Source: Bdellovibrio reynosensis
Lineage (GTDB): Bacteria; Bdellovibrionota; Bdellovibrionia; Bdellovibrionales; Bdellovibrionaceae
Assembly: GCF_022814725.1 (NCBI RefSeq)
Contig: NZ_CP093442.1
Span: 1,798,001-1,862,000, forward strand
Length of the DNA: 64,000 nucleotides
Reading direction: 5' to 3'
In this document: in pieces, positions 1-64,000 of the stretch
Layout of the letters: every line of letters begins with the position of its first letter
How positions within the stretch are numbered: position 1 is the stretch's first letter
Made by a program: the position numbers and the translations under genes
The notes under the pieces: generated by a model
What the model saw: only the letters and a program-made list of their open reading frames with translations
Database searches by the model: none
Told to the model about the DNA's origin: nothing

Positions 1-2850
1 TTCAGTTGTTAACTGATTTAACAACGCCGTCTTTTTATCCACAGCTGCCTTTTGTTTTTTAGGATCAGCTGGGAAATTGATAGCTTTCATTTCTTTGAAA
101 GTTTCCATGGCTTGGGCAAATTTCACTTTTGCGGCAAAAGAAGCACCTGGACCTTTTTTGTTAGGCGCAAAACGCTTTTGTATTGCCAGTGTTTTACCGC
201 GCCATTCATCTGATTTAGTAATAGCTTTTTGTCTGCGTGACAAATCGCTAACCCAGTAAGCGCTTTCCACAACTTTTTCAGCATCACGGCCGCCACCTTC
301 AACGTATTCAGTGTACCGTGCAATCGCAGCGCCATTTTGTCCTGCTTTACGATGAATTTGTGCCATGCTAAAAACTGCTTCGATATTATCAGAGTGCTTT
401 TTATTTACTTTCGTGAATTCAGTGTAAGCTCTGATTGCATCATCTGATTTTCCTAAAGCTTCATAAAGAACCGCAGCATTGAAGATCATGTTCGCCGCCA
501 ATGGATCCTTAGGATTTTCATCGGCCGCTTGCTTATAAAGGCGTGCTGCTTCTTCAAACTGTGCTGAATCTTGATACTGTTTTGCCAACAGGCGACGCGC
601 TTTGGATTTTAATTTATCCGCCGCTGGGTCTTTAGAATTAATAACACCTTGGTAGGCATTAATCGCCGAAGCGTTTTTGCCGGCCCGCTCGTAGTTTACG
701 CCCGCATTGAATAATGCAATAACGGCCAAATTTGATTTCGGGTTCTGCTTCGCAAAACCTTCAAACACCTGGGCACTTTCGCCATAATTTTTCGCAACTT
801 CTAAATCTTGACCACGTTTGAAGGAAGCTTTTTCAAGAACCCCGCGGATATCTTCCCCGGCTTTTGAAGAAGCAATTGAAGGAACTGCTAGTAACTCTGA
901 ACCAGCTTTTTCAAGACCCGCGTAGTCTTTTCTTAAATTATAAATATCTAACAATAAGTTTGCGGAGTATTCAGCGTACTTCGTCGTTGGATGTTGTTGC
1001 ACGATATTGCGGAATTGAGTGGTTGCCGGATCGAAGTGGTTGCTTTGGTAATAAAGACGACCAATACGGAATTTGATCTCTGCTGCTTTTTCTGTGTTCG
1101 GGAATTTTTCGATGTACCATTGACCCGCTTTAATAAAGCGTTCTACTTTAGGCTCTAACGGCACAGGGTCTAAAGAAGTGCCCACACGTTTTTGCATCTC
1201 TTGATCTGATGGAATGCTTCTTTCAACAGATAAAATCAAGTTTTGGGCTGCTTTAGAATAGAACTTACTTTGAGGAGCGTTATCCACCACCCATTTGTAT
1301 TGGATGGAAGCCTCATCATATTTGCCCATATCGTAAAGAAGTTCACCATAATAAAAGCGCATGTCGCCGGCATTCGCTGAATCACCGAATTCACGCAAAT
1401 AAAGCTGATAACCTTCATTAGCCTGACTTTGAGAGAATGGGGCCCGAGAGTTTTGAGCGGTCTGATGTTGTTGTAAAACGTAGTTACGCAACGTGGTTTC
1501 ACGAAGTTTCACTGAGTTTTCAATCAACTCTTTATTATTTTTATTAGCTGCATACCAAGCGCTTTGTGAGTCAAAGTCTTTCACCCAACTGTAAAGCTCT
1601 GCTTTAAAGCGGGCGGTGTTTTTAGCGTAATAATAATTTTGAACAATTTGATATTGGTATTCAAAGGACTTAGCCGATGTTGGATTTTGTGCAATAAGGT
1701 ACTTAAATACGTCACGAGATGAGTCTTTGTTACCCCGGTCAGAATATTGATACGCAAGGCGTTCTAAATATGAAAGATAACTATTGCCTACCAGATCCTT
1801 AAAGTACGTGGGAGCTTTCGCAGGATCGCCACCTTCAGCATAGAAAACCACGATATCGCGTAACGCTTCGCTTTCAAGACGATTGCGATTTACAGTTTTG
1901 CGACCGGCTAACTGTTCACCTGTATCTGCTTTACCCGTTTTAATAATATATTCAAGATAGTTCATACCTTGTTGAACTTTACCAAGACGGAATAAGCACC
2001 ACGCCCCTTTATATAAAGCAAACGTGTGCAGACGATGGGATTTTTGCTTAATTAAATGAGAATACTCTTTATAAGCCTGGCCCCATTTTTCATTTTCAAA
2101 ATAATATTCTGCTAGCGCAAAGTGCGCTTCACCGACAAAGGCCGAATTGGGATATCCGCGAACCAGTTCCTCGTAAAAGCGAGCACCTTTGTCCACTTCT
2201 CCTAACTCAAAATAATTATAACCAAGGAAGAAAAGAGCTTGGCTGTTTTTTTCATCCCTAGGGAAATCACGTTGGAACCATTCATAAAGTTGAACAGCTT
2301 TTTTGTTATATTCCCGAGCTTCTGCAATTTCCAGTTTAGGCTTCACTTTCGTTTTGCCTGATTGAAAAGCGCGAAGTTTCGCGTCGTACTCATCTTGTTT
2401 GCGGGAATCAATAAGACCCGCCTTTTCAACATAAAGTTCCGCTAAACGCAGCCACAGTTCTCCACGATTCGGGCTGGTTTTAAACTTTTGGGTCAGCTTA
2501 TAAAGTTCACGAATTTGCTGATCTAGAACTCTTTCGTATTCAGCTCTGTCCCCGCTGGATTCTTTTTGCATGATTTCAGAGGAACGAGGCGGCTTCACAG
2601 CATCAAGATTGACGGACTTAGATTCACCTCTAAAACCCAGGCTTGAACTAGGTAAAGAGGTATCTGTTTTCGACATTTGAAAACGACCGCCACGAGAGCT
2701 GTCATTGGCCTGGGAAAGCAACTCACCCACCGTTTTTTTCTTAACAACTTTGGTGGTTTTAACCGTCGTTTTTTGCGCAAAAGAAATCTCTCCAGCGCTT
2801 AAGACAGTTACTAGGCTCGTGATAAGAAGACGGTGGCGGTTTAATTTCAT
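1..2850 (-). CDS. Large TPR-repeat exported protein of gliding (Glt/Agl-like) operon, partial at window edge
   Basis: Open frame from the ATG at 2848-2850 to the left edge with no stop (950 codons visible), so the C-terminus is missing. The N-terminus is a signal peptide (MKLNRHRLLITSLVTVLSAG, then cleavage near SFAQ), followed by a Lys-rich linker and then almost continuous helical TPR-type repeats (motifs such as LWLRLAELYVEKAG, ALFFLGYNYFELGEVDKG, VIALFNAGVNYERAGK). It is the last visible gene of a tight operon, 3 bp after the preceding TPR gene and behind two beta-barrel genes. Known: Myxococcus gliding complexes (GltA/B/H barrels with TPR proteins GltC/D/E) and Bdellovibrio relatives have this composition. 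Inference: periplasmic scaffold of a gliding envelope complex. Which Glt subunit it matches cannot be decided by eye. Confidence 0.75.
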   Translation of the reverse strand, partial: MKLNRHRLLITSLVTVLSAGEISFAQKTTVKTTKVVKKKTVGELLSQANDSSRGGRFQMSKTDTSLPSSSLGFRGESKSVNLDAVKPPRSSEIMQKESSGDRAEYERVLDQQIRELYKLTQKFKTSPNRGELWLRLAELYVEKAGLIDSRKQDEYDAKLRAFQSGKTKVKPKLEIAEAREYNKKAVQLYEWFQRDFPRDEKNSQALFFLGYNYFELGEVDKGARFYEELVRGYPNSAFVGEAHFALAEYYFENEKWGQAYKEYSHLIKQKSHRLHTFALYKGAWCLFRLGKVQQGMNYLEYIIKTGKADTGEQLAGRKTVNRNRLESEALRDIVVFYAEGGDPAKAPTYFKDLVGNSYLSYLERLAYQYSDRGNKDSSRDVFKYLIAQNPTSAKSFEYQYQIVQNYYYAKNTARFKAELYSWVKDFDSQSAWYAANKNNKELIENSVKLRETTLRNYVLQQHQTAQNSRAPFSQSQANEGYQLYLREFGDSANAGDMRFYYGELLYDMGKYDEASIQYKWVVDNAPQSKFYSKAAQNLILSVERSIPSDQEMQKRVGTSLDPVPLEPKVERFIKAGQWYIEKFPNTEKAAEIKFRIGRLYYQSNHFDPATTQFRNIVQQHPTTKYAEYSANLLLDIYNLRKDYAGLEKAGSELLAVPSIASSKAGEDIRGVLEKASFKRGQDLEVAKNYGESAQVFEGFAKQNPKSNLAVIALFNAGVNYERAGKNASAINAYQGVINSKDPAADKLKSKARRLLAKQYQDSAQFEEAARLYKQAADENPKDPLAANMIFNAAVLYEALGKSDDAIRAYTEFTKVNKKHSDNIEAVFSMAQIHRKAGQNGAAIARYTEYVEGGGRDAEKVVESAYWVSDLSRRQKAITKSDEWRGKTLAIQKRFAPNKKGPGASFAAKVKFAQAMETFKEMKAINFPADPKKQKAAVDKKTALLNQLTTE

Positions 2851-2853
2851 ATT

Positions 2854-4425
2854 TTACTCGCAGCTTTGTTTGCCAAGGTAATGGTAATTTCCTACTTCAT
2901 CCAACCAGTACTCGCCTTTGAATGGATAGTACTCATAGCCATTTTGGATGTAGAACTGACGATCAATGTTTTCATCGATTTGTTCAGCGCCAAGATCTTT
3001 GCCGGCAATTTTCTTTTTAATGCTTTCTTTACGGCCTGTGATCATTTCATAGCGAATGAATCCAGCTTGTTCATAAAGATCACGAAGTTCGACTCGCATA
3101 TTCAACAAGTGAGCTTTAACCATGTCACCGATTGCAAATTTAGTGTTACGACCACGATTTGCGATGATTTTAAGGGCGTACTGACCTAGTGGTGATGCGC
3201 GGAATGCTGAATTCGCTTCGACTCTGCGTTTTTCTTGATTTAATTTTTCAAGATAGTTCATCGAACGTTTCACGTCCCCTTGATCTAAAACATTGCGTGA
3301 AACAATGTATGGAAGTCTTAGGCCAGAACCTTTTTCGCTGATTTTCATAGAGTTGGCTTTTTCAACTTCGGCATAGAAGCTTGCCGCATCGGACGTCGAT
3401 TTTAAGAAGTCACCAATTTTAGAACGCACAGGTCCATAGGTCTTTTCAAAAAGACTTAGGACTTTTTCCATCTCGTCGTACTTACAGATATATAAGTATA
3501 CGATCGAACGAAGCAGTAAACTCTCCGGCATATAAAAGTCTTCATAATATGCCGAATGGAGAGTTTGGAAGTTACTTAAAGCAGAACGGAAACGAGCCGC
3601 GCGCAGCATCGCCCAGCTTTGTTCAAAAACCGCGTCATGCCACAAAACGGTGTCACGAGGAACTTGGGCATAAGCCTCAATTGAACCTTCCCAATCTTGT
3701 TTTTGATAAAGAGCACGAGCCAAACCAAGTTGCGCTGCTACTTTATTAGTGTCAGTCACTGGTGCTCTACGACGAGCATCTAACATCTTATTAAATGTCC
3801 CAACCGCAACTGCAGGTTGACTGCCTTCCATTTCTGCCAAACCTTTATTAAAAAGAGCTTGGTAGTAATAGCTGCTGCCCGATCCCACTCGCGAAAATAG
3901 ATCTGAGGCTTTTGTAAAGTCACGGTTACGTAAGCTGATCTCTCCTAAACGGAAGTGGATCATATCTTTTAGATTGCTTGGGAAATCATTTAAATCCACG
4001 CGGGAAATCGCGTAGTTCAAAATCGTATCATCACCCAACGTATCAGCCACAATCGAAAGCTTTTCGATCGCTAACTTTGAATACTTTGGATTTTTCATTC
4101 TGATAACATCTACGAATTGAAAAGCCGCAGTTTGGTACAGCTTTAGTTCAATTAACATTGTCCCCAGAATGTATTTAATTTGCGCACGTTCATCGGCCAA
4201 TTCAGGACGACGGCTTAAGCTAAATAAAGCATTAGCTGCTGCTTCGTATTGTCCGCCTTGCGCTTGTCTTAAGGCATTGCTTAATTGGTTGCGCAAAGTT
4301 GATTCGCGGGAACTTGAAGAAGATGCCGAAGCCTTTTTAGGCGAAAAAGATTTCTTCCGCTGTGCAAAAGTACCAGCGGGAACCATCATGCTTGAAGCTA
4401 TCAGGAGTAGTAATATTTTTCTCAT
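2854..4425 (-). CDS. TPR-repeat exported protein, gliding-operon type
   Basis: 523 aa. Signal peptide MRKILLLLIASSMMVPAGTF with predicted cleavage at TFAQ, then a Ser/Lys-rich stretch (KKASASSSSSRE) and TPR-like helical pairs (YQTAAFQFVDVI, YYQALFNKGLAEMEG, VAAQLGLARALYQKQDWEGS). The C-terminal third is a long charged helical region ending in a Tyr-rich tail. The ATG overlaps the TGA of the upstream beta-barrel gene (ATGA), indicating translational coupling. The next gene starts 3 bp after its stop. No lipobox is visible, so it is probably soluble periplasmic. The best guess is a GltC/GltE-like partner of the beta-barrel proteins, based mainly on neighbourhood. Confidence 0.7.
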   Translation of the reverse strand: MRKILLLLIASSMMVPAGTFAQRKKSFSPKKASASSSSSRESTLRNQLSNALRQAQGGQYEAAANALFSLSRRPELADERAQIKYILGTMLIELKLYQTAAFQFVDVIRMKNPKYSKLAIEKLSIVADTLGDDTILNYAISRVDLNDFPSNLKDMIHFRLGEISLRNRDFTKASDLFSRVGSGSSYYYQALFNKGLAEMEGSQPAVAVGTFNKMLDARRRAPVTDTNKVAAQLGLARALYQKQDWEGSIEAYAQVPRDTVLWHDAVFEQSWAMLRAARFRSALSNFQTLHSAYYEDFYMPESLLLRSIVYLYICKYDEMEKVLSLFEKTYGPVRSKIGDFLKSTSDAASFYAEVEKANSMKISEKGSGLRLPYIVSRNVLDQGDVKRSMNYLEKLNQEKRRVEANSAFRASPLGQYALKIIANRGRNTKFAIGDMVKAHLLNMRVELRDLYEQAGFIRYEMITGRKESIKKKIAGKDLGAEQIDENIDRQFYIQNGYEYYPFKGEYWLDEVGNYHYLGKQSCE

Positions 4426-5222
4426 CGGTAACTAGCCTCCGGAAAGAACCAACTCCACCCAACCGTTAGGAAGAGATTGTTAAAAGAGTTCTGCGCACCA
4501 TCGATTCCAGTTGCGTTAAAGAAGTTCCAACTAAAGTCCCAACGAACTGCGTGAGCTTTACTTAAAGCAAAAATTTGTCCAGCAGCTAAGTGAACAGTTC
4601 CTGCATTTTCGCCGGATTGCGTTTCAGTTGTTCCATACCCAGCTGAAAAATAAAGATCAAAAGGAACGATACGCTCATTGAACCAAGTCATTTTTCCGTA
4701 CACTGGGACGAAGACAATATCGCCACCAATAAAAGATTTTGGATAAACGAGGTTTTCAGTTGATACGTTCAAATTATTACGAAGGTCATCAGTACCCTGA
4801 CGAGTCGAAGTTGAAAGACCGAAATAATTTAATTCCACGCCCCAAGTTTCACTTAAAAAGTAACTTGCTTTACCGACTGCACCGATCGTATTAAAAAACG
4901 GATCATTGGTTACTAAGGTGCCGCCGCCAAATAATTGAAAGCGACCTGTCTTAGGTAAGAATCTTTTTTGAATAACTGAAACTTCCTTGAACGGCGATAA
5001 AGTTCCAAGGCCCGAAAAGTCCGTTAATGTATTATCTTTCGGTGTCGATTCCTGATAAGTCGGAGCTGCATTTGCCGTCGGAGGAGCTTGTTTCGGAGTT
5101 CCCTTATCCAGCTCTAGCTCAATGACATCTAAATCATCAGCTTCATCTGCTTGGGCGAATGCCACACCTGGAATGGCAAGAAGCCCGAACAACATCAAAG
5201 TCATGATATTTTTGTTCAACAT
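4422..5222 (-). CDS. Outer-membrane beta-barrel protein, gliding-operon type
   Basis: 266 aa with a signal peptide (MLNKNIMTLMLFGLLAIPGV, cleavage near AFAQ), an acidic/proline linker (residues about 25-65) and then alternating amphipathic strands (FQLFGGGTLVTND, WGVELNYFGLS, LYFSAGYGTTET, RWDFSWNFFNATG) ending in aromatic strands. This is the architecture of the myxobacterial/bdellovibrio 'outer membrane beta-barrel domain' proteins found next to TPR gliding genes (GltA/GltB/GltH-like). A strong ribosome site, AAGGGG, lies upstream of the ATG. It is 12 bp behind another barrel gene and overlaps the following TPR gene by 4 bp. Expected location is the outer membrane; the precise Glt assignment is uncertain. 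Confidence 0.72.
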   Translation of the reverse strand: MLNKNIMTLMLFGLLAIPGVAFAQADEADDLDVIELELDKGTPKQAPPTANAAPTYQESTPKDNTLTDFSGLGTLSPFKEVSVIQKRFLPKTGRFQLFGGGTLVTNDPFFNTIGAVGKASYFLSETWGVELNYFGLSTSTRQGTDDLRNNLNVSTENLVYPKSFIGGDIVFVPVYGKMTWFNERIVPFDLYFSAGYGTTETQSGENAGTVHLAAGQIFALSKAHAVRWDFSWNFFNATGIDGAQNSFNNLFLTVGWSWFFPEASYR

Positions 5223-5234
5223 CTCTTGCCCCTT

Positions 5235-5957
5235 TTAAAACAAATAAGACAAACCCACATCAAGGTTTGTTGTGAAAGTTAAGCGTTCTTCAAACTCAGA
5301 ATATTCAGGCGTTGGATCTGTCGTTTTCATTCTGCTTGCCAAGAACGGAACAGGTGCCTGATGGGCATAAAGACGCAAATCAAAGCGAACAGCCCAATCT
5401 TTAGTAAAATAGAACTTCTGCCCCATACCTACTGCCACCGCCGGATAGCTTTTATGGATGTACTTAACCATTCCCGCTGAAGCGGATCCGAATAGCAGGG
5501 TGTTAAACACGATAGATTTTGAAATACTCATTTTGCCGTAAAAAGCTTTCAGATTGTAATCAAGCATGGTCGTTAGATCTGGATACGGAGCTCTGGCAAA
5601 ATCTAAATTGAACTGTTTATCCAACTGTTCGGCGTAACTTGAAAGACCTGTTGAGTGTTTACCTACCAACAAACCCCAGGCATGACTTTCGCTGGTATTA
5701 TAATAGATGCCGATACCAAGTTTGCTTACGTTGGCAATAGGCTCTGTCATCGCGTAGCTATAAAACCCATCCACTTCGAATTTTTTGTTAGTGACAATAG
5801 TTCTGTTACGAACACTCACCGGCCTGTCAAATACAGGAAGAACTGATTCTTGTGCGAGCTCCTCTGGTGGAAGCTCTACCACTTCAGCAGCGAACGCGGC
5901 TTTTTGCAGCAGCATCGCAAGCACAAAAATCACAACGGCTTTAAATCCATTCATCAT
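5235..5957 (-). CDS. Outer-membrane beta-barrel protein, gliding-operon type
   Basis: 240 aa. Signal peptide MMNGFKAVVIFVLAMLLQKA with cleavage after AAFA, a short Glu-rich linker (VVELPPEELAQES), then barrel-like strands (FEVDGFYSYAMTEP, LGIGIYYNTSESHAWGLLVG, WAVRFDLRLYAHQ) and a C-terminal LDVGLSYLF strand ending in Phe, typical of outer-membrane proteins recognised by BamA. It starts 6 bp after the kdsC stop and precedes a second barrel gene, so kdsC and the four envelope genes look like one transcript. Probably a GltA/B/H-type outer-membrane subunit of a gliding complex; the identity within the family is inferred from context. Confidence 0.7.
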   Translation of the reverse strand: MMNGFKAVVIFVLAMLLQKAAFAAEVVELPPEELAQESVLPVFDRPVSVRNRTIVTNKKFEVDGFYSYAMTEPIANVSKLGIGIYYNTSESHAWGLLVGKHSTGLSSYAEQLDKQFNLDFARAPYPDLTTMLDYNLKAFYGKMSISKSIVFNTLLFGSASAGMVKYIHKSYPAVAVGMGQKFYFTKDWAVRFDLRLYAHQAPVPFLASRMKTTDPTPEYSEFEERLTFTTNLDVGLSYLF

Positions 5958-5963
5958 GTTTAC

Positions 5964-6464
5964 CTACCTAGAGGAAAAGGCTCCGTATTTAAAAATATAG
6001 TCACTCACTTCTCGCACAGCACCCATTCCGCCGGGTCTGCGAGTCACGTAATCTGCAATTTCTAAGACTTCATCGACGGCTTCAGGAACTGTCGCACCGA
6101 AAGCCACTTTCTGTAAAAGTGGGATGTCGAAAATATCATCCCCAACATAGGCCATCTCTTCTGCAGAAATGCCTGATTCAGTTTGAAGTTGTTGGAATGA
6201 CGGCTCTTTATCAGAAGCGCCTTCATACAGAAAATGAATGCCCAATGCTTTCACCCGAGCGCGAATGTCTTCTGATTTACTTCCTGTGATAACAGCTACT
6301 TTGTAACCAGAATCGATAAGTCGTTTGATGCCGACACCATCACGAATAGAATAAAATCGACGCCACTCGCCGCCATCAAACCACACACGAGTGTCAGTTA
6401 AGACGCCATCCACATCGAGGACCAACATCTTGATATTTTTAAGTTTTGATATTTCTAATGTCAC
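5964..6464 (-). CDS. kdsC: 3-deoxy-D-manno-octulosonate 8-phosphate phosphatase (KdsC)
   Basis: 166 aa HAD-superfamily phosphatase. The nucleophile motif is DVDGVLTD (about residues 16-23), motif II is VITGS, and the Mg motif is YVGDDIFD, followed by the KdsC-type tail YVTRRPGGMGAVREVSDYI. No cap domain, and the length fits KdsC (160-190 aa). It removes phosphate from KDO-8-P in the cytoplasm, the third step of KDO synthesis for LPS. The start is a GTG at 6462-6464; an internal ATG at 6428 is possible but would cut close to the active site. It leads the gliding barrel/TPR operon, unlike kdsB and kdsD, which are 7.5-11 kb away. The 105 bp separating it from the upstream thioesterase gene hold only small hairpins. 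Confidence 0.88.
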   Translation of the reverse strand: MTLEISKLKNIKMLVLDVDGVLTDTRVWFDGGEWRRFYSIRDGVGIKRLIDSGYKVAVITGSKSEDIRARVKALGIHFLYEGASDKEPSFQQLQTESGISAEEMAYVGDDIFDIPLLQKVAFGATVPEAVDEVLEIADYVTRRPGGMGAVREVSDYIFKYGAFSSR

Positions 6465-6569
6465 AAGATCATTGTGGAAAATAATACTTAAGGCGGCAAG
6501 TGCGCCACTTGGATACAGGACTTAGGGTTGTGTCGGGTTTCAGGACTAAAGGCCTGTATAATTCGAAAA

Positions 6570-7091
6570 TTATTTTTGCAGTTCGTTATCCGCAGTGATC
6601 CATGAACTTAATGACGAAGGAAACTGAGGCGGAGAAGCTTCTGCGCCGATCAACGCTAAAAGTTCCTGCGGAGAAACAGTACCACCTTTTTTCGATAAAA
6701 AACGCGCACGGATGTAGCCTGCCGCCATAATTTCCCCGCCGCTTAAAAACTTATGTTCCAAATAAATCGATTTTTCATCCCAACTTATTAAGCGAGTGTG
6801 GATTGAAAATTTTTGAAAGACTTGAAGTGAGCGGCGGAACCGGATCATTTCCGAAGCGACAACAGGGTACCAACCCTGTTTTGAAATTTTCGGGGCTGCC
6901 CCCATGCGGATCATAAAATCCATGCGCGCTAAATCTTGCAGCGAAAGATAAACGCCATTATTCATGTGCATCAGGACGTCAAGATCCGTAGGCCAAGTTC
7001 TGAACGGAGTACTGCATTCATCCATCAAGGAAATCTTGGAACGGAACCGGGAAAAGATCAAAATATGGATGAGCCTAAAAAATAAATTCAT
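6570..7091 (-). CDS. Acyl-CoA thioesterase-like hotdog protein (THEM6/4HBT type)
   Basis: 173 aa. The segment PTDLDVLMHMNNGVYLSLQD (residues about 34-53) is the hallmark D-x-(M/N)-x-H-(M/V)-NN motif of 4-hydroxybenzoyl-CoA-thioesterase-type hotdog proteins, followed by the long helix and the strands KFSIHTRLISWDEKSIYLEH and AAGYIRARFLSKKG. The first 20 residues are hydrophobic and could be a membrane anchor. The start ATG overlaps the TGA of the upstream gene (ATGA) and lies behind AGGGCAG. The family hydrolyses acyl-CoA thioesters; the substrate is not predictable here. Confidence 0.75.
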   Translation of the reverse strand: MNLFFRLIHILIFSRFRSKISLMDECSTPFRTWPTDLDVLMHMNNGVYLSLQDLARMDFMIRMGAAPKISKQGWYPVVASEMIRFRRSLQVFQKFSIHTRLISWDEKSIYLEHKFLSGGEIMAAGYIRARFLSKKGGTVSPQELLALIGAEASPPQFPSSLSSWITADNELQK

Positions 7092-7510
7092 TTGCTCTGC
7101 CCTTCAAGTTCGTTGACCCGTTGTTGCAAGCGGAAGACTTGATTTTGCATTTCTTGAACTTGTTTTTTTAATTCAGTCATTTCTTTAGAACTCACTTCTG
7201 GCGGCGCAGCGTCCCCCAAAAGATTAGCGCCGATTTCGGCCCTTTTTAGGTTAAGTTCTTGTAAGGCTTGGACGTCAGCATCTTCCACCATGCCTTCCGC
7301 TGCATATTGGTTTTGCAGCGCTTTCTGTTTGTTTTGAATTTCACGACTTAGTTGAGTCATTCTTTGCAACGATTGATAAGCTGTTTTGATTCTGCTGAGG
7401 TTTGGCGGAAATTCACCGGTGATTACAGAGAAAACCACCAGGAACATCACGATGGAAATCAGTGTGCTTCGCAAAATAGAACCAAGAACTTTACCGACCG
7501 TTTCCTTCAT
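7088..7510 (-). CDS. Small membrane-anchored coiled-coil protein, unknown function
   Basis: About 140 aa from the ATG at 7508-7510, chosen over an upstream TTG (7558) because GGGAG sits 8-9 nt before it. A hydrophobic segment near the N-terminus (STLISIVMFLVVFSVITG) is followed by two coiled-coil stretches (SLQRMTQLSREIQNKQKALQ and ELKKQVQEMQNQVFRLQQRV). It is cotranscribed with the thioesterase through a 4-bp overlap. No family was recognised. The orientation is probably inner-membrane anchored with the coiled coil in the periplasm. Confidence 0.6.
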   Translation of the reverse strand: MKETVGKVLGSILRSTLISIVMFLVVFSVITGEFPPNLSRIKTAYQSLQRMTQLSREIQNKQKALQNQYAAEGMVEDADVQALQELNLKRAEIGANLLGDAAPPEVSSKEMTELKKQVQEMQNQVFRLQQRVNELEGQSK

Positions 7511-7590
7511 CTTATATCTCCCAATTGACATTTGACTCGCGCTAGTAACGATGGTCAAGTGAGCCTAATCAAGTCTAGACGAGGTATTTT

Positions 7591-8376
7591 ATGATGCGTT
7601 TAATTTTGATCTCTATCCTTTCAATTTCTCTTTTTGCTTCGTGCACAAAAAGAACTGAAGAAGAACCAAGTAAAGCAACGGAAGCCCAAAAATCCCAAAA
7701 TGCAGAGTTAGTGGTGGGTACGGATGCAGCGTATGCCCCTTTTGAAAGCGAAACATCTGACAAATCAATCGTGGGCTTTGACATCGAAATTCTTAAAGCC
7801 ATCGGCGAAAAATCAGGTCTTAAACTTCGCTTTGTAAATACGCCATGGGAAGGTTTATTCAATCAGTTGGAATCTGGCGACAGAGACATTTTGATTTCTG
7901 CAATCACCATCAATGATGAACGAAAAAAAGTGATGGATTTTTCAGAGCCATATTTTGAAGCCGTACAATTGATCGTTGTGCCTTTGTCATCAAAGATCAG
8001 CAAATTTTCAGAACTCAAAGGCAAAAAGATTGGCGTACAAACCGGCACCACCGGTGACGAAGTGGCTAGCGGACTTTTAGGTAAAACAAGCGATGACATC
8101 AAACGCTTCGAAGGAACTCCGTTGGCTTTACAAGAGCTTTCGGCCCGCGGGGTAGATGCAGTTATCGCGGATAACGGCGTGATTAATAATTTTATGGCCA
8201 ATAACAAGTCCGATTTTAAAACCATCTCTGATCCGACTTTCAAGAAAGAGTTTTACGGAATCGCGGTTAAGAAAGGCAATACGGAACTTATTAAAAAAAT
8301 CAATGAAGGCCTTGCTGCTATCAAAGCCGACGGGACATACGACAGCATCTTTAAAAAATATTTTGGCGATAAGTAG
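7591..8376 (+). CDS. Amino-acid ABC transporter substrate-binding lipoprotein
   Basis: 261 aa. Signal peptide II with lipobox LFASC (Cys about residue 18). The family-3 solute-binding fold is recognisable: LVVGTDAAYAPFE, GFDIEILKAIGEKSG, WEGLFNQLESGDRDILISAI, DFSEPYF and KGKKIGVQTGTTGDE. It binds polar or basic amino acids in the periplasm; the exact ligand is not evident. ATG 7591 (or 7594) follows GAGG at 7581. First gene of a three-gene importer with the permease 5 bp downstream. The 80-bp divergent region 7511-7590 probably contains its promoter. Confidence 0.9.
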   Translation: MMRLILISILSISLFASCTKRTEEEPSKATEAQKSQNAELVVGTDAAYAPFESETSDKSIVGFDIEILKAIGEKSGLKLRFVNTPWEGLFNQLESGDRDILISAITINDERKKVMDFSEPYFEAVQLIVVPLSSKISKFSELKGKKIGVQTGTTGDEVASGLLGKTSDDIKRFEGTPLALQELSARGVDAVIADNGVINNFMANNKSDFKTISDPTFKKEFYGIAVKKGNTELIKKINEGLAAIKADGTYDSIFKKYFGDK

Positions 8377-8381
8377 AGTTA

Positions 8382-9125
8382 ATGTTTGCCTGGTTTCGTA
8401 CAGACATCATTGTTGAATACTGGCCCTTGTTTTTACAAGGGCTGCAAACAACCGTTCTGCTGACTCTGATTGGAGTTTGTGTCGGAACTGTCTTAGGACT
8501 TCTTTTAGGTTTAGGAAAAATCGCGCAGGTTGAACATGGACCCTGGCGATGGCCGGTGACCTTGCTGATTCGCCTGCCCTCGCAAATCTATATTACCTTC
8601 GTTCGCGGAACTCCGCTTTTTGTTCAAATTCTTCTGATCCACTTTGCTGTCGTCCCGCTTCTTATACATCCAGAAAATGGGCTCTTAATATCAGGTGAGA
8701 CTGCTCAGTACTTAAAACGCGAACACGGAGCATTTATTTCTGGCGCCTTGGCTTTGAGTTTAAATGCAGCAGCTTATATCGCCGAAATTTTTCGCGCTGG
8801 TATTCAATCCGTGGACCGAGGGCAGTTTGAAGCCGCGCGCTCTTTGGGTTTAAGTTACTTTCACACTATGAAGTCGGTGATTATTCCGCAGGCTTCACGA
8901 CGAATGCTTCCACCGCTGGGAAATGAAGCCATCACTTTATTAAAGGACTCTTCACTGGTTTCCGCCATCGGTCTTGCAGAGTTAGCCTACGCTGCAAGGA
9001 CAGCTGCAGGAACCTATGCTCGTTACTGGGAGCCATACTTATTTATCTCTTTCATTTATCTTCTGATAACTTTAGCAATGTCCTATGGCGTGCATAGGCT
9101 TGAAAGAAAGTATCAAAACACATGA
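8382..9125 (+). CDS. Amino-acid ABC transporter permease (HisM/GlnP family)
   Basis: 247 aa integral membrane protein with about five hydrophobic segments. The N-terminal [21 protein letters not shown] resembles His/Glu/Gln-type permeases, and the EAA coupling loop [20 protein letters not shown] (about residues 147-166) contacts the ATPase. [18 protein letters not shown] is also family-typical. It probably forms a homodimeric channel in the inner membrane. It starts 5 bp after the binding-protein stop and overlaps the ATPase gene by 4 bp. Confidence 0.9.
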
Positions 9126-9844
9126 TTGAAGTATCAAACCTGCAAAAATATTTCGGCGACAAACAGGTGTTGAAGGATATTTCCTGCGAAATCAAAGACA
9201 ACGAAGTGGTTTGTGTCATCGGTCCTTCGGGTTCAGGCAAAAGTACGTTCTTACGTTGCTTGAATGCTTTAGAAAAAGCCCAGGAAGGAATCATTAAGGT
9301 AAACGAGTTTGTTGTCACCGATCCTCGCTTAGATCACAACAAACTTCGCGCCCATGCTGGTATGGTGTTTCAACGTTTCAATTTATTTCCCCATATGACA
9401 GCGCTGGAAAACATCACTTTAGCGCCGATCAAAGTTAAAAAAGAATCAACAGAAGTTGCAAGGCAAAAGGGTCGTGAGTTGTTAAAGCGAGTGGGCTTAG
9501 GCGACAAAGAAAATTCTTATCCTCATGAACTAAGTGGTGGTCAGCAGCAGCGCGTGGCTATTGCCAGAGCATTGGCCATGGATCCGCAGGTGCTTTTATT
9601 CGACGAACCCACCTCTGCTTTAGACCCAGAAATGGTAGGCGAAGTTTTGGACGTTATTAAAAGCCTAGCCCACGGAGGAAAGACGATGATTATCGTCACC
9701 CATGAAATGGGCTTTGCTCGTCAGGTCAGTGACCGCGTGTTTTTCATGGACGGTGGTCAAATTCTGGAAGTCGGAACGCCAGAAAAAATCTTCACCAAAG
9801 CTGACGGTGAACGAACAAGATTATTTCTAAGTAAAATCTTATAA
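9122..9844 (+). CDS. Amino-acid ABC transporter ATP-binding protein (GlnQ/HisP type)
   Basis: 240 aa. Walker [11 protein letters not shown]-loop [14 protein letters not shown] signature LSGGQQQR, Walker [13 protein letters not shown] and switch His in VTHEMGF are all intact. Length and the sequence [15 protein letters not shown] are typical of polar-amino-acid importers. Its ATG overlaps the permease stop, completing the SBP-permease-ATPase operon. It ends tail-to-tail with the APC permease gene, with a 6-bp antisense overlap and no hairpin terminator between them. Confidence 0.93.
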
Positions 9845-11116
9845 GTTCATCAATCGGTCGCGTATAAAGAAATAAAATATCAATGTAAGCGCAATAACTG
9901 CAAAGGCCAAAAAGTACACTTTGGATTCAAAGAAAAAAAGCAAAGCAATGGAGCTTACCGTTGCAGCCACTGGCAACAACGGAAAACGTGCAATATTTAA
10001 GGGCACCTTGAAAGGCCTTTTTTCATCGGGCTTCTTATATCTTAAATAGATTAAGCTAATATTGATGATCGCAAATACCAGCATCGTGGCAAAAGCCGAG
10101 GTACTAGCTAAAACTTCAACCCCGCCTGCTGGAATCAACACACTTGATAGGATCAAAACCAAGATAGCCCCAATTTTAGGAGTGTGCTTTTTAGTTTCTG
10201 TAGCAAACAACTTTGGAAGGTCGCCTTCCCTACCCATACTAAAGATGATTCGGCTAGTAGATAACATTGAAATTAAAACGGTGTTCGCCGTTGAAAATAA
10301 AGCGATCAGTCCTAAGACAGTCGCCGCAAGAGCTGATTGATTTTGTACGATAGCACTGATTGGATGCTTACTTGCGGCCAGCACCTCTGGCTTAGCCAGG
10401 TTCATAGTGGCGATACTCACAAAGAAGTACAGAACCGCAGCGACCAACAAACTTAACAAAATCGCCCGGGGAAGCTTTTTTTCAGGCTGCTCAGTTTCAT
10501 CAGCGAAATTAACGACCGTTTCAAATCCAAAGTAAGAAAAAATGACCAGGGCGCTGGCTTTCCATACGTTTTCTGAAAGTTGAAATGTACTGATACTTTT
10601 TTCGACACTGCTACTATCAAAACCAAAATAAATAATGATAACCAAACCAAGAAGCTCAATCAGAGTAAAGATAATATTCACCCAACTAGCTTCTTTAATT
10701 CCCCAGAGATTTATCAGTGTGAATACAACTAGAACGACAAAGGCCACGATCAGAGTTGGCGCTTCGAAAAATTGCTGTAAGTAACCACTGAAAGCATGGG
10801 CGACAGTGGCAGAGGTGCTTACACCAGCAAAGATCATCATAGCACCACAGAAAAATGCCAGTATCTCTTTTAGTGGAAAGATGTTCTTTACGTAAATATA
10901 TTCAGCGCCGGCCTTGGTAAACATACTGGACAATTCAGCATAGGATAAAGCGGTCAGTAAAGCGGTTGCCGCCGCAATTATAAAACTTAACCAAAGTGAA
11001 CCCTCTGCTATTCCGGCAGCTTTGCCGATCACCGAGTAAATGCCGGAGCCAACGATCATACCAATGCCATAAAAAACCAGCTGCGTTTGGGATAAGACTC
11101 TTTTCATAAACTTCAT
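9839..11116 (-). CDS. APC-family amino-acid permease
   Basis: About 425 aa, 12 predicted membrane helices. The first helix carries the APC consensus [15 protein letters not shown], followed by [20 protein letters not shown] and the helix-6 region [17 protein letters not shown], matching amino acid/polyamine antiporters and uptake systems. The ATG at 11116 was chosen because TGGGA lies just upstream; ATG 11107 and an upstream start at 11143 are alternatives. The substrate is unknown. Together with the adjacent ABC importer it makes a small amino-acid uptake locus, consistent with a predator living on prey protein. Confidence 0.88.
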
Positions 11117-11273
11117 TATTTCCCAAGCTTTTAGCCCTGGCAAAATGCCGTTTTACAGCCCCTTTTAAGAAGGCTGTCTATATATGTGACAGGCTGACAC
11201 CATGGAACCGCTTTTAGGTGCTAACCAAAATGGCATCCATCCTGCTAAGTGAAGTCCATTGCCGGAGGATTCT

Positions 11274-12320
11274 ATGAACCGTGGTTTTAAACTTAAACCT
11301 TTGATCGTACTTGTTGTTTTAAGCAGCCTGACCATGGCTTGTGAAATGAAACAGAATTTAGATGAAATGCATGATGCGACCGTCACCATGGCCGATACCA
11401 CGGAACGCATGGAAAAAAAGACTGGCGAACTAGATAAAAAATCAGCTGATCTAGATGCAAAAACAGCCGAGCTTTACGATGCCCTTAGACAGGGTAATGC
11501 AGCTATTCTTCGTAAAGAGTTTTTAGAGTCAATGAGTGATTCCCAAGAGATGCCTAAAAAGCTGGGTCTTGCGGTAAAATACTTTTGGAGTTTTGAATTT
11601 CAACTTTGGTCGAATCAAGGCTTAGACGGAATTGAGCGCCGTGAAGAGCTGGCTGGTTCGGCCGCTCGTGAATTCATCCGCGAAATTCATGAATATGCTT
11701 CCCACAACGATTTCATCAGCCCTACATCTTCAGACAATAAAGATAAAAACTTTTTAGCACTAGCGACTACTTTGCATGAAGTGAACGATAAGCAAAAAAA
11801 TCGCTTAGAAAAATCAGAACATAAACTAATGTCGATGCTAAGCTTGATTGAAAGAGCCCTTGCCGAAGGCAAAGCTCTTAAAGAAGGCGCTATTACAATT
11901 GATCAAATGGCTGTAGCGTCCCGTGATCTGTTGGTGTTTGAAGATAAATTGATACAAATCCTACAAGCCCGCCATAACTTCATCCTTGCTATGTTGGTCG
12001 CCAAAGCCAGCCACGTGGATCAAGACTTAAAAGCAAAAGTACTTCTTGGCTTGTTTGGCACGAAGTGGAGTTTAGATTTAAGCCAATATAACGACATCGA
12101 AGTAGCAGAAATGAAAAAGTACCTTAAAGCAGTTAAAGATACGCGCGCGCTTTTAACTCGCTATGGTTATAAAATCGAAGCTGACAAAACCATCGTTAAA
12201 ATCATGGGCAATGGGCAAGTCATTAAAAGTTTGGTCAAACAAGACAGCCGTCAGAAAACAGAAACAGACCTGATCGAAATGATTGAAGCTGTCAGAGCTG
12301 ATTCCGTTGAATTGAAATAG
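11274..12320 (+). CDS. Lipoprotein with N-terminal coiled coil, unknown function
   Basis: 348 aa from ATG 11274, placed 5 nt after a perfect GGAGG (11264-11268); an upstream in-frame start at 11259 would precede the ribosome site. Signal peptide II with lipobox LTMAC. Residues about 30-75 form heptads with the alternating phrase KKTGELDKKSADLDAKTAEL, a lipid-anchored coiled coil like those of Lpp-type or tail-fibre necks. The rest is helical and charged without a recognised domain. A single-gene unit; the 83 bp downstream hold an 8-bp hairpin and the start region of the AGE-family gene. Confidence 0.7.
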   Translation: MNRGFKLKPLIVLVVLSSLTMACEMKQNLDEMHDATVTMADTTERMEKKTGELDKKSADLDAKTAELYDALRQGNAAILRKEFLESMSDSQEMPKKLGLAVKYFWSFEFQLWSNQGLDGIERREELAGSAAREFIREIHEYASHNDFISPTSSDNKDKNFLALATTLHEVNDKQKNRLEKSEHKLMSMLSLIERALAEGKALKEGAITIDQMAVASRDLLVFEDKLIQILQARHNFILAMLVAKASHVDQDLKAKVLLGLFGTKWSLDLSQYNDIEVAEMKKYLKAVKDTRALLTRYGYKIEADKTIVKIMGNGQVIKSLVKQDSRQKTETDLIEMIEAVRADSVELK

Positions 12321-12371
12321 CATAGACACTGCGCCAGGGATTATATATATTTTCCCTAAACCTCCTAAATC

Positions 12372-12390
12372 ACTCCGGCTATGCCGGAGT
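12372..12390 (+). promoter_or_regulatory. Short perfect hairpin in leader of the AGE-family gene
   Basis: The sequence ACTCCGGC-TAT-GCCGGAGT forms an 8-bp perfect stem with a 3-nt loop, ending 15 nt before the ATG at 12406. No T-run follows, so it is not a typical intrinsic terminator. It could stabilise the 5' end of the mRNA or mark the end of the upstream lipoprotein transcript. Confidence 0.4.
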
Positions 12391-12405
12391 AGGCGCGAGA
12401 GATCT

Positions 12406-13572
12406 ATGGCACACCAATATCAAGCAAATATCGAGACATTCAAAGACTGGCTTCGCAATGATGTCTTTCCACTATGGAGCACTAAAGGCATCGACCGCGA
12501 CAGCGGCGGCTTTGTCGAAAGCCTTTCATTTGATGGTAAGCCCATGGATGTGCCTCGCCGTGCGATGGTACAAAGCCGTCAGATTTATTCTTTCTTAACG
12601 GGTGCTAAGATGGATTGCTGCAGAACGGATTTAGCGTTTGAAGCTATCCACCGCGGCACGGGCTATATGATTGATAAGTTTTCGTTACCTTCAGGAGCTT
12701 TCAGTTATTCAGTAAATCCAGATGGAACACCGAAAATTTTAAATCCTGATCTGTATACTCAAGCTTTTGCGCTTTTTGGTTTGGCCCAAGCTTATTCAGT
12801 GGAAGCTCGCCCGGTTTATAAAGAACGTGCAAAACAATTGGTGAAATATCTTCGTAAAGAAAGAACTGTTCCAGGCGGCGGTTTCACAGAGCTAGACGAA
12901 AAAGGCAATGTTTCTTTTAAATCAAATCCTCACATGCACATGTTTGAATCAGCGGTCGCTTGGATGCAAGTAGATCGCAATGACCAAGACTGGAAAGATT
13001 TAGGAAAAGAACTAGTTGATCTAGCTTTAAACAAGTTCATCGATCCACAAAGCCAAGTCTTGGGTGAATATTTTGATTCTAACTGGAATCACCTTCGTGA
13101 AAACGGCCGCTTTATCTATGAGCCAGGTCATCAATACGAGTGGGCTTGGTTGATGTCACTTTATGAAGAACTGACTGGTAAAGATTTAAAATCAGTTCGC
13201 CATCAGTTATTTTTGTTAGCAGAAAAACATGGAGTTTCTAAAACTCGCAAAGTCGTTTTCGATGAGATGTGGAGCGATTACACTCCAAAAACCCAGACCT
13301 CCCGCTTCTGGCCCCAATGTGAAAGAATCAAAGCGGCTTGTCGCCTTGGAACTGAAGTTTCAACTGGACAGGAACAATATGCTCAAGCAGCAGATGATGC
13401 TTTAAACACCTTAACTAAGTTCTTTAAAACACCACTTGAAGGCACTTGGTACGACATGGCTTCAGAAACAGATACTTTCAACGGAACTTCCGCTAAGGCA
13501 AGTTCCCTGTATCACATCATCAATGCCATGGAAGAATACGCTAATCTTAGAGGTAAATTAGCCGGTGTGTAG
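12406..13572 (+). CDS. AGE-family sugar epimerase/isomerase
   Basis: 388 aa alpha/alpha-barrel protein of the N-acylglucosamine 2-epimerase / mannose isomerase family: WSTKGIDRDSGGFVESL near the N-terminus, RRAMVQSRQIYSFLTGA, FKSNPHMHMFESAVAW, IYEPGHQYEWAWLM and TSRFWPQCERIKAACRLG carry the conserved His/Glu/Trp/Arg residues. Length fits (about 390-410). Likely interconverts mannose/fructose, mannose-6-P/fructose-6-P or similar 2-epimers in the cytosol; the substrate cannot be told apart by eye. Start ATG follows GAGAGAT. Its stop is 2 bp from that of the convergent FKBP gene. Confidence 0.85.
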   Translation: MAHQYQANIETFKDWLRNDVFPLWSTKGIDRDSGGFVESLSFDGKPMDVPRRAMVQSRQIYSFLTGAKMDCCRTDLAFEAIHRGTGYMIDKFSLPSGAFSYSVNPDGTPKILNPDLYTQAFALFGLAQAYSVEARPVYKERAKQLVKYLRKERTVPGGGFTELDEKGNVSFKSNPHMHMFESAVAWMQVDRNDQDWKDLGKELVDLALNKFIDPQSQVLGEYFDSNWNHLRENGRFIYEPGHQYEWAWLMSLYEELTGKDLKSVRHQLFLLAEKHGVSKTRKVVFDEMWSDYTPKTQTSRFWPQCERIKAACRLGTEVSTGQEQYAQAADDALNTLTKFFKTPLEGTWYDMASETDTFNGTSAKASSLYHIINAMEEYANLRGKLAGV

Positions 13573-13574
13573 AC

Positions 13575-13913
13575 CTACTCCCTTGGACGGACTTCGATCA
13601 TTTCTACGTGAAATATTAGATTTGAGTGCGCGGGAATTTTAGGTTTCACGCGCTCTCCATATCCAAGATGCGAAGGCACAAACAATGTTCGCTTCCCGCC
13701 TTCTTTCATTCCCATTAAACCTTGATCCCAGCCTTTAATGACTTTGCCAGAACCAATGACGAATTGAAATGGGCGACCATGATCATACGAAGAATCAAAC
13801 TTCGTTCCGTCTTCTAAAAAGCCTTCGTAGTTGCAGATCAATAAAGCCCCTTTCACAGCGGCTTTACCTGTTCCTTCAACGGTGTCGGTTATCTTCAGTT
13901 CTGTGTTATCCAT
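13575..13913 (-). CDS. FKBP-type peptidyl-prolyl cis-trans isomerase
   Basis: 112 aa single FKBP domain: YEGFLEDGTKFDSSYD, PFQFVIGSGKVIKGWDQGL, GMKEGGKRTLFVPSHLGYGE and IPAHSNLIFHVEMIEV are the classic signature segments, with the active-site Tyr, Asp, Phe, Trp and Tyr present. No signal peptide, so it is cytosolic and probably assists protein folding. Last gene of the engB-kdsB-pyrG-kdsD-FKBP operon, 5 bp after the kdsD stop. Confidence 0.92.
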   Translation of the reverse strand: MDNTELKITDTVEGTGKAAVKGALLICNYEGFLEDGTKFDSSYDHGRPFQFVIGSGKVIKGWDQGLMGMKEGGKRTLFVPSHLGYGERVKPKIPAHSNLIFHVEMIEVRPRE

Positions 13914-13918
13914 GATGA

Positions 13919-14899
13919 TTATCTCACGCGTGCACGAAGCAAATCTTGAACGTGTAAGATACCCACTGGTCTTTTTGGATGAGCAGACTCTTTATCAAGA
14001 ACGAAAAGCATATTGATCTGAAATTGCTCCATAACGAATAAGGCTTTTTCAGCAAGCTCTTGCACGTCAATCGTACGTGGGCTTGTCGTCATAAGATCTT
14101 TGGCAGAACCAGTTAAAGGATCATTGGTTTTTTCAAGTCTGCGCCGGATTTGACCGTCCGTAATTAAACCAACAAGATCCCCATTCTGATCCACAATACC
14201 AGCAGCCCCACGAACATCTTTATGGGTCATGATCGAAAACACTTCGCGAATTGGAGTATCTAAACCCACCGTAGGAAGAGCGTCACCAGTATGCATGACA
14301 TCTTTCACGCGAGTTAACAGGCGGTAACCAAGGCTGCCACCTGGATGAAACTCTGCAAAGTCTTCAGAGCTAAAACCTTTTTCGTTCATCACCGCCATTG
14401 CCAAAGCATCACCCATCGCCAAAGTAGCTGTACTACTTGCAGTAGGCGCAAGCCCCAATGGACAAGCTTCTTCAGGAACGTTCACGTTTAAAGTGTACTG
14501 AGCAGCTTTCGCCAATGAAGAATTCACATTACCAGTGATAGCAACTAGAGAAATACCTTTACGAGCTACAAATTTAAGAATGCCTGCAAATTCCGGTGAC
14601 TCCCCTCCATAAGACAAAGCAAGAACAACGTCTTTAGGATCAACGATGCCTAAATCCCCGTGGGAACTTTCAGCTGGATGAACAAATACAGCAGGCGTAC
14701 CGGTAGAAGAAAAAGTACTGGCAAGCTTACGCGCGATCTGACCGGATTTACCCATGCCAGTCACAATAATTTTTCCCTGACAGTTTCTAACCAAGTTCAC
14801 AACATTTTCAAACTCAGGACCGATACGCTCACGTAAAAGCAAAATAGCCTGGGCTTCAACTTCTAGAACTCTCAGTGCTTGCTGCACGATTTTAGACAT
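13919..14899 (-). CDS. kdsD: D-arabinose 5-phosphate isomerase (KdsD/GutQ family)
   Basis: 326 aa with an N-terminal SIS sugar-isomerase domain (VTGMGKSGQIARKLASTF, VHPAESSHGDLGIVDPKDVV, LSYGGESPEF) and two C-terminal CBS domains (from about residue 205: VKDVMHTGDALPTVG and DLMTTSPRTIDVQELAEKAL). It makes arabinose-5-P from ribulose-5-P, the first committed step of KDO synthesis. It lies 14 bp downstream of pyrG and upstream of an FKBP gene. Unlike many genomes where pyrG, kdsA and kdsD are contiguous, no kdsA lies between them. Confidence 0.92.
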   Translation of the reverse strand: MSKIVQQALRVLEVEAQAILLLRERIGPEFENVVNLVRNCQGKIIVTGMGKSGQIARKLASTFSSTGTPAVFVHPAESSHGDLGIVDPKDVVLALSYGGESPEFAGILKFVARKGISLVAITGNVNSSLAKAAQYTLNVNVPEEACPLGLAPTASSTATLAMGDALAMAVMNEKGFSSEDFAEFHPGGSLGYRLLTRVKDVMHTGDALPTVGLDTPIREVFSIMTHKDVRGAAGIVDQNGDLVGLITDGQIRRRLEKTNDPLTGSAKDLMTTSPRTIDVQELAEKALFVMEQFQINMLFVLDKESAHPKRPVGILHVQDLLRARVR

Positions 14900-14913
14900 A
14901 ACTAAGGGCCTCT

Positions 14914-17314
<2,401 letters not shown>

Positions 17315-17318
<4 letters not shown>

Positions 17319-17893
17319 GCTTTCACCCAATTTTCGTAAACATAATCTTCAACTTCGTTTTGCCCGGTCTTTTTTAAAGCTGACACCGGGAACACGGCAC
17401 TTAAGCCTGATGTCTTTTTAACTTTAGCCACGGCTTGCAACATCTGACTGCGAGACATTTTATCTGCTTTAGTTAAAACGACAGCTAAAGGAAAACCGCG
17501 CTCCTCCGAAAACTTTTTTAGAAGTTCTTCTTCAGGCGTCCAATCACGACGAATATCCATCACCAAAATAAGACCCGCTAAGTTTTCACGAGCCATCAGA
17601 TAAGTTTCAATCATCTGATTCCACTCTGCGATTTCATCAACCGATCTTGCAGCGAAACCATAACCTGGCATATCCACAAGAACGTAGGAATCATCCATAT
17701 CAAAGAAATTCAGCAAACGAGTTTTACCCGGTGTCGAACTGACCTTGGCGATTTTAACTTTTGTGCAAAGGGAGTTAATAAAAGAGGACTTCCCGGCATT
17801 GGAACGACCGGCGATGGCAATTTCCGCTTTTTTATGAACTGGGTAATCCTTAGCCAGAACGGCGCTTTTGATAAATTGGATATTCTTAGGCAT
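17315..17893 (-). CDS. engB: Ribosome-biogenesis GTPase EngB (YsxC/YihA)
   Basis: 192 aa. G1 GRSNAGKSSF, G2 Thr in SSTPGKTR, G3 DMPGYGFA and G4 TKADK, with the EngB-specific N-terminus FIKSAVLAKDYP. Cytosolic TRAFAC-class GTPase needed for 50S assembly. First gene of the engB-kdsB-pyrG-kdsD-FKBP operon. A 165-bp intergenic region separates it from the divergent sigma-54 activator gene and must hold both promoters. Confidence 0.95.
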
Positions 17894-18058
17894 AGGGCAT
17901 GCTACCAGAGCTATAAAATATTCTCAATTCTAGGAAGCGTGTCCCCCTACCAATAATCTGAAGTGTCATGAACCTGCCAAACCCCATTTAAATCGATTTC
18001 AGCTGGCAAGAGGATTGAAAAGGGCTCTATACGAAACAAAGTCGCTCAGGGAGGAAGC

Positions 18059-19288
18059 ATGAGCCAGTCATTTTTAAAGATTTTAGGGGAAAACACGAAG
18101 ACAGTTCCACTTACGGAATTTATGACGCTGGGAAAAGACACCCAATGTCAGGTCTTCCTTGAGTCAGAGAACGTCGCCGATCGCCACGCACGAATCGAAA
18201 AGAAAGATCAATCGTATTTAATCAGAGACCTTCGCACTAATAACGGTACCTTCGTGAATGATGCACGAGTTATGGAAGCCTTTCTTCAAGACGGCGACAT
18301 CATTCGTATTGGCGACCGAGAGCTTATCTTTTTAGAAAAATTAGAAGAAACGGCAGAGTTCCCACTTAAAAGCCGTAACGAAGTTTGGAATCAAGAACTT
18401 AAAAATCTTGGCAACGTCGCAAAAACAGAATTCCCGGTCCTTATCTTAGGCCCTTCTGGTACGGGTAAAGACGTCCTTGCCCAAGCCCTGCACGAAAACA
18501 GCACTAGAAAAAATGGACCCTTTGTTGGCGTTAACTGCAGTGCCTTAAGTGAAACGTTGATTGAAAGTGAACTATTCGGTCACGTCAAAGGCAGCTTCAC
18601 CGGCGCCATTAGCGATCGCAAAGGTGCTTTTGAAGCGGCTCGCGGTGGCACCCTATTCCTTGATGAAATTGGCGACCTTACATACAGCCTGCAGGCAAAA
18701 CTTTTACGTGCCCTAGAAAATAATGAAATTCGCCCTGTGGGTGCCGACCGAAACATCAAAACAGACGTGCGAATTATCGCAGCTACTCATCAAAATATGG
18801 CTGAAAAAATCCGCGAAGGACTTTTCCGCTCTGATCTTTACTTCCGGTTAAACGTGGTGAGTGTGACTCCACCCGCTTTAATTCTGCGTATGGAAGATTT
18901 TGAAGAATTGCTTTACGGTTTTGCTAAAAAAATGAGAGTGCGTTTTTCTTTTGGCGCTATCGCCCGCTTAAAAAAACACCCATGGCCGGGAAATATTCGT
19001 GAGCTTAAAAACCTAGTAACTCGCGCTTCTGCCCTGTACCCGCGCGAACATATTACGGAAGAGCATATCGAAAAATTGATCGACCGTACTTTGATTCAAC
19101 ATGTGGATGATCGTGTTTCTAACGACATTCCAGTAATTAAAGAAATCGAAAAGCAGATGATCATTAAACGTTTGACAGCGAATAAAGGAAATCAACGTCG
19201 TACAGCCCAGGATTTAGGAATGCCGAAAAGTACGCTGCATGATCGATTGAAATATTATGATATCGATGTGACGGCTTTTAAGGTTTAA
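18059..19288 (+). CDS. FHA-domain sigma-54-dependent transcriptional activator
   Basis: 409 aa. Residues 1-95 form an FHA domain (TLGKDTQCQVFLES, VADRHARIEKKD, LRTNNGTFVNDAR). AAA+ sigma-54 domain from about 106: Walker A GPSGTGKD (131-138), the sigma-54 contact loop reads GSFTGA (178-183), Walker B GTLFLDEIGD (198-207), arginine-finger region RSDLYFRLNVVSVTPP. C-terminal Fis-type HTH (NQRRTAQDLGMPKSTLHDRL). There is no receiver domain, so control is probably by phosphothreonine binding or by FHA autoinhibition, as in myxobacterial FHA activators. Strong GGGAGGAAGC ribosome site. Its last 11 bp overlap the convergent FliL-like gene. Confidence 0.92.
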   Translation: MSQSFLKILGENTKTVPLTEFMTLGKDTQCQVFLESENVADRHARIEKKDQSYLIRDLRTNNGTFVNDARVMEAFLQDGDIIRIGDRELIFLEKLEETAEFPLKSRNEVWNQELKNLGNVAKTEFPVLILGPSGTGKDVLAQALHENSTRKNGPFVGVNCSALSETLIESELFGHVKGSFTGAISDRKGAFEAARGGTLFLDEIGDLTYSLQAKLLRALENNEIRPVGADRNIKTDVRIIAATHQNMAEKIREGLFRSDLYFRLNVVSVTPPALILRMEDFEELLYGFAKKMRVRFSFGAIARLKKHPWPGNIRELKNLVTRASALYPREHITEEHIEKLIDRTLIQHVDDRVSNDIPVIKEIEKQMIIKRLTANKGNQRRTAQDLGMPKSTLHDRLKYYDIDVTAFKV

Positions 19289-20252
19289 CGATCGCGTTCT
19301 TAATAAAGATACGACGAACATATCCCTTAGTCAGAATTTTATTCACTTCTTTGCGAAGCCTTTCGCAAAGAAGTTGTTTTCCTTCCCCGCTAGACACTTG
19401 ATCAAAGGTCATATCTTCAAGCGTTCTTAAAAATAAATCTTCAACTTCAGGTTCGCGGTCTTTGATTTCTACGACGACTTCAGAGGCGGCACCTTCTACG
19501 TAAAATTCAAAAGCTCCCATGGGATTAGGGCCTGATTCTGATGAGGGCTTTAAATTCACCGTCATCTTTTTCATTAACAAAATATTTTGCGCCATGCGTG
19601 TGGATTCGTAAAAGGATTCCATCTGCGCCGAACGATCATAGAAATGCTTGCCTTGTGCCCAGTCCTCCAAGGAAGAAATAAACATCTCTTTTTCAGGTGG
19701 CAAAATCCCCTTAGTTGTAATCCGATAAATCAAAAAGCCACCAGCGACTGTAACTAACAAAAGAGCCGCGAAGCCGACTTTTTTTAATGTCGAAAACTTT
19801 GCGAAGGCATGAAGTCCATCACCCACGGACATCTTTAGTTTACCCGCGGAATCTTTCGCCCATTTTAATAACAAGGGGCCCGCATTTTTTACGCGGTAAA
19901 TGGCCTGCTCTTTTTGCTTTAGCATCGTAAGGCGCAAGGAAGCCCTTAAAACTCGAGCTTTAAACGACAAACGTGGAATAAATGGCAGATACTTCGCTAT
20001 TTTGGCTTTTTTAGGCGAAGCTTCTTTCCAGCGTTTGAACTCTTCTTCTAAAGTATATTCAAGTTCGACGCTTTCGTTATAAATTTCCGTGGGATTGTCG
20101 GGACCGATATCTAATAGAGATTGGGCAAATTCAGGGTCTTCTTCAGCTAAAATATTATCTAGCGACTCTAAAGATAACGAATCTTCCGCCTCAGCTTCCG
20201 GGCTGATCTTGTTTTCTTCCTCTACTTTAGTCGGACTTTCATTGTTTGCCAA
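19278..20252 (-). CDS. FliL-like membrane protein with long acidic cytoplasmic N-terminus
   Basis: 324 aa from TTG 20250-20252, selected because GGGAG (20259-20263, complement) lies 6 nt upstream. An acidic N-terminal region (EAEAEDSLSLESLDNILAEE), a basic helical stretch, one membrane helix (VGFAALLLVTVAGGFLIYR) and a C-terminal FliL-like region: EFYVEGAASEVVVEIKDREP, LFLRTLEDMTFDQVSSGEGK, KEVNKILTKGYVRRIFIKNA. Known FliL proteins sit around the flagellar stator. No flagellar genes are nearby and the cytoplasmic part is far longer than in FliL, so a related stator-ring role, for example for a MotAB/ExbBD-type motor, is only inference. Confidence 0.6.
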   Translation of the reverse strand: MANNESPTKVEEENKISPEAEAEDSLSLESLDNILAEEDPEFAQSLLDIGPDNPTEIYNESVELEYTLEEEFKRWKEASPKKAKIAKYLPFIPRLSFKARVLRASLRLTMLKQKEQAIYRVKNAGPLLLKWAKDSAGKLKMSVGDGLHAFAKFSTLKKVGFAALLLVTVAGGFLIYRITTKGILPPEKEMFISSLEDWAQGKHFYDRSAQMESFYESTRMAQNILLMKKMTVNLKPSSESGPNPMGAFEFYVEGAASEVVVEIKDREPEVEDLFLRTLEDMTFDQVSSGEGKQLLCERLRKEVNKILTKGYVRRIFIKNAIVKP

Positions 20253-20353
20253 AGATGTCTCCCAAGACGATTGTAAGAAAAGAACCAAATACGTCGCAAG
20301 AACAATTTATAATCTTTCCTCAATCAGCTAGCATTAAGTGTTAGGAGTAATTG

Positions 20354-20989
20354 ATGAAATTCCTTTTTATATCTTTGCCCGTGGTTTTTACTGTTTTAGG
20401 TTGCGCCCAATTTCAAAGAAGTAGCAGTAGCGGATATCAAGCTCCCATGACTTATCAGGATTCCGAACATGCAAGTCGCCCTTCTTATGACCGACAAACC
20501 CGTCAAACTGCCTATGAACTTGGTAAAGATCCTAACTCTTTAAGCCCTTCTGACCTTGATGAAATCAGATCCCGCCAAAAGGTTCGCGAAATGGAACGCA
20601 CTTTAAGTTCTAAAAAAGAGCGCGAGCAGTATTCCAAGGTTCTTCCGTGGCTAAAGAATGATAACGAGAAGATTGATTTCTTAGCGATCCCGTCCATCGA
20701 AGGCCGTCAGCAATGGATCAATCGCAATGATATATGGGCAAGATCACAAGCCCCGGCTGAAGAGATTAAAGACCTTATCGAAACCCAAGATATCGCCGTT
20801 GGAATGCCACAAGCTTACGTTAAAAAATCTTGGGGCGAACCAACGAGTGTTGAGGTTTCAGGGAACCCCATTTATAAAAATGAGCGTTGGAAATACCTAA
20901 GACACGTTTCTTCGCCACAAGGATTTAGACAAGAAGTTCGCTACGTATACTTTGAAGGCGGACGCGTTGTAGGATGGGAGACTGAGTAG
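20354..20989 (+). CDS. Lipoprotein, unknown function
   Basis: 211 aa from ATG 20354, with AGGAG (20343-20347) upstream; a TTG one codon earlier is less likely. Signal peptide II with lipobox VLGC. The mature part begins Ser/Gln-rich, then is charged and helical (DEIRSRQKVREMERTLSSKK), and the C-terminal half (DIAVGMPQAYVKKSWGEPTS followed by NERWKYLRHV) resembles the small SmpA/BamE-like fold (GMP...V...WG.P pattern), a possibility worth noting only. Followed immediately by long palindrome 20991-21140. Confidence 0.65.
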   Translation: MKFLFISLPVVFTVLGCAQFQRSSSSGYQAPMTYQDSEHASRPSYDRQTRQTAYELGKDPNSLSPSDLDEIRSRQKVREMERTLSSKKEREQYSKVLPWLKNDNEKIDFLAIPSIEGRQQWINRNDIWARSQAPAEEIKDLIETQDIAVGMPQAYVKKSWGEPTSVEVSGNPIYKNERWKYLRHVSSPQGFRQEVRYVYFEGGRVVGWETE

Positions 20990-20990
20990 C

Positions 20991-21140
20991 GCCTTTCGAC
21001 CTGGCTGTGGCTGGGGAAAGGCCTCTTCGCTCGGACAGTCCTCGCTCGCTTTCTTTTTTTTGCTGGCTTCGCCTGGGTCATTGCGCTCGTCTGCGGAACT
21101 CGCTGCGAGGACTTTCCCCAGCCACAGCCAGGCCGAAAGC
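20991..21140. repeat. Long intergenic palindrome between lipoprotein gene and polA
   Basis: Left arm 20991-21020 and right arm 21112-21140 are near-perfect inverted repeats (core ctggctgtggctggggaaag pairs with ctttccccagccacagccag). Inside them agtcctcgc pairs with gcgaggact. The element begins 1 nt after the TAG at 20989 and lies 30 nt from the convergent polA stop. It is clearly more G+C-rich than its surroundings. Probably a bidirectional 3'-end or terminator structure; its inner sequence differs from the element family at 27121, 31411, 44668 and 60192. Confidence 0.8.
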
Positions 21141-21170
21141 CGACGCAGCTCCCACTACTTACCGATGAAG

Positions 21171-23747
21171 CTAGTGGGATTCGTTCCAGTTGTTGCCGAT
21201 TTCGTAGTTTACTTTCAGTGGAACTTTTAGTTTTGCTACGTTTTCCATGATGTGCACTAGCTGTTGCGTGTGTTTATTTAAATCTTCTTCTGTGCCTTCA
21301 AAGATCAATTCATCGTGTACCTGTAATAACATTCTTACAGGGACTTTTTCGAAGACCTCGATCATTGCTTTTTTAACCAAGTCACTGGCTGTTCCTTGGA
21401 TTGGGGCGTTGATCGCTGCTCTTTCGCCGAATTTTTTAAGCATGTTGTTGCTTGATTTCAATTCGTCGATGTAACGGCGGCGTCCAAACAGGGTTTCAAC
21501 GTAGCCTTTTTCGTGAGCTAGCTTTGTTGTGCCTTCGATGTAGTCTTTTACGCCTTTAAATCTGGTGAAGTATCTTTCGATGATGTCTTTTGCTTCACCT
21601 CTTGGAATGCCCAGGTTTTCTGCTAAACCGAAAGCTCCTTGCCCATAGGCAATACCGAAGTTCACAGCTTTCGCTGAACGACGTTGATTGGAAGTCACTT
21701 CATTAAGTGGAACTCCGAACACTTCAGCTGCTGTTGCCGCATGGATATCCAGGTCTTCTTGGAAGGCCTTAATCAAATTTGGGTCTTCACTGATATGAGC
21801 TAAGATGCGCAGTTCGATTTGGGAATAGTCCACAGACAATAACTTCATTCTTGGAGCTGCGACGAAAGCTTCGCGCACTTTTTGCCCACGTAAAGTTCTA
21901 ATCGGGATGTTCTGCAAGTTTGGCGCAGTACTTGATAAACGGCCTGTGGTCGTCAAAGCTTGGTTGAAGCTTGTGTGAACACGATCATCCTTAGGGCTGA
22001 TCATTGTTGGTAAAGCATCCACGTAAGTGGATTTAAGCTTTGAAAGTTCACGCCATTGCAGGATGAGTTTTGCAATTGGATGCTCTAGGGACGAAAGGAC
22101 GTCTTCGCCCGTTGAATAACCCGTTTTCGTTTTCTTCCCGACTGGAAGTTTTAACTTTTCAAATAGAATAACACCTAATTGCTTAGGGCTTCCCACGTTG
22201 AAAGACTCCCCTGCTTCAGAGTGTATTTGTTTTTCTAAAGAAGCGATTTCTTCCGTAAGTTCTGCACTTTGTTGCGCCAGAAGTTCTTTATCGATGCGAA
22301 CACCCAGGCGTTCCATGGATAGAAGAACTTTTACTAGTGGCAAATCGATTTCTTCGTAAACCTTTTCACTGCCCACGTTGCGCAGTTCATTTAGCAAAGT
22401 TGCTGCAAGGTTGCGGTGAGAATTGTAAAGCTCCGACGGGCTTAAAAGCTCTGGCAAGTTTTCAGCCATGTATTTGCTGTAGATTTCTTTAAAATCAGAC
22501 GTGTCGCCGGCTTTTAAAACATAAGCAGCAAGTTGGGAATCCCAGCCCGCAACCGGCGTTTTTGCGCCAATTTTATGCCAGAAAGATTTTAGATCGTATC
22601 CGCTCCAACGAATTTGGAATGTGTCCGTCAGTTTACCCAAGTATTCAAAATCAGAAACTTCCATCACGTCTGTTTCTGTACCTACGAAAACACCGCGAGT
22701 GTCGCTTAAGCCCCAAAGGATTTGTCCTTCTGAAAGGAATTCAGCTAAATCTCGAGTGGTCGTTGTTCCTTCACGAAAAGTTCTATCCTCTTTAGTAATT
22801 ACTAAAGTCGCTGATACCGCCGGAGTCGCTTCTTTCACCTGAGACGCTCGCTTTACTGCCGCGGGACGAATTAATGACGTTGCCGGTGCATCAGAGACTG
22901 TTCCGAATAAACTTTTTTCGAAAGTTTTAAAGTTCAGTTCATGCAAAAGCGCCTTAAGCTCTTCAGTTTTGAAAGGCTTTAAGCGATACGAGTTGTAGTC
23001 GTCTGAAACCGCCACATTCGTTTCAATTGTAACTAATTTTTTTGATAAAAAAGCGTTTTCTTTAGAAGCGATTAATTTTTCTTTAACGCTTTTACCTTCA
23101 ACCTTGTCGATATTTTCGTAAATATCTTCTAGAGTTTTGAATTGTTCCAGAAGCTTAATTGCGCCTTTTTCACCAATGCCTTTTACGCCTGGAACGTTAT
23201 CAGAAGCATCACCAACGATGGCCAAATAATCGATGAATTGATCTGGGCGAATTCCCCATTTTTCAAATACACCTTTAGCGTCGTACTTCACATCTTTCAT
23301 GGTGTCGTACAGGTACACGTGATCTTGAATCAACTGACCGAAATCTTTATCACCACTGACAATGAAAACTTCCATGTCGTGGTGGCGGCCCCATTTAGTT
23401 AAGCCACCGATGATGTCATCGGCTTCGTAACCAGGGATTTCATAGGAAGGTACACCTAGTACGTCAGCAAGTTGCTTGATGTAAGGAACTTGCTTCGCAA
23501 GATCTTCCGGCATGTCTGAACGATGGGCTTTATAATCAGCATACAATTCTTTACGAAATGAAGGCTCTTTACGGTCGTAACAGAAAACTAGGTATTCTGG
23601 ATTTTCTTCTTTAAGAAGTTTGATGATCATCGATAAAAATCCATAGATGGCATTTACCGGTACACCAGACGGAGAAGTCAGGGGACGAATCGCATAGAAC
23701 GCGCGAAAGAACATCGCGCTTACGTCCACTAGATAAAGCTTTTTCAT
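21171..23747 (-). CDS. polA: DNA polymerase I
   Basis: 858 aa. N-terminal 5'-3' nuclease (VDVSAMFFRAFYAIRPL, FCYDRKEPSFRKE, GYEADDIIG, VSGDKDFGQL, GDASDNVPGVKGIGEKGA). C-terminal polymerase with motif A LLSVDYSQIELRIL, motif B RRSAKAVNFGIAYGQG and motif C LLQVHDELIFE. The middle 3'-5' exonuclease region (about 310-440) is present, but the expected DxE motif is replaced by ILWGLSDTRG, so proofreading is probably lost, as in Taq or Bacillus enzymes. The GGGAG ribosome site lies in a hairpin (see 23754-23784). Function: Okazaki fragment maturation and repair. Confidence 0.96.
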   Translation of the reverse strand: MKKLYLVDVSAMFFRAFYAIRPLTSPSGVPVNAIYGFLSMIIKLLKEENPEYLVFCYDRKEPSFRKELYADYKAHRSDMPEDLAKQVPYIKQLADVLGVPSYEIPGYEADDIIGGLTKWGRHHDMEVFIVSGDKDFGQLIQDHVYLYDTMKDVKYDAKGVFEKWGIRPDQFIDYLAIVGDASDNVPGVKGIGEKGAIKLLEQFKTLEDIYENIDKVEGKSVKEKLIASKENAFLSKKLVTIETNVAVSDDYNSYRLKPFKTEELKALLHELNFKTFEKSLFGTVSDAPATSLIRPAAVKRASQVKEATPAVSATLVITKEDRTFREGTTTTRDLAEFLSEGQILWGLSDTRGVFVGTETDVMEVSDFEYLGKLTDTFQIRWSGYDLKSFWHKIGAKTPVAGWDSQLAAYVLKAGDTSDFKEIYSKYMAENLPELLSPSELYNSHRNLAATLLNELRNVGSEKVYEEIDLPLVKVLLSMERLGVRIDKELLAQQSAELTEEIASLEKQIHSEAGESFNVGSPKQLGVILFEKLKLPVGKKTKTGYSTGEDVLSSLEHPIAKLILQWRELSKLKSTYVDALPTMISPKDDRVHTSFNQALTTTGRLSSTAPNLQNIPIRTLRGQKVREAFVAAPRMKLLSVDYSQIELRILAHISEDPNLIKAFQEDLDIHAATAAEVFGVPLNEVTSNQRRSAKAVNFGIAYGQGAFGLAENLGIPRGEAKDIIERYFTRFKGVKDYIEGTTKLAHEKGYVETLFGRRRYIDELKSSNNMLKKFGERAAINAPIQGTASDLVKKAMIEVFEKVPVRMLLQVHDELIFEGTEEDLNKHTQQLVHIMENVAKLKVPLKVNYEIGNNWNESH

Positions 23748-23753
23748 AGTATC

Positions 23754-23784
23754 TCCCAGTGAAAAAACTGTTTTACCACTGGGA
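23754..23784 (-). promoter_or_regulatory. Hairpin covering the polA ribosome-binding site
   Basis: In transcript sense, TCCCAGTG and CACTGGGA form a perfect 8-bp stem around a 15-nt loop. The second arm contains GGGA of the GGGAG Shine-Dalgarno sequence, and the ATG follows 6 nt later. No U-run follows the stem, so it is not a terminator. The arrangement would reduce polA translation when folded. Confidence 0.5.
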
Positions 23785-23804
23785 TTGTCTTTTTGTCGAT
23801 GGTT

Positions 23805-24101
23805 CTATTCTAAGTCTAACTTTACTTTCGAAAAATCGATTTGCTCTAAGGCTTTGCGCTCACATTCATTTTCTGCGGCAGGAAGGGACTTCACTTCGTC
23901 ACCCAACGCCTGAGCTTGCACCAGCAAGACTTGTAATTCACTTTTTGCGCGAGATTCAATGTCGGCACCGCTTTCCCAAGATTCAACTAGGTCATAGGAA
24001 CAATGAAGGCGACGAGCAAGATCAGAACGGCTCCAGCCAAGGCGTAGACGAAGATTTTTAAGAGCTTCTTTGTTCCAATTTACTGAGTGATTATCAATCA
24101 T
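23805..24101 (-). CDS. Small helix-turn-helix protein
   Basis: 98 aa from ATG 24099-24101, preceded by AGAGGT; a GTG at 24119 is an alternative. Residues 10-45 (LKNLRLRLGWSRSDLARRLH then CSYDLVESWESG) match an XRE/Cro-like HTH. The C-terminal half is acidic and helical (AENECERKALEQID). A single-domain DNA-binding protein of unknown target. It lies 57 bp upstream of polA on the same strand and may share a transcript with it. Confidence 0.7.
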   Translation of the reverse strand: MIDNHSVNWNKEALKNLRLRLGWSRSDLARRLHCSYDLVESWESGADIESRAKSELQVLLVQAQALGDEVKSLPAAENECERKALEQIDFSKVKLDLE

Positions 24102-24217
24102 ACAAACCTCTAATTTCACTTAACAATTATTAGCGAATAGAGTCAGAATACTAGTTGTATTGTAACCTAAATACATCAGTTTATGCTACGGGTCATATGA
24201 TTGGATCGATGTAAGAA

Positions 24218-24526
24218 TTAGTCTTGTTCTGCGAATACGAAAACAAGATCATCTTCACCTGCCAGATCTAATCTATCGCGAGCTTGGCGTTCGATGAAGG
24301 AAGGATCTTTCGCTTGTTTAAGCTGATCACTTAACGTTGAAATATTTTGTTTTGTTGCTGAAATCTCTGAATTGATGCGATCAAAGTCACGATGAAGATT
24401 CCAAAGACGAAAAACGTTTCCATTTAAAACGATAGAAACACAGAACACTATCAAACAAACCGAAGCAACCTTCGTTGGATGATTCAGAAAACGTCGTAAG
24501 CCAATTGCAAATTCAGTGTAAGACAT
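24218..24526 (-). CDS. ftsB: Septum-formation initiator protein FtsB/DivIC family
   Basis: 102 aa bitopic protein. One membrane helix (VASVCLIVFCVSIVLNG, residues about 20-36), a coiled coil (DRINSEISATKQNISTLSDQ) and the FtsB-type tail (SFIERQARDRLDLAGEDDLV). It links FtsL and FtsQ in the divisome. Gene order eno then ftsB is the widely conserved arrangement, supporting the call. An intrinsic terminator between eno and ftsB (24604-24637) suggests partial readthrough or a separate promoter. Confidence 0.85.
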   Translation of the reverse strand: MSYTEFAIGLRRFLNHPTKVASVCLIVFCVSIVLNGNVFRLWNLHRDFDRINSEISATKQNISTLSDQLKQAKDPSFIERQARDRLDLAGEDDLVFVFAEQD

Positions 24527-24603
24527 GAGGTCATTTTATCTTTATTGCAGGATCAATGGCTACAAGACTGAAGACTAGGAATTTGTTCTGAGGAATTTGT
24601 GAA

Positions 24604-24637
24604 ATAAAAAAACCCGCTGTGTTTTTCACAACGGGTT
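24604..24637 (-). terminator. Intrinsic terminator downstream of eno
   Basis: The stem AACCCGCTGTG/CACAACGGGTT (11 bp with one G-U pair, arms 24611-24621 and 24627-24637) encloses a 5-nt loop. On the minus strand it is followed by a U-rich run (complement of aataaaaa). It lies about 50 bp past the eno stop, upstream of ftsB. Confidence 0.85.
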
Positions 24638-24689
24638 CTTGGAATGCTGCTCGATTCCTGTCGGTGCTTCAGCAATGCGGCTGTCGCCA

Positions 24690-25958
24690 TTAGCGGAAAG
24701 CGGCTTTGTCCCAGTATACTCCCATGCCACCAAGATCTTCTTCGATACGAAGAAGTTGGTTGTACTTCGCAGTTCTTTCACCACGGCAAGGACTGCCCGT
24801 TTTAATTTGATGGCAGTTCAATGCCACTGCTAGGTCAGCAATTGTTACGTCTTCAGTTTCACCTGAACGGTGAGACATGATTGTGCGGTATTTATTTCTT
24901 TGTGCCAAATTCACAGCTTCGAATGTTTCAGTCAAAGTACCGATTTGGTTTACTTTGACTAGCAATGCGTTGCCGGCTTTTTTCTCTAAACCCATGCGCA
25001 AACGTTTTGGATTTGTTACGAAAAGATCGTCACCGATCAATTGCATTGTTGTTCCCATTTGCGCAGTCGCTTTCACCCATGAATCCCAGTCGTCTTCAGA
25101 GAAACCATCTTCGACAGAGATCAATGGGTATTTCTCAGCCCATGATTTGTAGATGCCAAGAAGTTCGTCAGGAGAAATCTGTCCACCCTGCCAAGTATAT
25201 TTGCCGTCTTTGAATAACTCTGTAGATGCCACATCTAAAGCTAGGAATACGTTTTGACCTGGGTCATAGCCAGCATCAACGATCGCATTCATTAGCAAGT
25301 CCATTGCTTCTTGGTTTGATCCTAATTTTGGAGCGAATCCACCTTCATCACCTACTGCAGTAGAAAGACCTTTTTTACCCAAAATCTTTTTCAAAGTTTG
25401 GAAGATCTCTGCACCCGCACGAAGAGATTCAGCGTAAGAGTTATTCACAGTTGGAACGATCATGAATTCTTGAATATCAAGGCCGTTGTTCGCGTGGGCG
25501 CCACCGTTAAGAACGTTCATCAATGGAACTGGCAAGCGGCAAGCTTGTGAACCACCAACGTAGCGGTATAAAGGCAAGTTCGAATCCAACGCCGCAGCTT
25601 TAGCTACTGCAAGGGAAACACCTAGGATCGCATTGGCGCCTAAAGAAGATTTATTTTCAGTACCATCGATTTCGCGCAAAACTTTATCTAAGTAAACTTG
25701 TTCAGTTACTTGCAAGCCCATGATCTCTGGAGCGATCTTTTCACGAATGTTATCGACCGCTTTATAAACACCTTTACCAAGGAAGCGATTCTTGTCGTTG
25801 TCACGAAGCTCACAGGCTTCATGGGCACCTGTTGATGCGCCAGATGGAACTGCGGCACGACCGACATTTCCTTCTGCAGTTGTTACTTCAACTTCAACTG
25901 TTGGATTACCACGGCTATCAAGAATTTCACGAGAGACGACGCTGACGATTTCAGACAT
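24690..25958 (-). CDS. eno: Enolase
   Basis: 422 aa. Motifs [88 protein letters not shown] and [10 protein letters not shown] include all metal and catalytic residues. Converts 2-phosphoglycerate to phosphoenolpyruvate. The ATG lies inside the last codons of the upstream gene (8-bp overlap), so translation is coupled to that putative regulator. ftsB follows after a terminator. Confidence 0.97.
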
Positions 25959-26979
25959 GATGAGTTCCTTCTTCCTTCTCGGAGTTTTTAATATTCACTT
26001 TTCTAACTAGGTCCATGCTTTCATGCACGGTGCGCGGGTATTGGGTTTTTACGTGCTCCCAATCCACGCGTCGCATAGCCTCTTTCACAGCCGAGGTCAT
26101 TTTTCCTTGGGCAACAAGCATGGTGATAAGCTGCTGGGCTCTGACCATGTAATCGTGCATGCGCGCCAAGTTTTGGCTTAGGGCATACACTGGAGAATCG
26201 CCATCGAAGTTTAGGTGCGCCAATGTACCTTCCTGAGGAAGTAATGAAGAACTAGGAGCTTCATCGGCGGCAGCAGCTGCTTGCACGGAAAGTTTTAATT
26301 TTTGTTTTTCGTAGTCGCGAACTTTTTCTTCAAGGTCGCTAACGTATTTTTGCAAATCCTCTCGCTCGCGCTGAGTTCTTTGCAAATCGTCGATCAAGCT
26401 TTGGAATAATGCTGGGCTTACTTGGTGACCGACACTTTCACTGAAGATGGAATTTTGCTGCGTCGACCAGTTCAACTGAATTGTGATTCCTTCCCATGTG
26501 CACGTCGCTGGCGGTTGCCCCACGTACACTGGTAAAGATTCGAACGCTGCTTTTAGGTAAGTTGTAACCAAAGGATATTGTTCCGCAGGCAACGGAAGAT
26601 CGAATGAAATACTGACTTCATCGCGACGAAGATTTTCGATCGGAGGTTTTGGCGAAATGAAGTACGAGATGAATTGCTCAGGCTGATTGAAAATTTCTTG
26701 AGGCCTAGGCATCATGCGCAGAACGCTGTCAAGAACGCCCCACGCTCTGAGTGACGGACCTTCTTGCCCTGCTCGTTGCAGAATATTTCCATCGCGTTTT
26801 AGCGGCAGACGAAGTGCAGTTTCCAAAAAGTTTTCCATATCAGGAGCGCTGATCCAATACGATGAATCACGCAGCAACTCCACCGGCAGATGGGTCTGCT
26901 CATAGAGCTGCGACAGGTCTTCACCCTGCTGCTCTAGAATGGTTAAAACTGCATTAGAAATCTTACAACTAAAGTGCAC
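25951..26979 (-). CDS. Putative sensor/regulator-like protein with coiled coil, coupled to eno
   Basis: 342 aa from a GTG at 26977-26979 without a clear ribosome site. The N-terminal 170 residues ([20 protein letters not shown], then [20 protein letters not shown]) are reminiscent of the ligand-binding N-domains of some AraC-type regulators or heme-NO-binding-associated domains, but no DNA-binding domain follows. Residues about 200-240 are a coiled coil ([20 protein letters not shown]) and the C-terminus is helical. Its stop overlaps the eno start by 8 bp. No firm family; the domain similarity is weak and judged by eye. Confidence 0.5.
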
Positions 26980-27120
26980 GTAAAGGTCTTAACCTTTCGA
27001 CTGCGAAATTGAAAACAAAAAAGCTAAAAATAAGAATGAAAATGATCGCTTAAATCAGCACTTGGAAGGCCATAAAATGACGCACTGTAGGCCCAAAAAA
27101 GAAGCAGGCACCTAAAAGGG

Positions 27121-27244
27121 GAAATCGATCAAAAGTAGCCGGATGCAAGGCGGAGGTTCTCAGCTCGCACGTAGGCCTACTGAAGGTAGGCCGGAGGAGA
27201 ACTGAGGGCCGACAACGCAGTCAGCCGGCTGCTTTTCATCGATT
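27121..27244. repeat. Palindromic 3'-end element (family member B)
   Basis: Outer arms (left begins gaaatcgatcaaaagtagcc at 27121, right ends ggctgcttttcatcgatt) are complementary over about 20 nt with few mismatches. An inner hairpin GGCCTAC/GTAGGCC sits near the centre. It carries the shared motifs atgcaaggcgga (27143 onward) and caacgcagtcag. It abuts the TAA of the CpaF gene (27245-27247). Probably a transcript 3'-end structure. Confidence 0.8.
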
Positions 27245-28351
27245 TTAGGCGGTTTTGGCGAATTTACTGCGTGGGAATGGTAGGTTGTTGTCTACGATTT
27301 CTTCCATGAAGGATGGGATATTGCCCGTGGCGATAAGCTTTCCTTCTAAGGAACCGTCGGGACGGCGGGTCATTCTGGACATTTCGAAAATTGGAACGAC
27401 GTTGTATGAACCATCGTTATTGAATCCAAGGACTTCGCTGATTGCGGCAATGCGGCGAGATCCGTCGCTAAAACGGCTTACTTGGATGATTAAATCAATG
27501 GCTGAGTTTACTTGGGAACGTAGAGCCTTTTCACTGATCTTTGCATCCCCGCCTTGAGCAAGAGCTTCTAAACGAACGATGGCATCTTCCGGAGTGTTCG
27601 CGTGGACCGTACCCATACAGCCTTTATGACCGGTGTTCATCGCGTTTAATAATTCCATCGCTTCACTGGAACGAACCTCTCCCACGATGATGCGATCGGG
27701 TCTTAGACGAAGTGCACTTTTTAAAAGATCTTTGATCGACACTTCACCTTTACCAAGTTGATCGGCTTGGCGAGTTTCAAACATCACCACGTGGTCGTAG
27801 TCGACTTGCAACTCTGAAGAATCCTCGATCACCATCACGCGCTGGCCTTTAGGAATACGCGTGCACAGTAACGACAACAAAGTTGTTTTACCGGAACCAG
27901 TACCACCGCTGACGATGATGTTTTTTCCTAAGAACATCGCGATATCCAAGAATCTAGCGCCATCTTCTGTGATCGCACCGAACTTGATGTAATCGGCGAA
28001 AGTGATTTTATTATTTGTAAATTTACGAATCGATAAAGTAGTACCTTTGCGTGACATTGGCGGAATCACGGCTGCGATACGCGAACCATCTGGCAAACGC
28101 GCATCCAGTCTTGGCGATTCGTCATCAATACGACGACCCACGCTTTGCGCGATACTGTTTACAGCTGCACGCAAATCGTCTTCTGAAGGAAAGCTTTCAG
28201 GAACTCTTTCAAGCTTACCTTTTCTTTCGACGAAAATTTCTTTGTGACCATTTACAAGAATTTCGGATACGCCCTTGTCATCAAGGTACTTCAATACAGG
28301 ACCTAAATTCTGCTGAATGGTCTGTTTGAATACATTGGATTGATCCGACAT
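27245..28351 (-). CDS. CpaF/TadA-family secretion ATPase
   Basis: 368 aa. N-terminal domain ([36 protein letters not shown]) and a VirB11/CpaF core with Walker [12 protein letters not shown] (148-158), Asp box [11 protein letters not shown], Walker [14 protein letters not shown] and His box [14 protein letters not shown]. These ATPases drive Tad pili or type II/IV secretion at the cytoplasmic membrane. No CpaB-E, TadB/C or pilin genes are in the window. Instead it follows a cupredoxin-like gene by 18 bp and a 92-aa gene, suggesting an unusual CpaF context. Palindrome B starts right after its stop. Confidence 0.9.
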
Positions 28352-28369
28352 GGACGCTACCCTTTAAAA

Positions 28370-28885
28370 TTAGTGAGACGCTGGTTTTCTGTCAGAAGTT
28401 CCGGCATCAGAATAAATGATGAACTTACCTTGCACCGCTGTTTCAGGGCATTGATAAGAAAAAATTCCTTCTGCTTTCGGTGTGACATGAAAAGTTTTTT
28501 GTTGGCCAAACACTGTGTTGTGATGTTCAGAAAAAGCATCCAGCACAAAGCTGACGTTCTTTTCTTTGCCATTCACATTCACTACGTGAACACGGTAGTT
28601 GCCACCTTTTTTAAGGTGAACTTTATCTGGCACAAAGCCTTTTTCGGTGTTCATGATGACGATATCTTGAGTTGGTTCTACCGATTGAAAAACAGAATTT
28701 AAGATTGTTGTCGAATCCTCTTCCTTCATACTGCTGGCGGGAAGACGGTCTTCGTTAGTAACGCGGTTGAAGTCAACTTGGCGACGGGAAAAATCAACTT
28801 CCCATGCCATTGCCGCCGGTGTTACCAAAAACAACAATGCAATCTTAGTGCAAGTCTGTACGATCTTGGAATTCACAAAACTCAC
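28370..28885 (-). CDS. Exported cupredoxin-fold protein
   Basis: 171 aa. Signal peptide ending TPAAMAWE (cleavage after AMA), then a linker of about 60 residues and a C-terminal cupredoxin-like beta-sandwich: IVIMNTEKGFVPDKVHLKKG, YRVHVVNVNGKEKNVSFVL, FHVTPKAEGIFSYQCPETAV. A Cys (YQC) and upstream His residues (EHHN) are present, but the usual His and Met after the Cys are missing (CPETAVQGKF), so type-1 copper binding may be lost. It overlaps the upstream 92-aa gene by 41 bp and precedes cpaF by 18 bp, so all three are likely co-expressed. Confidence 0.75.
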   Translation of the reverse strand: MSFVNSKIVQTCTKIALLFLVTPAAMAWEVDFSRRQVDFNRVTNEDRLPASSMKEEDSTTILNSVFQSVEPTQDIVIMNTEKGFVPDKVHLKKGGNYRVHVVNVNGKEKNVSFVLDAFSEHHNTVFGQQKTFHVTPKAEGIFSYQCPETAVQGKFIIYSDAGTSDRKPASH

Positions 28886-29123
28886 GGGCGACCTCCATAG
28901 CGATATAATTCACGGATTTTTCATCCATCATGTGGAGCTTTTGAATCAGAAGATCTTTGTTTCCTTTACATGAATTGATCGTGTGAAAGGCATCGCTAAG
29001 AATTTGGGGCTGCGCCATCATTTCCTTAGTGATAATACTCCAATCCAATTTTAAAACAGGGTCGATTGCGCCCACTGAATAGAGTGCATCAAACACTATT
29101 TGTAAATCGCCTTGAAGAAACAT
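28845..29123 (-). CDS. Small conserved-looking protein of unknown function, cpaF operon
   Basis: 92 aa with an excellent ribosome site (TAGGAGGATTCG before ATG 29123), no signal peptide and a largely helical acidic composition (LQIVFDALYSVGAIDPVLKL, MDEKSVNYIAMEVAREFCEF). The 3' end overlaps the cupredoxin gene start by 41 bp in another frame, so this is a compact three-gene operon. Not recognised as any family. Confidence 0.65.
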   Translation of the reverse strand: MFLQGDLQIVFDALYSVGAIDPVLKLDWSIITKEMMAQPQILSDAFHTINSCKGNKDLLIQKLHMMDEKSVNYIAMEVAREFCEFQDRTDLH

Positions 29124-29294
29124 CGAATCCTCCTAATTGCTCTAGGGACTTCCTGCCCCGCATGTTGTTTCTATCGGTAGGAGTTCGTAAGAACTTGAGT
29201 CAATTTGAGGCGATTTTCAGAGAGTTGAGGAGATCTAACGTTTGACGCGCGCCTTTGGTCGAATTGCCTAGGCGCACGGTCGGGTCGAGGGAAA

Positions 29295-29933
29295 TTATTG
29301 CCCGTTAGCGGGTTTTTCGGTGGTTATTTCTTCAGCGTTTTCTTGAGGAGCCGCAGGCTTTTCATCTGCTTGGGTCAGAATTTTTGCGGCCACTTCCGAT
29401 GGTGACGCTGTTGATTTCATCATGCGCAATTTGCGTTCATTGACAGCTTCACGAGTCAGCTCAATCTTCGCATCTCTAATACGCTCAACCGTTTTACGTT
29501 CAAAGCCCTGCGCTGTGATATAAGGTTTGATTTCTGCCATAAGATTTTCCAAGAAAACAACATAAGTCACTTGCACGACCGGTTTAAATGCCTTTGGATT
29601 TTTTAAGGCATTGATGGCTTCGTCAGTTAATTGACTGACAGTTTTTTCCCAGGCATCAAGTTCATCCAACTTTGCACGCAGTGGGGCCACGATTTTTTCG
29701 ATCATTTCGTCATCATTAGGACGCGCATAGACAGATTGCAAAGCTTCTTTGAGCGGAACTACTTTGCCCACCCCAGCTTCTTTTCTGGATTCTTTAATCT
29801 TCTCTTCGACCAATTTGTTCATTTGATCGAGGTCTTTTACTGTCAATTGCGAGTAATTAAATAACAAACCCGCTTGGGCCTGTGCGCAAAATACAAGGGA
29901 CAACATTGTTAAAAGGAAATTTGCTTTTTTCAT
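29295..29933 (-). CDS. Exported helical protein, unknown function
   Basis: 212 aa. Signal peptide MKKANFLLTMLSLVFCAQA with cleavage near AQAG. The mature protein is rich in Lys/Glu helices (KDLDQMNKLVEEKIKES, EMIEKIVAPLRAKLDELDAW) and ends in an acidic, Pro/Ala-containing tail (EKPAAPQENAEEITTEKPA). The TAG-rich leader places AGAGGT very near the ATG. Divergent from the DsbA-like lipoprotein gene (30082). Between it and the 92-aa gene lie 171 bp with only weak hairpins. No family recognised. Confidence 0.6.
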   Translation of the reverse strand: MKKANFLLTMLSLVFCAQAQAGLLFNYSQLTVKDLDQMNKLVEEKIKESRKEAGVGKVVPLKEALQSVYARPNDDEMIEKIVAPLRAKLDELDAWEKTVSQLTDEAINALKNPKAFKPVVQVTYVVFLENLMAEIKPYITAQGFERKTVERIRDAKIELTREAVNERKLRMMKSTASPSEVAAKILTQADEKPAAPQENAEEITTEKPANGQ

Positions 29934-30081
29934 GACCTCTAGTTTAAAGACTGCCGGCAGAGCGAGACAAGACCAAAAAAGCTTAGGACATTGGTCCAGG
30001 ATTTTTTCCTTCCCTGCCAGTTATCACCTATGTCAAACTGAAGGCCGCTCAAAAAACATTAAATCCACCTCGGAGGAAACA

Positions 30082-30867
30082 TTGAAAGCATTTAAGTTTT
30101 TAGGAATCGCAGCGCTAGCACTTTCATTAGTGAACTGTGCTCCTTCAGCTAAACAATTAAAAGAAGCCATCGAAAAAGATCCAAGCATCGTTTTCGTAGC
30201 CATCGAAAAAGATCCAGAACAATTCATCGAAGTTGTTAACAAAGCAGCGCAGAACGCTCAACGTAAAGCTCAAGAAAAAGCAGTTCAGGAAGAAGGCAAA
30301 AAGCGTGATGAAGAATTCGCTAATCCTTTGAAAGCAACTGTTGAAGAAGACCGCGCTATCTTTGGACCAAAAGATGCAAAAGTAACTATCATTGAATACT
30401 CTGACTTCGAGTGCCCATACTGCGCTAAGGGTCATGCGACTGTTGAAGAAGTTTTGAAAGCTTACCCAAATGACGTTCGCGTTGTGTTTAAGCACCTTCC
30501 TTTGGATTTCCATCCAATGGCGATGCCTGCTGCTAGATATTTCGAAGCAGTTGCAATGCAAGATCATGCTAAAGCTAAAAAATTCTATGACCTAGTTTTC
30601 GAAAACCAAGGTGACCTACGTACTAAAAAAGAAGGTGCTTTGAAAGACGCTGCTAAAAAAGCTGGCGCTGACATGAAGAAACTTGAAAAAGACCTTAACA
30701 GCGAAGCAATCACTAAACGTATCGAAGCTGACATGGAAGAAGCTAAGAAGTTCAACTTCTCTGGTACTCCAGGTTTCTTGATCAACGGTGTTTCTCTTCG
30801 TGGTGCTTATCCGTTCTCTGAATTCAAAGACATCATCGATCGCCATCTTGGCGCGAAAAAAGAATAG
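30082..30867 (+). CDS. DsbA-like thioredoxin-fold lipoprotein
   Basis: 261 aa from a TTG at 30082-30084, chosen because GGAGG (30072-30076) lies 5 nt upstream and the product then starts with a clean lipoprotein signal (KAFKFLGIAALALSLVNC). A charged coiled-coil linker (residues 25-85) leads to a DsbA/DSBA-oxidoreductase domain: IIEYSDFECPYCAKGHATVE with the CPYC active site, VVFKHLPLDFHPMA, and cis-Pro loop GTPGFLING. Likely forms or shuffles disulfides on envelope proteins from a membrane anchor. A strong terminator follows at 30892. Confidence 0.9.
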   Translation: MKAFKFLGIAALALSLVNCAPSAKQLKEAIEKDPSIVFVAIEKDPEQFIEVVNKAAQNAQRKAQEKAVQEEGKKRDEEFANPLKATVEEDRAIFGPKDAKVTIIEYSDFECPYCAKGHATVEEVLKAYPNDVRVVFKHLPLDFHPMAMPAARYFEAVAMQDHAKAKKFYDLVFENQGDLRTKKEGALKDAAKKAGADMKKLEKDLNSEAITKRIEADMEEAKKFNFSGTPGFLINGVSLRGAYPFSEFKDIIDRHLGAKKE

Positions 30868-30891
30868 GCTCTTTAATAAATTGCTTATTTC

Positions 30892-30926
30892 AAACCCACA
30901 GTTGAAAAACTGTGGGTTTTTTTATT
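30892..30926 (+). terminator. Intrinsic terminator after DsbA-like gene
   Basis: Perfect 12-bp stem AAACCCACAGTT/AACTGTGGGTTT with a GAAA tetraloop (30904-30907), followed by a T-run at 30917-30923. About 25 bp after the stop codon. Confidence 0.95.
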
Positions 30927-31008
30927 TCCGGATCAAAGTTTTATATTGGCGACAGTCCCCATCTCGGTTTTAATACAGCTATAAACACCTCTAGCCAAAG
31001 GACCTTCT

Positions 31009-31386
31009 ATGAGCGCACATGCAAAATCATTAATTCTAAAAGCTCAAGACGACCTAGATTTAGCAAAAAAACACGTAGACGATGAAAAGCAGCACGATCT
31101 AGTCGGCTACAACCTAGCGCAAGCTTGTGAAAAATACTTAAAAGCATTGTGTGACATGCGCGGTCTAAGTTACCCAGAAGACGATCACGATTTAGATGCT
31201 TTAATGTCGACACTTGAAGAAGCAAATTTCTCAGCAATTTCATCTCACGCAGATGTAATTGAACTAACCCCATACAATTCTGCGAATGCCCACATCCGCG
31301 AAGACGAACGCCTAGACATGGAAGAATACATAACCCACGTAGAAAACCTAAAAAAACTAGTAGGCGAACAACTAAAACTTCTTTAA
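31009..31386 (+). CDS. HEPN-domain protein
   Basis: 125 aa helical protein: AQDDLDLAKKHVDDE, then YNLAQACEKYLKALCDMRGL and DDHDLDALMSTLEEANF match the HEPN family (Y..QQA.EK.LKA followed by HDL..L). The RNase signature RX4-6H is not visible near the C-terminus (REDERLDMEEYITH has 8 residues between Arg and His), so nuclease activity is doubtful. HEPN proteins usually pair with an MNT nucleotidyltransferase; none is adjacent. Convergent with the L,D-transpeptidase gene and separated from it by palindrome C. Confidence 0.85.
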   Translation: MSAHAKSLILKAQDDLDLAKKHVDDEKQHDLVGYNLAQACEKYLKALCDMRGLSYPEDDHDLDALMSTLEEANFSAISSHADVIELTPYNSANAHIREDERLDMEEYITHVENLKKLVGEQLKLL

Positions 31387-31410
31387 ATAAATCGCCCAAC
31401 CCAAGTGCCA

Positions 31411-31535
31411 AGGTTGGCGAGAAGGGTCCATATGCAAGGCGGAAGCCTCTTCCCGCAGCGCAGGTGTGGCAGCGCCACATCGGAGCGAGGACAAGAGGTT
31501 TCCAACGCAGTCAGATGGGCCCTTATCGACGACCG
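31411..31535. repeat. Palindromic 3'-end element (family member C)
   Basis: 125 nt. Outer arms (aggttggcgagaagggtcc left, gggcccttatcgacgaccg right) pair with a few mismatches. Contains atgcaaggcgga and caacgcagtcag. It lies 2 nt from the TAA of the L,D-transpeptidase gene and 24 nt past the HEPN stop. Identical to element 60192-60313 except for a 3-nt insertion (ggc after gtgt). Likely end-of-transcript structure. Confidence 0.85.
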
Positions 31536-31537
31536 CC

Positions 31538-32281
31538 TTATTTAAAAGCGTAGATGATGCTTCCGCCCTTTAACATATCGATAACTTTTCTGTGGTTGTC
31601 AGTAGAGATCGCAGGACAGCCCCAGCTACGACCTTGAATCACGTTAGAATCTTGTACGTAACTTGCACCATGAATGACGATCGCTCTTTCGCGTGCTCTA
31701 GAATTCGTCGTTGATAGGCCATCAAGTCTTAATGAATAGCCGTTACTGCCTTGGTAAGTTTCTGCAGTTTTGTAGTAACCTAACGAGCTAGCGTTAGAGC
31801 CTTCGACATTACTAAATTTTTCAGCGTAACCATCGTGATTGCTATCAGAACCCTTACCGTGGGAAACATGCACGTTCCACACACTGCCCGTTTTCATGTT
31901 GATGATGTAAAAACGTTTATTCTTAGATGTCTGACTGAAATCCAATACCGACAAAACATTTGGATTTTTTAAAGTTGCCTTTTTTTCATGATAATAAATG
32001 ATGGCATCTTCCAAAGCTGTGGTAGGAACGATGTGTGTTGGGTCCACGAAGTTGTATTGTTTTAAAATTTCAGCTCTGGCATCCACTGGCACAACAGGCG
32101 CTGGCGCGCTTGGTGTTTCAGGCTCTGGGGTTGATGTTGAAGGTTCTTCACTGCTACCCTCTTTAGAAACAGGCTCATTGTTGGGATCATCTGGTAAGGC
32201 TGCAAACTCGCCTGCACAGGCAGTCAGTGTCAGCATCATTGCTACGGTCATTAGACCTTTGATTGAAAAGAAAGACTTCAT
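31538..32281 (-). CDS. Murein L,D-transpeptidase-like lipoprotein (YkuD_2 type)
   Basis: 247 aa from ATG 32279-32281 behind GGAGG. Lipobox LTAC, then a Ser/Pro/Glu-rich linker (residues about 30-65). C-terminal catalytic-like domain with FYIINMKTGSVWNVHVSHGK, RAIVIHGASYV and the nucleophile motif GRSWGCPAIS, matching the extended L,D-transpeptidase family that cross-links or trims peptidoglycan through Cys. For a predator this could act on its own wall or on prey murein; the sequence cannot tell. Divergent from the lipase-maturation-factor-like gene with 233 bp between. Confidence 0.85.
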   Translation of the reverse strand: MKSFFSIKGLMTVAMMLTLTACAGEFAALPDDPNNEPVSKEGSSEEPSTSTPEPETPSAPAPVVPVDARAEILKQYNFVDPTHIVPTTALEDAIIYYHEKKATLKNPNVLSVLDFSQTSKNKRFYIINMKTGSVWNVHVSHGKGSDSNHDGYAEKFSNVEGSNASSLGYYKTAETYQGSNGYSLRLDGLSTTNSRARERAIVIHGASYVQDSNVIQGRSWGCPAISTDNHRKVIDMLKGGSIIYAFK

Positions 32282-32421
32282 GCCGATCCTCCGTGGTATT
32301 AAAGGAAATCGGCTGCTCATTTTTAAAACTTTAAAGCGACAGAAACTGTCTGTTCAGTTGACAGTTTCCCTCTGAAATTTGGCGGATTTCGACCAAAAGC
32401 TAGCTAAGATTTTAAAGATTT

Positions 32422-32511
32422 ATGTCATTCGCAAAACCGCCACTGGATTATGTTTTAGGCGATAGTCAAAACACATCTGCACTTCGCAGTAAGACAACGC
32501 GAAAATCATAG
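32422..32511 (+). CDS. Possible 29-codon leader peptide upstream of LMF-like gene
   Basis: ATG 32422 opens a 29-codon frame (begins MSFAKPPLDYVLGD, ends TTRKS) whose TAG at 32509-32511 lies 3 nt before the ATG of the next gene. That gene has no visible ribosome site of its own, so reinitiation after this leader is plausible. The leader's own ribosome site is weak (AAAGAT). It may be a chance frame. Confidence 0.3.
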   Translation: MSFAKPPLDYVLGDSQNTSALRSKTTRKS

Positions 32512-32514
32512 CTA

Positions 32515-33984
32515 ATGTCTTTCGATTTTTTGTACAGCCAGGACTATGTTTTCACACGGTTTCTTTTGCAAAGAGGCTTGGCACTTTTATATTTCATTGG
32601 ATTTTTAATCGCCGCAAATCAGGGAAGAGGTTTGTTAGGAAGTAACGGCATCCTACCTATTCCGATTTTTTTGAAAAGAACCACCTTCAACAATCATCCC
32701 AGCATTTTTTATTTTAAATATTCGGACGAACTTTACACATCACTTGCGTGGATCGGTGTCGCTGTCTCTGCTCTAACCTTTTTTGGGTTCAGCGATTCGT
32801 TCGGTCCTATCACTTCCATGTTGATCTGGACACTGCTGTGGTTGCTATATATGTCCTTCGTAAATGTCGGGCAGGTTTTCTATGGTTATGGCTGGGAAAT
32901 TCTGCTTTTAGAAGCTGGTTTCCTGGCGATCTTTTTAGGTCCAACAGAACAAGCAGTCCCCGTTCCGGTCATTTGGCTTTATCGCTGGCTTTTGTTTCGC
33001 GTGATGTTTGGCGCAGGCTTAATCAAAATTCGTGGTGATGAGTGTTGGCGCGATCTAACATGTATGTACTATCACTATGAAACCCAGCCATTGCCAAATC
33101 CACTAAGTTGGTTTTTTCATCGCTTGCCGAAATGGTTTCAGAAACTGTCGCTGCTTTACAACCACTTGGTTGAACTTGTGATGCCTTTTTTTTATTTCTT
33201 CCCGTCGTACCTCGGATACATCTCGGGACTTTCAACAATCTTGTTTCAAAGTTTGATTGCGTTAAGTGGAAACCTAAGCTGGTTGAATTTGATTTCCATT
33301 GTTCTGTGCATTTCATGCTTCGATGATAATTTCTTTAAATTTTTCAGCGAGCTCCCACCGATTGTTGCCGAAGGCCCCACATTCTGGCAGCCCCCCGTCA
33401 TGTTTTTGGTCACAGCTATTTTACTTTTCCTTAGTAAAAAACCTTTAATGAATATGATTTCAAAACGCCAGGTCATGAATCGCAGTTTTGATCCGTGGCA
33501 TTTGATGAATACCTACGGCGCTTTCGGCAGCATCACCCGCGAACGGATGGAGGTAGTTTTAGAAGGAACCTTGATTGAAAATCCTGATCAACATACCCAA
33601 TGGGTTGAATATGAATTTAAAGGAAAACCGGGAAATCCCCAGCGTTGTCCTCCGCAAGTAAGTCCTTATCATTTCAAAATCGATTGGCAAATGTGGTTCG
33701 CCGCGATGTCTGATTATCGCTATCATCCGTGGATCTTAAATTTCGTCGGAAGAATTCTTTCTGGGAATAAGGATGTTATCGATTTACTCAAAGAAGATCC
33801 CTTCGACGGTCAACCGCCGAAATACATTCAAGCAAAGCTGTATCGTTATTCATTTACAAAAAATTTAAAAGAAGGCTGGTGGGAGAGGACTTATCTGGGA
33901 CTTTACCTGCCTCCGCTCAGTTTAGATGATGAAAGTTTTAGAATTTATTTATTAGAAGAAGGCTTATTTCCTGAGGAGGAATAA
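32515..33984 (+). CDS. Lipase maturation factor (LMF1)-like membrane protein
   Basis: 489 aa with about six to eight hydrophobic segments in the first 330 residues (GLALLYFIGFLIAANQG, then MLIWTLLWLLYMSFVNVGQV). Conserved LMF phrases YGYGWEILLLEAGFLAIFLG, RWLLFRVMFGAGLIKIRGD, CWRDLTCMYYHYETQPLPNP and FNRSFDPWHL-like MNRSFDPWHLMNTYGAFGSI are clear. In animals LMF1 folds lipoprotein lipase in the ER; bacterial homologues are membrane proteins of unknown role. The gene overlaps the following YetF-like gene by one base (TAATG), indicating coupling. Confidence 0.85.
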   Translation: MSFDFLYSQDYVFTRFLLQRGLALLYFIGFLIAANQGRGLLGSNGILPIPIFLKRTTFNNHPSIFYFKYSDELYTSLAWIGVAVSALTFFGFSDSFGPITSMLIWTLLWLLYMSFVNVGQVFYGYGWEILLLEAGFLAIFLGPTEQAVPVPVIWLYRWLLFRVMFGAGLIKIRGDECWRDLTCMYYHYETQPLPNPLSWFFHRLPKWFQKLSLLYNHLVELVMPFFYFFPSYLGYISGLSTILFQSLIALSGNLSWLNLISIVLCISCFDDNFFKFFSELPPIVAEGPTFWQPPVMFLVTAILLFLSKKPLMNMISKRQVMNRSFDPWHLMNTYGAFGSITRERMEVVLEGTLIENPDQHTQWVEYEFKGKPGNPQRCPPQVSPYHFKIDWQMWFAAMSDYRYHPWILNFVGRILSGNKDVIDLLKEDPFDGQPPKYIQAKLYRYSFTKNLKEGWWERTYLGLYLPPLSLDDESFRIYLLEEGLFPEEE

Positions 33985-34532
33985 TGGGCGACATGACATT
34001 ACCCTGGTGGGAGTTTGTGCTACGGGCTTGGGCCGTTTATTTCTTTTTAGTCGTGATCCTAAGAGTTTTAGGACGTCGACAAATCGGTGAATTCAGTCCG
34101 TTTGATCTGATCGTGTTGTTGCTTTTAAGTGATGCGGTTCAAAATTCCCTGATCGGCGGGGATGAATCTTTAGCAGGTGGATTGATTGTTGTAACCACTC
34201 TTTTGCTTACTGAATATGGCATCGGCTGGTTGACGTTCAAATTCAAGCCAGTCTCTTCAATCATCGAAGGTGAACCGAAGCGACTGATTGAAAATGGGGT
34301 GATTAATGAAAAATTAAGAAAAGATGAACATTTAAGTGATAACGATCTTAAGGAAGCTTTACGCGCGAAAGGTGTCGCCAATCCCAAGGAAGTTCTGTTG
34401 GCCATGATTGAAACCAATGGCCACATCACCGTCATTAAGAAGGACGAAAAATTTAAAGACTCACCGCCAAAATTTTATCGGACAAAGAAACCTCGTCGGG
34501 CTGCAAGTCCACCACAAGCGGAGAAATCTTAA
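33984..34532 (+). CDS. YetF/DUF421-family membrane protein
   Basis: 182 aa. Three N-terminal hydrophobic segments including YFFLVVILRVLGRRQIGEFS and FDLIVLLLLSDAVQNSLIGG, then the cytoplasmic DUF421 domain (EGEPKRLIENGVINEKLRKD, DLKEALRAKGVANPKEVLLA) and a basic tail. GAGGAGGA precedes the ATG. Function of the family is unknown. It is translationally coupled to the LMF-like gene; the last 80 bp are antisense to the sfsA 3' end. Confidence 0.85.
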   Translation: MGDMTLPWWEFVLRAWAVYFFLVVILRVLGRRQIGEFSPFDLIVLLLLSDAVQNSLIGGDESLAGGLIVVTTLLLTEYGIGWLTFKFKPVSSIIEGEPKRLIENGVINEKLRKDEHLSDNDLKEALRAKGVANPKEVLLAMIETNGHITVIKKDEKFKDSPPKFYRTKKPRRAASPPQAEKS

Positions 34533-35181
34533 GTCCTTTGCTTTGGGCTTCTCTTAAAAGTCTGCCGTATTCTGGATCAATATCATCGGCAGGCGCAAAG
34601 GTATGACAGTCATCGCGCTGAATGGTGAAAACGATTTCAGCCGAATGACCTTGCTCTATCAGATTCATCAATTCGCGTAAATGTTTTTGGGCGCGCTCGG
34701 AAACGGCGTCAGGGAATTTTGCGATTCCCTCTTCTGCCAACGTTACGTTTTTGACTTCGATGAAATGAACCTTGTCAGAGTTTTGACTTTTTAAACCAAA
34801 ATCCAAACGAGTTTCCGCATTAATTTTGTATTCTGGTTTTACTTCATGAAAAGCTGACCAAGCAGCGAAACTTCCCGTCACATCATTTCGGCCCACAACA
34901 TTTTGCAGAGCCTCTTTCACTACAGTGTTTGGTGTCGCCGTATTGACTCCCACCCAACTGCCGGATGGCGATTTGATCATCTCTAATGTGAATTTCAATT
35001 TGCGTTCTGGGTTTTTGCTTTCAGAAAACAGACAAGCTTGGCCAGGATTATTGATGCTTTTAAGGCTTCCGGTGTTGGGGCAATGGGCCGTAACCACCTG
35101 ACCTTGAAAATCAATATCCGCGAAAAAGCGTTTATAGCGTTTTAGGAACACACCCTCTTGCAGCTTTGATGAAAACTTCAT
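34453..35181 (-). CDS. sfsA: SfsA-family DNA/RNA nuclease-like protein
   Basis: 242 aa from ATG 35179-35181 with GAGGT upstream; a longer frame to 35286 runs through a repeat fragment and is rejected. Family motifs: LKRYKRFFADIDF, AHCPNTGSLKSI, PSGSWVGVNTATPNTVVKEA, ETRLDFGL, HFIEVKNVTLA, KFPDAVSERAQKHLRELM. The core resembles PD-(D/E)XK nucleases (RLDFGL...EVKN). Historically named for sugar-fermentation stimulation. It ends inside the convergent YetF-like gene (80-bp overlap). Confidence 0.92.
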   Translation of the reverse strand: MKFSSKLQEGVFLKRYKRFFADIDFQGQVVTAHCPNTGSLKSINNPGQACLFSESKNPERKLKFTLEMIKSPSGSWVGVNTATPNTVVKEALQNVVGRNDVTGSFAAWSAFHEVKPEYKINAETRLDFGLKSQNSDKVHFIEVKNVTLAEEGIAKFPDAVSERAQKHLRELMNLIEQGHSAEIVFTIQRDDCHTFAPADDIDPEYGRLLREAQSKGLKISPLVVDLQPDEVSLSDKILAVSL

Positions 35182-35234
35182 GAAAATACCTCGATAAAGC
35201 GCCACCTTAATCAACCTGGAACGCTTTTGTCGAG

Positions 35235-35284
35235 GGTCGATGAAAAGGGCCCGCCTGACTGCGTTGTCAGGCCTTTCATTTTGC
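35235..35284. repeat. Short derivative of the palindromic element family (D)
   Basis: On the plus strand ggtcgatgaaaagggcccgc followed by ctgactgcgttg matches the transcript-sense 5' part of element C (ggtcgtcgataagggcccat, then ctgactgcgttg). It then closes early as a hairpin (gcctgac/gtcaggc, 35253-35272, flanked by tgaaaagg and cctttca). It lies in the sfsA/lipA divergent region, not at a gene end. Looks like an internally deleted copy. Confidence 0.6.
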
Positions 35285-35421
35285 ATTCGAACCTTTTTGA
35301 TCGTCCCTTATTTTACACGACTGATGAAAAGCTCTATTATGCATGGCGTAATTCGATGCAAATACCCTGGGGTAAGACTAGAAGGGAGTGTTCTAAAAAA
35401 GAATGCTAAAGGAATGGTCCT

Positions 35422-36348
35422 ATGTTGCAGAAAAAGCCAATAACTCCAAAGCCTTCGTGGCTTAAGGTGCGCGCGCCGTCGGGCGAAAATTATACGCGTA
35501 TCAAGGAGATGATGAGCGACCTGAAACTAGCGACAGTTTGCCAGGAAGCGCGTTGCCCAAATATCGGCGAGTGCTGGTCAGGTGGAACGGCGACAATCAT
35601 GATCATGGGCGAGGTTTGCACTCGCGGTTGCCGTTTCTGTAATGTGAAGACTGGAAATCCAAAAGGCGTTCTTGATCAATTTGAACCCGAGAAGGTTGCA
35701 TACTCTTTATCGCAAATGAATTTGGAATACGTTGTTATTACAACCGTAGACCGCGATGACCTTCCTGATCAAGGTGCTGAACATTTCGTTCGCACTGTAA
35801 CGACAATTAAAAAATTGTCTCCGAATCTGATTATCGAAATTTTGGCTGGTGATTTCCGTGGCGATCAAGCTTTGGTAAATCAACTGACCGATGCTAAGCC
35901 TGATGTGTATGCGCACAACATTGAAACTGTAGAGCGTTTAACGCCAAAAGTTCGTGATCCGCGCGCAGGTTACCGCCAAAGTTTACGCGTTTTAGAAATG
36001 GTGAAAGAGCGTGATCCAAGCCGTTACACGAAGTCTTCAATCATGTTGGGACTTGGTGAAACCGACGAAGAGATTCTGCAAACTCTGAAAGATTTGCGCG
36101 CTGTTGGCTGTGACGTAGTGACCTTTGGTCAATACTTACAACCCACCCCAAGACATTTGAAAGTAGTGGACTATGTCACTCCTGAAAAATTTCAAGAGTG
36201 GCAAACTATCGCTGAAGGCATGGGCTTCTTATATGTAGCTTCTGGTCCTTTGGTACGCAGTTCTTACCGAGCTGGTGAATTCTTTATGAAGGGAATCATC
36301 AATAAGGAAAGAGCTCAATTGAACATGAATTTAATAACAACTTTTTAG
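35422..36348 (+). CDS. lipA: Lipoyl synthase
   Basis: 308 aa radical-SAM enzyme. Auxiliary cluster Cys set CQEARCPNIGECWS, radical-SAM cluster CTRGCRFC, plus EYVVITTVDRDDLPDQGAEH, HNIETVERLTPKVRDPRAGY, SSIMLGLGETDEE and the C-terminal RSSYRAG Ser ligand. It inserts sulfur at C6 and C8 of octanoyl-protein. AAAGGAA precedes the ATG. It lies 30 bp upstream of the E2 gene whose lipoyl domains it modifies; lipB is 10 kb away at 46616. Confidence 0.97.
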   Translation: MLQKKPITPKPSWLKVRAPSGENYTRIKEMMSDLKLATVCQEARCPNIGECWSGGTATIMIMGEVCTRGCRFCNVKTGNPKGVLDQFEPEKVAYSLSQMNLEYVVITTVDRDDLPDQGAEHFVRTVTTIKKLSPNLIIEILAGDFRGDQALVNQLTDAKPDVYAHNIETVERLTPKVRDPRAGYRQSLRVLEMVKERDPSRYTKSSIMLGLGETDEEILQTLKDLRAVGCDVVTFGQYLQPTPRHLKVVDYVTPEKFQEWQTIAEGMGFLYVASGPLVRSSYRAGEFFMKGIINKERAQLNMNLITTF

Positions 36349-36378
36349 GACTCATAAACGGAAAGGAACTTTCTCAAC

Positions 36379-38049
36379 ATGGCAACTGACGTAAAACTGC
36401 CCGAACTTGGCGAAGGTGTTACAGAAGGTGAATTAGTAAAATGGTTGGTAAAACCCGGCGACTCTGTGAAAGCCGATCAACCTATCGCTGAAGTATTGAC
36501 GGACAAAGCAACTGTTGAGGTTCCATCTCCTGTTGCTGGTGTTGTTAAAGACGTAAAATTTAAAGCTGGTGATGTGGTTAAAGTTGGTTCAACTATGATC
36601 ACTCTTGAAGCTGGCGCTGGTGCGACAGCTTCCGCTCCTGCGGCAAAAGCAGCCCCTGCTGCTCAAGCTTCGACTCAGTCCAGTTCCGCAGCTGCCGCTG
36701 CTGCACCTCCTGCGCCCGGCGCGGGAAAGGTTCAAGACGTAAAACTACCTGAACTTGGTGAAGGTGTTACTGAAGGTGAACTAGTTAAGTGGTTAGTTAA
36801 ACCAGGTGACTCTGTAAAAGCGGACCAAGCTATTGCTGAAGTATTAACTGATAAAGCGACTGTTGAGGTTCCAACTCCAGTAGCTGGTGTAGTAAAAGAC
36901 GTTAAATTTAAAACTGGTGATGTGGTAAAAGTAGGATCAACTATGATCACTCTTGAGGGTGCTGGTGGCGCTACTGCTGCTGCAGCTCAACCTCCAGCGG
37001 GTGCTCAACGTGAAATCCCAGCTTCTGCGCATGCGAACTTTGCTGCATCTTCTGCTCCGGCTCAAGCTTCGACTTCTACTAGCTCAGCTCCGGCTGGTGC
37101 TTCTGCTGGAATTTTCCCTCCAGTAGCTGATTCAAAAGTTCTGGCGACTCCTGCGACTCGTCGCTTGGCTCGTGAGATGGGTGTCGACATCAATACACTT
37201 GGTGGTTCAGGTCTTGCGGGTCGCGTGACTCGTGAAGATGTTATGTCTGCTAAAGGTGGCGCTCCAGCGGCTAGCCAAGCCGGAGCTTCAGCGAAGGCTG
37301 GTGGCATGACTATTCCTAAACCTTCTTACCAAGGACCTGCTGGTGCTGCTGAAGAGCGTGTGCCATTAATCGGTATCCGTAAGAAGATTGCTGAAAACAT
37401 GCAACGTTCTAAACACGTGATTCCTCACTTCACTATCATGGATGAAGCGAAGGTTGATGCGATGGTTGCTTTGCGTGAAGGTCTAAAAGAACATGCTGAA
37501 AAACAAGGAACTAAGATCACTTATCTTCCGATCGTTATTAAAGCGTTGATCGCGACTATCCGTGAATTCCCAATGTTCAATGCTTCTATCGACGATGCTG
37601 CGGGTGAAGTTGTTTACAAAAAATACTTCAACATCGGTTTTGCCGCTGACACTCCAAACGGACTTGTTGTTCCAGTCATCAAGAATGCAGATCAAAAATC
37701 TATTCTTGAAATCTCTAAAGAGATTTTGGACCTTTCAAAGCGTGCCCGTGACGGTAAGTTGAAACCAGATGAAATGAAAGGTGCAACTATCACTGTGACG
37801 AACATCGGTTCTATCGGTGGTACTTACGCGACTCCAGTGATCAACCATCCTGAAGTGGCGATCCTTGGTATGTACAAAATCGATGAAAAACCAGTTATTA
37901 AAAATGGCCAGTTAGCAGCAATCAAAGTAATGAACTACACGATGACTGCAGACCACCGTTTGATCGACGGCGCTGTAGCGGCAAGATTCTTGGCTGCCTT
38001 CATCGCTCGTATCGAAAATCCTGGTAAATTGTTAGTGGAGTTAGTGTAA
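36379..38049 (+). CDS. Dihydrolipoamide acyltransferase (2-oxoacid dehydrogenase E2), two lipoyl domains
   Basis: 556 aa. Lipoyl domains at residues about 2-77 and 117-192, each with the lipoyl-Lys motif LTDKATVEV. They differ at only about three residues, while their codons differ at many synonymous sites. Ala/Pro/Ser-rich linkers follow each domain. E3-binding domain near 255-290 (ATPATRRLAREMGVDINTLG, GRVTREDV) and a C-terminal acyltransferase with MTADHRLIDGAVAARFL. Either PDH E2 (aceF) or a branched-chain E2; the E1 genes are not in the window. Overlaps lpd by one base. Confidence 0.93.
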   Translation: MATDVKLPELGEGVTEGELVKWLVKPGDSVKADQPIAEVLTDKATVEVPSPVAGVVKDVKFKAGDVVKVGSTMITLEAGAGATASAPAAKAAPAAQASTQSSSAAAAAAPPAPGAGKVQDVKLPELGEGVTEGELVKWLVKPGDSVKADQAIAEVLTDKATVEVPTPVAGVVKDVKFKTGDVVKVGSTMITLEGAGGATAAAAQPPAGAQREIPASAHANFAASSAPAQASTSTSSAPAGASAGIFPPVADSKVLATPATRRLAREMGVDINTLGGSGLAGRVTREDVMSAKGGAPAASQAGASAKAGGMTIPKPSYQGPAGAAEERVPLIGIRKKIAENMQRSKHVIPHFTIMDEAKVDAMVALREGLKEHAEKQGTKITYLPIVIKALIATIREFPMFNASIDDAAGEVVYKKYFNIGFAADTPNGLVVPVIKNADQKSILEISKEILDLSKRARDGKLKPDEMKGATITVTNIGSIGGTYATPVINHPEVAILGMYKIDEKPVIKNGQLAAIKVMNYTMTADHRLIDGAVAARFLAAFIARIENPGKLLVELV

Positions 38050-39470
38050 TGCAAAATTTTGACGTAGTAGTTATTGGTGCGGGTCCTGGCGGTTATGTAG
38101 CTGCCATCCGCTCTGCTCAACTTGGTTTTAAAACTGCTGTTATTGAACGCGAGTTCCTTGGTGGCGTGTGCTTGAACGTGGGTTGTATCCCATCTAAAGC
38201 TATGATCGTTGCAACTCACCTTTTACATAAAGCTCAACATAACTTTAAAGATATGGGTTTGATGATCAAAGGTGACATCAGCGTTGATATGAAACAGCTT
38301 GTGACTTGGAAACAATCTGTTTGTGATAAAATGTCTGGCGGCGTGAACCAACTTCTTAAAGGTTATGGCGTTACCATCATTAAGGGTGAAGCGAACTTTA
38401 AAACTTCTAAAGAAATCACGGTGAAGTCAGCCTCTGGAACTGAATCAGTTCAAGCAAAGTACTTCATCGTGGCAACAGGTTCTCGTCCCATTGAAATCCC
38501 TGGTTTCAAATTTGACGAAAAAGATATCTGCTCTTCAACTGGTGCGTTGGCTTTCGATACTATTCCTAAGCGCGTGGCAGTTATCGGTGGTGGTTACATC
38601 GGTTTAGAGATTTCTTCTTACCTAAAAAAATTAGGCTCTGAAGTGACCGTGATCGAAGCTCAATCAGCATTGCTTGCTGGTGTGGTTGACCCAGACTGCG
38701 CTCAGGTTGTTGAACGTAAGCTTAAAAAATCCGGCGTGAACATCATGTACGGTGCTAAAGCTAAAGGTCAGAAAAAAGTTAAAGACGGTTACGAAGTGAC
38801 TGTTGAAATCAACGGCAAAGAAGAAGTTGTTAAATGCGACAAAATTCTTGTGACTGTGGGCCGTCGTCCAAATGGCGATCAAACAAACTTGAAAGCCGCT
38901 GGCATTACGGTTGATGAACGTGGTTTCGTTAAAGTTGATGCTCAACGCCGCACAAATGTTTCTAATATCTTTGCTATCGGTGATATCTGTGGCCAACCAA
39001 TGCTTGCGCATAAAGCTTCACACGAAGGTGTGTTGGTAGCTGAAGTGATTTCTGGCGCCAACCGCGTTTACGACGCAAAAACAGTTCCGGCAGTAGTATT
39101 TACTGACCCAGAAATCGCGTCTGCGGGTATGACTGAAGCTGAATGCAAAGCGAAAGGTTATAACGACCTTATGATCGGTAAATTCCCATTCGGAGCTAAC
39201 GGTCGCGCAGTCAGCATGATGGAAACAGATGGTTTCGTGAAAATGATCGCTGATAAAAAGACACATGTTCTTTTGGGCGTTCACATCGTTGGACCAGAAG
39301 CTTCTAACTTGATTTCTGAAGCAGTTCTAGCAATCGAAATGGGTGCAAGAATCGAAGATCTTGCATTGTCGATCCATCCTCACCCAACATTGGGCGAAAC
39401 AATGATGGAAGCAGCGGAAGCGACTTTGGGTCACGCGATTCACATCATTCAAAAACCTTTGAAGCACTAA
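38049..39470 (+). CDS. lpdA: Dihydrolipoyl dehydrogenase (E3)
   Basis: 473 aa. FAD motif VIGAGPGGYVAAIRSAQLG, redox disulfide GGVCLNVGCIPSKA, NAD motif AVIGGGYIGLEISSYLKKLG, second FAD motif FAIGDICGQPMLAHKASHEG and active-site His-Glu HPHPTLGETMMEAAE. It reoxidises dihydrolipoamide on E2. The ATG overlaps the E2 stop (TAATG). The lipA-E2-lpd operon ends at a strong terminator (39501-39532). Confidence 0.96.
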   Translation: MQNFDVVVIGAGPGGYVAAIRSAQLGFKTAVIEREFLGGVCLNVGCIPSKAMIVATHLLHKAQHNFKDMGLMIKGDISVDMKQLVTWKQSVCDKMSGGVNQLLKGYGVTIIKGEANFKTSKEITVKSASGTESVQAKYFIVATGSRPIEIPGFKFDEKDICSSTGALAFDTIPKRVAVIGGGYIGLEISSYLKKLGSEVTVIEAQSALLAGVVDPDCAQVVERKLKKSGVNIMYGAKAKGQKKVKDGYEVTVEINGKEEVVKCDKILVTVGRRPNGDQTNLKAAGITVDERGFVKVDAQRRTNVSNIFAIGDICGQPMLAHKASHEGVLVAEVISGANRVYDAKTVPAVVFTDPEIASAGMTEAECKAKGYNDLMIGKFPFGANGRAVSMMETDGFVKMIADKKTHVLLGVHIVGPEASNLISEAVLAIEMGARIEDLALSIHPHPTLGETMMEAAEATLGHAIHIIQKPLKH

Positions 39471-39500
39471 GATTTGAGTTTCAGCAAAAAGTTTTTGTAG

Positions 39501-39532
39501 AAAATGGAGTTGGAAACAACTCCATTTTTTTT
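39501..39532 (+). terminator. Intrinsic terminator after lpdA
   Basis: Perfect 12-bp stem AAAATGGAGTTG/CAACTCCATTTT with a GAAA tetraloop (39513-39516) followed by further T residues. About 30 bp after the lpdA stop. Confidence 0.95.
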
Positions 39533-39620
39533 GGTGTCGTTTTGTTCAGGCACTGTTCGTGCATAATTCTTTTTACCATTAAAAAAAGTTGTCACTATGA
39601 CACTGAATTCGGGGGAATTT

Positions 39621-40058
39621 ATGAAAAGAATTATCTTCGCAATGCTATTCGTGTGCGGATTGGCACCGATGGCTCAAGCAGACATCCAACCTTTCGGTGA
39701 TGAAATAAATAATGTTGAAAACTCGTGGATCAGACCGGGTCCTCCGGGACGTCGTCCGGATCCGTATCCAGGGCCCGGTTATCCGCCGGATCGCCCAGGT
39801 CGCCCACCGGGACCGGGTCGTCCACATCCACCTCACAATCCAAATCCACCTCCTTACAGAATTGAATACATCACGTGTTCATCTTGGAACTATCAATACA
39901 ACGAATGCTACTTCCATCCATGGGGAGTTCAGCAAGTTCGTTTGAACAGCCGCCACACTTATGATCCTTGTATCTGGGGTCGCACAGCGGGTGCTTACGG
40001 AGATCGCGTGTGGGTGAGCAACGGTTGCCAAGCAACTTTTGAAATCATTCGTTACTAG
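39621..40058 (+). CDS. Exported DUF3011-type protein with Pro/Gly/Arg-rich linker
   Basis: 145 aa from ATG 39621 (GGGGGAA 5-9 nt upstream; an in-frame ATG at 39597 precedes the ribosome site). Signal peptide MKRIIFAMLFVCGLAPMAQA. Residues about 35-80 are a collagen-like Pro/Gly/Arg/His linker (RPGPPGRRPDPYPGPGYPPD). C-terminal DUF3011-like domain with four Cys (TCSSWNYQYNEC, YDPCIWGRTAGAYGDRVWVS, NGCQATFEI). Probably periplasmic or surface-exposed; function unknown. Followed by a terminator. Confidence 0.8.
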   Translation: MKRIIFAMLFVCGLAPMAQADIQPFGDEINNVENSWIRPGPPGRRPDPYPGPGYPPDRPGRPPGPGRPHPPHNPNPPPYRIEYITCSSWNYQYNECYFHPWGVQQVRLNSRHTYDPCIWGRTAGAYGDRVWVSNGCQATFEIIRY

Positions 40059-40085
40059 TTCCTTAGTTTTTTGAACTCCGACTAT

Positions 40086-40117
40086 AAAAAGCCCCGTTTG
40101 AAATAACGGGGCTTTTT
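40086..40117 (+). terminator. Intrinsic terminator after DUF3011 gene
   Basis: Stem AAAAAGCCCCGTT/AACGGGGCTTTTT (13 bp) around a 6-nt loop, followed by T-rich sequence. The symmetric A/T flanks could allow function on both strands, but only the plus-strand gene needs it here. Confidence 0.92.
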
Positions 40118-40186
40118 ATTTTTGTTTGTTCACGGTGTTTGTTTCAGCGCAAAGTCCTTTCGGGAATTCGTTGTTATAAATAAATC

Positions 40187-41092
40187 ATGAATACAAGAAT
40201 TGGAATTTCCGGTTGGGTTTATCCTCCTTGGCGTGGGATTTTTTATCCTGAAGATCTTAATCAAAAAAAGGAACTGCACTATGCTTCACGGCAAGTGCAA
40301 AGCATAGAAATCAACGGCACTTTTTATTCTTCACAGTGGCCGAATTCGTTTAAGCATTGGTATTCCGAGACACCTGATGACTTTTGTTTTTCAGTCAAAG
40401 GACCACGTTACATTACCCATATACGCCGTTTGAAAGAAGTCGAAATTCCATTAGCTAATTTCTTTGCTACGGGTGTTCTTTATCTAGATGAAAAATTAGA
40501 GGTCTTTCTTTGGCAGTTCCCGCCGAACTTTCTATTCGACGAAGAACGGCTTGAAAACTTTTTTAAGATGCTTCCTAGAAGTTTCAAAGAGGCGGCGAAG
40601 TTTTCAAAGAAAGCGGATCGTCACCCAATTGAATACCCCAAACATATTGCTTCAGCCAACCGGCCATTAAGACATGCCATCGAGATACGTCATCATAGTT
40701 TTGAAAATCCTGATTTTATAAAGTTGCTACGAAAATACGACATCGCTTTGGTCTTTGCTGATACGGCAGGCACTTGGCCCTATATGGAAGATATCACAAG
40801 TGACTTCCTATATCTGCGACTGCACGGACCGGAGGAACTTTATAAGAGTGGCTATGATGATCCAACTTTAAGATGGTGGGCAGATCGTATTAAGACGTGG
40901 ACTGAAGGTCGTCAGCCTAAGGATGCTTTGACGATTATCGATGAAAAACCTGAAGTGAAGACACGTAAAGCTTATATTTACTTTGATAATGACATCAAAG
41001 TTCGCGCGCCATTTGATGCGCAAACTTTGATGAAGTTTTTAAAATCTAAAACTAAAGAGACTTTTTCATCTCAGTCAGAGCTGTCGTTGTAG
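40187..41092 (+). CDS. DUF72 (YecE-like) family protein
   Basis: 301 aa. RIGISGWVYPPWRGIFYPED at the N-terminus, SIEINGTFYSSQWPNSFKHW, FSVKGPRYITHIRRLK, FLWQFPPNF, HAIEIRHHSF, FADTAGTWPY and YLRLHGPEELYKSGYDD are the conserved DUF72 blocks of a TIM-barrel-like cytosolic protein of unknown activity. No clear ribosome site upstream. The last 41 bp overlap the end of the convergent thioredoxin-TPR gene. Confidence 0.92.
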   Translation: MNTRIGISGWVYPPWRGIFYPEDLNQKKELHYASRQVQSIEINGTFYSSQWPNSFKHWYSETPDDFCFSVKGPRYITHIRRLKEVEIPLANFFATGVLYLDEKLEVFLWQFPPNFLFDEERLENFFKMLPRSFKEAAKFSKKADRHPIEYPKHIASANRPLRHAIEIRHHSFENPDFIKLLRKYDIALVFADTAGTWPYMEDITSDFLYLRLHGPEELYKSGYDDPTLRWWADRIKTWTEGRQPKDALTIIDEKPEVKTRKAYIYFDNDIKVRAPFDAQTLMKFLKSKTKETFSSQSELSL

Positions 41093-42713
41093 CTTTATAT
41101 TTTTCTAATTTTGCTTCCGGCAGCGACAGCGCTTGGTCGATCGATGCTTTGGCTTCGTCCTTTAGTTTTAGATTCTTTTGAATTTCTGCTAAATTCTTCA
41201 GGTTCATGAATTTTAAGTCTGAACCTAGCTCTACAGCTTTTTTAGCTTCTGGCAGCGCCTTCGTGAAATCTTTTTGGCGCACATAGTACGCTGACAACTT
41301 CATATGGTAAACGTAGGTGTCAGGATAGGCCGTGACTAACTTTTGCAACCACTCCCCTTCTTCTTTCGCTAAGCCTGCTTTTCTGAAATAAGGAAGTCCC
41401 GCTAAGATTTCTCCCGGTCGGTCGACTGATAAATTCTTTTTTTGCAGGCTTTGCTGTAATTGCGCTTTCACAGCATCAGCAAGCTTTTCATTTTGGGCAG
41501 CTGTCGACGAGGTGTGTAGGGTCGCTAGAATCTCTTCGTGCTCAAATGGTGCTAAGTCAGAGACTTTCCATTCTGCAAAGAGCTTTTTGGTCTTTTCTTC
41601 AGACAGGGCAAAGCCAGATAAAAGCTCTAAGTTTTTTTGAAGTTCTGCCTTTAATTCTGCGGGGATTTTCTTTTTATCTTCGTAAAGCCCTGCCCAATCA
41701 TTACGTGCAGTGATCGCTGTGTACGATTCTGGCTGCTTCTGAATCCACTTCTTTAAGATGGCGATGTAGGCGTCGCGATTTTTTTGATCTTTAAGATCTT
41801 TGTCCGCTGCTAAGCCCATTTCGCTATAAGCATAGAAGTGATTCATCTCGCCAACTTTTGCATACCACTTCACTGCAGATTCTAAGTCCAGGCGATTAAA
41901 GGCTTGCTCTGCCATGAAAGTCATCGCAGCTTTGTCCCCTGCTTCAGCTTTTTTCTGAACATCGGCTAAGGAAGTTAGCTTTTTCGAAAGCACAGATTTC
42001 AATTCTGCGACAAGCGCAGGTGCTGGTTTAAAATCAAGAATGCGATAAAGCTCTTCACCCTTTTCATTTAAGATTAAAAGTGTCGGCAAAGCGCGAATCG
42101 CGTATTTTTCACCGAATTCCTTATTCGTTTGCATGTCCGCATTTAGCGCCAACTTCACAAGTTTCTTAGAAGCCTTCTTAAATTCCGCAGTACCAAACAC
42201 TTCAGTTTCTAAACGAACACAGGCCGGGCACCAAGGGGCACCAAAATCGACAAGCACTAATTTCTTTTCTTTAGACGCTTTCAACAAAGCAGCCTCAAGA
42301 TTGTTTTCAATGAAACCATGGCTATTCACATGAACTTTTGATGAAACAGGGAGTTCTTTGCGAACCGCTTTTAAAGGTTTATCACCCACAAGACCTGCCT
42401 CAGATCGGTAGGCAAACTTATGCTCTTCACAAACAGTCTTTTTATCATCACAGACGTAAAAAGAAATCTCATAGGATTTTCCTGCCACCGAAGAAATATC
42501 AAAAACCATTTTCTGTTCTTCTTTGGTAGACGGAGAAATCTCTTTCCCATTCGCCATCAACGCAGCTGGAGCTTCTTTATTAAAATGAAATCCCGAAGCA
42601 ATCGTCGCAGTCCACTTGTTATCTTTAACAGCAACTTGAACTTTGCCATCAGTAAGACGCGCAAAACATGCTAACGAAAAAAATAAGGCAAAAATAGAAA
42701 TCAAAATTTTCAT
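41052..42713 (-). CDS. Exported thioredoxin-domain protein with TPR-like C-terminus
   Basis: 553 aa from ATG 42711-42713 (TAGGAGTGGG upstream; the longer frame to 42800 lacks a signal). Signal peptide MKILISIFALFFSLACFA. N-terminal beta domain (about 20-130), then a thioredoxin domain with active site APWCPACVRLE and cis-Pro ALPTLLIL (DsbD-gamma/TlpA style), and a long helical region with TPR-like repeats at the end (YHMKLSAYYVRQKDFTKALP). Likely a periplasmic thiol reductase with a protein-binding tail. It has no DsbD-type membrane domain, so its electron donor is unknown. Confidence 0.82.
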   Translation of the reverse strand: MKILISIFALFFSLACFARLTDGKVQVAVKDNKWTATIASGFHFNKEAPAALMANGKEISPSTKEEQKMVFDISSVAGKSYEISFYVCDDKKTVCEEHKFAYRSEAGLVGDKPLKAVRKELPVSSKVHVNSHGFIENNLEAALLKASKEKKLVLVDFGAPWCPACVRLETEVFGTAEFKKASKKLVKLALNADMQTNKEFGEKYAIRALPTLLILNEKGEELYRILDFKPAPALVAELKSVLSKKLTSLADVQKKAEAGDKAAMTFMAEQAFNRLDLESAVKWYAKVGEMNHFYAYSEMGLAADKDLKDQKNRDAYIAILKKWIQKQPESYTAITARNDWAGLYEDKKKIPAELKAELQKNLELLSGFALSEEKTKKLFAEWKVSDLAPFEHEEILATLHTSSTAAQNEKLADAVKAQLQQSLQKKNLSVDRPGEILAGLPYFRKAGLAKEEGEWLQKLVTAYPDTYVYHMKLSAYYVRQKDFTKALPEAKKAVELGSDLKFMNLKNLAEIQKNLKLKDEAKASIDQALSLPEAKLEKYKATTTALTEMKKSL

Positions 42714-43155
42714 ATTCCCACTCCTAAAAACATTGAAACCAACTGTACCAGCGAGCCTTCGACACTCAACAAAAAACATCGATTTTTCGCTACAGTCCAT
42801 TTTTTATTTCTCCTACGTCGCATCAACGAGATTGGATTTTAGAGTAGATCTATGGTGCTTATCCCGCAGCGAGGCTTTGCCGGCGCATGGATGCGCGACA
42901 AAAATAGCAGGATGCTGTTTTTGCGCGTCAGCCCCGCAGGGGTTGAGGGCAGGAGCCCTCAACAACCGCAGCTTTGCTGCGGCGGCAACTGAGCCACGAT
43001 GGCGTCCTCGCGTAGGCTAAGCACCATAGATCTACTCTAAAATCCAATCCCCGTTCGAAGCCACGTCTCAGAGGAGGAATAAAAATCCGAGGCCGTTTCA
43101 GTGCTTGCCAATTTACTTCACAATGTCGTTCTTTTAGACACCCGGGGTCCTTCAG
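42714..43155. other. 442-bp intergenic region between divergent genes
   Basis: Apart from the 218-bp palindrome at 42831-43048, this region holds short A/T-rich flanks next to the thioredoxin gene and a G/C-mixed stretch (43049-43155) upstream of the transglycosylase gene. No tRNA or small gene was seen. Frames that cross it (for example 42643-43020) are by-products of the palindrome. Confidence 0.6.
42831..43048. repeat. 218-bp palindromic element with perfect 31-bp arms and nested hairpins
   Basis: Left arm 42831-42861 (attggattttagagtagatc...) and right arm 43018-43048 are exact reverse complements over 31 bp. Between them are gcgcat/atgcgc (42883-42896), cccc/gggg (42932-42942), GTTGAGGGC-AGGA-GCCCTCAAC (42942-42963) and CCGCAGC-TTT-GCTGCGG (42966-42982). 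No target-site duplication is obvious. It could be a structured RNA, a miniature transposable element or a large bidirectional terminator, but it lies between divergent genes, where a terminator is not expected. Confidence 0.85.
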
Positions 43156-44619
43156 ATGGAATGGATGGATCTTGAAGGGTCTTTTTCTAGCATGTCCCTT
43201 GCTATGTATGCGGGTATGGATAACAAACAAAATACATCAGCATTAAGTCGTTTTGTCTCAAAAAGAAGCACTCGTGGGTTTTTGGGCTCTTTGGCTCTTT
43301 TAACTCTTATGGTGGGGCTTTTTAACTCAGCAAGCTTTCCGGTTGTTGTAGCAAAAATCCAGAAGATTCAAAAGATTATCTTAGACGGCGTAGTCTTTTC
43401 TAAAGACCCAGAGATCGTCTATAACCGCGATGAAATCTTAAGTGACTACGAAAACCGTATTTCAGAAGAATTCACGATCCCAGCGGGATTACGTGATCGC
43501 GCTGGCTTCTGGTTTGACATTTATACTCGTTATGATTCCATGAAAAAGGTTGTTCATCACGTTGAATATCCTTGGATTGTTTTTCAAGTAGTTGATATTT
43601 CAGACATCATCAATAGCCCTACTCCAAAAGCTCGTTGGATGAGAAATCTGAAAGCCGATGATTTTGTTTCTAATGAAGTGCAAAGCATCCGTGAAGCATT
43701 AAAAGAAATGGCTCGCACGGGTCGCGCGGAAAACGAACTGCAAGAGTCTTTGGCTACGGCTTTGGAACCTCTTAAAGGCAGCCTTAAAGAAAAAGCTCAA
43801 GCCGCAGCTAAGAACGTGCGCGTGCAAACAGGCCAAAAAAACTTCTTTGCTGAAGGTTTAGAAGTAAGTCCAATTTATTTAAGCGGCATGGAAGAAATCT
43901 TCCGTGAACACAAACTTCCAATCGAATTAACTCGCTTGCCGTTCGTTGAAAGCAGCTTTAACCGTCACGCCGTTAGTAAAGTGGGTGCTTCAGGTATTTG
44001 GCAATTCATGGATTACACAGGTAAGAGCTTCATGATCGTGAATGATCATATTGACGAGCGCAACTCGCCATTTAAAGCGACTGTGGCTGCTGCTAAACTT
44101 TTAAAAGAAAATCACATGATCCTTAAGCGTTCATGGCCTTTAGCTATCACGGCGTGGAACCACGGCCCAGGCGGTATGCGTAAAGCTATGAAAGGTGCTG
44201 AGAGCGAAGATTTAGCTCATATCATCAATAACTACAATTCGACGACTTTTGATTTTGCGTCTTCAAATTTTTACTGTGAATTCTTAGGCGCTTTGTACGC
44301 GCAAATGTACCATGAGCAAATTTATAAAGGCTTAGAGTACGAAAAAACTTTGGATCTTCACAAAGTAAAATTAGCTAGAGCTATTTCGGCAAAAGAACTT
44401 CTTCGTCGCAGCAAGCTTGCCCATGAAGAATTCATTTTGTTCAATCCAGACTTGAAAAAGGCCGTTGATCGCAATGCTAGCATCCCGTCAGGATTCACAT
44501 TCATCGTGGATAATAAGGCGATGGCTGAATTAAAAAGCCTGATCACTAAAGACATCCGCCCGCTTGATGGAACGAAAGTTTCTCAAGTTGATCGCGAAGA
44601 TAACTTAAGCCAAAACTAA
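43156..44619 (+). CDS. MltD-like lytic transglycosylase
   Basis: 487 aa in the longest frame; the start is uncertain because in-frame ATGs also occur at 43165, 43192, 43204 and 43216 and no ribosome site stands out. A hydrophobic anchor (GFLGSLALLTLMVGLFNSAS), a charged helical region, and an SLT domain with catalytic Glu in LPFVESSFNRHAVSKVGASG (E265 in this numbering), IWQFMDYTG, and AITAWNHGPGGM. C-terminal segment resembles a LysM-type or peptidoglycan-binding tail (LLRRSKLAHEEFILFNPDLK). It cleaves glycan strands, in the predator's own wall or prey murein. Element F follows 48 bp after the stop. Confidence 0.88.
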   Translation: MEWMDLEGSFSSMSLAMYAGMDNKQNTSALSRFVSKRSTRGFLGSLALLTLMVGLFNSASFPVVVAKIQKIQKIILDGVVFSKDPEIVYNRDEILSDYENRISEEFTIPAGLRDRAGFWFDIYTRYDSMKKVVHHVEYPWIVFQVVDISDIINSPTPKARWMRNLKADDFVSNEVQSIREALKEMARTGRAENELQESLATALEPLKGSLKEKAQAAAKNVRVQTGQKNFFAEGLEVSPIYLSGMEEIFREHKLPIELTRLPFVESSFNRHAVSKVGASGIWQFMDYTGKSFMIVNDHIDERNSPFKATVAAAKLLKENHMILKRSWPLAITAWNHGPGGMRKAMKGAESEDLAHIINNYNSTTFDFASSNFYCEFLGALYAQMYHEQIYKGLEYEKTLDLHKVKLARAISAKELLRRSKLAHEEFILFNPDLKKAVDRNASIPSGFTFIVDNKAMAELKSLITKDIRPLDGTKVSQVDREDNLSQN

Positions 44620-44667
44620 AAGGCGAGTGCGCTTTGCGCACAAGCTAGAACAATAAACCAGAACCAA

Positions 44668-44792
44668 GGCTGTTCAAAAGTAGTCAGATGCAAGGCGGAG
44701 GATCCTGGCTGCAACGGAGGCGTACCTGGAAGGTACGTCGGAGAGCAAGCCAGGACCGCACAACGAAGTCAGCTGGCTGCTTTTCAACGGCC
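44668..44792. repeat. Palindromic 3'-end element (family member F)
   Basis: 125 nt. Outer arms ggctgttcaaaagtag and ctgcttttcaacggcc pair with three imperfections. Inner stems TCCTGGCT/AGCCAGGA and CGTACCT/AGGTACG are perfect. Carries atgcaaggcgga and a variant caacgaagtcag. It ends 1 nt before the TAG of the VWA lipoprotein gene and 48 bp after the transglycosylase stop, so it separates two convergent genes. Confidence 0.85.
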
Positions 44793-44793
44793 G

Positions 44794-46413
44794 CTATTTC
44801 AAGCAGGTGTACTGAACTTGGTATTCTGCGGTTGGCAGCATTTCGTCGAATACTACGTTTAGGCCTTCGATCTTTCTTGTGCCTGTGTATACTTGGCCAT
44901 CTTTTAAAACTACGACACTTCTCATTGAATCAACTACCGGCTCGCAAGCTAGAGTGATTGATTTTAGTGTTTTTCTGACACCTTCAGCGATGCCTTGTAC
45001 TTGGGCTGCATAATCTGTGGCGCAGACGTCACCAATAACACCACCGGTTAGCTTAGAAATTTGGTCGTAGCGGAAGCCTGCAGAGTAGCCTTCACCACTT
45101 AAGCATGCTTTGTCGCCAGGGCGTGCGATGATGGAATGGAAACTCATTGCTTTTTGACCAGCGAAACTATCTTGGATGAATTTCACGAAGTTACCTGGAT
45201 CATTTTTTTCGCCATTTGCTGATTCGTCTTCATCGGAAATCACTACAACCGCCAATTGAGCGTCAGAGCGGATAAAGTTCGTGTTACCACCCACAGATGC
45301 TAATGATCTTTCAACTGCACGGTAAGCAGAATAGATACCTTGCTCAGCACCACTTCCCGTTTCAGGACGTTGCAAAGTCATACCCAAAGTGTATCTGGCA
45401 TCGGCATCAGCCATTGATGAATTCAAGATGTAGGAATTTGTTTTTCCGTATAATGGTACCAATCGACCGTCACCTAATGTTTTATGAGTTGGGTCTGTTG
45501 TCGTAACAGCGATCTGCCAATCAAGACCTTTCACCACATCTAGAAAGTTACGAACACGTGAAGCCATGGATTTTTGTTCGTATTGCATTGACCCTGAGTT
45601 ATCGATCACAAATAAGATATCCACTTTTTTGTATTCGTTCACTGTCACGGTTTGCGCCATTTGTTTGTACAAAGATGAAACTTTGAACGTGATGGCTTTA
45701 TCAGAGCTTTGGGTTAATTTATCCACCGCATAAACTGTAAACGTATATTCGCCACCAGCCATGCGCGGGAAAATAACTTTGTTCTGCCCAGCGGCACAGG
45801 GTTTCGCAATCTGTCCGAACTGGCAAGTCACTTCTTTCACACCCGCACCGGCATCGGTGACTGTAAAAATAATTTCTACATCAGTTCCTTCTTCCACACT
45901 TGCAGAAGGATATTTTGAAAACAAGATTTCCGGTGGCAATTGATCAATCACAATACTTTGCGTGTAACACTTACTTAAACGACCATCGTGATCACGAAAC
46001 TGAACACTTAATGGCACAGACTGATTAGTCTTAGAACTTACCATTGATTTGCTATCGGCATAATCAACCCATACGCCATTTGCACAAGTTGCGTTTTCAG
46101 ACACTTTCATATGAGCACTGAAAAAAGGTGGGTAAAAATCTACTAACAAATTAGTGGAAGCAGTCAGTGTTTCACCTTTGTTAATTTCTAGGCCTTCGCG
46201 ATCGGCCGGTGCGGAAGGTTCTGTGCCGGGTTGATCCGTAGTAGTCTCGCCGTTGGATCCCTCACTCCCTGAAGAATCCGAACCGGGCTCCGTGACCACT
46301 GAAAAATCTTCGTTGTTCAAATCCTTTAGAACCTCGGTGCCCTGGCCATTTTCCAAACAGCCTGTCAGCATCATGCCTGCAACCAACACAACAATCAGTC
46401 CTAGATTCTTCAT
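44794..46413 (-). CDS. Lipoprotein with von Willebrand factor A domain
   Basis: 539 aa. AGGAGAAGG ribosome site. Lipobox LTGC at residue about 19, a Ser/Gly/Glu/Thr-rich linker (30-75), two Ig/Big-like beta regions (LLVDFYPPFFSAHMK; ILFSKYPSASVEEGTDVEII), then a VWA domain starting VDILFVIDNSGSMQYEQKSM with MIDAS DxSxS intact, QIAVTTTDPT and LAVVVISDEDES. Probably a surface or periplasmic metal-dependent adhesion or scaffold protein. The mature protein has several Cys pairs. Monocistronic; palindrome F directly follows its stop. Confidence 0.88.
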   Translation of the reverse strand: MKNLGLIVVLVAGMMLTGCLENGQGTEVLKDLNNEDFSVVTEPGSDSSGSEGSNGETTTDQPGTEPSAPADREGLEINKGETLTASTNLLVDFYPPFFSAHMKVSENATCANGVWVDYADSKSMVSSKTNQSVPLSVQFRDHDGRLSKCYTQSIVIDQLPPEILFSKYPSASVEEGTDVEIIFTVTDAGAGVKEVTCQFGQIAKPCAAGQNKVIFPRMAGGEYTFTVYAVDKLTQSSDKAITFKVSSLYKQMAQTVTVNEYKKVDILFVIDNSGSMQYEQKSMASRVRNFLDVVKGLDWQIAVTTTDPTHKTLGDGRLVPLYGKTNSYILNSSMADADARYTLGMTLQRPETGSGAEQGIYSAYRAVERSLASVGGNTNFIRSDAQLAVVVISDEDESANGEKNDPGNFVKFIQDSFAGQKAMSFHSIIARPGDKACLSGEGYSAGFRYDQISKLTGGVIGDVCATDYAAQVQGIAEGVRKTLKSITLACEPVVDSMRSVVVLKDGQVYTGTRKIEGLNVVFDEMLPTAEYQVQYTCLK

Positions 46414-46615
46414 AAGCCTTCTCCTGTGCTATGTCTTGATTGTGAGGTCAGGTCGTGAGGATTTTCAAACGAATCTCATTCTGAAATTTTTGTGAATAAG
46501 GATTATACACAAGCACTAAAATTGCTGGCTAAAACCTGATCAGTTCATGGGAAAAACGTGAAAAATCACACTTTTGCATGACAAGTATTTGGGACTGCAA
46601 TTATGATTTCAGCCA

Positions 46616-47272
46616 ATGGCAGATCTTATTTTTCAAGACTGGGGCCTGATCGACTACGAAGAGGCTTTAGCAAAACAAACTGCACTGATTGAAAAAGTTC
46701 AGGAAGAAAATCTTCCTGGTTATCTTATTTTCTGCACTCACTCCCCTGTTGTTACCTTAGGCAGAGCTACTAAAGAAGGTGACGTTTTTAACTGGCAAGG
46801 AAAAGTCGTTGAAGTATCCCGCGGAGGTCGCGCGACTTATCATGGCCCAAGCCAATTGATCGTTTACCCGATTTTGAATTTAACCCAACAACGTAAAGGT
46901 CGCAGAGATCGCGAAGTCGTTGGGTTCTTGCGTGTGTTTGAAGACTCGATAGTTGAAGTTCTTCGTTCCTATGGAATTGAAGCGCAAGGAAGATCCGTAC
47001 AAAAAAGTTCCGTCAATGAATCTGAAGCCGATGAAACTGGCGTTTGGGTGGGACCTAAGAAACTAGCGTCTTTAGGTATTGGTGTTCGTAGGTGGGTTAC
47101 CTATCACGGCGCTGCGATCAATTTGAAGTTTGATCCTAAGGCTTTTGTGGGAATGAACCCGTGCGGTTTTTCCACCGACACCATGATTAGCTTAGAGCAA
47201 ATCTTAAATGAGCCAGTGGACGTAAACCTATTTAAAGAACGTTTAAAGAATAAACTATTACAAGCTCTCTGA
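46616..47272 (+). CDS. lipB: Octanoyl-[acyl-carrier-protein]:protein octanoyltransferase (LipB)
   Basis: 218 aa. Conserved HSPVVTLGRATK, VEVSRGGRATYHGPSQLIVY, catalytic Lys in GPKKLASLGIGVRRWVTYHG and catalytic Cys in NPCGFST. It transfers octanoate from ACP to lipoyl domains; LipA (35422) then completes lipoate on the E2 at 36379. ATG 46616 has no strong ribosome site. Its 3' end overlaps the convergent DoxX gene by 15 bp. Confidence 0.94.
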   Translation: MADLIFQDWGLIDYEEALAKQTALIEKVQEENLPGYLIFCTHSPVVTLGRATKEGDVFNWQGKVVEVSRGGRATYHGPSQLIVYPILNLTQQRKGRRDREVVGFLRVFEDSIVEVLRSYGIEAQGRSVQKSSVNESEADETGVWVGPKKLASLGIGVRRWVTYHGAAINLKFDPKAFVGMNPCGFSTDTMISLEQILNEPVDVNLFKERLKNKLLQAL

Positions 47273-47704
47273 GCGAGTGTACTTGCTAAGCCAGTGATCC
47301 ACGGACCAGCGACCTGCCCCGTGCAATACGAAGAACAACGAAGCAAATAGATACAATAATGCCATTTCTTTTTTGGCAAATGGATCAGCACCGTGCGCGC
47401 CGAAAGCTGCCACGGCCATAGTTATCATCACAAACAAAGCTGAAGGACGAGTTAACAATCCCGCCGCCAAGAACAAACCACCCATAAGCTCTGCAAGAGC
47501 TGCACACCATGCTAAAAAATCAGGGGCAGGAAAACCCATCATCTGAAGATGCGTAACAAATCCTTCAGGCGGAGGCATCTTTCCTAAGCCATGGGAAAAG
47601 GCCATCGTCAGACCAATGAAAATTCTAAGGGATGCTAAAGCAAGATCGTCATATTTGGTGTTATAATTTTTTGCTGAAAGAAGACGGGTTAAAACTGTGC
47701 GCAT
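47258..47704 (-). CDS. DoxX-family membrane protein
   Basis: 148 aa from ATG 47702-47704, directly behind GCGGAGGA. Four hydrophobic helices with the DoxX pattern ASLRIFIGLTMAFSHGLGKM, AELMGGLFLAAGLLTRPSAL, AVAAFGAHGADPF and LYLFASLFFVLHGAGRWSVD. Inner-membrane protein of unclear biochemical role, in some bacteria linked to redox or thiosulfate metabolism. It follows the BLUF gene by 26 bp and may be the last gene of the phoH-maoC-BLUF-doxX operon. Confidence 0.88.
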   Translation of the reverse strand: MRTVLTRLLSAKNYNTKYDDLALASLRIFIGLTMAFSHGLGKMPPPEGFVTHLQMMGFPAPDFLAWCAALAELMGGLFLAAGLLTRPSALFVMITMAVAAFGAHGADPFAKKEMALLYLFASLFFVLHGAGRWSVDHWLSKYTRSESL

Positions 47705-47730
47705 AAATTCCTCCGCTTGCACAGAAGTCT

Positions 47731-48165
47731 TTATCTTAATTCCCTAGCTGTCGACCTAAATTTTTTAACCATGGACATAATCAAAGGTCGAGGCGTGCGT
47801 TTTGCGGGATCTACGCAAAGCTCGAAAAGATTCACAAGGTCTTCGGTATTATTTGAAGAGATGTCCCCGTCATAAAATGCCATGGACCAATTTTCAAATA
47901 AGCGGCTGTGATCTGATGTTTCAAGAAGAACGCGCAAGTTGTAGTTGCGATCATCTATGATAATTTTACCTAGGACTTTGCGAACGGCCGCTTCAGGGCC
48001 TTCAAGAACTTGGAAGAAATAACCTTCACGAAATATAAGAATTCCAGTGATGTTTTCCATCGCGTTGTTCTTGCGAGATACGTTAAGGATATCGTGAATA
48101 TCGGTATAACTGATATCCTCAACGGCCTCGCTAATATAAACGAGATGAAAAACGTTAGTACTCAT
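47731..48165 (-). CDS. BLUF-domain blue-light photoreceptor
   Basis: 144 aa from ATG 48163-48165 (TTG 48174 possible). The BLUF fold is complete: HLVYIS (Tyr10), SRKNNAMENITGIL (Asn34), GYFFQVLEGP (Gln52) and FENWSMAF (Trp93, Met95). The spacing Tyr-Asn 24, Asn-Gln 18, Gln-Trp 41 is the same as in AppA (Tyr21, Asn45, Gln63, Trp104), so flavin photochemistry should work. After the domain there are about 30 residues with no output domain, so it is a short BLUF protein that signals through a partner. It sits between maoC and doxX. Confidence 0.93.
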   Translation of the reverse strand: MSTNVFHLVYISEAVEDISYTDIHDILNVSRKNNAMENITGILIFREGYFFQVLEGPEAAVRKVLGKIIIDDRNYNLRVLLETSDHSRLFENWSMAFYDGDISSNNTEDLVNLFELCVDPAKRTPRPLIMSMVKKFRSTARELR

Positions 48166-48174
48166 TACATCCAA

Positions 48175-48597
48175 TTACACTGGTTTTGCCATCATGATCA
48201 TCGCTTCGCCTTTAACCACGATATCGCCATTGCCTTTTTTCGCAATCGTCTCAACCGTTGCTAAACCTCTTTCTTTGCGAATCGCTGTGATAGTTACTGT
48301 CACTGTCACATCGTCATCAAGAAATACAGGGTTCACGAATTTCATGTTTTGGCTTAAATAAATTCCGTGTCTGCCAATACCATCAACTAAAGCTCTAGAG
48401 ATCAGAGCACCAACAATCATCCCGTGAGCAATACGCTGTTTAAATCTGCTTTTCGCAGCGTATTCTGCATCCACGTGGATGGGATTAAAGTCACCAGATA
48501 GCTCAGCAAATTGATTCACCATTTTTTCAGTCACCTTCGTGGTGAATGAAGCTGAATATCCGATGTCACGTTCTGCATTGTTAGTCTCTGTTACCAT
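48175..48597 (-). CDS. MaoC-family (R)-specific enoyl-CoA hydratase
   Basis: 140 aa hotdog protein with the hydratase-2 motif SGDFNPIHVDAEYAAKSRFK followed by QRIAHGMIVGAL (catalytic Asp and His). Single hotdog length, as in PhaJ. It hydrates trans-2-enoyl-CoA to (R)-3-hydroxyacyl-CoA, so a role in fatty-acid breakdown or polyhydroxyalkanoate precursor supply is inferred. AGGAG ribosome site; 12 bp after the phoH stop; BLUF gene follows with about 10 bp spacing. Confidence 0.9.
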   Translation of the reverse strand: MVTETNNAERDIGYSASFTTKVTEKMVNQFAELSGDFNPIHVDAEYAAKSRFKQRIAHGMIVGALISRALVDGIGRHGIYLSQNMKFVNPVFLDDDVTVTVTITAIRKERGLATVETIAKKGNGDIVVKGEAMIMMAKPV

Positions 48598-48609
48598 TTT
48601 CTAAAACTC

Positions 48610-49926
48610 CTAGAGAATATTTGCTGCTAACTCAGCAAGCTCAGATCTTTCACCCTTCGTGAGTGTCACGTGAGCTGCGATTGCGTGTCCCTTAAACCTT
48701 TCGACGGCGTAAGTGAGTCCACTGTTAGCAGAATCAACATAAGGGTTGTCGATCTGATATACGTCTCCAGTCAATATAACTTTTGTACCACGGCCCGCTC
48801 GCGTCACGATGGTTTTAATCTCGTGCGGAGTTAAGTTCTGGGCTTCGTCTACAATCAAATATTGTTTAGGTATGCTGCGACCGCGGATATATGTCAATGG
48901 TTCGATGTTTAGCATTCCTTGATTGATCAACTCTTGAGCGCGTCCTGCTGCCTTCTTGTCCGCACCCATCAGGAATTCCACGTTATCAAAGATCGGCTGC
49001 ATCCAAGGGTTTAACTTTTGTTCGATATCCCCTGGTAAATAACCAATATCTTTTCCCATAGGGAAAATCGGACGAGATACAAGCAATCTTTGGAATTGTC
49101 CTTGATCTAAGCACTTGTGCAAACCCGCCGCAATCGCAAGCAATGTTTTACCAGTACCGGCTTTACCTACTAAGGAAACGAATAATATTTCGTCGTTCAG
49201 TAAACAGTCCATCGCGAATGCTTGTTCAACGTTTCGCGCGTGAATACCCCAAATTGAATCCGCAGCTTGCACTAGTGGAACAATAGCTTTTTCTGCGCCG
49301 CTAAATCTGCCAATTGCAGAGTGATTCGGATTAGCAGAATCTTTCATGATCACATACTGATTCGCATACAACTTGATATCGGTGACGAAACGTTTTTCTT
49401 TATAGAAAGAATCGATTTGTTCGGGAGTGACCGAAATCTCTTGGTAACCTTCGTAAAGGTCATCTTTGTTTTGGTCAGAACTTTCATAATCCTTTGCAAA
49501 AATTCCGTAAACGTCTGCTTTGATACGAAGATTGATGTCTTTGGTGATCAACTCAACTTTGTAGCGAGGGTGTTGCTTTTGCAAAGCAAGTGCTGTGTTC
49601 AAGATTCTGTTGTCAGCTTTTTGGTGATCAAGTTCTGAAGGCATACCTGCCAACATCAAATCCGTATTGATGTAAACCATGCTTTCAGAGTTATCGATCT
49701 GCACACCACTTGAAAGAGAACCTTTAGAGCGAAGCACGTCGATAAAGCGGCTGAACTGACGAGCATTTCGACCGTTTTCACCTTGGTCTCTTTTAAATTT
49801 ATCTACTTCTTCGATAACTGATATTGGAATGTGCACATCAGCTTCGCCAAATCGTAAAATCGCTTGAGCGTCGAAAAGGATCACATTGGTATCAACAACA
49901 ATTTTTCTGCGCTTAGATTTGCTCAA
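48610..49926 (-). CDS. PIN-PhoH fusion ATPase (PhoH2)
   Basis: 438 aa from TTG 49924-49926, selected because GGAGG (complement at 49934-49938) is 7 nt upstream; a longer GTG frame to 50013 lacks this. N-terminal PIN RNase domain (IVVDTNVILFDAQAILRFGE, acidic residues in ISVIEEVDKFKRD and ELITKDINLRIKAD). C-terminal PhoH ATPase with Walker A VGKAGTGKTLLA and Walker B YLIVDEAQNLTPHE. Known PhoH2 proteins are RNA helicase/RNases. First gene of the phoH-maoC-BLUF-doxX cluster. Confidence 0.93.
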   Translation of the reverse strand: MSKSKRRKIVVDTNVILFDAQAILRFGEADVHIPISVIEEVDKFKRDQGENGRNARQFSRFIDVLRSKGSLSSGVQIDNSESMVYINTDLMLAGMPSELDHQKADNRILNTALALQKQHPRYKVELITKDINLRIKADVYGIFAKDYESSDQNKDDLYEGYQEISVTPEQIDSFYKEKRFVTDIKLYANQYVIMKDSANPNHSAIGRFSGAEKAIVPLVQAADSIWGIHARNVEQAFAMDCLLNDEILFVSLVGKAGTGKTLLAIAAGLHKCLDQGQFQRLLVSRPIFPMGKDIGYLPGDIEQKLNPWMQPIFDNVEFLMGADKKAAGRAQELINQGMLNIEPLTYIRGRSIPKQYLIVDEAQNLTPHEIKTIVTRAGRGTKVILTGDVYQIDNPYVDSANSGLTYAVERFKGHAIAAHVTLTKGERSELAELAANIL

Positions 49927-50057
49927 GGACAGCCCTCCGTAGTTAAGTGCAATGGCTTCAGCGTCGTTGCTAAAGCAATGGGAATTATCGCATTTTTTGC
50001 GACTATACCCCACTGGTTAAATTGCAACAAATTGCAGGACTAATGTCTATGAAATAG

Positions 50058-50100
50058 AACCCGCCTTCGCATCTTTGATGCTTCGGCGTGGCGGGCCCGC
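50058..50100. other. Nested hairpin upstream of phoH gene
   Basis: Stem cccgcc (50060-50065) pairs with ggcggg (50090-50095), enclosing a second hairpin gcatc-ttt-gatgc (50069-50081). It lies about 130 nt upstream of the phoH TTG and just left of a bidirectional terminator. It may be part of the phoH leader or another 3' structure. Confidence 0.45.
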
Positions 50101-50120
50101 TAACTATCCGCTGAAAAAGA

Positions 50121-50151
50121 AAACGCAGGCTGTGTTGCCTGCGTTTTTTAG
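50121..50151 (-). terminator. Intrinsic terminator after PilZ gene
   Basis: Perfect 10-bp stem AAACGCAGGC/GCCTGCGTTT with loop TGTGTT. On the minus strand it is followed by ttttctttttc, and on the plus strand by T residues, so it can work in both directions. It lies about 35 bp past the PilZ stop. Confidence 0.9.
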
Positions 50152-50183
50152 TAGTTGCCCTTATGAAGCCTCAGTGAAGACAG

Positions 50184-50693
50184 CTATGAAATGTGCGAAA
50201 CAAGTACGTCGCCAGAGTCTGTTTTCAAACTCGCACTGACGTTTTCGATGAACTTCACAAAATGATGGAGCGCGACATCATTCATAGTTCCTTTTACGAA
50301 GCTAGCACCATGACGAACTACGCCCTCGTCTTCAATAGCACGGCTGTTGGTTACTCGGATTGTGAATGGAAAATACGTTGAATGATTAAGGTAAACTCTC
50401 ATCGCAACTTCATCGCCCGTCGTGAAACCGCCCTCAGCAAGTTCCAAGTCAAAGGCCATACCGCTGTCAGAGATATCGTACATAGAAGCTTTCAAAAGTC
50501 CCTTTTCAGGAAGGACTACAAAGGCACCGATGAACTCAGTAAGAATTGTTCTTTTTACATCGCGGCGATCTCGGCTCAAGATTTCTTGGCGAGCTTCGGT
50601 GATATCGGTGATTTCAGCGCCTACTTCTTTTTTGGTATTTTCTAAAGAATTTTGAACCTTTAGGCGTGACGTGATATCAAGAACTTTCCCCAT
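50184..50693 (-). CDS. PilZ-domain c-di-GMP-binding protein
   Basis: 169 aa. After a charged N-terminal helix (about 1-40) the PilZ domain starts with the ligand motif RRDVKR (R-x-x-x-R) and the second motif DISDSGMAF (D-x-S-x-x-G). Strands such as VAMRVYLNHSTYFPFTIRV and VVRHGASFVKG follow. Both ligand motifs are intact, so c-di-GMP binding is expected. No output domain, so it acts through a partner. Strong GAGGGGGAA ribosome site. Divergent from the TonB-like gene. Likely reads signals made by cyclases such as the FHA-GGDEF protein at 57862. Confidence 0.9.
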   Translation of the reverse strand: MGKVLDITSRLKVQNSLENTKKEVGAEITDITEARQEILSRDRRDVKRTILTEFIGAFVVLPEKGLLKASMYDISDSGMAFDLELAEGGFTTGDEVAMRVYLNHSTYFPFTIRVTNSRAIEDEGVVRHGASFVKGTMNDVALHHFVKFIENVSASLKTDSGDVLVSHIS

Positions 50694-50787
50694 TATTTCC
50701 CCCTCTGGACATTACTTCTTATCGGCAGGATGTGTTTCAACTTTAGCCGTCTTGCCCAAAGGTCGGGTTTCGTCTTAAAATGAGACT

Positions 50788-51657
50788 ATGACTGTGCTTC
50801 GTGGAGTTTTATCCAGTTTTTTCTTTCACTTGCTTATTCTAGGTGTTATCGCCTGGATCGCTCCGCAATTAGTTCATAAAGCTCCTGAAACCATCGAGGT
50901 TCAACTTTATCCTGAAGGGCAAATCCTTGAAGCCCTTACTCGCAACAAACAGCAAGTCGTGCGCCAGGCTTTAGTTCCTGAAAAACTAAAAGCGCAAGAT
51001 GATGAAAACCTAGCGCGCCTTCTTTCTGAACAAAAACAGCGGGTGAAACAAGAAACTCAAGCTGCGAAATCTGGAATGACTTCAAATCGCGCAAACCTTC
51101 CAGGCGTTTCTGAAAATCGTCCTCCGCAATTAGCCGGCAAGAAACAGCCGTTACCAAAAGCTAAAGATGGTTATGAAAGTGTCGACATCTCTAAAGAGTT
51201 ACAAGAGATGAGAAACTTCGCTGGAGATGGCTATTCAACGATTGGCGAATCACTGCCAAGCGAAGTGAAGATCGGATCTTTCACTGCTTTAAATACAGAC
51301 CGCTATTTGTTCTATACATTTTATGCGCGGGTTGAAGAATTGATTCGCTTCCGTTGGGAATCTAAAGTTCAAAACGTTATCAACTCGTTAGATCGCGCCA
51401 ATCTAAAACTTCTAGGCCAACGCAACTGGGTGACTCAAGTAGAATTCCTATTAGATAAAAATGGATATTTAAGACAAGCTTTACTAATGAAAGAATCTGG
51501 TGTGAAGCCGTTTGATGCAGCTGCCATTTTGGCATTCAGAGAAGCGCGAGTTTTTCCTAATCCACCGCCTGAAATGGTTCAAGACGATGGATACATTCAT
51601 TTAAAATATTCTTTTACAGTTAATTACAATCCACCAGCCATGGCTGAAAGAAATTAG
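50788..51657 (+). CDS. TonB-family energy-transducer-like protein
   Basis: 289 aa. N-terminal signal-anchor ([20 protein letters not shown]) with a SxxxH-like SFFFHLL start typical of TonB, a charged helical spacer (60-160) and a C-terminal TonB-like beta domain ([51 protein letters not shown]). It would span the periplasm from the inner membrane. No ExbB/ExbD or receptor genes are adjacent. TonB-like proteins are also part of gliding complexes (GltG/GltJ context in Myxococcus), a possible but unproven link. Ends with a 4-bp overlap with convergent msrB. Confidence 0.8.
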
Positions 51658-52073
51658 ACTGCCCGCTTAGGAATAAACTTAAGCGAAGCAGAGTTGATAC
51701 AAAATCTTTTGCCTGTTGCCCCAGGCCCATCATCGAAAACATGACCTAAATGAGAGTTGGACGATCTGGATCTAACTTCAATTCTTTGCATCCCGTGACT
51801 GTAATCAGGAAGCTCTATAACCACTTCGGGAGTTATAGCTTGAGTAAAGCTAGGCCACCCCGTTCCTGAATCAAATTTATCTTCGCTAGAAAAAAGTGGG
51901 ACACCTGAAATAGCATCGACATAGATGCCGTCTTCTTTATGATCCCAATAAGCATTTGAAAACGGTCGTTCGGTTCCATTTTCCACCATGATTTGGTACT
52001 GCTCAGGAGTCAGAATTTTTTTAAGCTCAGCTTCATCTTGCGGCAGACCGCATTTCAATCTTTTTTCAGACAT
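51654..52073 (-). CDS. msrB: Peptide-methionine (R)-S-oxide reductase (MsrB)
   Basis: 139 aa. [33 protein letters not shown] and [17 protein letters not shown] are conserved; the catalytic Cys lies in [10 protein letters not shown]. The two Cys-x-x-Cys zinc-ligand pairs of many MsrB are absent ([13 protein letters not shown] replaces the first), so this is a zinc-free type. No signal peptide, thus cytosolic methionine repair. AAAAAGGT precedes the ATG. Confidence 0.95.
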
Positions 52074-52161
52074 ACCTTTTTCTAGCAGGTCCAGAACCTT
52101 TAGTCCAGGCTTTGGCAGAAATCATCCCACTCCTGACAGAGCCTTGTTAGAATGAAGGTCT

Positions 52162-52734
52162 ATGAAAAAAATGATCTTCTTCAGTGTTCTAGTTACGTTG
52201 TTAGTAAGCTCTTTGTCCGCACACGCCCTGACGACAGAAATGGGCCTGTCTTACGGAAGAAAAACTACGACCTTCGATGAAAACAATTCGTTTGATTCAG
52301 AATCTATCACTGGCTCGGTATCTTTATATTTCTTAGAAAGATTAGCTGTTGAACTTAGTTATACCGATGCGCGCGGTTTGCGCGAAGAAAAAGCCAGTGC
52401 TTCCGATGCACAAAGAACAACGACGCAAAAATCGCAAATTATGGGTGCTGACTTGATCTTAGTTTTCGCTGATAAAAAATCATTATTGCAGCCTTACATA
52501 AAAGGTGGCGGAGCACAAATCAGCCGTTACCAAGAAGTTCGTATCGAAGGCCAAGACACCTTCACTATCGAACCCGAATCAGCAACCGTTCCAAGTTATG
52601 GTGCGGGCCTAAAAGTTCAATTGACTGACACATTTGGAATCAAGTTAAGTTATGATGTGTGGAAGACACCAATTGGTGGTGGCTTACAAACAGATGACTC
52701 TTCCATTCGTGCAGGCGTGACTTGGGTGTTGTAA
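52162..52734 (+). CDS. Outer-membrane beta-barrel protein (OmpA-N/porin-like)
   Basis: 190 aa. Signal peptide MKKMIFFSVLVTLLVSSLSA with cleavage after AHA, then eight or so amphipathic strands (EMGLSYGRKTTTFDE, ITGSVSLYFLERLAVELSYT, YGAGLKVQLTDTFGIKLSYD) ending IRAGVTWVL. It has the size of an eight-stranded barrel. Its last 13 bp overlap the start of the following metallopeptidase gene. Confidence 0.82.
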   Translation: MKKMIFFSVLVTLLVSSLSAHALTTEMGLSYGRKTTTFDENNSFDSESITGSVSLYFLERLAVELSYTDARGLREEKASASDAQRTTTQKSQIMGADLILVFADKKSLLQPYIKGGGAQISRYQEVRIEGQDTFTIEPESATVPSYGAGLKVQLTDTFGIKLSYDVWKTPIGGGLQTDDSSIRAGVTWVL

Positions 52735-53795
52735 AATCCTCTTTTAAACTGTGTCTTATTGCTGGCGCGTTGGCTGTTCTGCCTGGCTGTCAGATTAGTT
52801 ATTTAATGAAGTCCGGCGTTGGCCAAATCAAGTTGCTCAACTCTCGAGTTCCGATTGACGAAGCACTTAAAGATCCTAAAGTTGAAGAAAAGAAAAAAAA
52901 CAAATTGCGCCTGGCACAAGAGGCCCGTGCTTTTGCGGAACAAGAACTTCACTTAGCTCACACTAAAAACTACACCTCTTACGTTGAATTGGATCAACCT
53001 TACGTCACCTATGTGGTGAGCGCAGCGCCTCGCTGGAAGTTAGACCACTACCAGTGGTCTTATCCATTTATGGGAAAGATGCCTTACAAAGGATACTTTA
53101 AGGAAGAAGACGCAAAAGAGTTAGAACAAGAACTGCAAAAAGAAGAAGATTTAGACACGTATTTACGTGGAGTTTCTGCTTATAGCACGCTTGGATGGTT
53201 TAATGATCCGCTTTTAAGTTCCATGCTTCGATATGATGACTATGATTTAGTAAATACCATCATTCATGAAACCGTTCATGCGACTTTATATATTAAACAT
53301 GCCGCTGACTTTAATGAACGCCTTGCGACTTTCTTAGGAAACATCGGAGCCCAACAATTTTACTTAAAAAAAGAAGGCCCTGATTCGGCCACAGTTAAGC
53401 AAGTTCAGCTGGAAAACGAAGATCAGAAAGCTTTTTCTATTTTCATTTCTAATGAACTTAAAAAACTTGAAAAATGGTACCAGGATCTTCCCGCTTCTGA
53501 TCGAAATGAAGATAAGCGCATGGCGCGCATTAAAAAGATTCAGGAAGACTTCGTCACGGAGCTTTTGCCAAAGTTAAAAACGGATTCTTACAAAAATTTT
53601 CCTGATTATAAGCTAAATAACGCCAGACTGTTGGTTTATAAAACCTATATGCAAGACCTTAGTGAGTTTCAAAAGCTCTATGACTTATTGGGGCAGAACT
53701 ATGCCCTTTTCATACAGAAATGCAAAAACCTAGAAACAGCCAAGGATCCGAATCAGGGCTTAAAAGAGCTGATTGCCACACTTGAAAAGAAATAG
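52722..53795 (+). CDS. Putative zinc aminopeptidase lipoprotein (PF10023-like)
   Basis: 357 aa from a TTG at 52722 overlapping the barrel gene; signal with lipobox LPGC. Metal-binding motif IIHETVHATLY (HExxH) preceded by GWFNDPLLSSMLRYDDYDLV and followed by FNERLATFLGNIGAQQFYLK (third ligand Glu in ERLATF), the layout of the 'predicted aminopeptidase' family. The C-terminal third is helical and charged. Probably a lipid-anchored periplasmic peptidase. Use of TTG is unavoidable, because no ATG precedes the lipobox in frame. Confidence 0.82.
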   Translation: MGVVKSSFKLCLIAGALAVLPGCQISYLMKSGVGQIKLLNSRVPIDEALKDPKVEEKKKNKLRLAQEARAFAEQELHLAHTKNYTSYVELDQPYVTYVVSAAPRWKLDHYQWSYPFMGKMPYKGYFKEEDAKELEQELQKEEDLDTYLRGVSAYSTLGWFNDPLLSSMLRYDDYDLVNTIIHETVHATLYIKHAADFNERLATFLGNIGAQQFYLKKEGPDSATVKQVQLENEDQKAFSIFISNELKKLEKWYQDLPASDRNEDKRMARIKKIQEDFVTELLPKLKTDSYKNFPDYKLNNARLLVYKTYMQDLSEFQKLYDLLGQNYALFIQKCKNLETAKDPNQGLKELIATLEKK

Positions 53796-53865
53796 TTGGC
53801 GTCCGACACTGGTGCTTCCTTTTCCAAATCTAGACAAGAATTAAAAAACTCCCTATGCTTTTTTT

Positions 53866-54582
53866 ATGAAAAACCTGCTGATAGTTTCAATTCTATTATT
53901 AAGTGTTTCCTGCGCTCACAAAGAGGTTGAAGAAAATAAAATCAACCAGCTAGATAAGGTCGGCGTGGTCGCCGTCTTTGATGAAACTTTGCCCGTCGAT
54001 TTGATGGGTTCCAAAAATGAAAAAACAGCAGACATTCTTGCCTGGAATTTAAATCAAAATTTGGAAAGCGAACTGACCCAGTACTTTCAAAGTTTAAACA
54101 AGCAAGCTTTCGCAGTGAAAGTCGATCCCACGGTGGTCGAAACTGGCAAAGTGGCAGCCCGTGGCTTAAAAAACCTGTATCTTGGAAATCGCTATCAGGG
54201 ATTAGAACAATACCTAGTGAGTGAAGCTGAAAAACAAGGAGCACAATATTTGGTGATCCTTCACCCCACTAGTTCTGAAAACTATCCTCAGTATAAAGCC
54301 GGATATGGACTGCGGTGCCAAAACGCCCGCGACGAATTGATGGGCTATGGAATGATGCAAGCTCAGCTTTGGAATTTGAAAACAAAAGCAGTGGAATCAC
54401 GCACTTTGATTTTGCCCAAGGATTTAAGTTTTAAAACTGGCAAGTCTTGTAGCGAGGCTGCAAAACTTCCAGTTAATTCCTTAGCTGAACAATACAAAAA
54501 TCAAATCGTAAACCTTGCTAAAAAATCTGCAGAAATTGCGATTTCACGCACCGGTGAAGCGACTTCAACAACTACGAAGTAG
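53866..54582 (+). CDS. Lipoprotein, unknown function
   Basis: 238 aa. Lipobox SVSC in MKNLLIVSILLLSVSCAHKE. The mature part (VGVVAVFDETLPVDLMG, EKQGAQYLVILHPTSSENYP, QAQLWNLKTKAVESRTLILP) has an alpha/beta pattern resembling LpoB/CsgG-like periplasmic domains that start with V.VV...  and contain 'GAQYLV'; this is only a resemblance. No ribosome site stands out. Its TAG stop (54580-54582) directly abuts the convergent CpxP-like stop. Confidence 0.6.
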   Translation: MKNLLIVSILLLSVSCAHKEVEENKINQLDKVGVVAVFDETLPVDLMGSKNEKTADILAWNLNQNLESELTQYFQSLNKQAFAVKVDPTVVETGKVAARGLKNLYLGNRYQGLEQYLVSEAEKQGAQYLVILHPTSSENYPQYKAGYGLRCQNARDELMGYGMMQAQLWNLKTKAVESRTLILPKDLSFKTGKSCSEAAKLPVNSLAEQYKNQIVNLAKKSAEIAISRTGEATSTTTK

Positions 54583-55056
54583 TTAGTGTTCAATAATGAC
54601 TTTAGGTTGTGGCAGGGTCTTGCTAGGTTTAGCGCCTGCCTCGGGGCGAACCAGCATTGTCTTAATTCGATTGGTCAAATCTTGCTTGATCGCCAAATAC
54701 TGAATCATGCGATCGTTGCCAAGCAAAGACTTTAGGCGATCGAACTCTTCTTCAGAAATTTTGCCGTAACTTTGTAACAGCTTACGATACTTCGCAAGCT
54801 CCTCGTCCTTTTGCTTTGGCGTTTTAGCATTGGACATGCTTTGAATACTTTCATTCAAGGACTGCCCGACTTCGCTTTTTCTTTTATTTAGATGTTTTAT
54901 TAATTCGCTGAACTTTTTTTCTTCAACAGAGCCTAGTTTCAGCTCATCACTCATTTTCCAGATAAGAAGCTCTTCCAGTTGCTGATTTTTTTCAGCCGCT
55001 TGGGAAGAGATTCCTATTAAACTGGAAAATAGAATGAAAGAAAAAAGACTTAACAT
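54583..55056 (-). CDS. Exported CpxP/Spy-like helical protein in ECF-sigma operon
   Basis: About 157 aa from ATG 55054-55056 (a GTG at 55074 adds six residues). Signal peptide MLSLFSFILFSSLIGISSQA, then a wholly helical charged region (QLEELLIWKMSDELKLGSVE, LAKYRKLLQSYGKISEEEFD). Size and pattern are like Spy/CpxP/ZraP periplasmic chaperones that signal envelope stress. It follows the anti-sigma-like gene by about 15-30 bp, making a sigma/anti-sigma/periplasmic-sensor operon. The LTxxQ motif of the family is not exact, so this call is provisional. Confidence 0.6.
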   Translation of the reverse strand: MLSLFSFILFSSLIGISSQAAEKNQQLEELLIWKMSDELKLGSVEEKKFSELIKHLNKRKSEVGQSLNESIQSMSNAKTPKQKDEELAKYRKLLQSYGKISEEEFDRLKSLLGNDRMIQYLAIKQDLTNRIKTMLVRPEAGAKPSKTLPQPKVIIEH

Positions 55057-55088
55057 CCAGCGCACGTAAACCACCCGAAAATGGGTGT

Positions 55089-55568
55089 TTAGCGTTCGCC
55101 TTCACCCATAATATTATTGAATTTAGCTACAGATAAATTTTCAAATGATTCTGTGGCTACGTCCATAAAAAAGTCAGATTCAGTTTGCGAGCTGATTAAA
55201 GTCTGGGACAGTTCTTCTGGGGACAATAGGGCTGCTGCAACTATCCTTTCGTGGCCATCACTTAATAGGCCGGTACGTTGTAAAGATTGGTTAACTTTTG
55301 TCACCTGTGGCGCAATCAAAAACGCTAGCAGGAATAATGAACTTACGCCGCTAAGGGGATAAAGCCAACCTCTCCAGTGAGAGCGTAAAAGCTTCCGTGG
55401 TTTCATCATGACCGGAGCTGGAGCAATCTCCGTTTTTTCCACCTCCGCCATGATTTTACTGTGAAGCCGATCGAAAAACTCATCGTTCATCGGAAGTTCG
55501 ACTTCATCATGGGCCTTCAGGCCTTTGCGTATTTTATCCATCCGGGTCATTTGGTCTTCACGATCCAT
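55089..55568 (-). CDS. Putative membrane anti-sigma factor
   Basis: 159 aa. Cytoplasmic N-terminus (about 1-65) with a helical segment NDEFFDRLHSKIMAEVEKTE, one membrane helix (GWLYPLSGVSSLFLLAFLIA) and a periplasmic tail of about 70 residues. Starts 3 bp after the ECF sigma stop, which strongly suggests a regulator of that sigma factor. No HCC zinc motif is present, so it is not a ZAS-type anti-sigma. Confidence 0.7.
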   Translation of the reverse strand: MDREDQMTRMDKIRKGLKAHDEVELPMNDEFFDRLHSKIMAEVEKTEIAPAPVMMKPRKLLRSHWRGWLYPLSGVSSLFLLAFLIAPQVTKVNQSLQRTGLLSDGHERIVAAALLSPEELSQTLISSQTESDFFMDVATESFENLSVAKFNNIMGEGER

Positions 55569-55571
55569 CGT

Positions 55572-56192
55572 TTATCCTTCTGCTTCTGCAAAACGTTGAT
55601 TCACTTCCATAAAAAATCCACCTACCTCTTCAGTCCAATTTTTAAGCTCCGCTTGTTGCTCAAAAGTCTGACGTAATTTCATAAGCGCATGTCTGTAATT
55701 TGCTTTTGCCGTGTCATAAGGGCATTCCATGATATCGGCAATTTCGTTAAAGCTTAGATCTTCGTAAACGCGAAGGACTAAAGCTGTACGCTGTTTAAAC
55801 GGCAGCTTTTCAACTTCTTGTTGCAGAAGATCTGCGACCGCTGTGTGCACTAAAGTTTTTTCGGCTTCAGCGCCAACAGCAAGTTGCACATCATCGATGT
55901 CAACCGTGTCGCGCTTCCATTCGCGAAGTTTATTGCGGGCAGTATTCACCGCAATTTGGAACAACCAACTTTTGAAGGAAGCTCGTCCTTCAAAGGAGTT
56001 CAGCTTTTCGTAAGCCTTGATGAACGCTTCTTGCGTTACATCCTCCGCGGTGTCCATGTCTTTTACAAACCGCAAACTCAAGCGCAGCACACTTCTTTGA
56101 TGTCGTTTCACGAGTTCGGAAAAAGCCCCTCTGTTACCAGATTTTACTTTTTCAACCAGTTCAAGATCCGTTACCCCAAGATCTTTCTGCAT
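55572..56192 (-). CDS. ECF-family RNA polymerase sigma factor
   Basis: 206 aa. Sigma region 2: AFSELVKRHQRSVLRLSLRF, DAEDV-type KDMDTAEDVTQEAFIKAYEK and SFKSWLFQIAVNTARNKLRE. Region 4: LPFKQRTALVLRVYEDLSFN, EIADIMECPYDTAKANYRHA. A 25-residue C-terminal extension is unusual. Heads a three-gene operon with a membrane anti-sigma and a CpxP-like exported protein, so it probably responds to envelope stress such as prey entry, metals or misfolded proteins (inference). Confidence 0.95.
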   Translation of the reverse strand: MQKDLGVTDLELVEKVKSGNRGAFSELVKRHQRSVLRLSLRFVKDMDTAEDVTQEAFIKAYEKLNSFEGRASFKSWLFQIAVNTARNKLREWKRDTVDIDDVQLAVGAEAEKTLVHTAVADLLQQEVEKLPFKQRTALVLRVYEDLSFNEIADIMECPYDTAKANYRHALMKLRQTFEQQAELKNWTEEVGGFFMEVNQRFAEAEG

Positions 56193-56506
56193 ATATGACT
56201 CGTTTCTCTCATATTTCGGTTAACGTTCTGAATTTTTTTTCTGAAGAGCCATTATGCCCCCCTCAGCCCCCGGTAAATTCGCCCCCAAACCCGAGCTGCC
56301 TACGCTCTTTCCTTACTGCAATGTCGGTGCCTAAGAAGTGTGGTCAAAATGGCTCTAAATACATGATATGTTTCGTGAATTTACGATTTTGTTATATGAC
56401 CCATAAGCAAATGTTATGGGCAAATGGGTGTCGACAAATCAAACAAGCCTGCAAAGTTTTCGGGATGGGTTTTGGTCCCCGCGCTTCTTTGTTAGAACTT
56501 TATTCC
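56193..56506. other. 314-bp intergenic region upstream of C39-like gene
   Basis: Divergent promoter region. Contains a C/A-rich stretch (56254-56300) and a perfect 7-bp hairpin CCCATAA/TTATGGG (56400-56420). A frame is open through it from 56195 but has no coding character. Fragments gggcaaa and gcaaagttttcggg recall the c-di-GMP-I aptamer, but the P2 and P3 helices do not form, so no riboswitch is called. Confidence 0.5.
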
Positions 56507-57268
56507 ATGAAACATCTATTAATAGTCTTTGCGATTTTGTTATCGGGATTCTTTGCTTTCGCAAATGCCTTACCTATTGAGCAGGATCTTTCTGCATTGA
56601 TGATAGATCAGAAGGATAGTTTGTTTTATGACCTTGGAGTCATCCGTGCTGGCGATGACAGTTCTTTATGTGGGCCTACGAGTGCAGTGAATTGGCTTCA
56701 GTTGAAAGTTGCTAACCAGGCTTATCCTAAAAAAGATCTGGTTCGTTTAGTAAAAGAGATCTCAGCTAAGAACTATCCTGCTTATCAAGGCGTTAACAAC
56801 GGCATGACCGAACATGAGCTTGTGAAGTTCATGAACTTCATGAATGCGCGCTTAAACGTAAAAATCGATTATCAAATTAAAGGTCGCAGTGTCCTAGGGG
56901 AGGCAGATCTTTTTTCTGACAATGTTCAGATCCTATTAGTTAAGTATGCACAGATTCCTCGCGCGCCAGAAAGACCTCCAGGGGGAATCGGTGGACGTCG
57001 TCCGCCACCCATGTATAACCTGCCCCACGAAGAACCTTTGATCCGTGGCTTTCATTTTGTTTTAAAAGTGGTTGCTGATGCGAATACTCGCGAGATTACG
57101 GTGATCGATCCAGAAAACCCAGCAAGATACACGCGTCTATATATTGTTGGATCAACAGATTCAGGCATTAAGATAAAACCAACTTCAAAAGCTGACTTCC
57201 CGCACTTTTCTTTCGGCGTTCCATTAACATGGTCCGTGGTTTCTGCGATTGAAGAGAAGGTTAACTAA
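56507..57268 (+). CDS. Secreted C39-like papain-fold protein
   Basis: 253 aa. Signal peptide MKHLLIVFAILLSGFFAFAN (cleavage after ANA). Catalytic-type triad: Cys55 in DSSLCGPTSAVNWLQL, His183 in IRGFHFVLKV and Asp201 in ITVIDPENPAR, matching C39-like peptidases (CGPTS...HF...DP). An Arg/Pro/Gly-rich loop (APERPPGGIGGRRPPPMYNL, about 152-173) lies before the His and may insert as a surface loop. Probably a periplasmic or secreted cysteine peptidase. Ends with an 8-bp overlap with the convergent PepSY gene. Confidence 0.75.
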   Translation: MKHLLIVFAILLSGFFAFANALPIEQDLSALMIDQKDSLFYDLGVIRAGDDSSLCGPTSAVNWLQLKVANQAYPKKDLVRLVKEISAKNYPAYQGVNNGMTEHELVKFMNFMNARLNVKIDYQIKGRSVLGEADLFSDNVQILLVKYAQIPRAPERPPGGIGGRRPPPMYNLPHEEPLIRGFHFVLKVVADANTREITVIDPENPARYTRLYIVGSTDSGIKIKPTSKADFPHFSFGVPLTWSVVSAIEEKVN

Positions 57269-57761
57269 GCTTTCTCTTCTTCGTCCAAGGCTGAGCAAAG
57301 ATAACCACACCAGAAACAAGTAAGAACAAAACGCCAAGGCCCATCGGCAGACCGATAACGTAACGGCCAATCTCCCCTGAAGTCCAAAACGTTCCTTCAT
57401 GAAGTGAAACAAGTAAACCAGTTTTACGTACACCTTGGCCCAGGATATTTCCGTTCGCTCCATCAATCGCAACTTCATAATCGGCGGCTTTGCCTTGAAC
57501 TGTAATTGAACCTGACGACGGTCTAATATCGATACGCTTGATGTCGGTCAGAGCTTGCACTTTCAATTCAGGAACAGATTGAGCCACCTTTAAAATTTCA
57601 TTTAAGCCAATCTGCAGCTCACCAGTGGCTGGCGGAAACTTTGGCGAGAAAAAAGTATTCTTCCCACGGAATAACAAAAGAATTCCCGTCACGATCGTGA
57701 TCAAAAAAGGAATAGTAATAAAAATAGAAATCCACTTATGGTATTTGCGCCAAAATCTCAT
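57261..57761 (-). CDS. PepSY-associated membrane protein
   Basis: 166 aa from ATG 57759-57761, preceded by AAGGA; an ATG six codons upstream lacks a ribosome site. Two hydrophobic helices (WISIFITIPFLITIVTGILL and VIGLPMGLGVLFLLVSGVVI) flank a periplasmic loop; RFWRKYHKWISIF and LVSLHEGTFW are typical of PepSY_TM proteins (Y..HR/K..I). Half the size of siderophore-linked PepSY reductases. Role unknown. Confidence 0.78.
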   Translation of the reverse strand: MRFWRKYHKWISIFITIPFLITIVTGILLLFRGKNTFFSPKFPPATGELQIGLNEILKVAQSVPELKVQALTDIKRIDIRPSSGSITVQGKAADYEVAIDGANGNILGQGVRKTGLLVSLHEGTFWTSGEIGRYVIGLPMGLGVLFLLVSGVVIFAQPWTKKRKLS

Positions 57762-57833
57762 TGCGTCCTTGTAGGACATGCTGGAACAAAATGGAAATAA
57801 AGAAGCTAAGTGAAAAGTAGATGAAGGTAACTA

Positions 57834-57852
57834 GGGGTGCTAACCGCACCCC
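57834..57852. other. Short hairpin downstream of FHA-GGDEF gene
   Basis: GGGGTGC-TAACC-GCACCCC, a 7-bp perfect stem, starting 10 nt past the TAA of the minus-strand cyclase gene. No U-run follows on that strand, so terminator function is doubtful. Confidence 0.35.
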
Positions 57853-57861
57853 ATAAAGAAT

Positions 57862-58794
57862 TTAATTGGCTATTGTTGTTCTATTTCTACCACCCTGCTT
57901 AGATTGGTAGAGTGCCTTGTCGGCCCTATCGTAGATTTGAGTCCATTCTGTTTCTGTCGGAAGCTTTGTCGCAACACCCACTGAAATCGTTACCGGGATT
58001 TTTTTATTTTCCCAGATAAACTCATGGGCTTCGATTGTTTGACGAATACGTTCTGCTACTTCGGCCGCTGTTTTTGTTGGCGAACCAGAAAGAAGCAAGA
58101 CGAATTCCTCACCCCCGTAACGAGCAAAAAAGTCATTTGCACGAATCAGCTTCGTGATGACGATGCGGCACAGTTCCTTAAGAACATAGTCACCGCCTGG
58201 ATGGCCGTGGGAGTCGTTGATCTTTTTAAAATGATCGATATCAAAAGTAACTAAGCTGAATGGCTCATTTAAAACTTCAGAGCGTTTCATCGCTTCAGGG
58301 CCTTTTTCTAAAAGAGCACCTTTAGAATGAGCACCAGTTAAAGCATCTTTTTGCGCACGCTCGTACATCGCTGCATTCGTCATCGCTTCGATGCTGCCCT
58401 TTTCTAGGAATTTAAAAATAACGTTTCCAGTTTTGATTTGATCGTTATTTTTTAAAAGGCATGAAGCTAACGGCGGGATCACTTGGCCATTCACGATAGT
58501 TTTATTTGTGGAACCTAAATCGATAACGGAAACTTCGCTGGCGTTCACTGCGAACTTCGCGTGGGAACGACTTAAAGATTTATCATCAATATAAACTTGG
58601 CTTTCCACAGAACGACCAATAACGATATCGCTAGCGGTGATAGGATATTGTTTCCCCACGTAACCCGGAGGACCAATCAACACCACGATCGCTGGAGGAA
58701 CCTCATCGGCCTCCTTCAAACGACCACGGAATGTATCACTAGCAACTATACTGGTTTTTTCTAAATTATCTGAGTTGTCGTCGTTATGAGCCAT
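57862..58794 (-). CDS. FHA-GGDEF diguanylate cyclase, DgcB-like
   Basis: 310 aa. N-terminal tail with a possible phospho-threonine (LEKTSIVASD, Thr14). FHA domain about 45-130: VIGRSVESQV, SLSRSHAKFAV and DLGSTNKTIVNG. GGDEF domain with FDIDHFKKINDSHGHPGGD, inhibitory site RAND (218-221) and catalytic RYGGEEF (GGEEF 227-231), so both catalysis and product inhibition are expected. This is the layout of B. bacteriovorus DgcB (Bd0742), reported to be required for prey invasion; orthology is likely but not tested here. It synthesises c-di-GMP under phospho-dependent or autoinhibitory FHA control. Confidence 0.92.
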   Translation of the reverse strand: MAHNDDNSDNLEKTSIVASDTFRGRLKEADEVPPAIVVLIGPPGYVGKQYPITASDIVIGRSVESQVYIDDKSLSRSHAKFAVNASEVSVIDLGSTNKTIVNGQVIPPLASCLLKNNDQIKTGNVIFKFLEKGSIEAMTNAAMYERAQKDALTGAHSKGALLEKGPEAMKRSEVLNEPFSLVTFDIDHFKKINDSHGHPGGDYVLKELCRIVITKLIRANDFFARYGGEEFVLLLSGSPTKTAAEVAERIRQTIEAHEFIWENKKIPVTISVGVATKLPTETEWTQIYDRADKALYQSKQGGRNRTTIAN

Positions 58795-58831
58795 ACGAAA
58801 AAGTATAAAGCTAGCGACTAACGAATGACAA

Positions 58832-60049
58832 TTAAGCTTTCTTCAATTTAGCTTTGGCTAGTCTCTTGCCTAGCTCAACACCAGGTTGGTCGAAGGCATC
58901 GATTTTCATGTACTCGCCCATGCCAGCAACAACAAGTTCCCAGAACATAAACATGTATCCCAAAGTTTGTTCATCTAAGACCTTAGTCTTAAGAGTCATC
59001 GTAGAAATGCCGTTTTCAGCTAAGGCTTCCTGAGTTGCCAAAGCTTCTGCCTTCAGAAGTTCGCCCATAGTGCGACCTTGAAGATCCGCAGTTTCGTTAA
59101 ATTGGGATTTAGCCAATTTTTGCGAACCCATTTCTGATTCTTCCACACGCATGAACATCACGAACTTATCTTTCGCACCTTCCATCACTTGCTGAAGGAT
59201 CGAGTGCTGATCAGAAGCTCCAACTGCCCACATCGGTGTACTTGCGCGAGTCGCAGCGCCACCATCGCGGCCCGCTTTTTTACCCAATGATTCAGCCCAA
59301 AGTTGTTGAAACCAAGAACCGAAGTTTTTAAGACGAGAATTATAGAACCATAAAAGAGTAATCCACTCTTCACGTTTAAAGCTTTGTGCCACTTGAGCCA
59401 TGGTTTCAGAAACCAACTTTGTATCTTGCAAAGCCATCGCTGCGCCGACGCGGATTTTTTCTAAGTCTAAACCAAGATAAGCCGCAGGCATCATACCTAC
59501 CGGCGAAAGAATCGAGAAACGACCACCAACATCCACCGGGATTTCACAGATAGTTAGAGAGTTCTTTTTTGCCCAATCAGTCAGAGTGTTTGCTTTAGGC
59601 TCAGAGATCACCAAACTTTGGCTTGCAACTGTTAAGCCTTCTTGTTTGTAAATTTGATCAATAAACTCGAGTGCACAAAGTGATTCGATTGTTGTGCCCG
59701 ATTTAGAAATGAAAACCCAACCTACTTCACGAAGATCACCCAGCTCTTCAATCAAAGTTTCAAACTCAAGAGCATCAACGTTGTCGATGAAGAAAAGATT
59801 CTTGGCGCGGAAAACTTCAGCCAATACGCGGTTGCCCAAAGAGCTTCCACCAAGTCCCACAATCACAAGTCTTTTAAAACGGTGATTAAATTCCTTACCA
59901 GCAGAATAGGATTGTTCCCATAAAGAAATTCTTTCAACCAATTGAGGAAAACCAATATCTTTACGTTTTAAGAAAGTTTGCAAAGACTCTTCACAAGCCT
60001 TCAAAACAGAAGAATCAATTTTATGCCCAGATTGAGTAATTTCTAACAT
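58832..60049 (-). CDS. pgi: Glucose-6-phosphate isomerase
   Basis: 405 aa from ATG 60047-60049 with AAAGGGG upstream; a longer start at 60082 has its only GGAGG-like site right at the ATG. Conserved VIVGLGGSSLGNRV, FISKSGTTIESL, VGGRFSILSPVG and QLWAESLGKKAG contain the sugar-phosphate binding and catalytic residues; C-terminal DAFDQPGVELGKRLAK is the family signature. Shorter than E. coli Pgi (about 550), nearer to the compact bacterial type. Interconverts glucose-6-P and fructose-6-P. Separated by 37 bp from the cyclase gene downstream; 264 bp with element G lie upstream. Confidence 0.95.
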   Translation of the reverse strand: MLEITQSGHKIDSSVLKACEESLQTFLKRKDIGFPQLVERISLWEQSYSAGKEFNHRFKRLVIVGLGGSSLGNRVLAEVFRAKNLFFIDNVDALEFETLIEELGDLREVGWVFISKSGTTIESLCALEFIDQIYKQEGLTVASQSLVISEPKANTLTDWAKKNSLTICEIPVDVGGRFSILSPVGMMPAAYLGLDLEKIRVGAAMALQDTKLVSETMAQVAQSFKREEWITLLWFYNSRLKNFGSWFQQLWAESLGKKAGRDGGAATRASTPMWAVGASDQHSILQQVMEGAKDKFVMFMRVEESEMGSQKLAKSQFNETADLQGRTMGELLKAEALATQEALAENGISTMTLKTKVLDEQTLGYMFMFWELVVAGMGEYMKIDAFDQPGVELGKRLAKAKLKKA

Positions 60050-60191
60050 ACAACGTGCCCCTTTAAAGAATGCCCCGATCATCCCTCAAAAAAACAAAAA
60101 ATTGTAGCAGAATAACATTATAAAACGTTACTGAACTAAAACGCGAAGCGCGTCCCAAGCGCGATGAGCCAGAATAAAAAAACTGAAACGG

Positions 60192-60313
60192 AGGTTGGCG
60201 AGAAGGGTCCATATGCAAGGCGGAAGCCTCTTCCCGCAGCGCAGGTGTAGCGCCACATCGGAGCGAGGACAAGAGGTTTCCAACGCAGTCAGATGGGCCC
60301 TTATCGACGACCG
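60192..60313. repeat. Palindromic 3'-end element (family member G)
   Basis: 122 nt, identical to element 31411-31535 except for a 3-nt deletion (ggc). Ends directly at the TAA (60314-60316) of the metallophosphatase gene and lies about 140 bp upstream of the pgi start. Same motifs and orientation relative to the gene as in elements B, C and F. Likely 3'-end or terminator structure. Confidence 0.85.
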
Positions 60314-61456
60314 TTAAGAAATAGCGACGTCTTCTTCGATCTTGTGGTACCCCTTCCATTCCTTCAAGCGTCCGCGTGGGCGGCTGCCATCTTCGGGGTA
60401 TTCGATAAGTACGTAGGTCAATTTGGTGATTTTCCCTAGCGAAACGATGTCTAATGAAGTGATTTCTGTCCAAGTACCTGTATTGAAATACTCTTTATTT
60501 TCTGACCACTGGCGATATTGATAAACGTGGCTGTGACCAAATATTACGGTGTGCACCCGTTCATCTGTTAAGATTTTACGCGCTGATTCACTTAAGTCAG
60601 GGAAAATGGCGCTTTCAGCAATGACTTGCACGATACGCTTTAAAGGCCAAGCCCTGCGGGGATCCTTAATGAAAGCGCTTTTGGCGAAATAAGCTAAGGC
60701 CATAAAGAAAGCCTTAAACATCACTTTTGTTTCATTCATGAAAGACCAGCGAACCATTTTTCCGAACGGACGAATCTTATCTACGTGGGGATATTCTTCC
60801 TTGATCTTTAAAACGACTTCCAAAAAGAAATGCGAACCAAAGGGCAAATTCAAAATCGGCTCTACTAGATCTTTTTTTAAGAAAAACTTTTTAGGATCCA
60901 TGCGGTTCGCAGCTTCTTGCATGTGACCATGTTCAACGTGAACGCCATCAAAGAAATAAACGATATTCTTGTAACGAATTGGGGTACCGATAACTTGATT
61001 TAAGTAAGCACGGCAGGCAGGCCACAACATCCCTTGGTCATGATTGCCGACGATATACGTGATAGAGTTTCCCGGTTTCGCCGCAAATTCTGCTAAGGCA
61101 TCGAAAACATTCTTATGGCCTTTAACAATGTCTTTGAAAATTTCAAGGGTGACGGCTTCCGTGATTACGGAAAGGAAGTGTCCTTTGTAATCGCATTGAA
61201 GAAAATTAAGGAAATCACCATTGATGATCAGTTCAACTTCGTAATCACGATAGGCACCTGTGGAATAGTAGTGAATGAACTCCACCAACTTTTCCCCATA
61301 ATAAAATTCTTCTAGGGAGTTGATACCGCCTTTTTCTAAAAGACGGCCTTTCCCCAAATGAAGGTCACTGATAATAATTTTAATTTTTTTTACAGGCGCG
61401 GGTTTCGCTACCGGAACGGCATTGTCGGTGTTTTCACTTGGAGAGGTAGCATCCAT
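60314..61456 (-). CDS. Metallophosphoesterase (calcineurin-like)
   Basis: 380 aa. Motifs IIISDLHLGKGR, LIINGDFLNFLQC, YIVGNHDQGM, VHVEHGH and VIFGHSHVYQYR provide the two-metal site of the calcineurin-like superfamily. An N-terminal Pro/Ala/Lys linker and a 100-residue insert between motifs IV and V are unusual; length and inserts differ from LpxH (about 240 aa), though a UDP-sugar or nucleotide phosphatase role is possible. Starts 1 bp after the stop of the coiled-coil gene, so the two are one operon. Element G abuts its stop. Confidence 0.88.
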   Translation of the reverse strand: MDATSPSENTDNAVPVAKPAPVKKIKIIISDLHLGKGRLLEKGGINSLEEFYYGEKLVEFIHYYSTGAYRDYEVELIINGDFLNFLQCDYKGHFLSVITEAVTLEIFKDIVKGHKNVFDALAEFAAKPGNSITYIVGNHDQGMLWPACRAYLNQVIGTPIRYKNIVYFFDGVHVEHGHMQEAANRMDPKKFFLKKDLVEPILNLPFGSHFFLEVVLKIKEEYPHVDKIRPFGKMVRWSFMNETKVMFKAFFMALAYFAKSAFIKDPRRAWPLKRIVQVIAESAIFPDLSESARKILTDERVHTVIFGHSHVYQYRQWSENKEYFNTGTWTEITSLDIVSLGKITKLTYVLIEYPEDGSRPRGRLKEWKGYHKIEEDVAIS

Positions 61457-61457
61457 T

Positions 61458-62792
61458 CTACTCAGCTTTCTTCAGCGGAACGAGGTTCTCCTCTTTAGCC
61501 TCTAAGTTGCTAAGGGCCAGGCGCAACGCACGCTCAGTACGTTTAACCTGGTCTTGGTTTGCCTCGATGGTCTTGTTAAGTTCAAGACACTTCTTACGAT
61601 AATTATCGAGTTCCTGTGAAAGCTGATCAATCTTTCTTTTTTGTTCTAAAATATACTCATCTTTAGACCGAACAAGGGCCGATTTTTCGGCACGCAATAG
61701 CTCTAGACGATTTTCTAGCTCTCTTTCACGCACGCGAATCTTTTTAAAATCAGATTTAAGTCGAGTCTCTAGCTCGTCCACTTTGATGCGGGCTTTGCTA
61801 ACTTCATTTTCTTTATACTGCAAATTGCCTTTTAGAATTAGCAATTCACTGTGCGCCGATTCTTGAATTTCGCTTTTTTCTTTTTCTAAAGCAGTGATTC
61901 GAACCCCAAGATCATCTGCTCTGCTTTGAATGATTTCACCAGCAGAAGCCAGTTCTTCATTGTCAGCTCGAAGCTGTTCCACTTCTTTTTCAAGTTCTAA
62001 GATACGTTGTTGGGCGATCTTTAAGTTTTCAGCTTGCGCAAGACTTGCATCAACTGAAGTCATTACGTTCGCTGCACCACGACTGCCACGGAAACTTCCA
62101 ACACTGACTTTAACATCCACCTCAGCGGATTTTCTTCCACCGACGCGGGCATTGGCAAAGCCATCTACTGCGACTGTTTTTTCAGCATCACTAGCTGCCG
62201 TCGAAGTCACTGCAAAGTCTTGTTGAATAGAAACTGTTTTATCTTCGCCTTGGCCGCTGCTACCAAAATCTTCACTCATTACAGGACGAGTCGACTCGTC
62301 GGAACTGTCGCTACCAAAGTTATTACCATCGAACGCATTATTTCCATCAAATGCAGGCGGAGAGAACAGTTCATCTGCTGATTGATAGCCGCCATCCATC
62401 GATGGACCTTTATAGACTGAATCTTCCTCTACAGAAGGAGTTCCCACCATAAAGCGCTCGGAAGGTGGCAAATCACCGAAGCCTTCGGGCATTTCAAAAT
62501 CAGAATTGCTGGTATTTTCACCAAGATCTTCTTCAGAAGATTCTGAGCTGGCTGAAAATTCTGGAACTTCAAGATCTTTTTCTAAACCTTGTTCAAGCTG
62601 ATCCCACATATTGGTGCTGATATTTGTTTTATCAACACGGTGGTCATCACCATCTAAGGTTGGCAAGCCGTCAAAGTCCTCCTCTTCATGACCTGAACGG
62701 TATGAAGACTCAGCTTGAATATCCTTAAGGTCGTCCATCAAGGATTCAATCAGGTTGTCTGCAGCTGTGGATTTCTTTTTCTTTTTGCTCAT
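61458..62792 (-). CDS. Long coiled-coil protein with acidic disordered N-terminus
   Basis: 444 aa from ATG 62790-62792 (AAAGAGAT upstream; frame to 62846 rejected). Residues 1-15 are Lys-rich (SKKKKKSTAADN), 20-260 acidic and low-complexity with Ser/Asp/Gly/Asn stretches (AFDGNNAFDGNNFGSDSSDE), and about 265-430 a long coiled coil (QQRILELEKEVEQLRADNEE, ELENRLELLRAEKSALVRSK). No membrane segment. The linker may be a phosphorylation or FHA-interaction region: TVSIQ, TVAVD and similar Thr sites recur (DKTVSIQ, EKTVAVD). Cotranscribed with the metallophosphatase. Role unknown; a scaffold or cytoskeletal function is a guess. Confidence 0.72.
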   Translation of the reverse strand: MSKKKKKSTAADNLIESLMDDLKDIQAESSYRSGHEEEDFDGLPTLDGDDHRVDKTNISTNMWDQLEQGLEKDLEVPEFSASSESSEEDLGENTSNSDFEMPEGFGDLPPSERFMVGTPSVEEDSVYKGPSMDGGYQSADELFSPPAFDGNNAFDGNNFGSDSSDESTRPVMSEDFGSSGQGEDKTVSIQQDFAVTSTAASDAEKTVAVDGFANARVGGRKSAEVDVKVSVGSFRGSRGAANVMTSVDASLAQAENLKIAQQRILELEKEVEQLRADNEELASAGEIIQSRADDLGVRITALEKEKSEIQESAHSELLILKGNLQYKENEVSKARIKVDELETRLKSDFKKIRVRERELENRLELLRAEKSALVRSKDEYILEQKRKIDQLSQELDNYRKKCLELNKTIEANQDQVKRTERALRLALSNLEAKEENLVPLKKAE

Positions 62793-62991
62793 ATCTCTTT
62801 GAAATATCGGAATTTCGGACGCCGCCCTTAAGGATAAAAGAGTCATGTTTGGATATTCATATCAAAGTCTAGGTGCCAGTTCCGAACGAGGCATTCTGTT
62901 TCAATCTGAGTCACTAAGTTCGCCCTATTATATTGATGTAAAAAAGGCCTTATTACTTAGGAAAATCCATAAACATTCCGATAAATTAGTT
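62793..62991. promoter_or_regulatory. Divergent promoter region between coiled-coil and fibre genes
   Basis: 199 bp between two genes transcribed away from each other. The plus-strand half is A+T-rich (cctattatattgatgtaaaa and later attccgataaattagtt) and should hold the fibre-gene promoter. No exact consensus was recognised, so no -35/-10 boxes are called. Confidence 0.4.
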
Positions 62992-64000
62992 ATGAAAATA
63001 GCTAAAACTTGCACGTTAATGGCGGGCTTAATTCTGTTTACTCTTCTTTTTGCTAAGGATGCTTTGGCATCACCGCAAGCACTGACTTATCAAGGGCGCA
63101 TTTTAAAAACCGATGGAACAGCTTTGGAATACTCCAATGTGAGCTTCCAATTTGAAATCACCAGTCCAAATGGTTTATGTATCATCTATCGTGAACAAGT
63201 CGATCACGTCGACATGACCAACTCAAATGGCGTGTTTGACGTGCCAATTGGTGGGGGCACAAGAAGCTATCCTACCGCTGGCACTTTTAATCTTTTAGAT
63301 TCATTTAATAACTCATCCATTTTCACTTGTGATGGCGGATCGACATATAACGCCGCTGCCGGTGATCAACGTAAGCTGCGTGTGAAATTCCATGACGGAT
63401 CAGGATGGAAGACGATTTCACCGGATAATGAAATTAGATCTGTACCCTATGCGGGTTTTAGTTATTCCTCAGAACGCCTAGGCACTAATGTCGCTGCGGA
63501 TTTTGTTTTAAAAAACAATATCACTTCATGCCCTGCGAATAGCTTTTTAACTTTTGATGGAACCAATTTTTCATGTGCTCCTGTCACTGGCGCAAGTGGT
63601 GGTACTGTTACAGCGGTTTCTTCTACGAATTCTTACTTGTCTGTAGCTAATGGCACTTCAACACCAGCGTTAACTTTAAATGTCGGCTCGGTTGCAAATA
63701 CTGTGGCAGCAGGTGACGACGCGCGTTTCACCAATGCTCGTACACCGACTGGTACTGCGGGTGGGGATCTTAGCGGTACCTACCCAAATCCAAGTGTAGC
63801 AAAACTTCAAGGCGTTGCGGTTTCTTCCACTGCACCTACAAATGGTTATTTCTTGAAATACAACGGGACTGATTGGGCTCCTGTAGCGGTTGCGATTTCT
63901 GATGTGACGAACCTAACTTCGACTATTTCTGGTTTGCACACTACGGCTGCGTTTAACGCTGCTGTGGGAAGCGCTAACTGTGCTGCTCATCAAACGGCTT
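62992..64000 (+). CDS. Tail-fibre-like exported adhesin (Bdellovibrio fibre family), partial at window edge
   Basis: Open from ATG 62992 to the right edge (336 codons visible). Signal peptide ending FAKDALASP (cleavage after ALA), then the domain beginning QALTYQGRILKTDGTALEYS with Cys residues in NGLCIIYRE and SIFTCDGGS, then phage-fibre-like sequence (GGDLSGTYPNPSVAKLQGVA, TAPTNGYFLKYNGTDWAPVA, then VTNLTSTISGLHTTAAFNAA). GDLSGTYPNP-type repeats occur in phage tail collar/fibre proteins. B. bacteriovorus makes chimeric trimeric fibres (MAT superfamily) implicated in prey recognition. The C-terminus is outside the window. Confidence 0.85.
   Translation, partial: MKIAKTCTLMAGLILFTLLFAKDALASPQALTYQGRILKTDGTALEYSNVSFQFEITSPNGLCIIYREQVDHVDMTNSNGVFDVPIGGGTRSYPTAGTFNLLDSFNNSSIFTCDGGSTYNAAAGDQRKLRVKFHDGSGWKTISPDNEIRSVPYAGFSYSSERLGTNVAADFVLKNNITSCPANSFLTFDGTNFSCAPVTGASGGTVTAVSSTNSYLSVANGTSTPALTLNVGSVANTVAAGDDARFTNARTPTGTAGGDLSGTYPNPSVAKLQGVAVSSTAPTNGYFLKYNGTDWAPVAVAISDVTNLTSTISGLHTTAAFNAAVGSANCAAHQTA

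Follow-up and report, generated by a model that had tools for sequence, protein, structure and literature searches.

The DNA analysed here, a 64,000-nucleotide stretch of the Bdellovibrio reynosensis genome (the window), contains a member of a family of folded repeat elements that is apparently undescribed: no Rfam family or published description was found, and the window locus matches none of 4227 Rfam models up to an E value of 1. The copies share an internal core of about 70 nucleotides, whereas the long paired arms that enclose it are private to each copy. A whole-element search of the window genome gives 24 matches, nearly all limited to the interior, and the core is repeated about 20 times. 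The 31-bp arm of the window copy, by which the first-pass annotation had proposed to look for further copies, occurs only here, once per strand; allowing up to 3 mismatches brings up no other site in the genome. An arm search alone would therefore suggest a single copy, since the repeated part is the core.

The family is widespread in the genus. Counts made with a covariance model of the core range from 0 to 30 copies in each of 24 Bdellovibrio genomes. In an order-wide search, which scored the best 30 candidates per genome, 22 of the 24 have at least 2 to 28 copies, and a deeper search of five genomes gives 9 to 30 copies each. No copies were found by the core model in G003, an assembly of about 550 contigs, or in G004. 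The element is thus not the single copy, unconserved in relatives, that the first-pass annotation had allowed for. Beyond the genus, the model finds one to six copies in four genomes from other genera of the same order, and those of these copies that were read also have long private arms. An exact core pattern searched against a public genome collection hits mostly unrelated GC-rich genomes, consistent with chance; the same pattern is absent from viral contigs, and a viral origin was rejected. In G000, 17 of the 18 copies of a BLAST-derived set lie within C1:330162-1840875 (0.33-1.84 Mb of 3.58 Mb), a clustering in about half of the chromosome with a binomial p of ~1e-4, tested after the pattern was seen.

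In the window copy, the exact 31-bp inverted repeats described earlier (42831-42861 and 43018-43048) are confirmed, and the ungapped inverted repeat reaches 42830-42864 and 43015-43049 (35 nt, 97%). On the + strand, the copy-specific left arm (42830-42861), an exact inverted repeat of 43018-43049, is the 5' strand of a long stem, P1, and the equally copy-specific right arm (43018-43049) is its 3' strand. Core alignment and consensus fold place the 5' part of the conserved core at 42862-42897 (+), with a junction strand, the 5' strand of stem P2 and hairpin P3 (GCGC-ATGGAT-GCGC). The 3' part, at 42965-43010 (+), comprises hairpin P4 (42966-42982), the 3' strand of P2 and hairpin P5 (GCC-ACGAT-GGC, 42993-43003). 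A conserved outer end, CCCGTTCGAAGC, follows at 43050-43061 (+); its opposite strand reads GCTTCGAACGGG, beside an arm start resembling ATTTGG. The covariance-model match of the window core spans 42861-43019 (48.1 bits, E 1.9e-11). A 231-nt stretch folds with an energy of -138.9 kcal/mol on the + strand and -137.4 on the - strand, whereas shuffles average about -77 (z = -13.1 and -14.0, respectively; 0 of 200 shuffles as stable). Both hairpins named in the first-pass annotation are present, GTTGAGGGC-AGGA-GCCCTCAAC at 42942-42963 and CCGCAGC-TTT-GCTGCGG at 42966-42982, and its view that this is not a simple terminator holds for what is a discrete, dispersed element.

Within the family, the window copy is unusual in two respects. 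The element lies, as had been noted, upstream of both neighbours, a thioredoxin-domain/TPR protein gene (41052-42710, -) and an SLT transglycosylase-domain protein gene (43156-44619, +), which diverge (domains from Pfam); the family, however, normally sits just past the 3' end of a gene. Secondly, the segment 42898-42964 (+) belongs to another repeat family, REP2, nested within the window core and missing from most core copies, so that the 'G/C-rich core' described earlier is a composite. In the window, REP2 consists of AGGA-loop hairpins at 42899-42923 and 42942-42963 and a CCCC-GCA-GGGG hairpin at 42932-42942. Six further sites in the window genome have REP2 but no core, and REP2 lies within the core in the window copy and four fetched copies (L002, L003, L004 (417086) and L091). 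In the window and at L012, L014, L015, L016, L021 and L023, REP2 shows two AGGA-loop hairpins, with stems that vary. The AGGA loops presumably resemble CsrA-binding hairpins; the idea of the core as a CsrA decoy was dropped, as CsrA is present in 24 of 24 genus genomes and its occurrence is uninformative. A short string like CAGGCACCTTT recurs near repeats at L012, L014, L015, L016 and L026, and is possibly a third small repeat family.

Across the family, the consensus fold of the core is a three-way junction (P2, P3, P4) plus hairpin P5, with C(NNGAN)G hairpin loops in P3 and P5. Two-sided changes in 15 of 25 core pairs give the covariation of a structured RNA family. In a 100-copy alignment, information content is 1.5-1.93 bits in many core columns and less than 0.35 bit in most arm columns, and it reaches about 1.5 bits per column in the outer motif gcGagGGaTTTg. 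Most copies have arms of about 30-35 bp that are near-perfect reverse complements of one another while varying in sequence from copy to copy; a few have decayed or one-sided arms. Within copies, 93.8% of 3198 arm pairs are Watson-Crick by local alignment, which favours matched stretches, and in fixed register pairing is 82% within copies versus 38% across copies. Arms of non-orthologous copies have a mean similarity score of 6.7, close to the 5.8 for shuffles. The arms are not random, as GGCTT occurs in 33 of 103 versus 4.6 expected.

The arm mismatches are strongly asymmetric, which argues for one folding strand. In G012 and G022 there are 173 G.A and 50 G.U mismatches (223) on the element + strand, which is the window + strand, against 5 and 7 (12) of the types equivalent to G.A and G.U on the - strand. 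In a 110-copy set, the + strand shows 74 G.A and 70 G.U (144) versus 11 and 36 (47) for the - strand equivalents. These counts include orthologous copies, so that the events are not independent. The asymmetry points to the window + strand as the folding strand, as RNA or single-stranded DNA (ssDNA), and the conserved loops and junction look like sites of single-strand recognition.

Comparison of orthologous copies reveals how the arms change. In 34 orthologous copy pairs, 747 arm pairs are unchanged, 175 have changed on both sides and are still paired, and 99 have changed on one side. The flanks of these copies diverge mostly by a few to fifteen per cent, several being poorly aligned, and in some of the pairs one whole element may have replaced another. 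Two-sided arm change is common between orthologous copies, by template switching or by compensatory selection, which could be the source of part or all of it. Only one arm distinguishes the copy at G018 C1:1143718 from its orthologue, and a search of 24 genomes, with up to 3 mismatches allowed, gave no donor for the changed arm. In three species, at L082 (G002), L142 (G023) and L069/L375 (G006), orthologous copies have arms that are identical or nearly so, and these may be used as slow-evolving controls.

Whole elements are also exchanged, gained or lost. Both arms have changed at 4 of 12 loci compared between G001 and G018 (identity 0.51-0.74), and at these four loci the core differs too. The element at C2/212539 is a different one, its core ranking 7 among G018 copies and its arm at the non-orthologous background; at another of these loci the two elements are clearly of one lineage. 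Hypermutation of the arms alone was rejected, because the cores differ too and the C2/212539 element is no closer than unrelated copies, which implies that replacement also occurs. The 3' end of groEL carries an element in G001 and G018, and none in G009 (groEL query match 97%); in ten other genomes inspected there (including G009 and G000), no element lies within about 420 nt downstream. Derivation of the arms from the target flank was considered and not seen at the groEL empty site. The first-pass annotation had suggested looking for an empty site in related strains, and one clean case was found for another family copy, that at G001 C1:120018. Here G018 lacks a 235-bp insertion that adjoins a terminator-like hairpin and has AAAATA (or TA) repeated at its ends, in this one clean case. 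A second empty-site candidate holds an 11-nt remnant. Between L279 (G001 C1:150000-169900) and L103 (G018), the element is present only in G018, and L279 has an outer remnant resembling a right arm beside about 1.8 kb of other DNA.

Our preferred reading, to which we give about even odds, is that the family is non-autonomous and mobile, that it is recognised through the fold of one single strand, and that its arms are kept paired by template switching. In its favour are the repeated, genus-wide core with two-sided changes, the private but paired arms and their coupled change, the mismatch asymmetry, the preferred position and orientation past gene ends, and the gain and loss of copies between close species. 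Copies would move or exchange via a single-stranded RNA or ssDNA intermediate, and a putative host enzyme would read the core and the outer ends of the folded strand. Insertion would be targeted to terminators and gene ends, where harm is small. The arms would need only to pair, which would let their sequence drift, and template switching between them during replication would copy a change across and restore pairing. Template-switch (quasi-palindrome) mutation is known to homogenise inverted repeats and predicts multi-base changes copied between arms, as in the element (PMC8794818, PMC8604942); it has been described as a mutation process in stems, whereas here it would act on many private stems of one family. 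No mobilising enzyme was found, and the window genome gave no reverse transcriptase (RVT_1) hit. Conservation of the core beyond the genus is also expected from a host function; this, and the finding of just one clean empty site with repeated ends, count against the mobile reading. We hold more tentatively, and with less than even confidence, the combined claim that identity resides in the folded core while the stems are disposable, and that the private stems stay near-perfect by arm-to-arm copying, the element being mobile or domesticated.

Two known systems offer partial parallels to the proposed mobile element. Integron attC sites work in the form of a single folded strand, and one of the two strands is preferred, as is proposed for the element; like the element, they keep their structure while sequence varies, and lie 3' of genes in fixed orientation (PMC2727003). 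Unlike attC sites, the element conserves its apex and junction rather than basal boxes, and its copies are scattered without a cassette array. The basal R and L boxes of attC (RYYYAAC/GTTRRRY) were not seen by eye in the outer motif of the 100-copy alignment. Group IIC introns insert just past a terminator hairpin in fixed orientation, and in this they resemble the element; the element differs in being about 220 nt long, with no reverse transcriptase hit in the window genome and no Rfam match.

The copies have a preferred genomic setting. Their right-arm side usually has the end of a gene that runs antisense to the element + strand; such a gene ending downstream was found for 79 of 109 copies with a crude gene finder. 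The distances from stop codon to core on this side form clusters at 54-80 and 111-158 nt, and a terminator often intervenes in the latter group. Close pairs of copies have the arrangement (-)(+) in 18 of 18 cases, a few of them being orthologues of one another. The main rival reading, held at clearly less than even odds, is that the element is a cis-acting host RNA within 3' untranslated or convergent read-through RNA, the core binding a protein and the stem stabilising or processing the RNA, with turnover by gene conversion and recombination between strains instead of transposition. This would fit the compensatory changes in core structure genus-wide and in four other genera, and the many copies that directly follow a stop codon with no terminator between. 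It would also fit the repeated use of the same genes, such as an elongation factor G-like gene that adjoins the element in G000, G005, G008 and G020. Against it stand the presence or absence of copies between close species, with 0-30 per genome, and the lack of a sigma-70-like promoter: none was detected beyond shuffle level on either side of the copies, nor in the window region. The latter result likewise leaves unsupported the earlier suggestion of a structured regulatory RNA as an independent gene.

Published transcript data provide one further case for a cis-acting RNA. We take G006 to be B. bacteriovorus HD100, because its c-di-GMP-I riboswitch falls within the published merRNA coordinates (PMC3627812); nine copies of the element were found in it. 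In HD100, APsRNA6 is an attack-phase transcript at 1,338,787-1,339,441 on the + strand (PMC3627812). In G006 it runs across one full element, carrying the minus strand of that element, and has its end within a second, truncated one; upstream of the full element it also contains an ORF of 89 codons whose product is likely a membrane protein (L371, G006 C1:1338000-1340500). The location of a copy within a transcript downstream of an ORF is consistent with a cis-acting role, but this only documented transcript carries the strand that the mismatches disfavour and runs through the element. A small protein similar to the product of the 89-codon ORF adjoins a copy in G000 at 1283556.

The first-pass annotation had named a miniature inverted-repeat element (MITE) among its possibilities and noted a resemblance to one, and part of this stands, since the element is discrete, dispersed, multicopy and found in relatives. 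Bacterial MITEs such as RUP, NEMIS and ERIC are similarly non-coding, dispersed and gene-adjacent, with a length of 70-300 bp and inverted terminal arms (PMC3733652). A classical MITE would derive by deletion from an insertion sequence, and a transposase acting in trans would bind its terminal inverted repeats; the size, inverted arms and dispersal agree with this, as does, at one insertion, a hexamer or TA that may be repeated. Its main prediction fails, however: apart from the weak GGCTT motif, the arms are not common to the copies and so are not shared terminal repeats of the MITE type. Unlike those of MITEs (PMC3733652), the arms are private and change in pairs, and what the copies have in common is the folded core inside them; no parent insertion sequence came to notice. 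We therefore consider a classical MITE very improbable. Slightly more improbable still is a double-stranded DNA cruciform or chromosome-organising site, for instance between convergent genes. Perfect palindromes between genes and the clustering of 17 of 18 copies in G000 would suit such a site, but a cruciform extrudes both strands alike, and the symmetric structure proposed earlier fails to explain mismatches that favour one strand or conserved loops and a junction suggestive of single-strand recognition.

REP, BIME and REPIN sequences associated with RAYT (Y1) transposases are, like the element, palindromic, intergenic and sometimes arranged in inverted pairs (PMC2817692, PMC3116915), and RAYT-like genes are present in 21 of 24 genus genomes. 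Mobilisation by RAYT is nonetheless the least probable explanation, and a very unlikely one: the element exceeds 200 nt with a three-way-junction core and a long variable stem, compared with the 20-40 bp palindromic unit of a REP; its copy number is not tied to that of Y1/RAYT (rho 0.25, p 0.25); 14 and 6 copies are present in two genomes that are 99% complete and have no PF01797 hit; and among 11 RAYT-region loci, matches occur only in a 16-kb G005 region, about 2-6 kb from the gene.

Our analysis thus adds to a predatory genus an apparently undescribed family of folded elements, at least one copy of which lies within an attack-phase transcript known from published work. It is an open question how a long stem can keep its pairing as its sequence changes, given that single mutations should break it. 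The family provides scores of such stems, and as many of them belong to orthologous pairs, changes on one or both sides can be counted; in one copy, a change is present in one arm but not in the other. If the stems are indeed disposable, each would be an evolution experiment of its own on a perfectly paired stem, with scores of them in a single family.
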